Shown: positions 1 to 47,189 of the stretch, in pieces | How the letters are laid out: each line of letters begins with the position of its first letter | Numbering within the stretch: position 1 is the first letter of the stretch | NCBI GenBank assembly: GCA_024280855.1 | Contig: JAJRPG010000085.1 | Coordinates: 1 to 47,189 of the forward strand | Origin: Planctomycetota bacterium | GTDB lineage: Bacteria > Planctomycetota > Phycisphaerae > UBA1845 | Direction of reading: 5' to 3' | Length of the DNA: 47,189 nucleotides | Program-made: the position numbers and the translations under genes | Notes under the pieces: generated by a model | The model's input: the letters and a program-made list of their open reading frames with translations, nothing else | Told to the model about the DNA's origin: nothing | Databases searched by the model: none

Positions 1-307
1 GACGCTTGTGCTGATCGATTCCCATAAACAACATAGCTGAGTTCTCCTGCGTAAAAGAATTCTGTTTTTGGCGGTCCCACGAGGATACGCCGTCCAATGA
101 ATTCTGCAGGAGAACTCTCTTTCATGGAATCATGTCCTTCTGTGTGGACATGGGGGAGTCGATGATAATGCGTCTATCAATGTTCCACCGGTAGGGCACA
201 ATCGTTCTGCGGGGGGCCATTCTTTGTCTACTGACAAAGGGTGGGGGAAGGACATTCACGAACAGGTCGCATCGCCCCTAATCTTAATTGTCGCATCAGG
301 CATCAAC
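1..307. other. Intergenic region with hairpins, no gene seen
   Basis: No convincing reading frame covers this stretch; it lies downstream of the minus-strand gene that ends at 308. It holds a long imperfect inverted repeat (39-117, listed separately) and two short perfect hairpins: CATGTCC/GGACATG at 131-137 and 146-152, and CTTTGTC/GACAAAG at 222-228 and 233-239 with a 4-nt loop. Neither is followed by a T-tract on the strand that leaves the gene, so they are not classical terminators. Confidence 0.5.
39..117. repeat. Long imperfect inverted repeat
   Basis: The arms GAGTTCTCCTGC (39-50) and GCAGGAGAACTC (106-117) are perfect 12-bp reverse complements. Inside them GAATTC at 58-63 can pair with GAATTC at 99-104, and GGCG (70-73) with CGCC (88-91). 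The whole 79-nt unit could fold as one cruciform or RNA hairpin. It could be a small non-autonomous mobile element, a recombination site or a 3' processing structure; only the symmetry is seen. Confidence 0.5.
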
Positions 308-1183
308 CTATTCCGAAGCATCCCCTCGCGCCACCCCAGCCGCAACTTCAAACGCATCTTTATATTTCGTAAGAAGTCGAATATACCATAGAAAAAGCAC
401 CAGCATGGCCACCATCGAAAAGCATCCTAAATATAGGAGCAATGTGCTACCAGATGGCGCGGCAGCTGTGACACCAAGGCTTGTGATTCCTGAAGCTACG
501 GCGATAAACATGCCCACCGCAAAAATGAGTACAACCACAAAAATACCTATCGTCATAAACCTCTTTGTGGACAGTGCCAAGTTCTCGTCAGGAATACGAA
601 TCGCAAATCTTCGCAGATACACTAATTCGCCAATGGACGTTGCATAACCGGCCAGCGCAGCTATCCACGTCACAAGTGTGAAAATAATCCCCAATGTTTG
701 CGCATCACGAGACAATGATATCATGCCACCAAACAGTGAAAACATCGCACAACTCCGGACAGATTTGCGTAGAGTAACCGGGTCTTCCGTAAGGCCAATC
801 CGCGGCTCTTGTTCAGTAATAAGAAACGTCGCCCACAAACCCAGCCCACCGCTAGCAAGCCAAACTAGCGTGGTAACAATGGAAAGTGTAGCAGCGGAAA
901 ATGTCCCCGCAGAAATTGTTATCGCCGCTATGATAGACCCAATAACGCCGCCAATAAAACCAAGCACGATATTCCAAAGCTTCAGCTTCACCCCAAAACG
1001 AAGCTGCTCAAGCCAATGCGCATCAGCATGTTGCAACAAATCACCGCGAAGCGATTGCTCAACATCCGTGCCACACTCCGGGCACTTACCATCCACATGC
1101 AGCCCGCGCACATTATACCCGCAGTGTATGCACAATGTATCCCGTTCAACTTGCAGTTGCGAAGATTCAAGATTATCTGACAT
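308..1183 (-). CDS. Zinc-ribbon multi-pass membrane protein, function unknown
   Basis: A 291-residue protein. The N-terminus carries a two-knuckle zinc ribbon, Cys18-x2-Cys21 and Cys34-x2-Cys37 in a CPECG context. From about residue 65 it becomes strongly hydrophobic, with roughly six membrane segments (near 70-95, 100-120, 145-160, 165-185, 208-235 and 243-268). Cytoplasmic ribbons of this CxxCxYxxxGL...CPEC form in front of membrane helices are very common in planctomycetes, but no activity is assigned to them. The next gene upstream on the same strand ends at 1260, 76 nt away, so co-transcription is possible. I do not recognise a specific function. Confidence 0.75.
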   Translation of the reverse strand: MSDNLESSQLQVERDTLCIHCGYNVRGLHVDGKCPECGTDVEQSLRGDLLQHADAHWLEQLRFGVKLKLWNIVLGFIGGVIGSIIAAITISAGTFSAATLSIVTTLVWLASGGLGLWATFLITEQEPRIGLTEDPVTLRKSVRSCAMFSLFGGMISLSRDAQTLGIIFTLVTWIAALAGYATSIGELVYLRRFAIRIPDENLALSTKRFMTIGIFVVVLIFAVGMFIAVASGITSLGVTAAAPSGSTLLLYLGCFSMVAMLVLFLWYIRLLTKYKDAFEVAAGVARGDASE

Positions 1184-1259
1184 GTACCCCGACCTCCATA
1201 TAGATGACCACCGAACTGAGGCAAGTCATTAGAAGCTTAAAGTCGCGATATGTCTATGT

Positions 1260-2249
1260 TTACTTCGTACCGTGCGAAATGGGCACGAGTCTCTCATCCA
1301 CGGTAATCACCCGCGTAACATCCGACCACGGCTTGCCATCAACTTCAACATATGGATAAACGAAAAAGTTAAGCGGCGGCCCCTGTTGAGACGGCAGTAC
1401 CAAATCTCGGCCAAGAGAAAACGCAATACGGTTTTCGTCCAGTCGCCCGAAAAAATACGACGCTCGCTCCGGGTGTTTATCAGCTTCAGAAATATCAACA
1501 GGAATCCAGCCAAGTCCCTCGACATAAAATTCCGCCCAGCAGTGGTATCCGTTTATCGTTTGTCGTCCAGGTTTAGATGGCAGGGGAAACCCAATCCAAA
1601 AACGCGCAGGAATTTCCGCAGACCGGCTAAGCGCGATAAAGAAACTATGAAAGTCGCTGCAATTTCCTTTGCCAATATCACAAGCAAAATTTGCATCACC
1701 CCGGCCCCAACCCCGACCAGACTTATCATACGTCATCCGCTGCAATACATGCTCATACAAAGCCTTAGCCCGTCCAAGGGACGTCGGCTTCGACCTAACC
1801 GTTTGATTAGCGATTTGCTTAAACCGATCGGTCAGTGGAACCATATCATTGGGCATAAGATAAAGCGGCAGCATGCCGGAATCTTTATTCGCAGAAGTTT
1901 TATGGTCCCCCAGCCCAATTTGCTCGCGCCGCAAAAATTCTACAACCTCTACAATTTTAATCTGACCATCATTAGGCCGAGAGAAACGCCCATGCCAAAC
2001 CTGATTATCGTACAAAGGCTCACGAAGCAGCTCACCCTCAACATCTGCGGAAACTTCATACCTCAAAATTTCCTGCTCATCATTACTAGGTGGAACTGGA
2101 AGCCAAACATCAATCACCCGCGCACCCTCAGGAATACCCCGTACAGCAACCTCATGCCGAAGAACCCCACCTCGCTCGTCCCCAGCTAGGCAATATGATT
2201 CAGCTACCAAGACCACCGCGACAACAATGATTACACGAAAAATGTTCAA
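1260..2249 (-). CDS. Secreted transglutaminase-like (papain-fold) protein
   Basis: A 329-residue protein with an N-terminal export signal (hydrophobic residues about 4-18, probable cleavage near AESYCLAG-DE). The C-terminal half has the transglutaminase-like core with its catalytic triad in order: Cys197 (GNCSDFH), His236 (GYHCWAEFY) and Asp252 (PVDISEA). The first 150 residues resemble the beta-rich region that precedes this domain in other bacterial members. Known members act as proteases, amidases or crosslinking enzymes; the substrate here cannot be told from sequence. It lies 119 nt downstream of the FG-GAP protein gene on the same strand, so both may be exported products of one transcript. 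Confidence 0.85.
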   Translation of the reverse strand: MNIFRVIIVVAVVLVAESYCLAGDERGGVLRHEVAVRGIPEGARVIDVWLPVPPSNDEQEILRYEVSADVEGELLREPLYDNQVWHGRFSRPNDGQIKIVEVVEFLRREQIGLGDHKTSANKDSGMLPLYLMPNDMVPLTDRFKQIANQTVRSKPTSLGRAKALYEHVLQRMTYDKSGRGWGRGDANFACDIGKGNCSDFHSFFIALSRSAEIPARFWIGFPLPSKPGRQTINGYHCWAEFYVEGLGWIPVDISEADKHPERASYFFGRLDENRIAFSLGRDLVLPSQQGPPLNFFVYPYVEVDGKPWSDVTRVITVDERLVPISHGTK

Positions 2250-2368
2250 CGGATGATCCTTAAAGACAAGGCCAGTATAAACTCCAAGCCGTGCAGTATA
2301 ATCACACGCTGGATGTAATCAAACCTACATGGAGATGCCCTGACGATTTGTAATCATCACATTGCCGG

Positions 2369-5197
2369 TTACCGCTGCGAACGAAGCTTAGCCTCATGTG
2401 TCTTTGAAACTGCCACATCATCACGACCTGCAATCTGATAAGCGCACCGATTGATTTGTTTTCGTTGTGAATGTTGAATCCTACCTTCGCTAAACCATTG
2501 GCTAGTGATCGCGCTAACGCAGTCAACATAATCCTGAATGAACAAGGTGGCCAAGGAGCAGGTTGATAGGGTGTCCCCCATCGTACATCCAAGCGCGTCA
2601 AGCTCATTATCCACGCCACTATCACATGCCCCAATGATAACAGTGCCAGCCAAATCAGAAGCGGGACAAGAATCGCAAACATTTGACAGGCCATCATCGT
2701 CGTCATCAGGCCCATTCATATGGAGAAGTACGGAGACGTTTGAAGAACCATCAACATAATCAAACCTAGCGCCATAGTTTGCAGTCGCTAAATCATAATC
2801 GCCATCGCCATCAAGATCACCAATAGCTATAGAAATAGGGTGATCTCCAGTTCCGTATAATTCGCTCGGTTCAAAGTCGCCAGCGTTTAGACCGCCAAGG
2901 TTGCGCAGAATCGAGATGTTAGCCCCGCCGTCGTTAGTGACCGCTAAATCAGGATCACCATCACCATCAAGGTCGCTTATCGCGACAGCGGTGGGGCTTA
3001 ATCCTGCTGTGAATGAAACTTCATCTGAAAAATTTCTACCACCGAGGTTGTATAAGATGGAAACATTGTTTATATCATTCCTCAAACCTCTGTGGACTAA
3101 AGCTAAGTCTGGCATGCTATCGTTGTTTATATCGCCAATAGCTACCTCGGTTGAATAATAGCCTTTGCCAAAGAGTACATGGTCCTCGAAAGTCCCGTCT
3201 CCACGGTTATATAGAACTGAAACTATGCCATAGTCGCCTTCGGTAGTGGAAGCTAAATCGATATCGCCATCACCATCTAAATCACCTACTGCAAGATTGG
3301 CGTGACGATTGCTTTCCCCATATTCGTAGAGAACTTCATTTGCGAATGTGCCGTTCCCAAGATTCAGCAGTATAGAAATGGTATTGCTACCATAGCTAGA
3401 CACGGCTAAGTCAAGATCTTCATCGCTATCGAAGTCGCCTGTAACTACAGACCTTGCCGCACCAGTAATCCTATAATTTTCGCTGTCGATAAAAGTGCCG
3501 TCGCCTTGGTTATGCAGTATGGATACGCCAAAGTAGTTAGTTGTAGCGATGTCTAGATGGTTGTCGCCGTCGAAATCGCCAATTGCCACGTCTAGACCAG
3601 TCCTTTTGTTATAATGCATCCCATTATTGTAAGAACCGTCGCCATTATTGAGAAAGACGGTGACGCCGCCGTTGCCATCTTGCCAATCCTCGATTGCCAC
3701 AGCGAAATCAAGATCACCATCTCCGTCCAAATCACCCAATGCGACGGACCGCGGTTGCTTTCCAGTAGGATACACCGAATCGGTAATGAACATTTTATCG
3801 TCTAGGTTCCGAAGTATTGATACGCTGTAACTAAGTAGGTTGGCAGCTACAATATCAAGGCTTCCATCTCCATCCAAATCGTCTACTGCCACGGAAAAAG
3901 GCACTGCTCCAGCCTCGAAAGAAATAAAGTCATCGAAAGTTCCGTCACCCAGATTCAGAAGCACTGTTACATTGTCATCATCGAGCTGTACAAAACCATC
4001 AATTGATATATTCGAATTAGCCACAACTAAGTCAGGCATGCCATCACGGTTCATATCACCGAAAGCCACGGAGCGAGGTGCGTTACCATACCGTGCATTA
4101 CCCGTAGCATAGAGTACTTCGGGGGCAAAAGTCCCATCCCCCCGATTTTTTAAAATGGCCACATCACGGAATCTGTTGGCCACTCCAACATCTAAATCAT
4201 TATCTCCATCTAGATCGCCAAAAACGATAGACCTCGGATCTCTCAAGGCATCCCCATAGGCCGTAGCCGTTCCGAATGTGCCGTTACCATTGTTGATGAG
4301 TATTGAGATGTCGTCACTATAAAAGTTTGACGTCCCTATATCTAGATTCCCATCGCCATCAACATCACCCAACGCTATCGAAACTGGTCCATCGCCCGTG
4401 TCGTATAGCACATGATCTGCGAAAGTGGCGTCGCCATTGTTTATCAATATCGATATGTTGTCACCTGCCGCATTGGCCACCGCAAGGTCGAGATCGCCGT
4501 CACCGTCCAGGTCGCCATTGGCTATCCACCAAGGGTGGTCGCCGCCTTCAATGTACACCTGCCCCTCAAAGGTTCCGTCACCTCGATTTAACAACAACGA
4601 AATACCTTTAGTGCCAGGATTTCCTCGTAGATTGTGCCGATTCGTAACAGCTAAATCCAAATCACCGTCGCCATCAAAGTCACCTAGCGTAGCCGCCCGG
4701 GGATACTCGCCAATGTCATATTGAATTTCTTGAGCATAAGTGCCACCACCAAGGCCAAGTTGGACGGAAACATTTTTCCCTCTATCGTAATAGAAGTCAT
4801 CGTTGTTATTCACTGTGACGATGTCTATTACACCATCATTATTCAGGTCGCCAGTGGTGACAAACAATGGTGCGTTACCTACCTTAAATTCAGGATTAGA
4901 AAACAACGGCCCGTCCGTAATACCACACTGTTGTTCAAAATTGTTAAGGCCTGGAAAACCGATTCCTCCATTCCGATCGGATTGAATCACATCGTAGTTG
5001 TATGTTGATATACCATTACACGAATGCTCTAAGCAAATATCCTCCACTATACGAGCGGCGCGTGGCACAAAGGAATCACTGTGCAACTCAACCACGACAT
5101 TCGATCGGTCAACATACTTTCCACCACCCGCAAAAGAATATGAACAAATTACCAACGAGACAATCGACACCAGAGACAATCCGTGTCTAATTACCAT
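2369..5197 (-). CDS. Secreted FG-GAP/VCBS repeat protein (14 repeats)
   Basis: A 942-residue exported protein with a signal peptide (residues 1-23, hydrophobic core then SFA-G). It has about fourteen consecutive FG-GAP/VCBS-type repeats. Each carries a GDLDGDGDLDLAV-like calcium-binding loop, then an N-[IV]-S-[IV]-L strand and an N-x-G-[DN]-G-[TS]-F turn. Such repeats build beta-propeller blades, and fourteen would fit two seven-bladed propellers. After the repeats comes an Asp-rich loop (DDDDDGLSNVCDSCP), then a cysteine-containing tail (CDSGV, GCT, CSLAT, DCVSA, RCAYQ). It is probably extracellular or surface bound, perhaps adhesive; no enzymatic motif is seen. The DNA repeats are degenerate, so this is not a recent tandem amplification. 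Confidence 0.9.
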   Translation of the reverse strand: MVIRHGLSLVSIVSLVICSYSFAGGGKYVDRSNVVVELHSDSFVPRAARIVEDICLEHSCNGISTYNYDVIQSDRNGGIGFPGLNNFEQQCGITDGPLFSNPEFKVGNAPLFVTTGDLNNDGVIDIVTVNNNDDFYYDRGKNVSVQLGLGGGTYAQEIQYDIGEYPRAATLGDFDGDGDLDLAVTNRHNLRGNPGTKGISLLLNRGDGTFEGQVYIEGGDHPWWIANGDLDGDGDLDLAVANAAGDNISILINNGDATFADHVLYDTGDGPVSIALGDVDGDGNLDIGTSNFYSDDISILINNGNGTFGTATAYGDALRDPRSIVFGDLDGDNDLDVGVANRFRDVAILKNRGDGTFAPEVLYATGNARYGNAPRSVAFGDMNRDGMPDLVVANSNISIDGFVQLDDDNVTVLLNLGDGTFDDFISFEAGAVPFSVAVDDLDGDGSLDIVAANLLSYSVSILRNLDDKMFITDSVYPTGKQPRSVALGDLDGDGDLDFAVAIEDWQDGNGGVTVFLNNGDGSYNNGMHYNKRTGLDVAIGDFDGDNHLDIATTNYFGVSILHNQGDGTFIDSENYRITGAARSVVTGDFDSDEDLDLAVSSYGSNTISILLNLGNGTFANEVLYEYGESNRHANLAVGDLDGDGDIDLASTTEGDYGIVSVLYNRGDGTFEDHVLFGKGYYSTEVAIGDINNDSMPDLALVHRGLRNDINNVSILYNLGGRNFSDEVSFTAGLSPTAVAISDLDGDGDPDLAVTNDGGANISILRNLGGLNAGDFEPSELYGTGDHPISIAIGDLDGDGDYDLATANYGARFDYVDGSSNVSVLLHMNGPDDDDDGLSNVCDSCPASDLAGTVIIGACDSGVDNELDALGCTMGDTLSTCSLATLFIQDYVDCVSAITSQWFSEGRIQHSQRKQINRCAYQIAGRDDVAVSKTHEAKLRSQR

Positions 5198-5245
5198 AAC
5201 ACCGCCCCAAAATATTTTTCAAATTACGAAATGAGAAAAAATAAC

Positions 5246-5262
5246 ATCAGGCATTACCTGAT
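5246..5262. promoter_or_regulatory. Palindrome in the FG-GAP gene leader
   Basis: ATCAGG (5246-5251) and CCTGAT (5257-5262) form a perfect 6-bp inverted repeat around a 5-nt centre. It lies about 14-30 nt downstream of the predicted transcription start and about 50 nt before the start codon. This fits either an operator or a leader hairpin; no regulator gene lies beside it. Confidence 0.4.
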
Positions 5263-5283
5263 TTAGTTTTCCAACTATTTGGC

Positions 5284-5313
5284 ATTATAACAGACAATGA
5301 CGGAAATAATCAA
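5284..5313 (-). promoter_or_regulatory. Sigma70-type promoter of the FG-GAP gene
   Basis: Read on the minus strand, TTGATT (5308-5313) is followed after 18 nt by a perfect TATAAT (5284-5289). Transcription would begin near 5277, about 80 nt before the start codon at 5197. The surrounding sequence is AT-rich. Confidence 0.6.
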
Positions 5314-5337
5314 GAAAGTTTCACAAAATATTAAAAA

Positions 5338-7179
5338 TCAAACTTTCCGTGTCACCCGCCATCGACTCAAACCCAGTGCTACCATCGTCAACAACCCCGC
5401 CAGTCCCGCAGTTTGTAACCGCGCCCCCAAATTAGTAGGGCCACGAATAACACCGCATTCAATAAATTCAATTTTGGACTCTGGCAGAACCCCAATACGC
5501 TGCTGTTTAAGAATATCATGTTGCGATAGGGTGTTAGACAATTGCTCCTCTGCCGATGACGCCCGCTCACCAGCAAGCTCAGCCGTGACAGAAGCACGAA
5601 GAAAATTATCCGACAGTCCGATGTTGATATTCAATCGTTCTTGCAGCACCAGCAGCGCCTCAATGCTATCATCAATCCCCATCCGAGCCGTCGCCACTGC
5701 TAGCTTCGCTGTTTCAATATCTTCTTCCTGCTGCTTCCTGGAATGAAGTAGCGCACGAGAGGCTAACGTATTATCAATTTTCTTCATCCGCTGCTTGGAC
5801 CGTCGATGCAAACCGCGTGAAGCGCGAAGTGAAATATCCAATCGATAATTACGCCGCGTTTCGATATTCCCAGCCGCAAATTCAAAACGATGATGCAATG
5901 ATTGCAACTGTTGAAACGTGCGAACTAAATCAGAATACATCACATGAAAACGAGCATCATCAGCCGACGAGTCCGCAATCGCCTGCACCTGCCGTCGCGC
6001 ACTTCCCAGCGTCTTGCCAGCTTCAAATAAAAAGCCACCAAGCCGACTTCGCAACGACTCATGAAGCCGTGGAAGTTGCGGACTCATCGAGTCAGTCTTG
6101 CGCTGCCGAACCGTAGCAAAATCCGCTCTCCAATCACTGGAAAATCGATCCAAAGCACTTCGATATTGATTCGCCATGTCAGAAAGCGCCGGCAATGGCA
6201 GCGACGAACCAGACGAGTTCGCCGCAGATAGCGTCGTAGAAAAAATTCCCCCCGCCAATACTAACTCATCCAACATAGGCATCGACTTTTGCCAGACGTT
6301 GAGCAAATGAAGTTTCAACTCAGACAGATGAACCTGCAATTCGTCAAGGTCTTGTTGCAACGCGCTGTTACCCTGATACGCCTCATCTTGAAGCGTAGGC
6401 GTAACCACCCCAAAAGTAGCCAAAGGCTGCTGTTGTAGCGATTTTAACTGCGCATCCGCACGCAAATACGCCTGTCGGTCTTTTGAAAATGATTCTCGAT
6501 TATCTTTCCACCGTGCCATCAACTCGTCACGCATAGCAACAGGGTCGTCGCTCTTAAGACCAGCCAGCGCCTTTTCAACTTTTCCGTTCGCCTGTTCAAG
6601 TTGCGATTGAATCGCCGCAGTCTGTTGACTTAGCCAGTCTTCCTGCTCGGAAGGTTTAACGCGGGCAAGGTCAATTTTTTCGTTGATCTCTTTCACGAAG
6701 GCCCGCGACGCAGCCTCGATTTGCAGGACGTCTGCAGAACCTTTTCTTCCATCGCAACAAAGCGACAACTGAGTAGCCGCAGGACTTTCAACATACCACC
6801 TGGACCGCTTCGGCTCAGCAGGGGAAAGCGAAGATTCAAATTGCCAGCTATAAGTCTGCAATGCTTGTCGAAAATAAGCTAAGTCGTTCGACGGATTCAA
6901 TCCTGTGATGATAAAACGCGATCCATTAACATACTGCAAAGGCGTAGCCAATAACATCCCCGCGCCGACGCAAAAACCTATGATTATAGTCAAAAATATG
7001 CCAACGCCAGGCCGGGAAATACTACGAGCAAGGGGCCGTGGCGGTGTAGGGCTAGTTGGTGGTGGGGCAGTAGAATGACCAGGAGGAGAAGTCTCAAAGT
7101 GACTCGGAGATGGCAGAGAAGACCGTAGGTCATTGATCGGGCGGAAGCCTGATTCTCCAAATGGTGGATCAGCAGGCAC
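5338..7179 (-). CDS. Coiled-coil membrane protein with Wzz-like topology
   Basis: A 613-residue protein. It begins with a proline-rich cytoplasmic segment (about 1-55), followed by one membrane helix (about 58-79). A long, mostly helical Gln/Leu/Ala/Arg-rich region (about 150-560) suggests coiled coils. A second hydrophobic segment near 588-606 and a basic tail (SRWRVTRKV) end the protein. Helix, large extracytoplasmic coiled coil, helix is the layout of polysaccharide co-polymerases such as Wzz, but I see no diagnostic proline-rich motif before the last helix and no polysaccharide genes nearby, so that role is only suggested. The start overlaps the end of the aldo/keto reductase gene by 11 nt, implying co-transcription. 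Confidence 0.65.
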   Translation of the reverse strand: MPADPPFGESGFRPINDLRSSLPSPSHFETSPPGHSTAPPPTSPTPPRPLARSISRPGVGIFLTIIIGFCVGAGMLLATPLQYVNGSRFIITGLNPSNDLAYFRQALQTYSWQFESSLSPAEPKRSRWYVESPAATQLSLCCDGRKGSADVLQIEAASRAFVKEINEKIDLARVKPSEQEDWLSQQTAAIQSQLEQANGKVEKALAGLKSDDPVAMRDELMARWKDNRESFSKDRQAYLRADAQLKSLQQQPLATFGVVTPTLQDEAYQGNSALQQDLDELQVHLSELKLHLLNVWQKSMPMLDELVLAGGIFSTTLSAANSSGSSLPLPALSDMANQYRSALDRFSSDWRADFATVRQRKTDSMSPQLPRLHESLRSRLGGFLFEAGKTLGSARRQVQAIADSSADDARFHVMYSDLVRTFQQLQSLHHRFEFAAGNIETRRNYRLDISLRASRGLHRRSKQRMKKIDNTLASRALLHSRKQQEEDIETAKLAVATARMGIDDSIEALLVLQERLNINIGLSDNFLRASVTAELAGERASSAEEQLSNTLSQHDILKQQRIGVLPESKIEFIECGVIRGPTNLGARLQTAGLAGLLTMVALGLSRWRVTRKV

Positions 7180-8122
7180 GACGATGATCCTCCAGTAATT
7201 GGTCTATGATCGCGCGATCGTCATCGGCTAAACTCCACGTTACGCCGCCTGCATTTTCAACTACCTGCGAAGGACGCTTCGCCCCTACAATAGGCGACGT
7301 CACACCAGGGAAAGAGGCCGTCCAATTAATAGCTAGTTGAGCCACGGACTTGTCATAACGCAAGGCTATCTCTTGAAGTGTGGTCACCAAATGCAAATTC
7401 CGCTGATACTTATCTCCCAGGAATTCCGGATCACGCCCGCGCACATCATTAAATGTATCATCTACGCCAAATTTCCCAGTCAGCAAGCCTTTCGCAAGTG
7501 GGCTATAAGGAACCACAGCTATATCATTACTCTCACAATACGGCAGCAAGTCTTCCGCCGCTCGATAGTGAATCATTGAAAACGGAGGCTGCAAGCAATG
7601 AACCGGGCCGTATTCCCGCGCAACTGACATCTGCTGACAACTAAAATTTGAAACCCCGATAGCCCGAATCTTTCCTAATCGCAGCAGCTCGACTAGCGCC
7701 TCCATGGTCTCCCGAATATCAGTTTCAGGGTCAGGCCAATGGCATTGATATAAATCGATATGATCAGTCTGAAGCCGCCTTAAACTTTGGTCGCATTCTC
7801 GTACCACGCTGTCACGCTTGAGGCACCGAGGCGGAAGTTGATCTTTTCGCTGCGGGAACAGCAAGCCGCACTTCGTCGCAAGAACAACCTCATCACGGCG
7901 ACCAGTAATAGCCTTGCCGACAATCGTTTCGCTGTGACCCAGCCCATATATAGGAGCCGTATCAATAAAGTTGATGCCCAAGTCCAGCGCCTGATGGATC
8001 GCGGCTATCGACTCTCGATCGTCAACATGCCCCCAGGTTTCAACGGTAGCCCCCATCGCCCAGGTGCCCAGACCGATGACGGATATTTCAAGATCACTTT
8101 GACCAAGGCGGCGACGATCCAT
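7169..8122 (-). CDS. Aldo/keto reductase
   Basis: A 317-residue NADPH-dependent oxidoreductase of the aldo/keto reductase superfamily (TIM barrel, cytoplasmic). The catalytic tetrad is visible: Asp54 and Tyr59 (FIDTAPIYG), Lys84 (LATKCG) and His128 (QCHWPDPE). The substrate-side GVSNF motif and a C-terminal cofactor-binding stretch (SPIVGAKRPSQV) are also present. It has the normal length of family members that reduce aldehydes, ketones or sugars; the natural substrate cannot be assigned. GGAG lies upstream of the start codon at 8122. It is the first gene of a probable two-gene unit with the overlapping coiled-coil protein gene. Confidence 0.9.
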   Translation of the reverse strand: MDRRRLGQSDLEISVIGLGTWAMGATVETWGHVDDRESIAAIHQALDLGINFIDTAPIYGLGHSETIVGKAITGRRDEVVLATKCGLLFPQRKDQLPPRCLKRDSVVRECDQSLRRLQTDHIDLYQCHWPDPETDIRETMEALVELLRLGKIRAIGVSNFSCQQMSVAREYGPVHCLQPPFSMIHYRAAEDLLPYCESNDIAVVPYSPLAKGLLTGKFGVDDTFNDVRGRDPEFLGDKYQRNLHLVTTLQEIALRYDKSVAQLAINWTASFPGVTSPIVGAKRPSQVVENAGGVTWSLADDDRAIIDQLLEDHRRAC

Positions 8123-8399
8123 CCTGTGATTTTCTCCGGGAGTACCGAACAGGCCTAGCCTGCCCGACTATGGACATAGACCTCAGTCCCCAATGTAGTA
8201 CGCAATCCCCAGCCTATACTACAAGCCTCACACCCTCGATACAAGCAAATCACGACAATGATGCGACAGACGCCGCTTAATTAAATAATAGATGTCTTAT
8301 GTATATCCATTATTGGAGCATTATCGGACTGTCCGTAAAGCGAAAATGTAAAATAATGCTATATTCAGCAAGCCTATGCCATCATTTTGAATCGCTGAT

Positions 8400-8492
8400 C
8401 TATCGTTTTGGCATGGCCGAGAGATCACCGGCGACGTTCTTATAGTGGCGGGTGTCTACCCGGTTGCTTTGATGACCCATCCCAGCACTAAG
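8400..8492 (-). pseudogene. Possible remnant of a tyrosine recombinase C-terminus
   Basis: A 30-codon stretch open to a stop reads ..GMGHQSNRVDTRHYKNV.. on the minus strand, preceded in frame by a stop codon. A Gly-His pair followed about ten residues later by a Tyr in a [TS]-x-x-[HI]-Y context resembles box II of phage and plasmid integrases (GH....T..Y). It lies about 260 nt from a tRNA gene, a common integration target. The fragment is short, so chance similarity is possible. Confidence 0.3.
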
Positions 8493-8567
8493 CTAGCATG
8501 ACAGTGCTGCGAATGCCGGTTAAGGTCTGGAACTGGTGAACAAATTCATAAAGCTTTGGTTTTGAGT

Positions 8568-8595
8568 TTGACAACCTAGCGACTGTCCTTATACT
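8568..8595 (+). promoter_or_regulatory. Strong sigma70-type promoter for tRNA-Thr and tuf
   Basis: TTGACA (8568-8573) and TATACT (8590-8595) are separated by 16 nt, close to the consensus in both boxes. Transcription should begin near 8602, giving a leader of about 150 nt before tRNA-Thr at 8756. This is the clearest promoter in the window and suits a highly expressed tRNA and EF-Tu unit. Confidence 0.7.
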
Positions 8596-8755
8596 CGCCC
8601 GACTCTGGTTGCATGTGAGCTTGGCTTTTCGTCGTAAGTGGCGAATTGGCAGAGACTTGAGCAGCCTTTTGCCGTCTGGTGCGTTAGCATACAAGCGAGC
8701 GATCAAGGCTGGTCCGCAGGCTTATTAGCCGGGTTACCTGATGGCAGTACGCAGT

Positions 8756-8828
8756 GCTGCTGTAGCTCAGTTGGTAGAGTGCGTCCTTGGTAAGGACGAG
8801 GTCATGGGTTCGAATCCCATCAGTAGCT
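8756..8828 (+). tRNA. tRNA-Thr (anticodon GGT)
   Basis: A complete 73-nt cloverleaf. The acceptor GCTGCTG pairs with CAGTAGC (one G-T pair). The anticodon stem CGTCC/GGACG encloses the loop TTGGTAA with anticodon GGT, and the T stem ATGGG/CCCAT encloses TTCGAAT. CCA is not encoded; a T-run follows at once. A tRNA-Thr immediately before tuf recalls the thrT-tufB arrangement of E. coli. Confidence 0.97.
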
Positions 8829-8836
8829 TTTTTTGG

Positions 8837-8884
8837 GCAGATGCCGTGAGCATCTGCAATACAGTGCCATGATTGAGGCACTGT
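8837..8884 (+). promoter_or_regulatory. Two tandem hairpins between tRNA-Thr and tuf
   Basis: GCAGATG (8837-8843) pairs perfectly with CATCTGC (8851-8857). ACAGTGCC (8861-8868) pairs with GGCACTGT (8877-8884) around an 8-nt loop. They sit just after the tRNA and 115-160 nt before tuf. They may guide RNase processing of the tRNA-tuf transcript or act as an attenuator; the second is not followed by a T-tract. Confidence 0.5.
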
Positions 8885-8998
8885 GATGTTTGAACTAAAA
8901 ATAATGTTTCGATGTATCTTCCTCGCCGGCGCGGGGCTATTGATAGATACAGGGTTGGTTTAACAATTTACCCACGAGCGAAGTGGAGGTAGGTTTGC

Positions 8999-10201
8999 AT
9001 GGCTAAGGAAATGTTCGAGCGGACTAAACCGCATGTTAATGTTGGAACTATTGGACACGTCGATCACGGCAAGACCACATTGACGGCGGCTATTTGCACT
9101 GTGCAGGCAGCCAAGGGGCTGTGCAAGGCGATTTCTTATGACGACGTAGCTAAGGCTTCGGAGTCTCAAGGTCGTCGCGATGCGTCAAAGATTATGACCA
9201 TTGCAACTTCGCACGTTGAGTATGAAACGGAAAAAAGGCATTACGCCCACATCGACTGCCCGGGTCACGCGGATTATGTAAAGAACATGATTACCGGTGC
9301 AGCCCAGATGGACGGTGCGATTCTTGTGGTATCATCAGCCGACGGCCCGATGCCTCAAACTCGCGAGCATATCCTGCTCGCTCGTCAGGTGAACGTGCCT
9401 CACCTCGTCGTATTTATGAATAAAATTGACTTGGTCGATGACCCGGAACTTCTCGAATTAGTTGAGATGGAAATCCGTGAGTTGCTGACTAAGTATGGCT
9501 TCCCCGGTGATGATATAGTTGTCGTCCAGGGGTCGTCTTTGCCCGCACTTGAAAACCCAAAGGATGAGGCAGCCATCAAATGCATCGGTGAATTGATGGA
9601 TGCCTTGGATAACTCAATCCCAGAGCCAGAGCGTGATGTTGATCAGCCGTTCCTCATGTCTGTTGAGGACGTCTTCAGTATCAAGGGTCGTGGAACCGTT
9701 GCGACGGGACGTATCGAGCGTGGCGTAGTCAACATGGGTGAAGAAATAGAAATCGTCGGCTTAGTTGACACGACTAAGACGGTTTGTACTGGCGTCGAGA
9801 TGTTCAACAAGACGTTGGACAGTGGCCAGGCTGGTGACAACGTTGGTTGTTTGTTGCGTGGTACGAAAAAAGATGAAATCGAGCGTGGTCAGGTGTTGGC
9901 TAAGCCCGGTTCCATTTTGCCGCATACCAAGTTTGAGGCACAGGTTTATGTGTTGACCCAGGAAGAGGGCGGTCGTCACACACCGTTTTTCAATGGCTAT
10001 CGTCCACAGTTCTACTTCCGTACAACTGATGTGACTGGCGGTCTTGAGCTTCAGGGTGCTGAAATGTGTATGCCTGGCGACAATATCGAAATGAACGTGA
10101 CGTTGGGTAAGCCTATCGCGATGGAAGAGGGCTTGCGATTTGCGGTTCGTGAAGGTGGCCGTACTGTTGGTTCCGGTGTTGTTATTAAGGTGATTGAGTA
10201 A
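8999..10201 (+). CDS. tuf: Elongation factor Tu
   Basis: A 400-residue GTPase that delivers aminoacyl-tRNA to the ribosome. The G motifs are GHVDHGKT (19-26), DCPGH (86-90) and NKID (141-144), followed by the two beta-barrel domains ([25 protein letters not shown]) and the usual C-terminus. Switch I is odd: the near-universal RGITI is replaced by KIMTI (64-68), which keeps the Mg2+-binding Thr but loses the Gly, and the preceding acidic segment is also different. I recall similar departures in other planctomycete EF-Tu proteins, so this may be a lineage trait. A GTGGAGG sequence precedes the start. It is transcribed with tRNA-Thr and lies far from fusA. Confidence 0.97.
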
Positions 10202-10268
10202 TTTAATCGCCGCTGATGTATTGATTGTTTTATTTGGGTCGTGTGTGGATACGGAAAGATAGTGAGCG

Positions 10269-10436
10269 ATGGCAAAATCGAAAAAACGTGAGTATGTTTG
10301 GTTGCAGTGTAAAGATTGTAACAACCTCAACTATCGAACCAGTGTCAATGTGATGGGCGGTACGCCAAAGATAGAATTGTCTAAGTACTGCCGAACTGAG
10401 CGCAAGCACACGATTCATAAGATAAAGAGGAAGTAA
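10269..10436 (+). CDS. rpmG: 50S ribosomal protein L33
   Basis: A 55-residue protein. The sequence MAKSKKREYVWLQCKDC is followed by NYRT, then KIELSKYC, and a basic tail RKHTIHKIKRK. This is the zinc-type L33, with Cys14-x2-Cys17 and a further Cys in KYC. It lies between tuf and tRNA-Trp, as in many bacteria where rpmG, tRNA-Trp, secE and nusG are linked. It starts at an ATG 67 nt after the tuf stop. Confidence 0.93.
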   Translation: MAKSKKREYVWLQCKDCNNLNYRTSVNVMGGTPKIELSKYCRTERKHTIHKIKRK

Positions 10437-10475
10437 TTCCCCGGCTGCTAAGGCTGGCTGTGTATCTGCTTTTGT

Positions 10476-10548
10476 AGGAGCGTAGCTCAATTGGCAGAGC
10501 TCCGGTTTCCAAAACCGGCGGTTGTGGGTTCGAGTCCCTCCGCTCCTG
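10476..10548 (+). tRNA. tRNA-Trp (anticodon CCA)
   Basis: A complete 73-nt cloverleaf. The acceptor AGGAGCG/CGCTCCT is perfect. The D arm is GCTC..GAGC, the anticodon stem CCGGT/ACCGG encloses TTCCAAA with anticodon CCA, and the T loop is TTCGAGT. The T stem has one T-T mismatch. The 3' CCA is not encoded. tRNA-Trp directly before secE is a widespread bacterial arrangement. Confidence 0.97.
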
Positions 10549-10646
10549 TAGTAGCGGTTGGGCATGGCGGTTGGATATTTGAATACTGGCAGGGTTCGCT
10601 TAAAGTGGCGAGGTTGTTGGGCTTATAGGCTAAGAAGAATATACCG

Positions 10647-11204
10647 ATGACGAATCTGCAAGCAGATCCCGTTAAAGAAAAAGAATCCCAAGCTGCTAGC
10701 TCTGGCGGCGGTGCCGGTGGTGGAAACACTGGCGGCGGTGGCCAGGGCGGCGGTGGTGGTCGAGGTGGCTCGAATTTGCCACCCAGTGCTGGTGGCGGCT
10801 TTTTGACCCAGTATAAGCCTGAGCAAGGCATGGGGACTCGCGTCGGCTCTTTCATCGCGGCAGCGGCTATGGTGATCTGGGGCACTGCCTTTCTGTATGA
10901 TCGATTGGCTATATATGATGGCGATGAGTCTTGGCGTCTCATGGTTACGTCTGGCATTCCGCTTCTGTTTTTAGCCGCTGCGGGTACGGCCTGTTTTTGG
11001 TTGATATTTTGCCAACGGGCTACCAGCGATTTTATGATCGCCACCGAAGGCGAAATGAAAAAAGTAAATTGGTCCAGTCGCCGTGAATTGATTGGTTCCA
11101 CCAAGGTGGTCATCATGTTCACAATACTCATGGCTGGGACATTGTTTTTGATCGACTTTGTGTTTCAGATTTTCTTTAAGTTTATAGGCGTATTGCGGGT
11201 ATGA
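10647..11204 (+). CDS. secE: Preprotein translocase subunit SecE
   Basis: A 185-residue membrane protein of the SecYEG protein-export channel. The conserved amphipathic helix and last membrane segment lie at 137-180 (MKKVNWSSRRELIGSTKVV, then a long hydrophobic run). The usual W-P of this motif is W-S here. Two more hydrophobic segments (about 66-84 and 101-122) give three membrane helices, as in E. coli rather than the single-helix form of many bacteria. Residues 19-51 are an unusual glycine-rich linker (GGGAGGGNTGGGG and so on). The stop overlaps the nusG start by 4 nt (ATGA), so translation is probably coupled. Confidence 0.92.
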   Translation: MTNLQADPVKEKESQAASSGGGAGGGNTGGGGQGGGGGRGGSNLPPSAGGGFLTQYKPEQGMGTRVGSFIAAAAMVIWGTAFLYDRLAIYDGDESWRLMVTSGIPLLFLAAAGTACFWLIFCQRATSDFMIATEGEMKKVNWSSRRELIGSTKVVIMFTILMAGTLFLIDFVFQIFFKFIGVLRV

Positions 11205-11908
11205 TGACTGACGATCATATCAATGGTGAACCTGCTGCCGATGTCGGCGTCACAGACGTAGACACGGCTAAGGAAGGTGTTCAGCCAAGCGGCGACGAAA
11301 CAGTAGTTGCTGAGTCGGATGCCGCGACGCCGGACCCATTGGCTACCGCACCTGGGATGATGTGGTATGTTCTTCGCGTCGCTTCCAATAAGGAAGACAA
11401 AGTCCGCACGACTTTGGAACGCAAAATTAAGATTGAAGGCCTTGATGAGCGTATAGGCCGCATACTTGTGCCGACGCTAAAAGAAAAAAGAATGAAACGC
11501 GGCGTTCTTGAGATCGCCGAGCGTAAACTATATCCAGGCTATGTGTTTGTAGAGATGGCCTGTGAGGATGATGGCTCTATAGCTGACAACGTCTGGTTTC
11601 TTGTGAAAGAGACGACAGGCGTAGGTGATTTTATTGGTTCGGATGGTAAGCCTACCAGCATGCCCCAGCGCGATGTCGATCAGATGTTGCTTGCTTCGCA
11701 GCAGTCAGAAGACGACGCGGGCTTGTCCGGTCTTAATATCGTGGCTGGCGATCAGATCAAAATTATGGATGGTGCCTTTGAGGGTTATGAAGGTGAAGTA
11801 GACGCCATTGATGATCGTCGCGGCATGGTCGCTGTTAACGTAGCTATCTTCGGGCGTATGACGCCTGTTGAAGTTGGTTATTGGCAGATAGAAAAAGTAG
11901 AAGAGTAG
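11201..11908 (+). CDS. nusG: Transcription termination/antitermination protein NusG
   Basis: A 235-residue protein that binds the clamp of RNA polymerase and links it to Rho or the ribosome. It has an acidic N-terminal extension of about 50 residues, which makes it longer than the 181-residue E. coli protein. The NGN domain follows (MMWYVLRVASNKEDKV to about residue 165, including LYPGYVFVEM and GVGDFIG). The C-terminal KOW domain (GDQIKIMDGAFEGYEGEVDA) ends in EVGYWQIEKV. Starts at 11201 and 11204 are both possible; the first overlaps secE by 4 nt. Confidence 0.95.
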   Translation: MMTDDHINGEPAADVGVTDVDTAKEGVQPSGDETVVAESDAATPDPLATAPGMMWYVLRVASNKEDKVRTTLERKIKIEGLDERIGRILVPTLKEKRMKRGVLEIAERKLYPGYVFVEMACEDDGSIADNVWFLVKETTGVGDFIGSDGKPTSMPQRDVDQMLLASQQSEDDAGLSGLNIVAGDQIKIMDGAFEGYEGEVDAIDDRRGMVAVNVAIFGRMTPVEVGYWQIEKVEE

Positions 11909-11980
11909 CAATAGTAAGAGTAATACTCGGCTGACCAGTTTTAACCTGGCGGCTTAATTTCGGTTGGGACGGTAACAGCA

Positions 11981-12415
11981 GTGGCTCCAGCAAATAAAGA
12001 AGTAACGGCAACGATTAAATTGCAGGCTCCCGGAGGTAAGGCTACGCCTGCTCCTCCTATTGGCCCTGCGTTGGGCCAGCATGGCGTAAACATTGGCCAA
12101 TTCGTGCAGCAGTTTAATGCGTCGACGGCTGAATTGAACGGCATGCCTGTCACTGTAGTTATCAGTGTTTACGCTGACCGTTCGTTTACTTATGAAGTGA
12201 AAAGCCCTCCGGCTGCTGTGCTACTAAAAGCTGCTGCTGGCGTTGAGAAGGGCAGTGGTGTTCCTCACAAAGTTAAAGTTGGTACGGTGACTCGCGAGCA
12301 ACTTCGAGAAATTGCCAAGAAGAAATTGCCGGACCTTAATTCTAATACGATCGAAGCAGCTGAGCTGGTCGTGGCTGGTACCGCCCGTTCAATGGGCATT
12401 GAAATCGCAGACTAG
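11981..12415 (+). CDS. rplK: 50S ribosomal protein L11
   Basis: A 144-residue protein of the GTPase-associated centre that binds 23S rRNA with L10. It is recognised by [20 protein letters not shown], then [10 protein letters not shown], the C-terminal rRNA-binding domain ([13 protein letters not shown]) and [10 protein letters not shown]. It starts with GTG, preceded by GGGACGG. It is the first gene of the L11-L1 pair; the next gene starts 32 nt after its stop. Confidence 0.96.
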
Positions 12416-12447
12416 TTATTTAGCTAAGCAGATTGTGGAGTGGATCG

Positions 12448-13176
12448 ATGGCCAAGCGAAGTGTTCTTTATACAAAACAAGAAAAAATGCGCGGAGACGA
12501 GTCCGCAGCTGTGACGTTTGATGTAGGCATTGCCAAGATCAAAGAGATGGCTGACGTTGGGGCTGACCGTAGTTATAAAAATGGTCGCAAGCGTAAGAAA
12601 ATAGATCAGACCGTTGAAATCGTCATGCACCTGGGCATTGACCCCAAGCACGCTGACCAAATGGTTCGTGGCGCTTTATCGTTGCCAAAAGGGATTGGCA
12701 AGTCTCGAAAAGTGATCGCTTTTTGCGAAGGCGAAATGGCTGAGGCCGCTAAGGCCGCCGGGGCTATCGAAGTGGGCGTAGACGAGTTGGTCAAGAAAAT
12801 CGCAGACGGCTGGATGGATTTTGACGTAGCTATTGCTCACCCATCTATGATGGGAAAAGTTGGTAAGCTTGGCCGGGTTTTAGGTCCACAGGGTAAAATG
12901 CCAACACCTAAGGCTGGTACGGTGACACCTGAAGTTGAGACTGCGGTCAAGGAGTTTACGGCTGGTCGTCTTGAATATCGTAATGATGATGGCGGTAACA
13001 TCCATTTGCCTATCGGAAAAGTAAGTTTTTCGGTTGAAGACCTAAAAGAAAACGCAGAAGCGGTCGTAGCGCACATAAACAGTGTCAAACCGGCCGCCTC
13101 TAAAGGTCATTATGTTAAGCGAATAAGTTTGTCGGCCACTCGGACGCCGTCAGTAACGATTGATGCCGCTGCGTAA
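12448..13176 (+). CDS. rplA: 50S ribosomal protein L1
   Basis: A 242-residue protein of the L1 stalk that moves deacylated tRNA out of the E site. In many bacteria it also represses its own operon. Signatures are EIVMHLGIDPKHADQMVRG, GDEPIAHPSMM-like text (DVAIAHPSMMGKVGKLGRVL), GPQGKMPTPKAGT and VAHINSVKP. The ATG at 12448 is chosen over an in-frame TTG at 12433: it gives the standard MAKRSVLYTK start with GTGGAG just upstream. A repression target could lie before rplK; I did not identify one. Confidence 0.95.
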   Translation: MAKRSVLYTKQEKMRGDESAAVTFDVGIAKIKEMADVGADRSYKNGRKRKKIDQTVEIVMHLGIDPKHADQMVRGALSLPKGIGKSRKVIAFCEGEMAEAAKAAGAIEVGVDELVKKIADGWMDFDVAIAHPSMMGKVGKLGRVLGPQGKMPTPKAGTVTPEVETAVKEFTAGRLEYRNDDGGNIHLPIGKVSFSVEDLKENAEAVVAHINSVKPAASKGHYVKRISLSATRTPSVTIDAAA

Positions 13177-13224
13177 TTTTTTGAACGCAGTTTTTGAGTT
13201 ATACAGATAGATGGGAAATGTGCG

Positions 13225-13734
13225 ATGAGTAAAAGCATCAAAGCCATGATAACGGTCGCGTACCGCAGTCAATATGCCAATGCCGATGGCGCATGCGTGA
13301 TCGATTTGACTGGAATGGACGTCAAAGATCAGGAAAAATTGCGTCGCGCACTTCGTGAAGCATCTGCCGAAGTTCAAGTTGTTAAGAACAGTTTGGCTCG
13401 CGCAGCTATGCGAGATACTCCGCTAGAGCCGTTGGGCAATGCCTTAACAGGCCCGTGTGCTATTGTGGTTAGTTCGTCTTCGCTTATTGAAGCGGCGAAA
13501 GCTTTGGCAGAGGCTGCTAAGGAGTTTGAGTCGCTCACTTTGAAGCACGCGCTTCTTGACGGCGACCCGGAGCTTATTAATGTGGCGGAATTAGCCAAGA
13601 TGAAGGGCCGTATGGAGCTGCTTGGCGAAATCGCCATGTTGGTTGCATCGCCTGGACGTGCGTTGGCTGGTTGTTTGAGTTCTCCGCAAGGTAAGCTTGC
13701 CGGATGTATCAAAGCCATCGCAGACAAAGAGTAA
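13225..13734 (+). CDS. rplJ: 50S ribosomal protein L10
   Basis: A 169-residue protein that anchors L7/L12 dimers to the ribosome and binds 23S rRNA beside L11. The N-terminal rRNA-binding half is typical (VIDLTGMDVKDQEKLRRALR, VVKNSLARAAM, LTGPCAIVVS). The C-terminal helix that carries L12 dimers is present but short (MLVASPGRALAGCLSSPQGK, then KAIADKE). The spacing to rplL is unusually long at 164 nt and structured. Confidence 0.95.
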   Translation: MSKSIKAMITVAYRSQYANADGACVIDLTGMDVKDQEKLRRALREASAEVQVVKNSLARAAMRDTPLEPLGNALTGPCAIVVSSSSLIEAAKALAEAAKEFESLTLKHALLDGDPELINVAELAKMKGRMELLGEIAMLVASPGRALAGCLSSPQGKLAGCIKAIADKE

Positions 13735-13746
13735 GTATTTATTCGT

Positions 13747-13854
13747 AAGGGCTACGGAGCGTAGCCTTTATGTTTGATGATTTGTATTTTTGATTTTTAC
13801 CAGCTAGCTGACTGGTTTGCATAAGCAAATGAAATGACTCGCAGCGTGTGAGTC
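13747..13854 (+). promoter_or_regulatory. Structured spacer between rplJ and rplL (attenuator-like)
   Basis: Three hairpins lie here. The first is a 10-bp stem (13747-13769) whose GGCTACG and CGTAGCC enclose a GAG triloop; it is followed by a T-rich tract and resembles a rho-independent terminator or attenuator. The second is TTTGC/GCAAA at 13816-13829. The third is GACTCGCA/TGTGAGTC at 13836-13854 around GCG. Together they could partly stop or process transcription between L10 and L12, or set L12 output separately. Confidence 0.5.
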
Positions 13855-13898
13855 GCCTATTGGCGTAGCGATGAATGAAGATAGAGGAAGTGGACATT

Positions 13899-14300
13899 AT
13901 GGCAGACGCACCAGCAAAAGAATTCACCGCAGCAATTACCTCACTCGCCGACCAGTTGGTTGGCTTGACCGTAAAAGATGCACAGTCGCTAGTTGACTGC
14001 TTAAAAGATACTCATGGCATCGAGCCAGCCGGTGGCGGCGCAGTTGTCATGGCTGCTGGTGGTGGTGGAGGTGAAGCTGCCGAAGAGAAGACCGCATTTG
14101 ACTTAATTCTTGAAGGCTTTGGCGATAAAAAAATTCAGGTTATTAAAGTCGTTCGCTCGATGACTGGTCTTGGCCTTAAAGAGGCTAAAGAGTTGGTTGA
14201 GAGCTGTCCCAAGGCGCTTAAAGAAGGTGTCTCGAAAGAAGATGCTGAGAAGTTTAAGGGTGAAATTGAAGCAGCCGGTGGCGCTGTCAGTATCAAGTAG
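13899..14300 (+). CDS. rplL: 50S ribosomal protein L7/L12
   Basis: A 133-residue protein that forms the mobile stalk recruiting translational GTPases. The N-terminal dimerisation region ([19 protein letters not shown]) is joined by an Ala/Gly-rich hinge to the C-terminal domain ([20 protein letters not shown], then [13 protein letters not shown] and [14 protein letters not shown]). The ATG at 13899 is preferred over one at 13875: it follows GAGGAAG at good spacing and gives the usual N-terminus. Confidence 0.95.
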
Positions 14301-14592
14301 ACTTTTTCTTCGTAGAGAATTGAAGCTTGAATTATCAAGCTTCATTGAGCTTTGTCGCGGGATGATCCGCTCGGAGGCCTTGCTTGCCGTTCGTAGCCGC
14401 CCAAAGTTATACACATACCAGTCGTAGAGCGAGATCGGCCAGCGCGTATGGGACCGCTGGCCTAACGGATGCTCTACCGGCGGATTTTTTAGTCCCCAGT
14501 AACATGACCTGCGCCGTAGCTGCGAGATTGCAGTTATGTGGGCGCAACAGGTGTATCCGTGGAACGGACGCTATGTGTCCGGGGAGTGAATT
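14301..14592 (+). promoter_or_regulatory. Structured leader between rplL and rpoB
   Basis: This 292-nt gap has no gene. It holds a perfect hairpin TGAAGCTTG/CAAGCTTCA (14321-14344, 6-nt loop) and a GC-rich one GGCCAGCG/CGCTGGCC (14437-14462). A T-run (ATTTTTTAG) lies about 25 nt after the second. In E. coli this gap carries an attenuator and an RNase III site that lower rpoBC expression relative to L7/L12; the same role is likely here but inferred. Confidence 0.45.
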
Positions 14593-17500
14593 ATGACTGT
14601 CGCGCTTCCAGTTAGAAATTTTGCCAAAGTGGGCGATTCGATGCCCGTGCCCAACTTGGTTGGCGTTCAGGTAGCCGCCTATGCGAAATTCCTTCAGCAG
14701 GACGTCGCACCAGACAAGCGTGAACCATTTGGTCTGGAATTCTTGCTGCGTGAAATGTTTCCCATCGAAAGTTATGATGGCAAGCTTTCGTTGCATTATA
14801 TCAGCTATGAACTGGGTCAGCCTCGCTATACGCCTGATGAATGTCGTGAGTTGCGTTTGACCTATGGCCTGCCGTTTCGCGTGCGTCTTCGTTTGGTTCG
14901 TCGTGATAGCGATGAGATTCAGGAAGACCTCGTCTATCTTGGCGATCTGCCGATTATGATTGGCGGCGGCGAGTATATTATCAACGGTTCAGAGCGTGTG
15001 ATCGTCTCGCAGTTGCATCGTTCACCCGGTGTCGATTTTATCAAAGATCAAACCGAGGGTGATCGTGCATTACACTCTTGTCGAATTATTCCCGAGCGCG
15101 GTAGTTGGCTGGAAATTGAAGTGACCAAACGAGACATTCTCGTCGTTAGGATTGACCAATCCAGTAAATTACCTGCCACGACTTTTCTACGCGCGATGGA
15201 CCCTAAGTATACGGCCGATGAAGCAATCGTTGGTGAGTTTTATAAAACGAAATCTGTGCGGGCTTCGCAATTGTCGCCTGAGATGTACAGCGTTTCGACG
15301 ATTGTCGATGAGGATACCGAAGAGGTGATCGTTCAAGCGGGTTGCCAATTTGGCGATGCGCTAGAACGCATTCAGGAATCTTCAATTAAGTCGCTTCAAG
15401 TTATTTCAGATGTTAAAGACCCCTTGATGGTCAACACCTTAGCTGAGGATAGCAGTCGTTCGCACGAAGAGGCTATGCTCAAAATCTACACGAGATTGCG
15501 ACCGGGTAACCCACCTCAATTAGACAAGGCTCGTAAGCTTTTTACGGAAAAATTTTACGACGAAAACCGCTATCGTCTTGGCAAAGTTGGCCGATTCAGA
15601 TTGAATCGAAAGTTTGAGATTGCTGGCGATAGTGGCTCGATGGTGTTGACGGTCGAAGACTTCGTGAATTGTTTGAAGTATTTGCTCAAACTCCGAACCG
15701 GCGAATCTGCGTTTGCGGTGGATGACATCGATCATTTGGGCAATCGTCGTCTTCGTACTCTGGATGAGTTGTGTGCCGATGAAATGCGTAAGGGCTTTTT
15801 GAAATTACGTCGTACAGTTCAAGAGCGCATGAGTATGAAAGACCCTGACCAGGTTGGTCGGGTAGCTGAGCTTATCAATAGTAAATCGGTCAGTTCTTCG
15901 ATCGATCTTTTCTTTGGTCGTGGCGAATTGTCTCAGGTGGTTGACCAGACGAATCCTCTTTCTCAACTAACGCACGAGCGTCGTTTGTCTGCTCTTGGTC
16001 CTGGCGGTTTGAATCGTAAGCGTGCTGGTTTTGAAGTGCGTGACGTTCACATTAGTCATTATGGCCGCATTTGTCCGATTGAAACGCCGGAAGGTACCAA
16101 CATCGGTTTGATCGCCTCGCTGGGCATTTATAGCCGAGTTGATGATTATGGTTTCTTGATTACGCCTTACCGTAAGGTTAAGGGTAGTAAGGAACTGGGC
16201 GTTTCAAAGTATTTGCGTGCTGACGAGGAAATGCGTGAAATACTAGGCCCGCCCGAAGCGGTTGATCCCAAATCGGATACGCTTCGCGAGGGATTGCTGA
16301 TTGTACGCGCTCATGGCGAGCTTAGCCAAGTGCCCCATGAGAAGGTGACGTATGTTGATATTTCCCCCAAGCAAACTATTGGTGTTTCGGCTTCGCTGAT
16401 TCCATTTTTGGAGCATGACGACGCTAACCGTGCGTTGATGGGTTCTAACATGCAGCGGCAAGCAGTGCCCTTGCTCAAACCCGAAGTGCCATTGGTAGCT
16501 ACGGGGATGGAAAAAGAGGTGGCTAAAAGTAGCGGCATGGTTATTCGCTCCCGAACGAGTGGAATCGTGACTCATGCGGACTCCTATCGAATTGTCATCG
16601 ATGGTACTGACGAATATACCCTGCGAAAGTTCCAGGCGTTGAACGAACGAACCTGTATGAACCAAAAGCCTTTGGTGCGTATGGGGGATCAGGTGAAGGC
16701 TGGAGATATTATCGCAGACGGTCCGGCTACCATGAATGGCGAGTTGGCATTGGGTAAGAATCTTCTCGTTGGTTTCATGACCTATGATGGCAATAACTTT
16801 GAAGATGCCATCATCATTTCTAGCAATTTGGTTCGCAATGATGCGCTGACAAGTATTCATATTGATGTGTATGACATCGAAGTTCGTGATACCAAGTTGG
16901 GGCGTGAAGAATTTACCAACGATATTCCTAATGTTTCTGAGCGAGCGTTGGCTAACCTCGACGAGTACGGTGTTGTGCGTATTGGTACGCGGGTTCAGCA
17001 GGGCGACATTCTTGTTGGTAAGGTTAGCCCGAAATCCAAGAGTGAGTTAAGCCCTGAAGAGAAATTGCTTCACGCTATTTTTGGTCGTGCGGGCGAAGAT
17101 GTAAAAAATGATTCGTTGGAAATTTCTGCCAGTGAAGAGGGTATTGTCATCGCGGCTAAGAAGTTTAGCCGTCGCGTGCATATGACCGATGAGCAGAAAC
17201 AGCAACTTAAACTTGATATTGAAGCCTATAAGCAGGGTGAAAACGCCAAGATTATTTCGTTGTTCAAACAGATGTGTTTGGAAATTGAACAGAAGATGGG
17301 CACACCGATGATTGACCCGAATACTCGACAGAAGGTTGGGTATAGTGATCTTGACGAGGTGGTTCTTGAGCAGATTGATGTGTTTGACCAGCATGTGATT
17401 GCCCGTGATTTGAAATGGATTTCGCCAGCATCTGAGCGTGGTGATTATCTAAAGTTGGTTGATCCATATTGGCATCGTCTTGGCGTGTTTCAGGAAGAGC

Positions 17501-18363
17501 TTGAGCGCAAGTCCGCCCAGATGAAGCGTGGTGATGAATTGCCCTCCGGTGTTTTGGAAATGGTCAAGGTTTGGGTGGCGACGAAGCGGGCTATTTCCGT
17601 GGGTGACAAGATGGCTGGTCGTCATGGGAATAAGGGTGTGATTGCCCGCATATTGCCTGAAGAGGATATGCCATTCCTGGAGGATGGTACGCCGCTTGAT
17701 ATTATGCTTAATCCACTTGGTGTGCCTTCGCGTATGAATGTGGGCCAAATTCTTGAGACGCATCTTGGTTGGGCTGCGAAGGTGCTTGGCTTCCAGGCTG
17801 TGACGCCGGTGTTTGATGGCGCTCATGAAAGCGAAATTCACTCGGCTATTTCTGAGGCTAACAATTATGTGGATAGGGAGTCAGAATCACCAGGATTTGT
17901 AGCTGAGGCAGGCAAGAAGCAGGCGCTGTTAGCCAAGCTTCCTTACGGTGGCAAGGTGACCGTTTATGATGGTCGTTCTGGTGAGCCTTTGGATCAGAAG
18001 GTGACTGTTGGTTATATCTACATGCTCAAATTGCATCACTTGGTTGATGATAAGATTCATGCCCGTGCGACTGGTCCTTATAGTTTGATTACGCAACAGC
18101 CTTTGGGTGGTAAAGCGAGAACTGGTGGCCAGCGTTTCGGCGAGATGGAGGTTTGGGGCTTGGAGGCTTATGGGGCTGCCCATGTGCTTCAAGAGTTGCT
18201 CACGGTTAAGAGTGACGACGTTGAAGGCCGTACTAAAATCTATGAGAGTATGGTAAAGGGCAAGAATACACTTGAGGCTGGTACACCGGTTTCGTTTGAT
18301 GTGTTGTGCAATGAAATACGTGGACTGTGCCTAAATATCCAATTAGAAAAGAATCGCGTTTAA
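14593..18363 (+). CDS. rpoB: DNA-directed RNA polymerase subunit beta
   Basis: A 1256-residue core polymerase subunit that forms one side of the active-site cleft. The rifampicin-binding cluster is easy to read: [19 protein letters not shown], with Gln448, Asp451, His461, Arg464 and Ser466 matching the sensitive E. coli residues; E. coli F514, M515 and N518 are V, V and T here. [20 protein letters not shown] follows. Further on are [19 protein letters not shown] and, at the C-terminus, [20 protein letters not shown]. It is shorter than the 1342-residue E. coli protein, lacking the large proteobacterial insertions. A GGGGAG sequence precedes the ATG. Confidence 0.98.
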
Positions 18364-18509
18364 TGATTGGCTTCGGGGAGAGGTCATCAGTAATCGTCGT
18401 GTTTGGTTTTTTGAAAAACATAAATCGTAGCCGTTATTAATGAGTTGTTGCCAATGATGGCCACTCAGCGGGCATCCAGGAATAGTTCCAACATAGGACG
18501 CCGAATAAG

Positions 18510-21500
18510 ATGCTAGATAGTATATACGATCGTGTGAACGATTTTAGTCGTGTGAACATCACCCTGGCTTCGCCTAATGACATTAGGAGTTGGTCTTTTG
18601 GTGAAGTTAAAAAGCCGGAAACAATCAACTACCGGACGTATAGGCCTGAGAAAGATGGTTTGTTTTGCGAACGCATCTTTGGTCCTGAACGTGACTGGGA
18701 ATGTGCGTGCGGCAAATTCAAGGGCACGAAACACAAGGGTATTATTTGTGATCGCTGCGGTGTGAAGGTGACGCATTCGCGCGTGCGCCGTAAGCGCATG
18801 GGGCATATTAATTTAGCTGCGCCGGTGCTGCATATTTGGTTTTTCAAGTCCATGCCGTCGCGTCTTGGTGCGCTGCTGGATGTGAAGACGACCAGTCTTG
18901 AGAAGGTGGTTTATTTTCAAGATTATATTGTGGTTGATCCTGGCGATACGCCTCTAAAAGTTAAGCAGTTGTTGACCGAGGAAGAGTACCGGGCTGCATT
19001 GCATGATTATGGTAGTTCTTTCAAGGCGATGATGGGGGCAGAAGCTGTCAGGGAATTATTGAGTCAGCTCGACTTGCCATCGACGTCTATTCAGCTTCGC
19101 GATGAATTGGCTAAGACTGGTAGCAAGCAGCGGGAGAAGGATTTATCCAAAAGACTGAAAATTGTGGAGTCTGCCCGTAATTCGCCCAACGAAATCTCGT
19201 GGATGATCCTTGAAGTGATTCCGGTCATTCCGCCAGACCTTCGGCCTTTGGTTTTGCTTGATAGTGGTAACTTTGCTACCAGCGATCTCAACGACTTGTA
19301 TCGTCGTATTATCAATCGTAATAGCCGTTTGAAAAAGCTGGTCGATCTTAATGCGCCTGAAGTGATTATCCAAAACGAAAAGCGTATGTTGCAGCAGGCT
19401 GTGGACGCGCTATTTGATAATGGCCGATGTCGCCGTCCTGTGCTAGGTTCGAGTAATCGGCCTTTGAAATCCTTGACGGATATGATAAAGGGTAAGCAGG
19501 GTCGATTCCGCGAAAACCTTTTGGGGAAGCGTGTGGATTATTCCGCGCGTAGTGTGATTGTGGTGGGGCCTACCTTAAAACTCAATCAATGCGGATTGCC
19601 CAAGAAGATCGCGCTCGAATTGTATCAGCCATTTATTATTAGAAAACTTAAAGAGCGTGGCTTAGCTGATACGATCAAGTCTGCTAAGAAAATGTTGGAG
19701 CGCCGCGACCAGGCGATTTGGGACATTCTCGAAGAGGTTATTTATCAGCATCCGGTTATGTTGAACCGTGCGCCGACGTTGCACCGTATGGGTATTCAGG
19801 CGTTTGAGCCTAAGCTGGTGGAAGGTAACGCGATCAAATTGCATCCTTTGGTTTGCCGCGGTTTTAATGCTGACTTCGACGGTGACCAGATGGCTGTCCA
19901 CTTGCCGCTTTCTGTTGAGGCGCAGGTTGAAACGCATGTGTTGATGATGTCCACGAGTAACATCTTCAGTCCGGCGAATGGTAGCCCGATCATGTCTCCT
20001 ACGCAGGACATCGTGATGGGTACTTTTTACCTGACCACGGCGCATGTTAGTCCTGATACTGATGAGAAAGACATGCCTCGCTATGCCACGAGAACAGAAG
20101 CGTACATGGCTTACGATTTGAAGCGTGTAGGTATTCATGATCGTATCATTGTACGCGTTGACAATAAGGAAGTTGTTAATTCTGTTAAGGGCGATCCAGA
20201 AGCTGCGCCGGCGAATGGCCGAATAACCACGACGATTGGTCGATTAATTTTCGACGACATCATGGCTGACGGCATGCCTTATTACAATTGTGCGCTGTCG
20301 CAAAAAGGCCTGGTGCGTGTGGTGGACGATTGTCATAAGCTCTTGGGGCGTTCGTTTACGATTGATGTATTAGATAACATTAAGAGTCTGGGCTTTAAGT
20401 ATAGTACGCTAGCTGGTCTGTCTATCGGCATCACTGATATGCGTATCCCCAAGGCTAAGGGTAAGATTATTGATGTGGCCCAAGCAAGCGTCGACAAAAT
20501 TGAAAAAGCATTTGCTGACGGCAGCTTGACACGTCTTGAGCGATATAACCAGATCATTGACGTTTGGATTCATGCCCGCGAGTTAGTGACCGCGGCTATG
20601 ATGACAGAACTCAAGCAAGACTACCGTGACGAGGAGGGTCGTTACAAAACAAAGGATGACAAGGGCGCGAAGACCTATTTGAATCCCATCTTTTTGATGA
20701 CGGAGTCTGGTGCTCGTGGTAGCGTCGATCAGATTCGTCAGCTATCCGGTATGCGTGCGCTGATGGCTAAGCCTTCTGGTGAGATTATTGAAACGCCTAT
20801 TAAGGCGAATTTCCGCGAAGGGCTGTCCGTTCTGGAGTATTTCAGTTCGACTCACGGTGCTCGTAAAGGCTTGGCGGATACGGCTTTGAAAACCGCTGAC
20901 TCCGGATATTTGACACGAAAGTTAGCCGACGTGGCTCAGAACGTGATTATTACGATCAAAGAGTGTGGCACGATCAATGGTGTAACCAAGGAAGCCCAAT
21001 ATAAGGGTGACCAGGTTGATATTGCGCTTCACGAAAGTATTGTCGGTCGCGTAGCTAGGGATGGTATTCGTAATCCCGTTACTGATGAACTTGTCGTTGG
21101 TGAAAATGAAATCATTACGCATGAGGTTGCCCTACGGATTGAGGAGCTTGGCTTGGACATGATTCGTGTCCGCAGTCCTCTCACCTGCGATGCCCACCAT
21201 GGTATGTGTGCGCTTTGTTATGGCATGGATATGTCGAGTGGTCGCCTAGTTGAAAAAGGCATGGCTGTGGGCATTATCGGCGCTCAATCCATTGGTGAGC
21301 CGGGCACGCAGTTGACGATGCGTACCTTCCATACAGGTGGTGTGGCTCAAAAAGCGGCGTCAGAAAATACAATTAAAGCTACACAAAAGGGTAAGGTTTG
21401 TTACGTTGAGATTAACTCCGTGGAAGTTCCTATGCCAGATGGCGAGACGCGCATTGTTGCGTTGAAGCGAAATGGTGAGCTTCTCGTGGTAGATGATAAA

Positions 21501-22910
21501 GGACGCGAGCTGACTCGCGATAAAATTCCTTATGGTGCTTTCTTGGCAGTCAAGGATGGCCAGGATGTATCCCGCGGGGATAAGTTGTGTGAGTGGGATG
21601 CTCACATGACTCCGATTCTTGCTGAAGTTGGCGGTATTGTTCGTTTCCAGGATATTGCTGAGGGCGAGACCGTACGGGCTGAGCAGGAAGCAGGTAGCGA
21701 GAAGTTTGTTGTTGTTGAGCATAAGGGCGAAAAGCATCCGCAGATTATTATTGAAGACAAAAACGGCACAGTGCTTGATTATCACTATCTCCCCGCGAAG
21801 GCGCGTATTGAGGTCGTTGAGGGGCAGGACATTTTGCCGGGTATGGAGCTTGCTCGTCAGCCTCGTGGTATCGGCGGTACGCAGGATATTACGGGTGGCT
21901 TGCCACGAGTTACCGAAGTGTTTGAGGCACGGCGCCCTAAAGAGCCTGCGGTCATGGCTGAGATTTCCGGCGTGGTAGAAATTCGTCCTGACAAGCGTCG
22001 TGGTAAGATGACGATTGCGGTCAAGAGCGAAGGTGGAATGGAGAAAGAGCATCACGTCCCGCAGGATAAGCATCTGCTTGTTCATACTGGCGACGTGATC
22101 GAGGCCGGTGCTCCGCTTATTGATGGTCCACTTATTCCACACGATATTCTACGAATTAAGGGTGAGCATGCACTTCATGAATATCTGTTGGGTGAGATTC
22201 AGGCAGTGTATCGCAGCCAGAATGTGACCATCAACGATAAGCATATTGAGGTTATTATCAGCCAAATGCTTGGTAAGGTTAAGGTTGAAGAGCCGGGCGA
22301 TTCTCCCTTCCTTCCTGGCGAGATGGTTCCAAAAATTCGTTTCCGAGAAGAAAATACCAAGCTATCAAAGAGTCTGGTCATCAGCAATCCAGGCGATTCT
22401 GAGCTTTTGGTTGGCCAGGTGCTGACCAAATCAGAGCTGGCTGAGATTAATGAGACGATGGACGAAGTCGGCGGGGAGCGGGCTAAGGGTAAGAGGCCTA
22501 AATCAGCCACAGGTACGACCATGCTATTGGGAGTCACGAAAGCTAGTCTTAGCAGCGAATCCTTCATTTCGTCGGCTTCTTTCCAGGAAACGACCAAGGT
22601 TCTCACCGAGGCTGCCCTGGGCGGATATGTTGATGAGTTGCGAGGATTGAAAGAAAACGTCATACTTGGCCATCTGATTCCTGCTGGTTCGGGCTTCCCG
22701 CCATACCAGCGGATAAGGGTGAAGCATATTGGCGAGCCGTTGCCCCTACCTTCAGACTTGATGGAGGTGTCTTCGGCTTCGCTGGTTCAAGAGCAGGTGA
22801 CTGCCGCCTCGACACTGGATGCGTTGGCGGCAATCGCCCCGACGGTGGGCTTAACGCCGGCGCCGGAGAGTAGTGAAGTAAATATGGGTGACCAGACGAA
22901 CCCATTGTAA
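18510..22910 (+). CDS. rpoC: DNA-directed RNA polymerase subunit beta'
   Basis: A 1466-residue catalytic subunit. The N-terminal zinc site is Cys65, Cys67, Cys80 and Cys83. The Mg2+ aspartates are Asp455, Asp457 and Asp459 in [16 protein letters not shown]. The second zinc site is Cys819, Cys893, Cys900 and Cys903 ([13 protein letters not shown]). The trigger-loop neighbourhood ([20 protein letters not shown]) is intact. The C-terminus runs past the usual end into an Ala/Pro-rich tail of about 60 residues. It follows rpoB after 146 nt. Confidence 0.98.
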
Positions 22911-22977
22911 ATAATTGAATGAATTTTATGGCGCGGTGTGAAACGCGCTTGTCAGTGATTCGTAAAGAGGTAAACAG

Positions 22978-23367
22978 ATGCCAACGATTAATCAGCTTGT
23001 TCGTTTCGGTCGACGTAAAGTGGTGAAAAAATCCAAAGTACGCGACATGGATAAATGTCCACACCGTCAGGGCGTCTGTCTGCTCGTGAAAACGCAGACA
23101 CCGAAAAAGCCTAACTCTGCACTGCGTAAAGTAGCAAGAGTTCGCTTGACCAATGGTAGGGAAGTCAGTGCCTACATTCCGGGTATCGACCATAACCTGC
23201 AGGAGCACTCTATTGTGCTTATTCGTGGTGGCAGGGTTCGGGATTTACCTGGTGTTCGCTATCATATCGTTCGTGGTACGTTGGATAGTTCCGGCGTAGA
23301 GAATGACAAGGAAGGCAATCCTCGAAATCGAAGCCGAAGTAAGTACGGCGTTAAGCGACGTAAATAA
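22978..23367 (+). CDS. rpsL: 30S ribosomal protein S12
   Basis: A 129-residue decoding-centre protein. The loops [20 protein letters not shown] and [18 protein letters not shown] are intact, with the Lys of TPKKPN and the residues around DLPG as in streptomycin-sensitive bacteria. A short insert ([11 protein letters not shown]) precedes the terminal [16 protein letters not shown] precedes the ATG. Normally rpsG follows directly; here bioY intervenes. Confidence 0.97.
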
Positions 23368-23395
23368 AACGGCAGCAGCGTAATCAGGAATGAAC

Positions 23396-23998
23396 ATGGC
23401 TAATATGCACACGACAACTACCAGTGATGTGAACCTTGACGTGGTCAGGCTGCGAAGCTTGAGTTCGTCGGCGAAAATTGGATTAGCTTTCGTAGCTTTG
23501 TGTTTATCGGCTCAGGTTAAAATTCCAGTGCCTGGTACAGTCGTTCCGCTAACGCTCCAGTCCTTGGCTGTGCTAATGGCTGGTTTTCTGCTTACGCCGA
23601 AACAGGCGGTCTCTGCGACTGGCCTATATTTGCTTGCGGGTTTGGCTGGGTTGCCGGTTTTTGCTTATTCTGCTGGGCTTTTCGGTGTGACTGGCGGGTA
23701 TTTACTTGGCTTTGTCGCTGCGGCATGGCTCATTAGTTTGTCAATGCGGCGTCGTCCGGCATCAACCTCACGGTTATTGCTCGCTGGGGCGTTTGGTACG
23801 AGTGTTATTTTTGCGTGCGGCATTGCCTGGCAGGCGTTGGGTGTATCGCTGCTCTGGGACGGATTTGGTACTGGGTGGGTTTTCGCATTGCAGACGGGAT
23901 TTTGGCCATTCGCGGCTAAGTCATTCGTGCAGCTTATTTTTGCGGTAACTCTGGTGAAGTGTTTACAAAATGGACGGTGTTTTCGCAGCGATGCGTAA
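23396..23998 (+). CDS. bioY: Biotin transporter BioY
   Basis: A 200-residue membrane protein, the substrate-binding (S) component of energy-coupling-factor biotin transport. BioY can work alone or with a shared ATPase module. The family signature is clear: KIPVPGTVVPLTLQSLAVL (42-60) and LPVFAYSAGLFGVTGGYLLG (86-105), with about six membrane helices. The ATG at 23396 is chosen because AGGA lies 6 nt upstream; an ATG at 23390 overlaps that signal. It lies between rpsL (28 nt away) and rpsG (96 nt away) on the same strand, an unusual site inside the str operon. No bioMN genes or biotin-protein-ligase site are seen nearby. Confidence 0.9.
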   Translation: MANMHTTTTSDVNLDVVRLRSLSSSAKIGLAFVALCLSAQVKIPVPGTVVPLTLQSLAVLMAGFLLTPKQAVSATGLYLLAGLAGLPVFAYSAGLFGVTGGYLLGFVAAAWLISLSMRRRPASTSRLLLAGAFGTSVIFACGIAWQALGVSLLWDGFGTGWVFALQTGFWPFAAKSFVQLIFAVTLVKCLQNGRCFRSDA

Positions 23999-24094
23999 TG
24001 CTGAATTGAATTAGATATAGGAATAGATTTTTAGAAGGCCTGCGGATCATCAAGTGATGGTGATTTTGCTTAGCCAAGGGAAGTAGTCGAAGCG

Positions 24095-24571
24095 ATGGCA
24101 TACAAAAAGTGGACGAAATCGGCCGAGCAGTTGAAGCCAGATACGCGGTACAACAGCTTGCTGGTGTCCAAGTTTATTAACTGCATGATGTGGGACGGTA
24201 AGAAATCTATTGCGACAGACGTTGTCTATAGCGCACTGGATATTATAGAAAAACGCATCAAGGACGTGCCGCCGCTCGAAGTTTTCGAGACTGCGCTAAA
24301 CAATTGCAAGCCCAATGTTGAGGTCCGTTCCAAGCGTGTTGGTGGTAGCAACTATCAAGTTCCTATGCCTGTAAATCGTAAGCGTCAGCAGACCTTGGCG
24401 ATTCGTTGGCTTAGAACGGCGGTCCGGGCTAAGTCTGGTCGCTCGATTAAAATTACATTGGCTCAGGAGCTTATGGACGCCTTCAAGAATGAAGGGGTTG
24501 CTGTGACTCAACGAGACAATGTACACCGTATGGCTGAGGCGAACAAAGCGTTCTCGCACTTTGCCTGGTAA
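24095..24571 (+). CDS. rpsG: 30S ribosomal protein S7
   Basis: A 158-residue protein that nucleates the 30S head and contacts E-site tRNA. It is recognised by [55 protein letters not shown] and the C-terminal [15 protein letters not shown]. Length is normal. A strong terminator follows 27 nt after the stop, so fusA is not simply read through. Confidence 0.97.
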
Positions 24572-24598
24572 TATACGCATCACGAATTAGTCGAACTT

Positions 24599-24633
24599 AG
24601 CCCATCTGCTTTTGCGGGTGGGCTTGTTCTTTT
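24599..24633 (+). terminator. Rho-independent terminator after rpsG
   Basis: An 11-bp stem AGCCCATCTGC/GCGGGTGGGCT (24599-24609 and 24614-24624, including two G-T pairs) encloses a TTTT loop and is followed by TGTTCTTTT. This is the best terminator in the window. It marks the end of the unit that includes rpsL, bioY and rpsG. Confidence 0.75.
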
Positions 24634-24725
24634 GATAGCGAGCGAGGTGCTTTAGAGCGTCCATCCCCCACCCTTCGGGAGTACGCGAAGGATGAGTCAT
24701 CCGGCGCGAATAGCGTTCGTGACTC

Positions 24726-24750
24726 CGCGCAAGCTGAAGCATGCGGCTCG
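24726..24750. repeat. 25-bp intergenic repeat, copy 1
   Basis: The run starting CGCGCAAGCTGAAGC and ending ATGCGGCTCG is identical over 25 bp to 43491-43515. Both copies lie outside genes. It contains GCATGC and shares the GCAAGCT-G-N-AGC pattern with the palindromes near 45.6 kb. It lies between the rpsG terminator and fusA, just upstream of a TACAAT (24760-24765) that could be a -10 box. Confidence 0.6.
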
Positions 24751-24810
24751 GTGTTATGGTACAATAAAGATGTTTTGTCGAGAGAAATTTTTTCTGGGGA
24801 ATGATTGGTC

Positions 24811-26880
24811 ATGAAATCAGACCTGTCGAAAGTCCGAAACATTGGCATCGCGGCTCATATCGACGCGGGTAAGACCACCACGACCGAACGCGTACTTTTT
24901 TATACTGGCCAGGTTCATCGCATGGGTGAAGTGGATCACGGGACCACTACGACCGACTTCGACGAGCAGGAACAAAAACGCGGTATTACCATCTTCTCGG
25001 CTGCGGTGAGCTGCCCTTGGCGCGATCACACAATTAATCTCATTGATACACCTGGTCATGTTGATTTCACGGCTGAGGTTGAGCGGTCGCTGCGCGTGCT
25101 GGACGGCGTGGTGGCGGTGTTTGATGCCAAAGAAGGTGTTGAAGCTCAGTCCGAAACGGTGTGGCGGCAGGCTGATCGTTATAACGTGCCGCGCATATGT
25201 TTTATGAATAAGATGGACCGCATTGGCGCGGACTTTGAGAATGCGGTTCAATCACTCCGAGACCGTCTGGGGGCCAATGTGTTGGTCTTGCAGGTTCCTA
25301 TCGGCGCAGGCCCGGATTTTGTGGGGCTGGTTGATCTTGTCGAAATGAAAGCCCTTCGGTTTGAGCCTGAAGCGATGGGCGCTAAAATTACCGAATCAGA
25401 AATACCTGACGAGATGATGGCACTCTGCGAAACGTTTCATCAGGAGATTTTGGAAGCGGTGGCTGAGACTTCTGACGCGCGTATGGAGAAGTTTTTAGAA
25501 GACGAATCTTTTACAACGGATGAGATTCATGAAGCGATACGAGAGGCTACCATTCGTCGCGATATCGTGCCTGTGCTATGTGGTAGTTCGCTAAGATACA
25601 TTGGCGTGCAGCGCATGTTGGATGCCGTCATTCACTATCTGCCAAGCCCTTTAGACATTCCGCCAATTATTGCGTGCGACCCTAAGAAAGCAGACTTAAC
25701 GCATACGCTCCATTGTGATCCGAGCGATGCTTTTTCCGGTTTGATTTTTAAGATTGTAGCGGAAAAACCAGTTGATTTGTATTATATCAGAATCTATTCC
25801 GGGACGCTCAAGGCTAGTTCGCGGGTGATGAATAGTACGACCGGGGACAAGGAAAACGTCACGCGCATCTTTCGTATGTTTGCGAAGCGGCGCGATCAAC
25901 TGGACGAGGCTATCGCCGGTGACATCGTGGCTATTGTGGGTCCGAAACACGCATTGACGGGGCATACTTTTTCTGATCCGCGCAGGCAGGTGTTATTGGA
26001 GTCGATTGAATTTCCAGAGACTGTTATCAGCGTAGCTATCGAGCCGGTGTCATCAAAAGACCGAGACAAGCTTATGCTGTCGCTGCAATCATTAGTTCGA
26101 CAAGACCCCACGTTAGCCGTGTCTACGAACGAGGAGACTGGCCAGACGTTGCTGTCTGGCATGGGAGAGCTTCATCTGGAGGTTATGGTACAACGGTTGC
26201 GTGCGGACCTTAATGTTGAGGCGAGGGTGGGTAAGCCCAGGGTGTCATTTAGGGAAACCGTAAGCCGGTCGGCGATTGGTGAGGGGAAATTCGAGCGTAA
26301 TATTGGAGGACGCGACCATTTTGCCAATTTGAAATTAAAAATTGAGCATATTCCGGCGGGAACTGATGAGGAGCAGGAGCGGGTGTTCTGGAAAGCTGAC
26401 CAGGCCGGTCTTTCGCCGGAGTTCGTTAAGGCTATTGAGCAGGGTGTGGAAGATGCTTCCGGGAGCGGCATTTTAGGCGGATATCAGGTCATTGACTGGC
26501 ATGTGGAGGTGCAGGATTACGTCAAAAACGACCAGACAAATTCGGGATTAGCCTTTGAAAACGCTGCTCGAATGGCCTTTTATCATGCGATGGAATTGGC
26601 TACGCCTAAGCTTTTGCAGCCTATTATGGCTGTGGAGGTGGTGACATCGGACGAGTATTTCGGGCAAATCATGGCTGATTTGAACTCTCGCGGGGCGGAA
26701 GTGAAGAAAACCGAGTTGAGAGGCTCTGACCGGGTGATATCGGCGGATGTGCCTTTATCGCAGATGTTTGGCTATGTGACCCGCCTGAGGAGCCTTTCTC
26801 AGGGCAGGGCGACCTCGTCTATGACGCCTTCACACTACGCTCCAGTGAGCGATGCCGAAATGAAATCGCTCGTTGGATAA
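24811..26880 (+). CDS. fusA: Elongation factor G
   Basis: A 689-residue translocation GTPase. The G motifs are AHIDAGKT (15-22), RGITI (57-61), DTPGH (79-83) and NKMD (133-136). Domain II and III motifs (GMGELHLEVMVQRL) and the C-terminal domain (QPIMAVEVVTSDEYFG, VPLSQMFGYVTRLRSLSQGR) follow. The ATG at 24811 is preferred over an upstream TTG; CTGGGGA lies about 11 nt before it. Planctomycetes often carry more than one EF-G, and I cannot tell whether this copy serves elongation, recycling or both. It is separated from rpsG by 239 nt including a terminator. Confidence 0.93.
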   Translation: MKSDLSKVRNIGIAAHIDAGKTTTTERVLFYTGQVHRMGEVDHGTTTTDFDEQEQKRGITIFSAAVSCPWRDHTINLIDTPGHVDFTAEVERSLRVLDGVVAVFDAKEGVEAQSETVWRQADRYNVPRICFMNKMDRIGADFENAVQSLRDRLGANVLVLQVPIGAGPDFVGLVDLVEMKALRFEPEAMGAKITESEIPDEMMALCETFHQEILEAVAETSDARMEKFLEDESFTTDEIHEAIREATIRRDIVPVLCGSSLRYIGVQRMLDAVIHYLPSPLDIPPIIACDPKKADLTHTLHCDPSDAFSGLIFKIVAEKPVDLYYIRIYSGTLKASSRVMNSTTGDKENVTRIFRMFAKRRDQLDEAIAGDIVAIVGPKHALTGHTFSDPRRQVLLESIEFPETVISVAIEPVSSKDRDKLMLSLQSLVRQDPTLAVSTNEETGQTLLSGMGELHLEVMVQRLRADLNVEARVGKPRVSFRETVSRSAIGEGKFERNIGGRDHFANLKLKIEHIPAGTDEEQERVFWKADQAGLSPEFVKAIEQGVEDASGSGILGGYQVIDWHVEVQDYVKNDQTNSGLAFENAARMAFYHAMELATPKLLQPIMAVEVVTSDEYFGQIMADLNSRGAEVKKTELRGSDRVISADVPLSQMFGYVTRLRSLSQGRATSSMTPSHYAPVSDAEMKSLVG

Positions 26881-26993
26881 GGTTTTACCATATTCCGTAT
26901 TAGCGCAGATGTTGCGTTTGTGCTTAAAATATAGCTTCAAATGAAAATGTCTGGTAGAATTATCAAATGGTAAGAAAATTGGAATAAACCCCG

Positions 26994-27021
26994 TTGACAA
27001 CACTGTGCGTGGGCGTATGCT
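26994..27021 (+). promoter_or_regulatory. Sigma70-type promoter upstream of rpsJ
   Basis: A perfect TTGACA (26994-26999) is followed after 16 nt by TATGCT (27016-27021). The start near 27028 gives a leader of about 60 nt containing a small TTGGC-GAA-GCCAA hairpin (27056-27068). It fits as the promoter of the S10 cluster. Confidence 0.6.
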
Positions 27022-27090
27022 ATTCCTTCTGCCCATGCGGGGCGGATTTTGAAAATTGGCGAAGCCAACGTGTGTAAAGGGTTACAGTAA

Positions 27091-27402
27091 GTGAGCAGCA
27101 AGGCAAGAATTAGAATTCGGATGGAAGCCTACGATACAAGGGCGCTCGACGCAGCGGCCAAGGAGATTGTAGAGCAAGCCAAGCGTACGAGTGCCAAGGT
27201 TCACGGCCCGATTCCGCTACCGACTCGGATTGAGCGGTACACGGTTTTGCGTGGTCCGTTTATCGACAAGAAGTCGCGTGAGCAGTTTGAGATGAGAACG
27301 CATAAGCGTATCATTGACATAAGTGAACCGACGGCTCGGACTGTTGAAGCCATCAATAGAATTCAGGTACCCGCTGGCGTTTTTGTGAAAATTAAAACGT
27401 AG
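27091..27402 (+). CDS. rpsJ: 30S ribosomal protein S10
   Basis: A 103-residue head protein that also partners NusB in antitermination. It is recognised by [39 protein letters not shown] and [20 protein letters not shown]. It starts with GTG, with AAAGGG about 10 nt upstream. It opens the S10 cluster and is followed by a 146-nt gap with hairpins before rplC. Confidence 0.97.
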
Positions 27403-27462
27403 GCGGGTTTTTTCGTTAGGGCCAAGATGTTGTCACTGTCCTGACGACTCAACCGCTTTAGA

Positions 27463-27527
27463 TATTATTGTCGTGTGAATTTATCGCACGAATGAAAAGT
27501 GTAACTGGCTCACTTTTTTTGGTGAGC
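27463..27527 (+). promoter_or_regulatory. Hairpins and possible weak promoter upstream of rplC
   Basis: TCGTGTG/CGCACGA (27471-27477 and 27485-27491) and GCTCAC/GTGAGC (27508-27513 and 27522-27527, T-rich loop) form two hairpins. A TATTAT at 27463-27468 lies 16 nt after CTGACG (27441-27446) and may be a second, weak promoter. The S10 operon leader of E. coli mediates L4 control; here any such control would lie after S10. This is speculative. Confidence 0.35.
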
Positions 27528-27548
27528 GATGTAAGAAGGTAAGGGTTC

Positions 27549-28199
27549 ATGATACCGGGTCTGCTTGGTACAAAAGTTGGCATGACAAACGTCATCACCG
27601 AAGAAGGTGCGATGTTGCCGGTCACAGTTCTTAAGGCTGGGCCTTGCGTTGTTTTGCAGGTCAAGACCAAAAAGATTGATGGGTATGATGCCTTACAGTT
27701 GGGCTTTGGCGACCAGAAACCGCATCGTGTGACGATGCCTCTTATTGGTCATGCTGCTAAAGCTAAGACTGGTCCTAAGCGATTCATAAAAGAGTTTAGG
27801 GTTTCGGATGCGGCTGAATTGGCTGCTGGTGATGTTATCAATCTCGAATCTTTTAATAGCGATGAAGTTAATTATATAGATGTGTCTGGCATCACCAAAG
27901 GTAAAGGCTTTGCCGGCGTCATGAAGCGTCATGGCTTTGGTGGTAAAGAGTCCAGTCACGGTGTTGAACGAAAGCATCGTTCGGCAGGTGGTATCGGTGG
28001 TAGTGCTGACGCGGGTACTGGCCGAGCGGTTAAGAAGGGGAAACGGATGGCGGGTCATATGGGCCACGTTCGTTGTACGGCCCAGTCGATGAAGGTTTTT
28101 AAGGTTGATACTGAAAATGACCTGCTCATCGTGATGGGTAGTGTTCCTGGTCCTGCTGGCAGTCTGGTTGAGATTCGCCGTGCCAGGAAAAAGAATTGA
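27549..28199 (+). CDS. rplC: 50S ribosomal protein L3
   Basis: A 216-residue protein that reaches the peptidyl-transferase centre. It is recognised by MIPGLLGTKVGMTNVITEEG, GKGFAGVMKRHGFGGKESSH and KKGKRMAGHMGHVRCTAQSM. GSADAGTGRAVK precedes the MAGHMG motif. AAGG lies before the ATG. The L4 gene starts 20 nt after its stop. Confidence 0.96.
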   Translation: MIPGLLGTKVGMTNVITEEGAMLPVTVLKAGPCVVLQVKTKKIDGYDALQLGFGDQKPHRVTMPLIGHAAKAKTGPKRFIKEFRVSDAAELAAGDVINLESFNSDEVNYIDVSGITKGKGFAGVMKRHGFGGKESSHGVERKHRSAGGIGGSADAGTGRAVKKGKRMAGHMGHVRCTAQSMKVFKVDTENDLLIVMGSVPGPAGSLVEIRRARKKN

Positions 28200-28219
28200 A
28201 GAAAAAGGGATAAGATTTG

Positions 28220-28873
28220 ATGCTGGCTGTACCAGTTTATAATATGAAGGGCGACAAAGTCGGAGAGACGGAGATTGATCCGGCTGTCCTGGGCGGTAAG
28301 GTTCGTCCGCAACTGCTTAAGCAGGCTGTTGTCGCCTATCTCGCACACAAGCGTCAGTATAGTGCCCGTCAAAAGCGGCGCTCAGACGTTAAGGCTTCGA
28401 CGAAGAAGCTGTACAGGCAAAAGGGTACTGGTAATGCACGAGCAGGTATGGCTAGTACGCCGATTCGTCGTGGTGGTGGCCGGGCTTTTGCGACTACTTG
28501 CCCTCGACGTACTTTGGTGCTGCCTAAGAAAATGAAGCGATTGGCTCGCGATAGTGCGTTGTTGGCGAAGATTCAGTCGGAGCGTGTGATGGTGGTTGAC
28601 GGGCTAATTTGCAGTCAACCAAAGACCAAGGCGCTGTCGGCGATGTTTTCAGCTATGGGCATAGGCAAGAGTTGTATTTTAGCTATGCACGAAGCGGATC
28701 AGAATATTATGCTATCTGGACGTAACATTGCGAATGCTGATATTCGGTTGGTTGCGGATTTGAATGCTTATGACGTGCTTCGTCGAGAGTGTATTATCAT
28801 GACGAAGCAGGCGTTCGATCTATTGTCGAATCCCGGTAGCGGTGAGTCGGTGGACGGGTCGGAAAAGAATTAG
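28220..28873 (+). CDS. rplD: 50S ribosomal protein L4
   Basis: A 217-residue protein that lines the exit tunnel with a long basic loop (KLYRQKGTGNARAGMASTPI, then RRGGGRAFATTCPR). In E. coli it also represses the S10 operon. The ATG at 28220 directly follows an in-frame TTG and is preferred. A 20-residue hydrophilic tail rich in Ser, Gly and Asp ends the protein. Confidence 0.95.
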   Translation: MLAVPVYNMKGDKVGETEIDPAVLGGKVRPQLLKQAVVAYLAHKRQYSARQKRRSDVKASTKKLYRQKGTGNARAGMASTPIRRGGGRAFATTCPRRTLVLPKKMKRLARDSALLAKIQSERVMVVDGLICSQPKTKALSAMFSAMGIGKSCILAMHEADQNIMLSGRNIANADIRLVADLNAYDVLRRECIIMTKQAFDLLSNPGSGESVDGSEKN

Positions 28874-28902
28874 TTTAGATTTTAGGTTCGGTAGGTATCA
28901 GA

Positions 28903-29214
28903 ATGAATATGTATCGCGTAATTCGGCGACCTCTTGTTACGGAAAAGGGGACGCATCAATCGCAGCAGTCGCATGCGGCTACGAAGTCTATGCCTGCGCG
29001 TGGCGGTGCTTATGCGTTTCAAGTTGATCCTGCTGCGACCAAGCCGCAAATTAAGTTGGCGGTAGAAAAAATATACGGCGTTAAGGTGTTATCTGTTCGC
29101 ACATGCAATCGCAAAGGTAAAGAGCGACGCGTGAAGTATAAAACAGGTAAGACGCCTGACTGGAAAAAAGCAGTCGTGGTGCTTCGATCTGAGCATCATA
29201 TAGACTTGTTCTAG
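28903..29214 (+). CDS. rplW: 50S ribosomal protein L23
   Basis: A 103-residue tunnel-exit protein that docks trigger factor and SRP. Key text is VIRRPLVTEKGTHQ, then YAFQVDPAATKPQIKLAVEK and IYGVKVLSVRTCNRKGKERR. A Gln/Ser/Ala-rich insert (about residues 19-36) lengthens the first loop compared with E. coli L23. Confidence 0.94.
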   Translation: MNMYRVIRRPLVTEKGTHQSQQSHAATKSMPARGGAYAFQVDPAATKPQIKLAVEKIYGVKVLSVRTCNRKGKERRVKYKTGKTPDWKKAVVVLRSEHHIDLF

Positions 29215-29242
29215 TATTTTGTAGTTGAACTGAGAATAAGCG

Positions 29243-30109
29243 ATGGGAATTAGAAAATATAAACCGACTTCGCCTGGGCGTCGCGCCTCTTCGGTGAATG
29301 ACTTTGCAGAGCTGACGACGAAGGGCAATAAGCCTGAGAAGTCGCTGTGCGAACGAATCCGTAAAACGGGCGGTCGTAATCATCATGGTAAAATAACTTG
29401 CCGCGGTCGTGGTGGCGGAGCCCGTCGTATATATCGTCGTATAGATTTTAAGCGGTCTAAGGACGGTATTGTGGGGAATGTGAAGTCGGTAGAGTATGAT
29501 CCGAATCGCAGTTGCCACATTGCATTAATTGAATATGCCGATGGTGAGAGACGATATATTCTGTCTCCCGTAGGCTTGAAAGCTGGCGATGTTGTTGAGA
29601 GTGGTGCTGGTGTTGAGCCAAAAGTTGGCAACGCTATGCCCCTGAAGGACATTCCTCCTGGTCTTGATGTACATAACATTGAGATGAACGCTGGCCAGGG
29701 TGGTAAGCTTGTGAGGACTGCTGGTGGCGTGGCCCGTTTGATGGCCAGGAATGACAATTGGGCTACAATTGTTTTGCCATCCGGTGAGACTCGTGAAATT
29801 CGTGTTGAATGTCGTGCGACGATTGGTCAGATTGGCAACATCGACCATCAGAACCTCCGATGGGGGAAAGCCGGCAGAACGAGGCATCGTGGTCGTCGTC
29901 CTCATGTACGTGGAACAGCGAAAAACCCTGTCGCTCACCCGTTGGGTGGTGGTGAGGGTAGAAGCGGTGGTGGCCGACATCCTTGCAGCCCTACGGGCGT
30001 ACTTGCAAAGGGTGGAAGAACTCGTTCTCCTTCGAAGGTGTCGAATAAACGTATTCTGCGCCGTAGAAAGAGTAAGCGTTACGGACAGTTGCCTGCAGTA
30101 AATAAATAG
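29243..30109 (+). CDS. rplB: 50S ribosomal protein L2
   Basis: A 288-residue protein needed for subunit joining and the peptidyl-transferase centre. It is recognised by GIRKYKPTSPGRRASSVNDF, NHHGKITCRGRGGGARRIYR, NRSCHIALIEYADGERRYIL and GGGEGRSGGGRHPCSP. Near the end the E. coli DHPHGG motif reads AHPLGG (Ala231, His232, Leu234), keeping only the first His. There is no clear ribosome-binding sequence before the ATG. Confidence 0.96.
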   Translation: MGIRKYKPTSPGRRASSVNDFAELTTKGNKPEKSLCERIRKTGGRNHHGKITCRGRGGGARRIYRRIDFKRSKDGIVGNVKSVEYDPNRSCHIALIEYADGERRYILSPVGLKAGDVVESGAGVEPKVGNAMPLKDIPPGLDVHNIEMNAGQGGKLVRTAGGVARLMARNDNWATIVLPSGETREIRVECRATIGQIGNIDHQNLRWGKAGRTRHRGRRPHVRGTAKNPVAHPLGGGEGRSGGGRHPCSPTGVLAKGGRTRSPSKVSNKRILRRRKSKRYGQLPAVNK

Positions 30110-30204
30110 TTAGTTTGGGTAGTGGTTGTACGCGACGTGATACGTCGAACGGCAACACACGTCACTGGTTTTATACTGTGGCGGTATGATTTAAGGATTG
30201 GGCT

Positions 30205-30471
30205 ATGGCTCGTTCGCACAAAAAAGGGCCTTTCGTTGAAGAGAAACTCTTCAAGAAGGTGATGAACCTGAAAAGCAGTGGCTCTACCATGCCTATCAAG
30301 ACATGGTCACGGCGATGTACGATTGTGCCGGAGTTTGTAGGTCATAAGTTTGACGTACATAATGGTAGACAGTTTTACCAGGTGTACGTTTCTGAGGATA
30401 TGGTTGGCCATAAGCTGGGCGAATTTAGTCCGACGCGGACGTTTCGTGGGCACGGCCAAGGTAAGAAGTAA
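30205..30471 (+). CDS. rpsS: 30S ribosomal protein S19
   Basis: An 88-residue head protein beside S13. It is recognised by [39 protein letters not shown] and [25 protein letters not shown] lies 8 nt before the ATG. The 95-nt gap before it contains a CGACGT-GAT-ACGTCG hairpin. Confidence 0.96.
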
Positions 30472-30570
30472 TTAATTGGCCTGGCAATGATAAGGCCTAT
30501 GGCCTTAGGTATGCTGATGGTCGGTGTTGGTTGTAAATAGTTTTCGTTTTGATTCGGGTGGTATTTACCC

Positions 30571-30912
30571 ATGGCAACAGAAAATAAGTGGTCCGCACAA
30601 CATAAATTCGCTCGGATAGGTCCGCGAAAGGTGAGATTGGTTATCGATCTCATTCGTGGTATGCCGTGCGAGGATGCGATCCACCAGTTAGAGTTTAATA
30701 CACGACGTGCGGCTTATATGGTTCGTAATGTTCTCAAATCTGCGATGGTGAATGCGGATGAGAAAGAGGCGGATATGCGTCGTTTGAAAATTGTGGAAGC
30801 TCGTGTCGATAGTGGTCCATATTATCGACGTTGGCATCCGAAAGATCGTGGGCGTGCGCATCCGATTGCTAAGCGTACTAGCCATATTGTTGTGACGGTC
30901 GCTGAAGGTTAA
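30571..30912 (+). CDS. rplV: 50S ribosomal protein L22
   Basis: A 113-residue protein whose beta-hairpin lines the exit tunnel, where macrolide-resistance changes occur. It is recognised by KFARIGPRKVRLVIDLIRGM, RRAAYMVRNVLKSAMVNADE and KDRGRAHPIAKRTSHIVVTV. GGTGG precedes the ATG. Length is normal. Confidence 0.96.
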   Translation: MATENKWSAQHKFARIGPRKVRLVIDLIRGMPCEDAIHQLEFNTRRAAYMVRNVLKSAMVNADEKEADMRRLKIVEARVDSGPYYRRWHPKDRGRAHPIAKRTSHIVVTVAEG

Positions 30913-30953
30913 TAGGTTTAAGTAGCTCGTAACGAGTTCAACGGGAGTTAATT

Positions 30954-31661
30954 GTGGGTCAAAAAGTCCATCCAATTGGATTTCGCGTAGGTATCACCGA
31001 AGGGTGGCGATCGCGTTGGTTTGCGCCAAAGGCAGCCTATGCCGACTTCCTGATTGAGGATCAACGTATTCGTCGTTTTGTTGACGATCGCATGAATCGT
31101 AAACCGCCATACGCGGCTGTTGCCAAGATTGAGATTGAGCGAACCAGAGACGACGTTCGCGTTCTTTTGCATACGGCGCGTCCCGGCTTGGTCATTGGAC
31201 CTAAGGGGGCGGAAGTTGATAAGCTTCGGGAATCTTTGGAAGACCTTATTGATCGAAAAATCTCGGTTAACATAATTGAAATAAAAGTTCCTGATGGGAA
31301 TGCTACGCTAATAGCTGAAGCGGTTTCCGAGCAGTTGAAAAAGCGTGGTGCTTTCCGTCGTGTGATGAAGATGCGGGCTGAGGCGGCGATGGCTACGGGT
31401 GCTAAGGGCGTGAAGATTACCTGCTCTGGTCGACTAGGCGGTGCTGAGATGGCTCGCCGAGAAAAGCAGATATTTGGTTCGGTGCCTTTGCATACCTTGC
31501 AAGCGCATATTGATTATGGCACAGCGACTTGTCGCACGACCTATGGTGCGATTGGCATCAAGGTGTGGGTAAATCTTGGTCGGTATGGCGAAGAGGCTGT
31601 GCTTGAAGTGGATGAAAATTCACCCACCAATAGAGGCAGACGTCGCGGTAAACGTGGCTAA
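30954..31661 (+). CDS. rpsC: 30S ribosomal protein S3
   Basis: A 235-residue protein at the mRNA entry tunnel with helicase activity. It is recognised by MGQKVHPIGFRVGITEGWRS, a KH domain (ARPGLVIGPKGAEVDKLRES) and the C-terminal domain (GVKITCSGRLGGAEMARRE, then TYGAIGIKVWVNLG), ending in a basic tail. It starts with GTG, with GGGAG 7 nt upstream. Confidence 0.97.
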   Translation: MGQKVHPIGFRVGITEGWRSRWFAPKAAYADFLIEDQRIRRFVDDRMNRKPPYAAVAKIEIERTRDDVRVLLHTARPGLVIGPKGAEVDKLRESLEDLIDRKISVNIIEIKVPDGNATLIAEAVSEQLKKRGAFRRVMKMRAEAAMATGAKGVKITCSGRLGGAEMARREKQIFGSVPLHTLQAHIDYGTATCRTTYGAIGIKVWVNLGRYGEEAVLEVDENSPTNRGRRRGKRG

Positions 31662-31704
31662 TAGAATAGTTTAGACGCGGAAGCGTTGTACGGAGTAGAC
31701 GGTC

Positions 31705-32124
31705 ATGGCGATGATGCCAAAAAGAGTTAAGTGGCGTAAAAGTCACCGCGGTAAGATTCGCGGTAAGGCGACTTGTGCGAATTCGCCTGCTTACGGTGAG
31801 TATGGGTTGCAGTCGTTGCACCCCGGCTGGATTACTGCCCGCCAGATTGAAGCTGGTAGAATTGCTGCGACTCACTTTCTCCGTCGAGAAGGTAAAATTT
31901 ATGTCCGAATTTTTCCTCATAAGCCTGTGTCTTCCAAGCCGTTGGAAACTCGTATGGGTAAGGGAAAGGGTGACCCGGACTTTTGGGTAGCATGTGTCCG
32001 CGAGGGGACGATCATGTTTGAAATTGCCGGTGTTAAAGAAGAATTAGCCCGTGAGGCTTTGGCCCGGGTGGCCCATAAAATGCCGTATCGATGTCGATTT
32101 GTTAAAAGACGTCATGGGCTATAG
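31705..32124 (+). CDS. rplP: 50S ribosomal protein L16
   Basis: A 139-residue protein near the A-site tRNA. It is recognised by MPKRVKWRKSHRGKIRGKA, LHPGWITARQIEAGRIAATH, KPLETRMGKGKGDPDFWVA and AHKMPYRCRFVKR. GGAG lies 10 nt before the first ATG; two more in-frame ATGs follow within four codons, so the exact start is uncertain. Confidence 0.96.
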   Translation: MAMMPKRVKWRKSHRGKIRGKATCANSPAYGEYGLQSLHPGWITARQIEAGRIAATHFLRREGKIYVRIFPHKPVSSKPLETRMGKGKGDPDFWVACVREGTIMFEIAGVKEELAREALARVAHKMPYRCRFVKRRHGL

Positions 32125-32201
32125 CGGCTTGTTGCCGCTGATTTAATTTGCGTGAATGTGCCTGATTGATGGCAGCAGTGGATGACAGAGGTTTGTAGCT
32201 G

Positions 32202-32402
32202 ATGAAGATTTCCGAGATTCGTGACATGAAAACTGATGAGCTGAAGCACGAAGTTCAGCGTGTGCAGCAGCATGTGTTTGAGCTGCGGTCCCAGGCTGTC
32301 ACTGAAAAGCTGGAGAATCCGCACCAAATTAAGCACGCCAGGCGAGATATAGCGCGCATGATGACAGTGCTACATAATCGCGGCATACGAGACGTTGGAT
32401 AA
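32202..32402 (+). CDS. rpmC: 50S ribosomal protein L29
   Basis: A 66-residue two-helix protein near the tunnel exit. It is recognised by EIRDMKTDELKHEVQRVQQH, ELRSQAVTEKLENPHQIKHA and RRDIARMMTVLHNRG. GAGG lies about 10 nt upstream of the ATG. Normal length and position between L16 and S17. Confidence 0.94.
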   Translation: MKISEIRDMKTDELKHEVQRVQQHVFELRSQAVTEKLENPHQIKHARRDIARMMTVLHNRGIRDVG

Positions 32403-32450
32403 TCGCAGACATGAAGGCACTTTGGGTGTCGCGTAAGGATGCAAAAGCAG

Positions 32451-32732
32451 ATGGCTGAACAGGCAAAAACTGATAGTAAAACGACTCGTAACAAGCGAGA
32501 GATGCGAACGGGAACTGTCGTGTCCAAGAGCGGCGACAAGTCGCTACGCGTACGTTTTGATTATATGGTTCGTCATCCCAAATATGGAAAATATTTGAAG
32601 CGTCGAACGACACTGAGTACGCACGACGGAGACAATCAGGCGTCAGTAGGTGACTTGGTGGAAGTGATGTCGTGCCGAAGAATGTCAAAAACGAAGTGTT
32701 GGGTGCTTAGGCGTATTATTCGCGCTGCGTAG
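32451..32732 (+). CDS. rpsQ: 30S ribosomal protein S17
   Basis: A 93-residue primary 16S rRNA-binding protein with an OB fold. It is recognised by KREMRTGTVVSKSGDKSLRV, HPKYGKYLKRRTTLSTHD and VGDLVEVMSCRRMSKTKCW. The ATG at 32451 is preferred over 32439: AAGGA lies about 12 nt before it but directly against 32439. It carries an N-terminal extension of about 14 polar residues. Confidence 0.94.
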   Translation: MAEQAKTDSKTTRNKREMRTGTVVSKSGDKSLRVRFDYMVRHPKYGKYLKRRTTLSTHDGDNQASVGDLVEVMSCRRMSKTKCWVLRRIIRAA

Positions 32733-32783
32733 TTTAATGAGCTGATTGCCTTTTTCGGCGTTAATCGCCGTGAGTGTTGAATT

Positions 32784-33200
32784 ATGATTCAGTTACAAAC
32801 AGTTGTAGATGTGACAGACAATAGCGGCGCTAAGACGGCTATGGTGTTTAATGTCTACAAAGGTAGTACATCTAGAAGTGGTAAGAAACGTCTAAAGCAC
32901 GCCAAGATTGGTGATATTGTGCTCGTGGCTGTGAAGAAATCATTGCCGAACAGCGATTTCGCCGGTGGTGCTGATCGTAAAGATCGGTCGAAGCGTCGTA
33001 AGGCTCGGGCGGTTGTGGTTCGCACGAAGATGGCTACCCGGCGATCTGATGGCAGCTATGTGAAGTTCGATAGTAATGCTGTCGTGCTGATTGACGAGAA
33101 GGATGAGCCAAGGGGTACCAGAATTTTTGGCGCTGTTGCTCGTGAGCTTAGAGAAAAGAATTTTATGAAGATTGTCTCTTTAGCTGAAGAGGTGGTTTAA
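32784..33200 (+). CDS. rplN: 50S ribosomal protein L14 (expanded)
   Basis: A 138-residue interface protein near the 16S rRNA bridge and the RsfS silencing factor site. The family core is plain (IQLQTVVDVTDNSGAKTAM, AVVVRTKMATRRSDGSYVKF, GTRIFGAVARELREKNFMKI). It exceeds the usual 122-123 residues because of two basic inserts, SRSGKKRLKHA near residue 30 and SDFAGGADRKDRSKRR near residue 57. Confidence 0.95.
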   Translation: MIQLQTVVDVTDNSGAKTAMVFNVYKGSTSRSGKKRLKHAKIGDIVLVAVKKSLPNSDFAGGADRKDRSKRRKARAVVVRTKMATRRSDGSYVKFDSNAVVLIDEKDEPRGTRIFGAVARELREKNFMKIVSLAEEVV

Positions 33201-33237
33201 TTATATCACTCACAAGAGTGTATTGTTGGTGTGGATT

Positions 33238-33594
33238 ATGAAAACTCATATTCGTAAAAACGATTTGGTCCAGGTTATTTCGGGAGACCATCGTGGTGCG
33301 CGCGGTAAGGTGATGCGTCTTGATAGCGATCGTGGCACGGTCGTGATTGAAGGCGTTAATATGGTTTATCGCCATGTTCGTCCTACACGCAAGAACCCTC
33401 AAGGGGGTCGCGTGCAAAAAGAGGCTGCGATCCATATGTCCAATGTACTGCTGTATGACAGTGCAAGTGGCGGAGGCAGGCGAACGCGATACGAAGTGAC
33501 TTTGAATGATGCCGGTAAGGTAATCTCGAAAAAAAGATTGACTGTTGGTGGAACTGTTATCAACGAAATTACCAGGCCTGATAGATCGAAGTAG
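33238..33594 (+). CDS. rplX: 50S ribosomal protein L24
   Basis: A 118-residue assembly initiator with a KOW motif. It is recognised by HIRKNDLVQVISGDHRGARG, KVMRLDSDRGTVVIEGVNM and HVRPTRKNPQGGRVQKEAAI. The ATG at 33238 gives the family N-terminus; an in-frame TTG at 33223 has no support. Slightly longer than E. coli L24 because of a C-terminal extension. Confidence 0.94.
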   Translation: MKTHIRKNDLVQVISGDHRGARGKVMRLDSDRGTVVIEGVNMVYRHVRPTRKNPQGGRVQKEAAIHMSNVLLYDSASGGGRRTRYEVTLNDAGKVISKKRLTVGGTVINEITRPDRSK

Positions 33595-33636
33595 TCTTGA
33601 TACTTTAGACTCAGATGACAGTGGAGTGCGGTGCTC

Positions 33637-34191
33637 ATGGTTAGGTTGTTAGAAAGATATAAAAAAGAAATTCTCCCTGAACTTCAGGCGGAGTTAGGCC
33701 TTACGAATTGCATGGCTATACCTCGTATGACTAAGGTAGTGGTGTCCATGGGGACAGGATCGCCACAAATAGATAAAAACCGTATTGGCGTTGCGGTAGC
33801 TGACATGACTAAAATTACGGGTCAAAAGCCAGCTATGCGTCGCGCTCGTAAGAGTGTATCGAATTTTAAGCTTCGTGCAGGTATGGAAGTTGGCTGTCAG
33901 GTCACGCTTCGCGGTGCGCGGATGTATGAATTTATTGATCGGTTGATTCAAACGACGATTCCTCGTTTTCGCGACTTTCGTGGTTTGAACCCGCGTAGTT
34001 TTGACGGCAGGGGCAATTATTCGATGGGTGTGGCGGATCAGTCGGTATTTCCAGAAATTGATGTCGCAAGTATTACATCCAGTCAAGGGATGAACATTAC
34101 TTTTGTGACTACAGCCCAAAACGATTTACATGGTAAAGCCCTGCTAACGAAGCTAGGCATGCCGTTTCGTATTACGGAAGAGCAGTCTTAG
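33637..34191 (+). CDS. rplE: 50S ribosomal protein L5
   Basis: A 184-residue protein that binds 5S rRNA in the central protuberance and touches P-site tRNA. It is recognised by [60 protein letters not shown] and [20 protein letters not shown]. The ATG at 33637 has GGAG 11 nt upstream; a GTG at 33631 is less likely. Only 2 nt separate its stop from rpsN. Confidence 0.96.
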
Positions 34192-34193
34192 TT

Positions 34194-34379
34194 ATGGCAA
34201 CAAAAACCTGGGTTATAAAAGCTCATAAGGCTCCGAAGTTTCAAAGTCGCATCATTCGCCGTTGTGAGCTATGTGGACGGGCGCGTGGTGTATATAGGAA
34301 GTTTCGTCTTTGCCGCATATGTTTTCGTGGTCTTGCCCTGGAAGGCATGATCCCCGGCGTGCGTAAGGCGAGTTGGTAG
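34194..34379 (+). CDS. rpsN: 30S ribosomal protein S14, zinc type
   Basis: A 61-residue head protein of the short zinc-binding form. Cys24, Cys27, Cys40 and Cys43 ([23 protein letters not shown]) form the zinc site. It starts 2 nt after the L5 stop, so translation is probably coupled. Confidence 0.95.
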
Positions 34380-34451
34380 TTAAGTTAGTGAATTGTTTGT
34401 TGTTTGGTACAGCTACTTTCCAGTAGTGGGTGTGCTTTAAGGAATCATTAC

Positions 34452-34847
34452 ATGTGGTCCGATCCGATCGCAGATATGTTGACGCGTATTCGTAACGCCG
34501 CTCGTGTGAGGCGAAGCGCTGTTTCAATACCTTCCTCCAAGCTTAAGGTGGGTATAGCCGTTGTTCTCAAGGATGAGGGTTATATTAATGATTTTGATGT
34601 CATTGAGGACAACAAGCAAGGTCAGCTTCGCATCAACCTGAAATATGGCGCGCGGGGCGAAGATGTCATTCATAAAATACAACGTTGTTCTACGCCGGGT
34701 TGCCGGGTTTATCGGGGTGTCAATGATATTCCTCGTGTGCTAGATGGCTTGGGCGTGGCGATTTTATCGACGAGTAGCGGTGTGCTGAGTGATCGAGGCT
34801 GTCGTGAAAAGAAAGTCGGCGGCGAATTATTGTGCACAATTTATTAA
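34452..34847 (+). CDS. rpsH: 30S ribosomal protein S8
   Basis: A 131-residue central-domain protein that, in E. coli, also represses the spc operon. It is recognised by [39 protein letters not shown] and the C-terminal [20 protein letters not shown]. The ATG at 34452 (TTAAGGA about 9 nt upstream) is preferred over an in-frame start at 34404. The last residues, [11 protein letters not shown], match the family. Confidence 0.95.
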
Positions 34848-34918
34848 ACGAATTGTTTGTGTCACGCACTTTTATTTAGTGTGTGATTAAAAAGGTTCTG
34901 CGAACCAGGAATTCTGTT

Positions 34919-35509
34919 ATGTCGCGTGTTGGAGCTAAACCCATCGCATTACCTGCTGGCGTCTCGGTCAAGGTGAATAGACGTGAAGTCTCTGTCACCG
35001 GGCCTAAGGGTACGAACAATCTTACTGTGCCACATTCTGCTAAAGTAGACTATGACGATGCCGGTAAGATTGTCAGCGTGAGCAGGGTTAATGATACCAA
35101 ACAGAGTCGGTGCAATCACGGCTTGGTTCGTGCCTTAATTGCGAACATGGTTGAGGGCGTGACAGCCGGCTTTGAAAAGCGGCTTGAAATTTACGGTACT
35201 GGTTATAACTGCAAGTTGCAGGGTAAGACGCTGCATTTGAACGTAGGCTTCACTGGTAGGAACCGTGGCAAGGGTTCACAGTTTGAATTGCCTGTTCCTG
35301 TTGGCGTTGAGGTTAAAGTAGAAAAAGAAGCAGCTCGCGGCGATACTGAACCTGCAGAGTTGCGTATTAGTGGTATTGATAAGCAGAAGGTTGGACAGTT
35401 TGCGGCTGAAATTCGTGCTTTGCGAAAAACCGAACCTTATAAGGGTAAAGGTATTCGTTATAAGGGCGAGCAAGTACGTCGTAAGCAAGGTAAAGCTTTA
35501 ACTAGCTAA
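34919..35509 (+). CDS. rplF: 50S ribosomal protein L6
   Basis: A 196-residue protein near the sarcin-ricin loop, with two repeated domains. It is recognised by MSRVGAKPIALPAGVSVKVN, NMVEGVTAGFEKRLEIYGTG and RALRKTEPYKGKGIRYKGE. The second domain has a small insert (EAARGDTEPAE). The ATG at 34919 gives the family N-terminus; an upstream in-frame start at 34883 is unlikely. Confidence 0.95.
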   Translation: MSRVGAKPIALPAGVSVKVNRREVSVTGPKGTNNLTVPHSAKVDYDDAGKIVSVSRVNDTKQSRCNHGLVRALIANMVEGVTAGFEKRLEIYGTGYNCKLQGKTLHLNVGFTGRNRGKGSQFELPVPVGVEVKVEKEAARGDTEPAELRISGIDKQKVGQFAAEIRALRKTEPYKGKGIRYKGEQVRRKQGKALTS

Positions 35510-35552
35510 GGTTGATAATCAGCGATTGGTCTTTTGAATCGGGCAGTGTGTT

Positions 35553-35921
35553 ATGGAAGGTGTAGTAGTAAGAGTTCGTCGCAGGATTCGCCGCAAGCGT
35601 GGCTTGACTAAGCGTATACGTGGGTCGGCTGAGTGTCCGCGTCTTACGGTGTTTCGTTCGCATAGTCATATTTATGCGCAGATTATAGATGACGAACGTG
35701 GTGTCACGTTGTGTTCATCCAGCACAAAAGCCAAAGACCTTAGCGGTGACATGGCTAATGGTGGCGGGAAAGTCGCGGCTAAAATTGTCGGGGCTTCGCT
35801 AGCGAAGAGTGCGCTGGATAAGAATATCGCGCGTGTCACTTTTGATAGAAATGGTTATCAGTATCATGGCCGCATTAAGGCGTTAGCTGATGCTGCTCGT
35901 GAAGCTGGATTGAAATTCTAA
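35553..35921 (+). CDS. rplR: 50S ribosomal protein L18
   Basis: A 122-residue 5S rRNA-binding protein. It is recognised by [40 protein letters not shown] and [20 protein letters not shown]. There is no obvious ribosome-binding sequence; it is read in the spc cluster between L6 and S5. Confidence 0.95.
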
Positions 35922-35983
35922 ATCGTAATCAGACGTAAAGGCCTATGTTGCCGACGAACTGACGAGACGACGAGACAAATAGT

Positions 35984-36505
35984 ATGCAAGATAAAAGACA
36001 AAGTCGGTCAGAGAGTAGCGAACACGACGATAATGTCGTGCGCATCTATCGATGTTCATGCGTGGTTCGTGGTGGACGTCGCTTTAGTTTCGGTTCTCTC
36101 GTTGTGGTCGGCGACAGGCAGGGTCGTGTTGGCGTGGGATACGGCAAAGCACGCGAAGTGCCAAGCTCAGTGGATAAGGGCCGTAAGATTGCCAATGCGA
36201 AAATGAAAAAGTACTCGCTAGATGGCGGTACTATTCCTCACCGTGTGGTAGGCAGGTATGGGGCTAGTAAGGTCGTGATGGTCCCGGCTAGTGCTGGTAC
36301 TGGCGTAATCGCTGGCGGTTCTGTCCGTGCGGTTCTTGAATTGGTTGGCGTGCATGACATTCTAACGAAAAGCTATGGCTCCAATACGCCTAAGAATTTA
36401 GTGCGTGCTACTATTAATGGGTTAGAGCAGTTAATTAGTCGTGAACAGGTAGAGCGACTACGAAATGTTACTATAGCTAGTCAGGCTTCTAAAGCGGACT
36501 CCTAA
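35984..36505 (+). CDS. rpsE: 30S ribosomal protein S5
   Basis: A 173-residue fidelity protein beside S4 and S12. It is recognised by VVRGGRRFSFGSLVVVGDRQ, GRVGVGYGKAREVPSSVDKG, and the C-terminal domain (VMVPASAGTGVIAGGSVRAV, then TKSYGSNTPKNLVRATINGL). It ends only 3 nt before rplO, leaving no space for rpmD (L30), the usual next gene. Confidence 0.96.
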   Translation: MQDKRQSRSESSEHDDNVVRIYRCSCVVRGGRRFSFGSLVVVGDRQGRVGVGYGKAREVPSSVDKGRKIANAKMKKYSLDGGTIPHRVVGRYGASKVVMVPASAGTGVIAGGSVRAVLELVGVHDILTKSYGSNTPKNLVRATINGLEQLISREQVERLRNVTIASQASKADS

Positions 36506-36508
36506 ATA

Positions 36509-36967
36509 ATGAATATTACAGAAATTACAAAAATTGCGGGTGGCCATAAGCGTCGCAAGCGGGTTGGTCGCGGAAATGGTTCCGGGTCAGGTAAGACTTG
36601 CGGGCGAGGCCATAAGGGTTTCGGTCAGCGAAGTGGCTCCAAGACTCGGGGCCAATCTGAAGGTGGGCAGATGCCCATGTTCCGTCGTTTACCAAAGCGT
36701 GGTTTTAATAACGCCAACTTTACGATTCGATATAGCGTTGTAAACGTAGAGGCTTTAGAAGAACGATTTGAAGCAAACGCGCATGTGACGGCCCAATCTC
36801 TTGTAGAAGTTGGCTTGGTTCGTAATTTGCGTTTTCCTATCAAGGTTCTCGGGACTGGTGAACTGAAGAAAAAGTTAAACGTTGATGTGGCTAAGTTTAG
36901 CGACACTGCTAAACAAAAAATTGAAGCCGCAGGTGGTAAAGCTACCGTGAGTAAACTACGAAACTAA
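36509..36967 (+). CDS. rplO: 50S ribosomal protein L15
   Basis: A 152-residue late-assembly protein. It is recognised by HKRRKRVGRGNGSGSGKTCG, RGHKGFGQRSGSKTRGQSEG, GGQMPMFRRLPKRGFNN and the C-terminal SDTAKQKIEAAGGKATV. It starts 3 nt after S5 without a ribosome-binding sequence of its own, so it probably depends on coupling. Confidence 0.96.
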   Translation: MNITEITKIAGGHKRRKRVGRGNGSGSGKTCGRGHKGFGQRSGSKTRGQSEGGQMPMFRRLPKRGFNNANFTIRYSVVNVEALEERFEANAHVTAQSLVEVGLVRNLRFPIKVLGTGELKKKLNVDVAKFSDTAKQKIEAAGGKATVSKLRN

Positions 36968-36992
36968 GGCTACTAGGAACTTAGAATAAGAT

Positions 36993-38354
36993 ATGTTTTC
37001 AACATTTATCAACATTTTCAAGATTCCTGAACTGCGGAATAAAATCCTGTTTACACTTGGGATGTTAGCCGCGTATCGCATTGGGTTTTGCGTTGCCGTT
37101 CCTGGTGTAGACCAGGCTGCGATGACAGCAAATTCCAGTGGTAATGCGGGGGGCTTACTTGATTATTTCCAGATTTTCACCGGCGGTAATCTCACGCAAA
37201 GCACCATCTTCGGCCTGGGCATAATGCCATATATTTCTGCCTCTATTATTTTCCAATTGTTGGTGACTGTGGTGCCAGCGTTTGAGAAGCTTTCACAAGA
37301 AGGTGATAGCGGTCGAAAGAAAATTCAGGAATATACGCGGTATGCTACGGTTGGGCTTTGTTTGATTCAGGCGATGTTCTGGATGAAGTACCTATCAAAC
37401 TCCAATTTGATTTTTCCAAATTTCCAAGGCGCGTTCCTGGGGATGACTTTTGGATACATGGTTATGTCTTTACTCATGCTAACCTGTGGTACCGTCTTCT
37501 TGATGTGGCTCGGTGAGCAGATTGACGAGTATGGCATTGGTAATGGTATTTCGCTGATTATCATGGCTGGTATCGTTTCTAATATCCCTACGGCTGTGAT
37601 GTATGTACAACAGAATATCACGTTTCAGGGGGCGGCTGGTCCTGGTCAGATGGACGTGCCTAAGGTGATGCTTTTGATTCTTATGTTCGTCGGTGTTGTG
37701 GCTGGTGCTATTCTAATTACGCAAGCTCAACGTCGAATTCCGATTCAGCAAGCCAAGCAAACTCGTGGTCGCCGTGTATATGGGGGACAGCGTCATTATC
37801 TTCCGCTACGCGTGAATCACGGTGGAGTTATGCCTATCATTTTCGCCAGCTCGATGATGATTTTTCCAGGCATCATATTCGGCATGTTCGCGGGACGTTG
37901 GCCCAATAGCTTCTGGTTTACTTTGCAGCAGGAATTTCAGCTAAACGGCTTTATCTACACGATGTGCTATATCGTGGTAATTTACTTCTTTGCTTATTTT
38001 TGGACGACCGTTCAGTTTCGTCCCAAGGAAATGGCTAATAATCTACGAGACTACGGCAGCTTTATTCCCGGTCTTAGGCCTGGTAAGCGAACGGCTGATT
38101 ATCTTGAGCGTGTGATGGGAAGAATCACATATGTCGGTGCTGGCTTTCTCGCATTGATTGCGATTATTCCGACACTGGTAGCTAAATCTTTGAGCGTGCC
38201 ATTTATGGTTTCTTCGCTTCTTGGCGGTACTGGTTTACTCATTGTAGTTAGCGTGACGTTGGACTTGGTGCAGCGTATCGAAGCTAATTTGACTATGAGA
38301 AATTACGATGGCTTCCTCGGTTCAGAAGGACCGATCAAAGGCGCTCGCTCATAG
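36993..38354 (+). CDS. secY: Preprotein translocase subunit SecY
   Basis: A 453-residue channel protein with about ten membrane helices. It is recognised by the first helix region (IPELRNKILFTLGMLAAYRI), the plug region, GIMPYISASIIFQLLVTVVP, the cytoplasmic loop EYGIGNGISLIIMAGI, QRRIPIQQAKQTRGRRVYGG, HGGVMPIIFASSMMIFPGII and FRPKEMANNLRDYGSFIPGL. It pairs with SecE (10647-11204). Its gene follows L15 as usual. Confidence 0.96.
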   Translation: MFSTFINIFKIPELRNKILFTLGMLAAYRIGFCVAVPGVDQAAMTANSSGNAGGLLDYFQIFTGGNLTQSTIFGLGIMPYISASIIFQLLVTVVPAFEKLSQEGDSGRKKIQEYTRYATVGLCLIQAMFWMKYLSNSNLIFPNFQGAFLGMTFGYMVMSLLMLTCGTVFLMWLGEQIDEYGIGNGISLIIMAGIVSNIPTAVMYVQQNITFQGAAGPGQMDVPKVMLLILMFVGVVAGAILITQAQRRIPIQQAKQTRGRRVYGGQRHYLPLRVNHGGVMPIIFASSMMIFPGIIFGMFAGRWPNSFWFTLQQEFQLNGFIYTMCYIVVIYFFAYFWTTVQFRPKEMANNLRDYGSFIPGLRPGKRTADYLERVMGRITYVGAGFLALIAIIPTLVAKSLSVPFMVSSLLGGTGLLIVVSVTLDLVQRIEANLTMRNYDGFLGSEGPIKGARS

Positions 38355-38421
38355 TGATCGAAGAACTACGACTTACGAGTTGTAGGGTGAATATGGTTTT
38401 GAATATGGCCTCTGGTTGCTA

Positions 38422-39255
38422 ATGACAAGTGAAGCCATGAAACAGAGACGACCCGAAAGGCAGATGCAACAAAGCGGCATCATATTAAAAAGCGCTCGAG
38501 AGATCGAGTTGATGCGAACTGCTGGCAAGGTGGTCTGCGACGTGTTGGCTATGATGCGAGAGCATGTGAAGCCTGGCGTTACGACGGCTCAGTTGAATGA
38601 GTTAGCTGAAGCGTACATTGCTGAATCGGGTGGTGAGGCGTTATTTAAGGGTGTTGAAAACCCTCAAGCGCGTTTTCCGTTTCCTGCGGCTTTGTGTACC
38701 AGTGTGAATGAAGAATTGGTACATGGCGTACCTAATGATAAACCGCTGAAAGATGGCGATATTGTCGGTATTGATTGCGGTGTGAAGATAGCTGGTTACT
38801 GTGGTGATTCGGCTTCGACTTTTGCAGTTGGCCATATAACGCCTGAAGTTGATAATCTGCTTAAGGTGACTAAGCAATCGCTTCTAGTGGCTATTGAAGG
38901 TATTAAGCCTGGCCGCATGTGGAGCGAGGTTGCTGGTGAGATTCAGTCGTATGTAGAGGGCGAAGGGTTCTCCGTGGTTCGTGAATTTGTCGGTCATGGC
39001 ATTGGCCGAGACCTTCACGAGGAGCCTAAAGTGCCCAATTATTGGGATAAACGACAAAAACAGCCAGATTTTGAATTGCAAGAAAATATGGTCATTGCCG
39101 TGGAGCCTATGGTCAACATGGGGTCGGCTGCGGTAGAATTTGGTGATAAGGATGGGTGGGTCGTGGTGACACGCGATCGTAAGTTTTGTGCTCATTTTGA
39201 ACATACGTTAGCAGTGACGAAGTCAGGGGCTGACCTCCTTACGGATGGTCGTTGA
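38422..39255 (+). CDS. map: Methionine aminopeptidase, type I
   Basis: A cytoplasmic enzyme of about 277 residues that removes initiator methionine. The five metal ligands are all present: Asp in GIDCGV, Asp in YCGDSASTF, His in VGHGIGRDLHEEP, Glu in IAVEPMV and Glu in AHFEHTLAV. There are several possible starts (38422, 38437, 38464); the conserved fold begins at IILKSAREIELMRTAGKVVC, so the true start may be 38464. It follows secY; adk, often between them, is absent. Confidence 0.95.
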   Translation: MTSEAMKQRRPERQMQQSGIILKSAREIELMRTAGKVVCDVLAMMREHVKPGVTTAQLNELAEAYIAESGGEALFKGVENPQARFPFPAALCTSVNEELVHGVPNDKPLKDGDIVGIDCGVKIAGYCGDSASTFAVGHITPEVDNLLKVTKQSLLVAIEGIKPGRMWSEVAGEIQSYVEGEGFSVVREFVGHGIGRDLHEEPKVPNYWDKRQKQPDFELQENMVIAVEPMVNMGSAAVEFGDKDGWVVVTRDRKFCAHFEHTLAVTKSGADLLTDGR

Positions 39256-39295
39256 TATTTGACTTTGTCGTAGGTTTGATTGAAGGAAAGAAATC

Positions 39296-39409
39296 ATGAA
39301 AGTTCGTGCCAGCGTAAAGCGGATTTGCGAAAACTGCAAAATAATTAAGCGTAAGGGTGTGGTGCGTGTGGTATGTACGAACCCTCGTCATAAGCAGCGA
39401 CAAGGCTAA
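39296..39409 (+). CDS. rpmJ: 50S ribosomal protein L36
   Basis: A 37-residue zinc-binding protein read as [20 protein letters not shown], then [17 protein letters not shown]. Cys11, Cys14, Cys27 and His32 form the zinc site. GGAAAG lies before the ATG. It follows map directly; infA (IF-1), normally between them, is not here (40 nt gap). Confidence 0.96.
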
Positions 39410-39421
39410 AGGGAGCGAATT

Positions 39422-39805
39422 ATGCCACGTATTGCCGGTGTCGATATTCCCCCGAATAAGCGTATTGAGTATTCATTGCGTTATATTCATGGCGTGGGGC
39501 CAAAAATTGCATTAGACATTCTCAAGGAAGCTCAGATCGAAGTTGGTACGCCAGCGAAGGATCTGACTGACGAACAGGTCACGCTTCTTGCGGGTGTTAT
39601 AGATCGAAGTATTCAGGTTGAAGGTCAGTTACGGCGGGCCGTTCAGCAAAATATTGCGAGACTGCGTGATATTAAATGTTATCGCGGTGCGAGACATCGT
39701 GCGCATTTGCCTGTTCGAGGGCAACGGACGCGTACCAATGCTCGAACACGCAAGGGACCAAAGAAGACTGTTGCAGGTAAGAAGAGCGTTAAAGAACTAC
39801 GCTAA
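39422..39805 (+). CDS. rpsM: 30S ribosomal protein S13
   Basis: A 127-residue head protein that contacts the P-site tRNA and the central protuberance. It is recognised by MPRIAGVDIPPNKRIEYSLR, YIHGVGPKIALDILKEAQI, and RHRAHLPVRGQRTRTNART, ending RKGPKKTVAGKKSVKELR. GGGAG lies 7 nt before the ATG. Confidence 0.97.
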   Translation: MPRIAGVDIPPNKRIEYSLRYIHGVGPKIALDILKEAQIEVGTPAKDLTDEQVTLLAGVIDRSIQVEGQLRRAVQQNIARLRDIKCYRGARHRAHLPVRGQRTRTNARTRKGPKKTVAGKKSVKELR

Positions 39806-39825
39806 TTTTTTGAAGGATAGACTCT

Positions 39826-40212
39826 GTGGCGAAGCGATCAGGCGGAAAACGAAAAGTGCGGCGTAATGTGGCTCGGGGCATTGTTCATATCAAGGCCTCG
39901 TTCAACAACACGCTGGTTACCATTACGGATGTTAATGGCGAAGTTGTAACTCGTGCTTCAGCGGGTACGGTTGGCTTCAAAGGGACTCGAAAGAGTACGC
40001 CTTTTGCGGCTCAACGTGCATGTGAGCAAGCCGCTCATGCCGCTAGAAAATTTGGCATGCAAGAAGTTGAAGTTCGCGTGAAAGGCCCTGGGGGCGGTCG
40101 CGATTCTGCGATCACTGCACTGCAAGGTGCGGGTCTTCGCATTCATTCGATAGAAGATGTGACGCCGTTGCCTCATAACGGTTGCCGTCCGTCCAAGAGA
40201 CGGCGCGTATAG
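39826..40212 (+). CDS. rpsK: 30S ribosomal protein S11
   Basis: A 128-residue platform protein. It is recognised by [58 protein letters not shown] and [18 protein letters not shown]. It starts with GTG, with AAGGA 9 nt upstream. The next gene starts 100 nt after its stop. Confidence 0.97.
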
Positions 40213-40312
40213 TTTTGAATACCAGTGATGGCTGGCTGGCAGTGTCGGTTGGCTAAGGCTGGTTTGAAGTGTTGAATTAAGATCATAGCTGGGATTTGTT
40301 TAGGCGTTTGAC

Positions 40313-40942
40313 ATGGGTAGATACATTGGACCGGTCTGTAGGCTTTGCCGTCGAGAAGGCATCAAGCTGATGCTCAAAGGCGCACGCTGCGAAACCGCTA
40401 AATGCGCAATGGAAAAGCAGTGGCGGGCTAAGCCGCCTGGCATGCACGGTTGGCGAAGGCGTAAGGGAAAAGATTACGTTGTTCGTTTGCGTGAAAAGCA
40501 AAAGGTCAAACGTTATTATGGCGTGATGGAACGCCAGTTCATGATCTATTTCCGTGCGGCTGAGCGTAGTAAGGTCAATACTGGCGAGGCGTTGTTGGCG
40601 CTGTTGGAACGCCGGCTTGATAATGTGGTGTGGAAGCTTGGCTTCTCTCCATCGCACCGAGCTGCGCGTGCTTCGATCGCTCACGGACATTTTTATGTCA
40701 ATGGACGTCGTCTTAATCGTCCGAGTTACCAGGTTCGTCAAGGCGATACGATTGCTGTTAAGCCGTCGGAGCGCAGCCAGAATATGGTGAAGGCGAATGT
40801 TGGCGACGGCGCACCGACGTTGCAGTCTTGGTTGTCGATTGATACCAAGACTTTAGAAGGAAATATCACAGCGTTACCTACCCGGGAGGATGTTCAAATT
40901 CCGGTAGAAGAACAGCTGATTATCGAAATGTGTAGTCGGTAG
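40313..40942 (+). CDS. rpsD: 30S ribosomal protein S4, zinc type
   Basis: A 209-residue primary 16S-binding protein; in E. coli it represses the alpha operon. It keeps the zinc-binding form, with Cys9-x2-Cys12 and Cys26-x4-Cys31. It is recognised by MGRYIGPVCRLCRREGIKL, the S4 fold (LLALLERRLDNVVWKLGFSP) and the RNA-binding helices (ARASIAHGHFYVNGRRLNRP). No Shine-Dalgarno-like sequence is clear. Confidence 0.96.
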   Translation: MGRYIGPVCRLCRREGIKLMLKGARCETAKCAMEKQWRAKPPGMHGWRRRKGKDYVVRLREKQKVKRYYGVMERQFMIYFRAAERSKVNTGEALLALLERRLDNVVWKLGFSPSHRAARASIAHGHFYVNGRRLNRPSYQVRQGDTIAVKPSERSQNMVKANVGDGAPTLQSWLSIDTKTLEGNITALPTREDVQIPVEEQLIIEMCSR

Positions 40943-41024
40943 AAACCGATTGGTTAATATTCAATTGGCGGGCTTGATTGTTCGTCGATTATGTCCCCGC
41001 ATATGTCGGGTGGAGGTCATCCCA

Positions 41025-42158
41025 ATGCGTATTCGCTGGCGAGGATTGGAGTTGCCGGGCCGTATTCGTCGTGACGAGTCGGTGAGCAATGAATCGTACG
41101 CGCGCTTTACCATTGAGCCGTTTGAGCAAGGGTACGGAACTACGATTGGCAATTCGCTTCGGCGGGTTCTTCTTTCGAGTCTCGAAGGTTCTGCGATTAC
41201 GGCCGTGAAAATTGAAGGCGTAGCTCATGAGTTCGCCTTGGTTGACGGCATTATTGAAGATGTCGTAGACGTGATACTTAACATTAAAGGCGTTGTCGTC
41301 AATTATGATGGCGAGGAGCCAAAGACGATCACGGTCGAACGAACGACCGCTGGCGTCGTCAAAGCTGGGGATATTGTTACAGATGCGTCCGTAACGATTA
41401 CGAACCCAGAACATGTGATTGCTACGCTTTCCACGGACGTTCCATTCCGGGCGGAGTTCACAGTTGAGACTGGTCGCGGGTATGCCACGGCCAAGGAAAA
41501 TCGCACGCCGGAGCAAGAGGTTGGGGTCATTTCTATTGACGCCGTCTTTTCACCGATTTTGCGTGTGCGATATAGCACTGAGGATATTCGTGTTGGCCAG
41601 CGGACCAATTACGATCGCTTGATTCTTGAGATTTGGACTGATGGTTCGATTCTTCCGGAAGATGCGTTGGTTGAAGCTGCGATGATTTTGCGTAAGCATC
41701 TCAACCCAATCGTCATGTATCAGGACATGGGCGACGACATGGTTGACATGCCGGACCTTGGCGAAGATGCAGCTGATGCGACTGGCGATAAATCGCTAGA
41801 TGAATTGTTAGACCGTCCAGTGTCTACGCTGAGTTTGTCAGTACGTTCTGGCAATTGTCTTGAGGCTGGTCGTATTGCGACGCTTCGACAGTTGGTTCAG
41901 TATACCGAAGGCGATTTGAATCGGTTGCGTAGCTTTGGTAAGACCTCGTTGCATGAAGTTCAGCGAGAACTTACTCAATTGGGCTTACATTTGGGAATGC
42001 TTCCTAAAGACCCACCGATTGGTGGTGTCATGGCAGCGCCGAGTGTTGGATTTACAGATATGACGCCAGTTAGTCCACCAGGGGTCGCGGGCGATACACC
42101 CATTCCGCCAAATGATGCGGCGTCCGGGCCGATGGCTGCTTTCACGATGAATGATTAG
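41025..42158 (+). CDS. rpoA: DNA-directed RNA polymerase subunit alpha
   Basis: A 377-residue subunit that nucleates polymerase assembly. The N-terminal domain (MRIRWRGLELPGRIRRDESV, then GYGTTIGNSLRRVLLSSLEG) and the C-terminal DNA-binding domain (GNCLEAGRIATLRQLVQYTE, RLRSFGKTSLHEVQRELTQL) are intact. It is longer than the 329-residue E. coli protein, with a Pro/Gly-rich tail of about 45 residues. The ATG at 41025 has GGAGGT 9 nt upstream and is preferred over 40950. Confidence 0.97.
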   Translation: MRIRWRGLELPGRIRRDESVSNESYARFTIEPFEQGYGTTIGNSLRRVLLSSLEGSAITAVKIEGVAHEFALVDGIIEDVVDVILNIKGVVVNYDGEEPKTITVERTTAGVVKAGDIVTDASVTITNPEHVIATLSTDVPFRAEFTVETGRGYATAKENRTPEQEVGVISIDAVFSPILRVRYSTEDIRVGQRTNYDRLILEIWTDGSILPEDALVEAAMILRKHLNPIVMYQDMGDDMVDMPDLGEDAADATGDKSLDELLDRPVSTLSLSVRSGNCLEAGRIATLRQLVQYTEGDLNRLRSFGKTSLHEVQRELTQLGLHLGMLPKDPPIGGVMAAPSVGFTDMTPVSPPGVAGDTPIPPNDAASGPMAAFTMND

Positions 42159-42217
42159 TTCGATAGTTTTTGACAGAAGCGTTTTGTTTATTTGAGATTT
42201 GTAAGAGGTTTGGCACT

Positions 42218-42916
42218 ATGCGACATCGTATTCACTTTAGAAAACTTAATCGAACCTCAGAGCATCGCAAAGCTATGCTTCGTAACATGGCTCAGAGTCT
42301 CATAGAGCATGGCCAAATTACGACGACGATTGCCAAAGCTAAGACCTTGCAGCCAATCTTTGAGCAGTTGGTCACGGTAGCTATCAAAGTGCGTAAGTTA
42401 GCTGCGGCTTCGGATAAAGCTGGTTCACTTAGGATGAGGCGTAAGTTGCATCAGGAGCTAAGCGACCGGAGCATTATCCCTGCGGAGCATCAGCTTGACT
42501 ACGATGCGATGTCAGACGCACAGCGCTCGCGTACATTGCGCATGGCGAGTGGCCGTCGATACCGTACTGGCGAACCCAAGGGCCGATTGCTATTTACGGG
42601 TGAGTCTGTTACGCATCGTTTAATTGAAACTATCGCACCTAAATACGAATCTCGCACGGGTGGCTATACCCGTATCATTCGTTTGGCCAAGCATCGGATT
42701 GGTGATGCGACTCAGCTCGCAATCGTTCAGCTTGTCGGCAACGAAGAGGCTCCGACTTCCTTGACAAAGCAGGCTCCGACTGCGCGTCGTCGCCGCATAA
42801 ATTCTCGATACGCGGCAGCGATTAAAGCTGCGAAGAGTTGGGGTAAATCTGCTCCTGCTAAGTCCGCACCAGCGAAGGAAGCCCCGGCTGATGATAGCGC
42901 AAACGAAGGCTCGTAA
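42218..42916 (+). CDS. rplQ: 50S ribosomal protein L17 (expanded)
   Basis: A 232-residue protein near the tunnel exit, much longer than the usual 120-130. The family core is MRHRIHFRKLNRTSEHRKAM, then LRNMAQSLIEHGQITTTIAK. The second core half (RTGGYTRIIRLAKHRIGDA) comes after an insert of about 45 residues (rich in Arg, near DKAGSLRMRRKLHQELSDRS). The end is an Ala/Lys/Pro-rich tail with APAK repeats. The ATG at 42218 has AAGAGG upstream. Confidence 0.95.
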   Translation: MRHRIHFRKLNRTSEHRKAMLRNMAQSLIEHGQITTTIAKAKTLQPIFEQLVTVAIKVRKLAAASDKAGSLRMRRKLHQELSDRSIIPAEHQLDYDAMSDAQRSRTLRMASGRRYRTGEPKGRLLFTGESVTHRLIETIAPKYESRTGGYTRIIRLAKHRIGDATQLAIVQLVGNEEAPTSLTKQAPTARRRRINSRYAAAIKAAKSWGKSAPAKSAPAKEAPADDSANEGS

Positions 42917-42970
42917 GCTTTGAGTCAGGCTATGCAATCTCGTGCAGCGCGAGTTCTTGCGTAAGGCTTG

Positions 42971-42996
42971 CCTCATGATGCTACAACATTATGAGG
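42971..42996 (+). promoter_or_regulatory. Hairpin before the HIT-family gene
   Basis: CCTCATGATG (42971-42980) and CATTATGAGG (42987-42996) form a 10-bp stem with a 6-nt loop. It ends 10 nt before the ATG at 43007. It is not followed by a T-tract. It could affect ribosome access to that start or mark processing of the alpha-operon mRNA. Confidence 0.4.
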
Positions 42997-43006
42997 GTGA
43001 TTGAAC

Positions 43007-43435
43007 ATGGCATCATCGCCGTCTGATTGCATTTTCTGCAAAATTGTTCAAAGACAAATTCCGGCCTCTACTATTTTTGATGACGACAGCGTCATTGCCT
43101 TTCTCGACGTTAGTCCGTTAGCATCAGGGCATTTGCTTGTCATACCGAAAGTTCACGCAAACCAACTTATCGATTTACCGGAAACGGTGGCCTCAGACAT
43201 CGGTCGTGTTTTGCCCCAATTGGGACGAGCTTTGCTGATGGTTTCTGGCGCGGATGGCTTTAACGTACTGCAAAATAACGGGGAAGTGGCTGGCCAAGTT
43301 GTCGGTCATGTTCATTTTCATCTCATCCCCCGCTTCAAAGACGACGGCTTGGGGTATCGCTGGAACGCTGGCGCTTATGAAGATGGTCAAATGAACGATG
43401 TCTGCGATTTGTTTAAGCAAGCCTTGGCTTCGTGA
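43007..43435 (+). CDS. HIT-family nucleotide hydrolase
   Basis: A 142-residue protein of the histidine triad superfamily, probably HINT-like: a purine-nucleotide phosphoramidase or hydrolase acting in the cytosol. The triad is His101, His103 and His105 in GHVHFHLIPRF. A CIFCKIV zinc pair (Cys8, Cys11) and LASGHLLVIPKVHA are typical. The ATG at 43007 is used; an in-frame TTG at 43001 is unlikely. It follows rplQ after 90 nt. Confidence 0.93.
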   Translation: MASSPSDCIFCKIVQRQIPASTIFDDDSVIAFLDVSPLASGHLLVIPKVHANQLIDLPETVASDIGRVLPQLGRALLMVSGADGFNVLQNNGEVAGQVVGHVHFHLIPRFKDDGLGYRWNAGAYEDGQMNDVCDLFKQALAS

Positions 43436-43490
43436 CGGTCTTGTTCCGCAGCGTGTATGTTTTATTTTGCACGCTATTCAATCTCAACTT

Positions 43491-43515
43491 CGCGCAAGCT
43501 GAAGCATGCGGCTCG
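43491..43515. repeat. 25-bp intergenic repeat, copy 2
   Basis: Identical over 25 bp to 24726-24750. It lies between the convergent ends of the HIT gene (stop at 43435) and the exporter gene (stop at 43518), 2 nt past the latter's stop codon. Placement at the 3' ends of convergent genes is typical of REP-type elements; any terminator function is inferred. Confidence 0.6.
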
Positions 43516-43517
43516 TT

Positions 43518-44783
43518 TTATAAGAAAATAGTTATCAGGCCTAGGCTAACCGCACCAAGCGCGACCGTAGCTAGGAAGCCCGCTTGAATGGTTCGGCTGC
43601 CTACGCTGACTAAGTGACGAAGGCAAACTTCTAACCCAATCGCAGCCATGGCTAGGGTGAGTAGGGCTTTGCCAATGTCAGAGAAGGTGTTTTGCAAGGA
43701 AACATCTAACCCGCCAGGGGCTGAGACTAAAGAACTGCCCGGCTCGAAATGCAGCGTGGGTAATAGGCCCATCGTGTTGAGTATGGCTAATGCCATAAAA
43801 CCCCAGACGAACCAAGGGACAAGTCGCGTGTATCGAACTGTGAACGCTTTGCCAGACGTGTCTGATGATTGATGATGCTTGGCGTAGACGATAGCTAGGA
43901 TGCAGACGAGTGGTGCGAGCATGGTCACGCGCACGAGCTTGACCAGCGTGGCTAACGTCCCAGCTTCGGAGCTGAATGCAAAGCCAGCGGCTACTACTTG
44001 TGGTACGGCGTGGATTGACGTGCCAGACCAGACGCCGAAAGCCTGGTCGCTGATGCCAAGGGCTGTGCCAATCAGTGGCCAAGCTAGCATAGCTAATAAG
44101 CCAAACAAATTTATCGCGCCAATCGAGAGAACCAGGTCGTCCTCCTCGGCTTCGATGAGTGGGGCGACGGCGACGATGGCGCTGTTTCCACAAATGCCTG
44201 TGCCCGCGCCTAATAGGAGTGAGGTTTTCCAATTAAGTTTTAGTAGTTTGCCAATATAAAACGCGGCGCCAATAGCGAATAAAATGCACAGTACCGTCAC
44301 AATGAGTACGGGAAATCCGATAGCTGCGATGTTGTATAGATTTAGCTTGGCCCCCGTGAACACAATGGCTATAGGAATGATTTTTTTGATTATGTGTTTG
44401 CAGCCAACTTTCACGGATTCTGGTAGTGCTAGAACATTGCGAAAAAGCAGGCCCACCAGGATGGCGATGATTGTCGCACTGATGGGATGGCGCAACCCGC
44501 CGTCGCTTTCTACTGAAAAAGGGGCTAGGGGAAGTTTGTGGATTAGATAACTAAGTAGCGTAACCCCCGCAGCTAATATATAGCCCGGTGCTAACCGAGG
44601 GATAGCCGGGGCTGCGGGTATGGGAATCGCTGGAGCGGAGGCGGCTACGACGGGTTCATAGACGCCTTCCATAGAGCCGAGTGACAAGAAGGCGTCAGCA
44701 CTAAGTGATTCGGCGAAGGCCGTGCTTGGCACATCGCGCGTACTCGCCTGCGTGGCGGAAGCTCGAGGGGCTTGGGAGGTCAT
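43518..44783 (-). CDS. Putative sulfur-oxyanion exporter, YeiH/TauZ (UPF0324) family
   Basis: A 421-residue membrane protein with about ten helices. It is recognised by HPISATIIAILVGLLFRNVL, GCKHIIKKIIPIAIVFTGAK, LLLGAGTGICGNSAIVAVAP and FGVWSGTSIHAVPQVVAAGF, the core of the UPF0324 family (putative sulfate exporters; TauZ has been proposed to export sulfite or sulfate from taurine breakdown). It has an unusual Ala/Pro-rich N-terminal extension of about 65 residues. Its start lies 2 nt after the cysteine dioxygenase stop, so the two are almost certainly cotranscribed. The pairing suggests it exports sulfite or sulfate made from cysteine. Confidence 0.85.
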   Translation of the reverse strand: MTSQAPRASATQASTRDVPSTAFAESLSADAFLSLGSMEGVYEPVVAASAPAIPIPAAPAIPRLAPGYILAAGVTLLSYLIHKLPLAPFSVESDGGLRHPISATIIAILVGLLFRNVLALPESVKVGCKHIIKKIIPIAIVFTGAKLNLYNIAAIGFPVLIVTVLCILFAIGAAFYIGKLLKLNWKTSLLLGAGTGICGNSAIVAVAPLIEAEEDDLVLSIGAINLFGLLAMLAWPLIGTALGISDQAFGVWSGTSIHAVPQVVAAGFAFSSEAGTLATLVKLVRVTMLAPLVCILAIVYAKHHQSSDTSGKAFTVRYTRLVPWFVWGFMALAILNTMGLLPTLHFEPGSSLVSAPGGLDVSLQNTFSDIGKALLTLAMAAIGLEVCLRHLVSVGSRTIQAGFLATVALGAVSLGLITIFL

Positions 44784-44785
44784 GG

Positions 44786-45337
44786 CTAAATACCACTCCC
44801 ATAAGCGTGCTGAAGAACTTCTGGTCGATATTCGCCAATGCCCACGCCGGTTAGTGAATAAGTATCCATTCTAAGAAGTGGGGGGGAATAAATGTGCAGG
44901 GTGATTAAATCTTGTCCGGTTGGTTGAAGGTTGGACACTTGATGAATGTCGGTATCTTGCGATACGCTTACCTCGCTTGCGTTGCGATCAAAGGATGAGA
45001 CGGCTTTAATCTGCCCGCAAGGGGTGTGTCCAAATACTGTTTCCGTAGCGATGCCCTGCAGTACGCGCAGTCCACAGGTCGAATGTGCATGGTTGTGGAT
45101 AGGGCTACGCTGACCACTTCGCCAACAGAGAACCAGTGCGTGGTAAAATTCGCCCGCGCACATCAGGTTTCGCAAATAGCGGTCTTCGCTAAAACGGGCA
45201 TATTCCCGGACATCGTCGGAGGAAATGTCGAGCGCGAGAAGTTTATCTTGTAAGTCGTTGACAGTTGCGCGCTGCGTAAGATTGTCTAAGTAATCGATTA
45301 GCGACTGCAGGCTTGAATTGGCAATCCGTGTTGTCAT
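44786..45337 (-). CDS. Cysteine dioxygenase type I
   Basis: A 183-residue non-heme iron enzyme of the cupin fold that oxidises cysteine to cysteine sulfinate. The iron ligands are His81, His83 (HNHAH) and His132 (DIHQVSN). Cys88 lies seven residues after the first His, where mammalian enzymes have Cys93, and Tyr150 (LHIYSPP) matches Tyr157, so the Cys-Tyr cofactor could form; many bacterial homologues have Gly at the first site. Arg56 (RNL) matches the carboxylate-binding Arg60. The start at 45337 has AGGA upstream and is preferred over an in-frame one at 45394. It is the promoter-proximal gene of a pair with the exporter. Confidence 0.9.
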   Translation of the reverse strand: MTTRIANSSLQSLIDYLDNLTQRATVNDLQDKLLALDISSDDVREYARFSEDRYLRNLMCAGEFYHALVLCWRSGQRSPIHNHAHSTCGLRVLQGIATETVFGHTPCGQIKAVSSFDRNASEVSVSQDTDIHQVSNLQPTGQDLITLHIYSPPLLRMDTYSLTGVGIGEYRPEVLQHAYGSGI

Positions 45338-45453
45338 TTGTATTCCTAGGCGTAGTCCGTTACGCCGCGACGTAATTCTGTTCAACCTAAGCACATTATC
45401 GGCGGATACGGGTGGACAGCCCTACCAAGCCACGAATCAACCTAACCGCCTGC

Positions 45454-45482
45454 ATTACGCCAGTACGGACTATGTTTGTCAA
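45454..45482 (-). promoter_or_regulatory. Possible promoter of the dioxygenase-exporter pair
   Basis: Read on the minus strand, a perfect TTGACA (45477-45482) is followed after 17 nt by CGTAAT (45454-45459). The -10 box is imperfect (4 of 6). Transcription near 45447 would leave a leader of about 110 nt. Confidence 0.4.
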
Positions 45483-45557
45483 GTTTGAGGCGGCGAAGGC
45501 AATTCATTGCTTTATCGTCCGATAATATTTTAATGTGAGAATACAATGGGGTGGCAT

Positions 45558-45577
45558 GGGTAAGCTACAGCTTACCC
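45558..45577. repeat. REP-like palindrome A
   Basis: GGGTAAGCT (45558-45566) and AGCTTACCC (45569-45577) form a perfect 9-bp inverted repeat with 2 nt between. It is preceded by GGGGTGGCAT. It belongs with elements B and C in the same intergenic region. Confidence 0.65.
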
Positions 45578-45645
45578 GTGGGACGTTCGTATAGTCGTGG
45601 TGAGGCGAGTAATGCTAGATTCGTGGGCTTTACGGCATAAGACAC

Positions 45646-45665
45646 GGGCAAGCTGTAGCTTGTCC
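45646..45665. repeat. REP-like palindrome B, inverted
   Basis: GGGCAAGCT (45646-45654) and AGCTTGTCC (45657-45665) form a 9-bp stem with one G-T pair. It is followed by ATGCCACAC, the reverse complement of the tag that precedes element A. A and B are therefore in opposite orientation, as in paired REP elements. Confidence 0.6.
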
Positions 45666-45726
45666 ATGCCACACGTCCGAAGCTAGTGTTATTTATGATC
45701 CGACACGCCCACATGCTCGCGCCTAG

Positions 45727-45745
45727 GGGCTTGGGCATGCCACCC
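45727..45745. repeat. REP-like element C, partial
   Basis: The sequence GGGCTTGGGCATGCCACCC carries the GCATGCCACCC end of the family in the same orientation as B, but only half of the palindrome. It may be a decayed copy. Confidence 0.45.
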
Positions 45746-45930
45746 GTCACCCGTCAGTCAAACGATGTCACTCGTCTTTGTTCCGATAAATCAGCTACTC
45801 ATTTTCCTGGCCGATAGATAGGTAGGTAGATTTTGGTGAGTCGGCGCATATAGTTAGGTAGAACACTTATCGCGCATGGCTGAACCTTGGTTCATTGGCG
45901 TAGGGGAACATGCCCTGCGGGAGGACAAGT

Positions 45931-47189
45931 ATGGCTGGCAAACAGCGCATTATGATGATTTCAACACATGGGTATGTCGGTGCGACGCCACAGCTTGGAT
46001 TGCCTGATACGGGCGGGCAGGTTGTTTATGTACTCGAACTGAGTCGATGTCTTGGCCGGCTCGGTTATCATGTTGATATTCTTACGCGACAGTTTGAAGG
46101 TCAGCCTGCTGAAGAGCGATTGTCTAATCGTGTGCGTGTACTCCGATTTCCATGCGGCGGGGACAAGTTTATTCCCAAGGAAACATTGTGCGAGCATATC
46201 CCGGAATGGGTGAGTCATGTGATGAGCTTTGTCCGTGATGGTGATGTTGGGTATAGCTATATCAATAGTCACTATTGGGATGCGGGCTTAGCTGGTCAGT
46301 CGCTGTCGGAGCAATTGGATATCCCGCACGTCCATACGCCGCATTCGATTGGCACATGGAAACGTGACAACATGGATGGCCAAGCTGCTGACCTGGAACG
46401 TAAATACAATTTTAAGCAACGGATTCGGGAAGAAAAAAATATCTACGAAGCCTGCAATACCCTACTAGCTACGACGCCCCAACAGAGAGATATTCTTCGC
46501 GGTGCGGAATATGATGTGCCCAATGAGAAAATAGCCGTTGTGCCACCGGGGTATGATGACGCGCGTTTTTTCCCGATTTCGCAGGCGTCGCGTGAGGCGC
46601 TCAAGATGGAATTTGGTTTGAAGGGGCGAGTGGTACTCGCGCTGGGACGCATGGCTCATAACAAAGGCTACGATTTGCTCATTCAGGCTATGCCTCATGT
46701 GTTAAAGCGTGTGAGCGATGCTACGCTGCTATTAGCGATTGGTTCTACGCAGCCGACTGCTCGTGAGAAGGAGCAGATTGCGGAGTTGAAGGCATTAGCC
46801 GTGGCGCTTGGTATTGGTGAACAGGTTATATTTGCTGACCATATTTCGGATGCCGAGCTGCCAGACTATTATCGCGCAGCTGATATTTTTGCGTTGAGCA
46901 GTCGATACGAACCGTTCGGCATGACAGCTATCGAGGCGATGGCTTGTGGTACACCTACGATTGTGACGACGGAGGGTGGGCTTTGGGAAGAAATCGTCTG
47001 GGGGTTAGAGGCTGTGTATGAAAATCCGTTTGACACGGAGGCTTATGGTCATGCCATGGCGGCTGTGTTGACGCATGATCGAGTTTCCCAGCAGTTGAGC
47101 AAGTTTGGCTCTCAAAAATCTCGCGCTCGCTTTACATGGATGGGCATTGCGCAACAGTTTATTATCATGCTCGAAGGCATGGGCGTAGC
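45931..47189 (+). CDS. GT4 glycosyltransferase, mannosylfructose-phosphate synthase-like (partial)
   Basis: At least 419 residues, cut by the window end. The N-terminal domain has STHGYVGATPQLGLPDTGGQ, with the TGGQ nucleotide-sugar motif of the sucrose synthase/sucrose-phosphate synthase group at 27-30, then INSHYWDAGLAGQ and HVHTPHSIGTWKRDNM. The donor-side domain has LALGRMAHNKGYDLL and the E-x7-E motif in EPFGMTAIEAMACGTPT. Much of the text, especially the STHGY start, PCGG.KFIPKE and PPGYDDARFFP, agrees with my memory of the mannosylfructose-phosphate synthase of Agrobacterium, which makes a compatible solute. Sucrose-phosphate synthase is the alternative. GGGAGG precedes the ATG. Confidence 0.8.
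   Translation, partial: MAGKQRIMMISTHGYVGATPQLGLPDTGGQVVYVLELSRCLGRLGYHVDILTRQFEGQPAEERLSNRVRVLRFPCGGDKFIPKETLCEHIPEWVSHVMSFVRDGDVGYSYINSHYWDAGLAGQSLSEQLDIPHVHTPHSIGTWKRDNMDGQAADLERKYNFKQRIREEKNIYEACNTLLATTPQQRDILRGAEYDVPNEKIAVVPPGYDDARFFPISQASREALKMEFGLKGRVVLALGRMAHNKGYDLLIQAMPHVLKRVSDATLLLAIGSTQPTAREKEQIAELKALAVALGIGEQVIFADHISDAELPDYYRAADIFALSSRYEPFGMTAIEAMACGTPTIVTTEGGLWEEIVWGLEAVYENPFDTEAYGHAMAAVLTHDRVSQQLSKFGSQKSRARFTWMGIAQQFIIMLEGMGV

Follow-up and report, generated by a model that had tools for sequence, protein, structure and literature searches.

The window, by which we mean the whole analysed stretch of 47,189 nt, is located on contig 110 of a 4.56 Mb planctomycetal draft genome (G000) that is 96% complete. 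Two genes on its minus strand encode a cysteine dioxygenase (CDO) and a membrane transporter of the PF03601 family, the transporter gene being situated 2 nt downstream of the CDO gene (Table 1). The CDO gene starts with an ATG at 45337 and ends with the stop codon at 44788-44786, with an alternative frame opening at a GTG at 45394, and the transporter gene extends from an ATG at 44783 to a stop codon ending at 43518. This is the arrangement given in the preliminary description, which had placed a CDO and an exporter reading frame 2 nt apart at 43518-45337; both frames are confirmed on the minus strand and exceed their Pfam cut-offs.

Upstream of the CDO gene, a glycosyltransferase gene (45910 on) is encoded on the opposite strand. 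The intergenic stretch between both contains a 30-nt inverted repeat (45551-45580 / 45643-45672) with 90% complementarity. In a promoter/terminator scan for one promoter type, no promoter-like site was detected ahead of the CDO gene; the single site found, with 2.2 expected, is located elsewhere. Downstream of the transporter gene and convergent to it, a HIT-family gene and a gene for ribosomal protein L17 (Pfam) are situated, beyond which apparent rpoA, rpsD, and rpsK genes were recognised by eye. The L17 frame (42170-42916, plus strand) encodes 248 aa, and its match to the Pfam model of 97 positions stretches from residue 36 to 189; therefore, this L17 contains an insertion of considerable size, followed by a long tail at the C-terminus.

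Table 1. Features of the CDO-transporter locus (window coordinates).
Feature	Position	Strand	Basis
CDO, cysteine dioxygenase type I, 183 aa	44786..45337	-	PF05995, PDB matches, conserved residues
PF03601 (putative sulfate exporter, PSE) membrane transporter, 421 aa	43518..44783	-	PF03601
CDO motif PIHNHAHSTC	45074..45103	-	alignment to human CDO1 fragment; coordinates from residues 79-88
Transporter N-terminal "SMEG tail" LSxDAFxSLGSMEGxYxPxV	44643..44708	-	ahead of membrane domain

The first gene product is assigned to the CDO family with 73.1 bits against PF05995 (cut-off 23), and its closest PDB matches carry the name cysteine dioxygenase type 1 (E 3.7e-17). In the alignment to human CDO1, residues Y58, R60, H86, H88, C93, H140, H155, and Y157 (human numbering) are all kept, and S153 is replaced by T. 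We take H86, H88, and H140 to be the iron histidines of the human enzyme, R60 the substrate arginine, and C93-Y157 the thioether cofactor pair; the PIHNHAHSTC motif spans the positions of H86, H88, and C93. Judged by these residues, the window CDO is a complete type I CDO.

The transporter reaches 247.4 bits against PF03601 (cut-off 24.5) and 147.3 bits against the NCBIfam model TIGR00698 (YeiH), which is below the curated cut-off of 232.6, compared to 568 bits for E. coli YeiH. Scores below this cut-off were also obtained for the four other CDO-paired transporters scanned, i.e., 185 bits for G317 of family f62, 155 for G497, 113 for G325, and 119 for L005. The sequence thus classifies as a divergent PF03601 (PSE) protein that is neither YeiH nor TauZ in the strict sense. 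TauZ is a putative PF03601-type exporter of sulfonate-degrading Proteobacteria. The earlier label of a YeiH/TauZ-type exporter holds with respect to membership in PF03601, but not with respect to the strict YeiH subfamily. At E <= 0.001, PF03601 was the only Pfam family matched, without a match to the Ssu1 family, which is not known to belong to PF03601, or to PF01925 (TauE/SafE), and a PDB sequence search gave no match up to E 1. A LysR-type regulator gene is absent beside the transporter gene, whose neighbours are the CDO and the HIT-family genes. Simple hydropathy analysis indicated seven strong peaks. PF03601 is described as a member of the CPA/AT transporter clan with 9 or 11 modelled transmembrane helices, two reentrant helices, and the N-terminus inside (PMC8396727). 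AlphaFold2 models of both proteins, each built with five sequences, were poor (mean pLDDT of 42.5 for the transporter and 50.6 for the CDO) and were not used.

Conservation and repeated assembly of the gene pair

Among 298 genomes of the class, 62 contain a PF03601 match, 61 a PF05995 match, and 32 both, with adjacency read by eye from match tables. For the family of the window (f1, 28 genomes), both genes were found in 21 genomes, only the CDO gene in one, only the transporter gene in none, and neither in six (Fisher p 1.9e-5, kinship ignored). The pair is adjacent in 20 of the 21 f1 genomes, 19 times in the same direction and once convergent (G502); in G635 both genes are unlinked. Adjacency was likewise observed in four out of six genomes from other families of the order (G497, G638, G644, and G647, but not G575 and G599) and in one out of five from the remaining class (the convergent pair of G325, but not G588, G627, G633, and G636). 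This adds up to 25 of the 32 genomes with both genes, comprising 23 same-direction and two convergent pairs; pairs were seen again in the fetched loci. With 20 of 21 f1 genomes, the adjacency of CDO and transporter genes is far beyond chance. The possibility that both genes are rarely adjacent in other genomes, on which the preliminary description had made its reading depend, does not hold within the lineage, nor for five of 12 genomes of family f62 (see below).

The relatives L002 to L005, which are MAGs assigned to the Phycisphaerae, Phycisphaerales, and Planctomycetota, encode CDOs with 83, 79, 60, and 59% identity, and in all four the transporter gene follows on the same strand. L002, L003, and L004 were taken as G559, G571, and G453 and hence counted once, so that L005 is an additional example. 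Except for G551 and L005, where a close start is missing, the nearest usable transporter start of the same-direction f1-type pairs ranges from a short overlap to 32 nt past the CDO stop codon. The transporter-adjacent CDO gene of G551 (C201:1705-2160, minus strand) carries an in-frame TAG inside the match, so that a broken gene or an assembly error is possible.

Frame clustering of 26 contexts from 25 genomes, with up to four frames on each side, yielded 24 members each for CDO and transporter, the CDO of G507 being present but left out by the overlap rule, and at most three members for every other neighbour family. A glycosyltransferase neighbour is common to the near relatives G000, G559, and G571, which belong to one genus. 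Since only CDO and transporter are widely shared among the contexts, the pair has been kept together while its surroundings were replaced. Within the lineage, both genes form a genuine and conserved unit.

A wider sample of 392 genomes of the phylum gave a different picture: 143 contain CDO, 77 PF03601, and 24 both, compared to approximately 28 expected (p 0.29, kinship ignored), and a general link between CDO and PF03601 across the phylum was rejected. Six of the 24 genomes carry the genes adjacent to each other; four of these belong to family f62, and the other two are G000 and G325. When 26 genomes of f62 were searched, 12 showed a PF03601 match (11 above the cut-off), five of them with an adjacent CDO gene, four in the same direction and one divergent (G659). 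In the CDO tree, the f62-type CDO forms a distinct subfamily, and G497, although a member of the order of the window, possesses both an f62-type CDO and an f62-type transporter. In the transporter tree, the f1-type, the f62-type (including G497), and the G325 proteins fall into different strongly supported groups; the G325 CDO is closer to the f1 type and its transporter represents a third PF03601 lineage. The label "adjacent" changes at least five times on strong branches of this tree, as gains or losses. Both trees were built from selected loci and not from all matches. The one for CDO comprises 80 sequences in addition to the fragment of human CDO1, and the one for the transporter comprises 47, leaving out the second PF03601 gene of G444. 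A C-terminal GxGI motif of the CDO was considered as a mark of pairing and rejected, since it also occurs in CDOs without an adjacent transporter.

Outside the phylum, six plasmid PF03601 loci (out of 597 matching records) were viewed and contained no CDO within approximately 4 kb by annotation or CDO profile, and two Vibrio CDO loci (out of 15 plasmid CDO-matching records) contained no PF03601 within approximately 6 kb by profile. A LysR gene is situated beside PF03601 in four of the six plasmid loci and at E. coli yeiH.

A conserved tail motif of the transporter

In 24 of 25 f1-type transporters, i.e., all except L005, the motif LSxDAFxSLGSMEGxYxPIVE occurs in the tail that precedes the membrane domain, and in G512, G551, G614, and G623 it is doubled in tandem. 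None of the 22 other PF03601 sequences examined carries it. In a profile search of 24 genomes, the motif matched the transporter in all 13 genomes with the f1 type; apart from these, nothing but two weak matches in G626 (E 0.16 and 0.41) was obtained at E <= 1. For the window genome, the transporter (G000:C110:44643-44708) was the sole match at this threshold. The transporters of G635 and G502, whose genes are unlinked and convergent, respectively, to the CDO gene, retain the tail. A requirement of the tail for pairing was rejected due to the CDO-paired transporters of f62, G497, G325, and L005, which occur without the motif.

Obvious ideas for what this tail may do are that it docks a soluble partner or that it regulates the transporter. 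As a more specific idea, which we consider rather doubtful, the tail would act as a cytoplasmic dock that holds CDO or the aminotransferase of the next step at the mouth of the transporter in an enzyme-transporter complex. If this were true, sulfite would be made and expelled at one spot, by a complex dedicated to a toxic intermediate.

Sulfite-related genes in the place of the transporter

The flanks of CDO genes were examined in 173 of 191 CDO-bearing genomes, usually over 1.5-2.2 kb per side and less at contig ends; the 18 genomes left out mostly contain the weakest matches, and some second CDO copies were left out as well. In G635, the only f1 genome with CDO and transporter genes apart, a sulfite oxidase homologue (PF00174 and Mo-co_dimer) is located next to the CDO gene on the same strand, its frame opening 64 nt past the CDO stop codon. 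The best PDB match of this protein is sulfite oxidase 2a9d (E 1.1e-69), and its start, which looks twin-arginine-like by eye, suggests export. A PF00174 and Mo-co_dimer homologue also follows the CDO gene in the same direction in G555, a genome with no PF03601 match. Neither protein comes close to the cut-offs that NCBIfam sets for SorA, SorT, and SoxC, so that the name sulfite oxidase is based on Pfam and, in the case of G635, additionally on the PDB match. In G342, equally with no PF03601 match, a TauE/SafE-family frame adjoins the CDO gene in convergent orientation. Taken alone, this last adjacency could be due to chance (p ~0.035), the estimates for sulfite oxidase and TauE genes beside CDO being rough and assuming 4000 genes with 0.5 and 2 copies, respectively; every one of the 28 f1 genomes and of 14 control genomes contains PF01925 (TauE).

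According to the profiles, neither a sulfite oxidase nor a TauE gene is located beside any other examined CDO gene of the 173 genomes, and most examined CDOs outside the pair are adjoined by none of PF03601, sulfite oxidase, or TauE. The sulfite-related genes found at the position of the transporter point to sulfite as the compound that needs removal. In G393 (L080 1-1356, minus strand), a PF13454 FAD-NAD(P)-binding frame occupies the position of the transporter; it has the same orientation as the CDO frame and opens at a distance of 4 nt from it.

With respect to the remaining pathway, the window genome contains 13 PF00155 aminotransferase matches, the best of which are most similar to aspartate transaminase models and stay below the equivalog cut-offs. 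No match was found in this genome for the PF00282 decarboxylase of the taurine route or for the sulfite oxidase family PF00174; because the draft is 96% complete, these absences are provisional. PF00282 exceeds the cut-off in only three of 28 f1 genomes, and the taurine route was dismissed as unsupported in the window genome. PF00174 proteins occur in eight of the 21 f1 genomes with both pair genes. Furthermore, one frame of the window genome has two sulfite/nitrite reductase domain matches and two TauE-family matches were detected; TauE-family proteins offer another exit for sulfite. Sulfite/nitrite reductase domains (PF01077) are present in 25 of 28 f1 genomes, among them all 22 that carry CDO. 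Three of the six f1 genomes without the pair (G440, G522, and G632) also lack PF01077.

Proposed function, alternatives, and related systems

We propose, with a probability of roughly 0.7, that the two genes constitute a unit for the disposal of sulfite arising from cysteine breakdown. As indicated by its family and conserved catalytic residues, CDO would oxidise L-cysteine with O2 to cysteine sulfinate, which an aspartate aminotransferase-type enzyme encoded elsewhere would convert to sulfinylpyruvate and thereby to pyruvate and sulfite. The PF03601 transporter would then expel sulfite from the cytoplasm, so that surplus cysteine would be burnt without poisoning the cell. A route from CDO and AspC to sulfite is stated in PMC12763843. 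Several observations count against this proposal, namely, that the aminotransferase is not encoded in the pair, the lack of co-occurrence across the phylum, the many CDO genes outside the pair with no sulfite-related neighbour, the wide occurrence of TauE-family and PF01077 proteins in f1, the missed YeiH cut-off, and the missing LysR neighbour. The cysteine-overflow or detoxification role suggested in the preliminary description is partly supported, by the adjacency kept in the lineage and by sulfite as the favoured substrate, but neither strict YeiH membership nor a phylum-wide link can be claimed for it. Sulfite is favoured over sulfate, considering the three substitutions in the CDO neighbourhood and the sulfite resistance conferred by Salmonella YeiH.

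Export of sulfate after intracellular oxidation of sulfite would match the family name "putative sulfate exporter" in NCBIfam as well as what had earlier been proposed for Pse and SuyZ (PMC5373536, PMC11582611), and sulfate is possible in the eight f1 genomes with PF00174. We nevertheless regard it as unlikely, since the window genome shows no match to PF00174, the one sulfite-oxidising route searched, a sulfite oxidase homologue replaces the transporter beside CDO in G635 and G555, and yeiH of Salmonella protects against sulfite (PMC12880088). Export of cysteine sulfinate itself would render a third enzyme needless and would thus fit a two-gene unit. The scarcity of PF00282 in f1 and its lack in the window genome stand against this cargo and against hypotaurine, taurine, or cysteate derived from it, and sulfite is what the sulfite oxidase and TauE-family genes in the place of the transporter point to, which makes such export improbable, too.

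CDO homologues with other substrates exist, e.g., a mercaptosuccinate dioxygenase (PMC5373536), and the unit might be a catabolic pathway for another thiol such as 3-mercaptopropionate or mercaptosuccinate. This is very unlikely, since the window CDO retains Arg60, Tyr58, Cys93, and Tyr157 of the human enzyme and finds its best PDB matches among type 1 CDOs, and since no catabolic gene family recurs next to the pair. That CDO and transporter genes owe their adjacency to inheritance alone and have no joint action, as a single inheritance within one family and the phylum-wide lack of enrichment would allow, is hardly credible given that flanking genes turn over on both sides while the pair stays, that separate pairings exist in distinct transporter and CDO groups, and that convergent (G325, G502) and divergent (G659) adjacency is found as well.

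Sulfite disposal by the pair can be compared to several known systems. Deletion of yeiH renders Salmonella highly sensitive to sulfite, and the yeiH promoter answers sulfite via YeiE, while transport itself is not demonstrated by the authors in the available sections of that report (PMC12880088). YeiH of Salmonella and E. coli, with its regulator YeiE, shares PF03601 membership and the link to sulfite with the window transporter (PMC12880088). The window transporter differs in its TIGR00698 score (147 versus 568 bits), the lack of a LysR neighbour, a longer N-terminal tail, and its CDO partner. SuyZ-type putative sulfate exporters of sulfonate-degrading Proteobacteria are similarly PF03601-type proteins, and the pathway they are tied to has sulfite as its end product (PMC11582611), with sulfonates instead of CDO as the sulfite source; the same publication argues that sulfite is a likelier cargo of SuyZ than sulfate, and extends this to YeiH. 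A PF03601 protein encoded on a Paracoccus plasmid scores 131 bits against TIGR00698, which is also below the cut-off, and its locus appears to be linked to sulfonates, as read from its neighbours. On the Acidovorax carolinensis plasmid pACP4.2 (L259, 2816-8161), genes for a LysR regulator, a YeiH-family protein (382 bits, cut-off 232.6), a YncE-family protein, the sulfite dehydrogenase SorA (641 bits, cut-off 600), and a c-type cytochrome are arranged with the YeiH-family gene two genes ahead of SorA; by these assignments, the locus is a sulfite oxidation cluster that includes a PF03601 gene.

The same division of labour is described for CDO1 and SSU1 of dermatophytes and for CDG1 and SSU1 under Zcf2 in Candida albicans, where CDO makes sulfite and a membrane pump expels it (PMC10652793, PMC13170222). 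The fungal systems differ from the pair in that these sources describe co-regulation for the Candida genes and a use of sulfite in keratin breakdown for the dermatophytes. In a feather-degrading Streptomyces, CDO and TauE are up-regulated in feather medium and sulfite production and export were proposed (PMC7181669); here, TauE belongs to PF01925, and co-expression rather than a gene pair is described. A different study on Streptomyces questions whether sulfite plays a major part (PMC12763843). For Bordetella pertussis, a table on putative cysteine starvation contains two CDO genes and a YeiH gene with negative fold changes and separate locus numbers, one of the CDO genes with p 0.08 (PMC9976334).

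The principle of CDO combined with a sulfite pump is known from fungi. No description of a CDO-PF03601 gene pair was found in the open-licence literature, and it appears to be new that bacteria pair these two genes, that the pair was assembled repeatedly, that sulfite-related genes can take the position of the transporter, and that the transporter carries the tail motif. Whether sulfate or sulfite is the cargo of PF03601 proteins such as YeiH, SuyZ, and Pse is unsettled across the available parts of PMC12880088, PMC11582611, and PMC5373536. A pair in which the transporter is sometimes swapped for a sulfite oxidase or TauE provides an argument from natural genetics for sulfite, and it offers a compact test system with CDO as the sulfite source and the transporter as the exit. 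The pair would be a bacterial counterpart of fungal CDO1 and SSU1.
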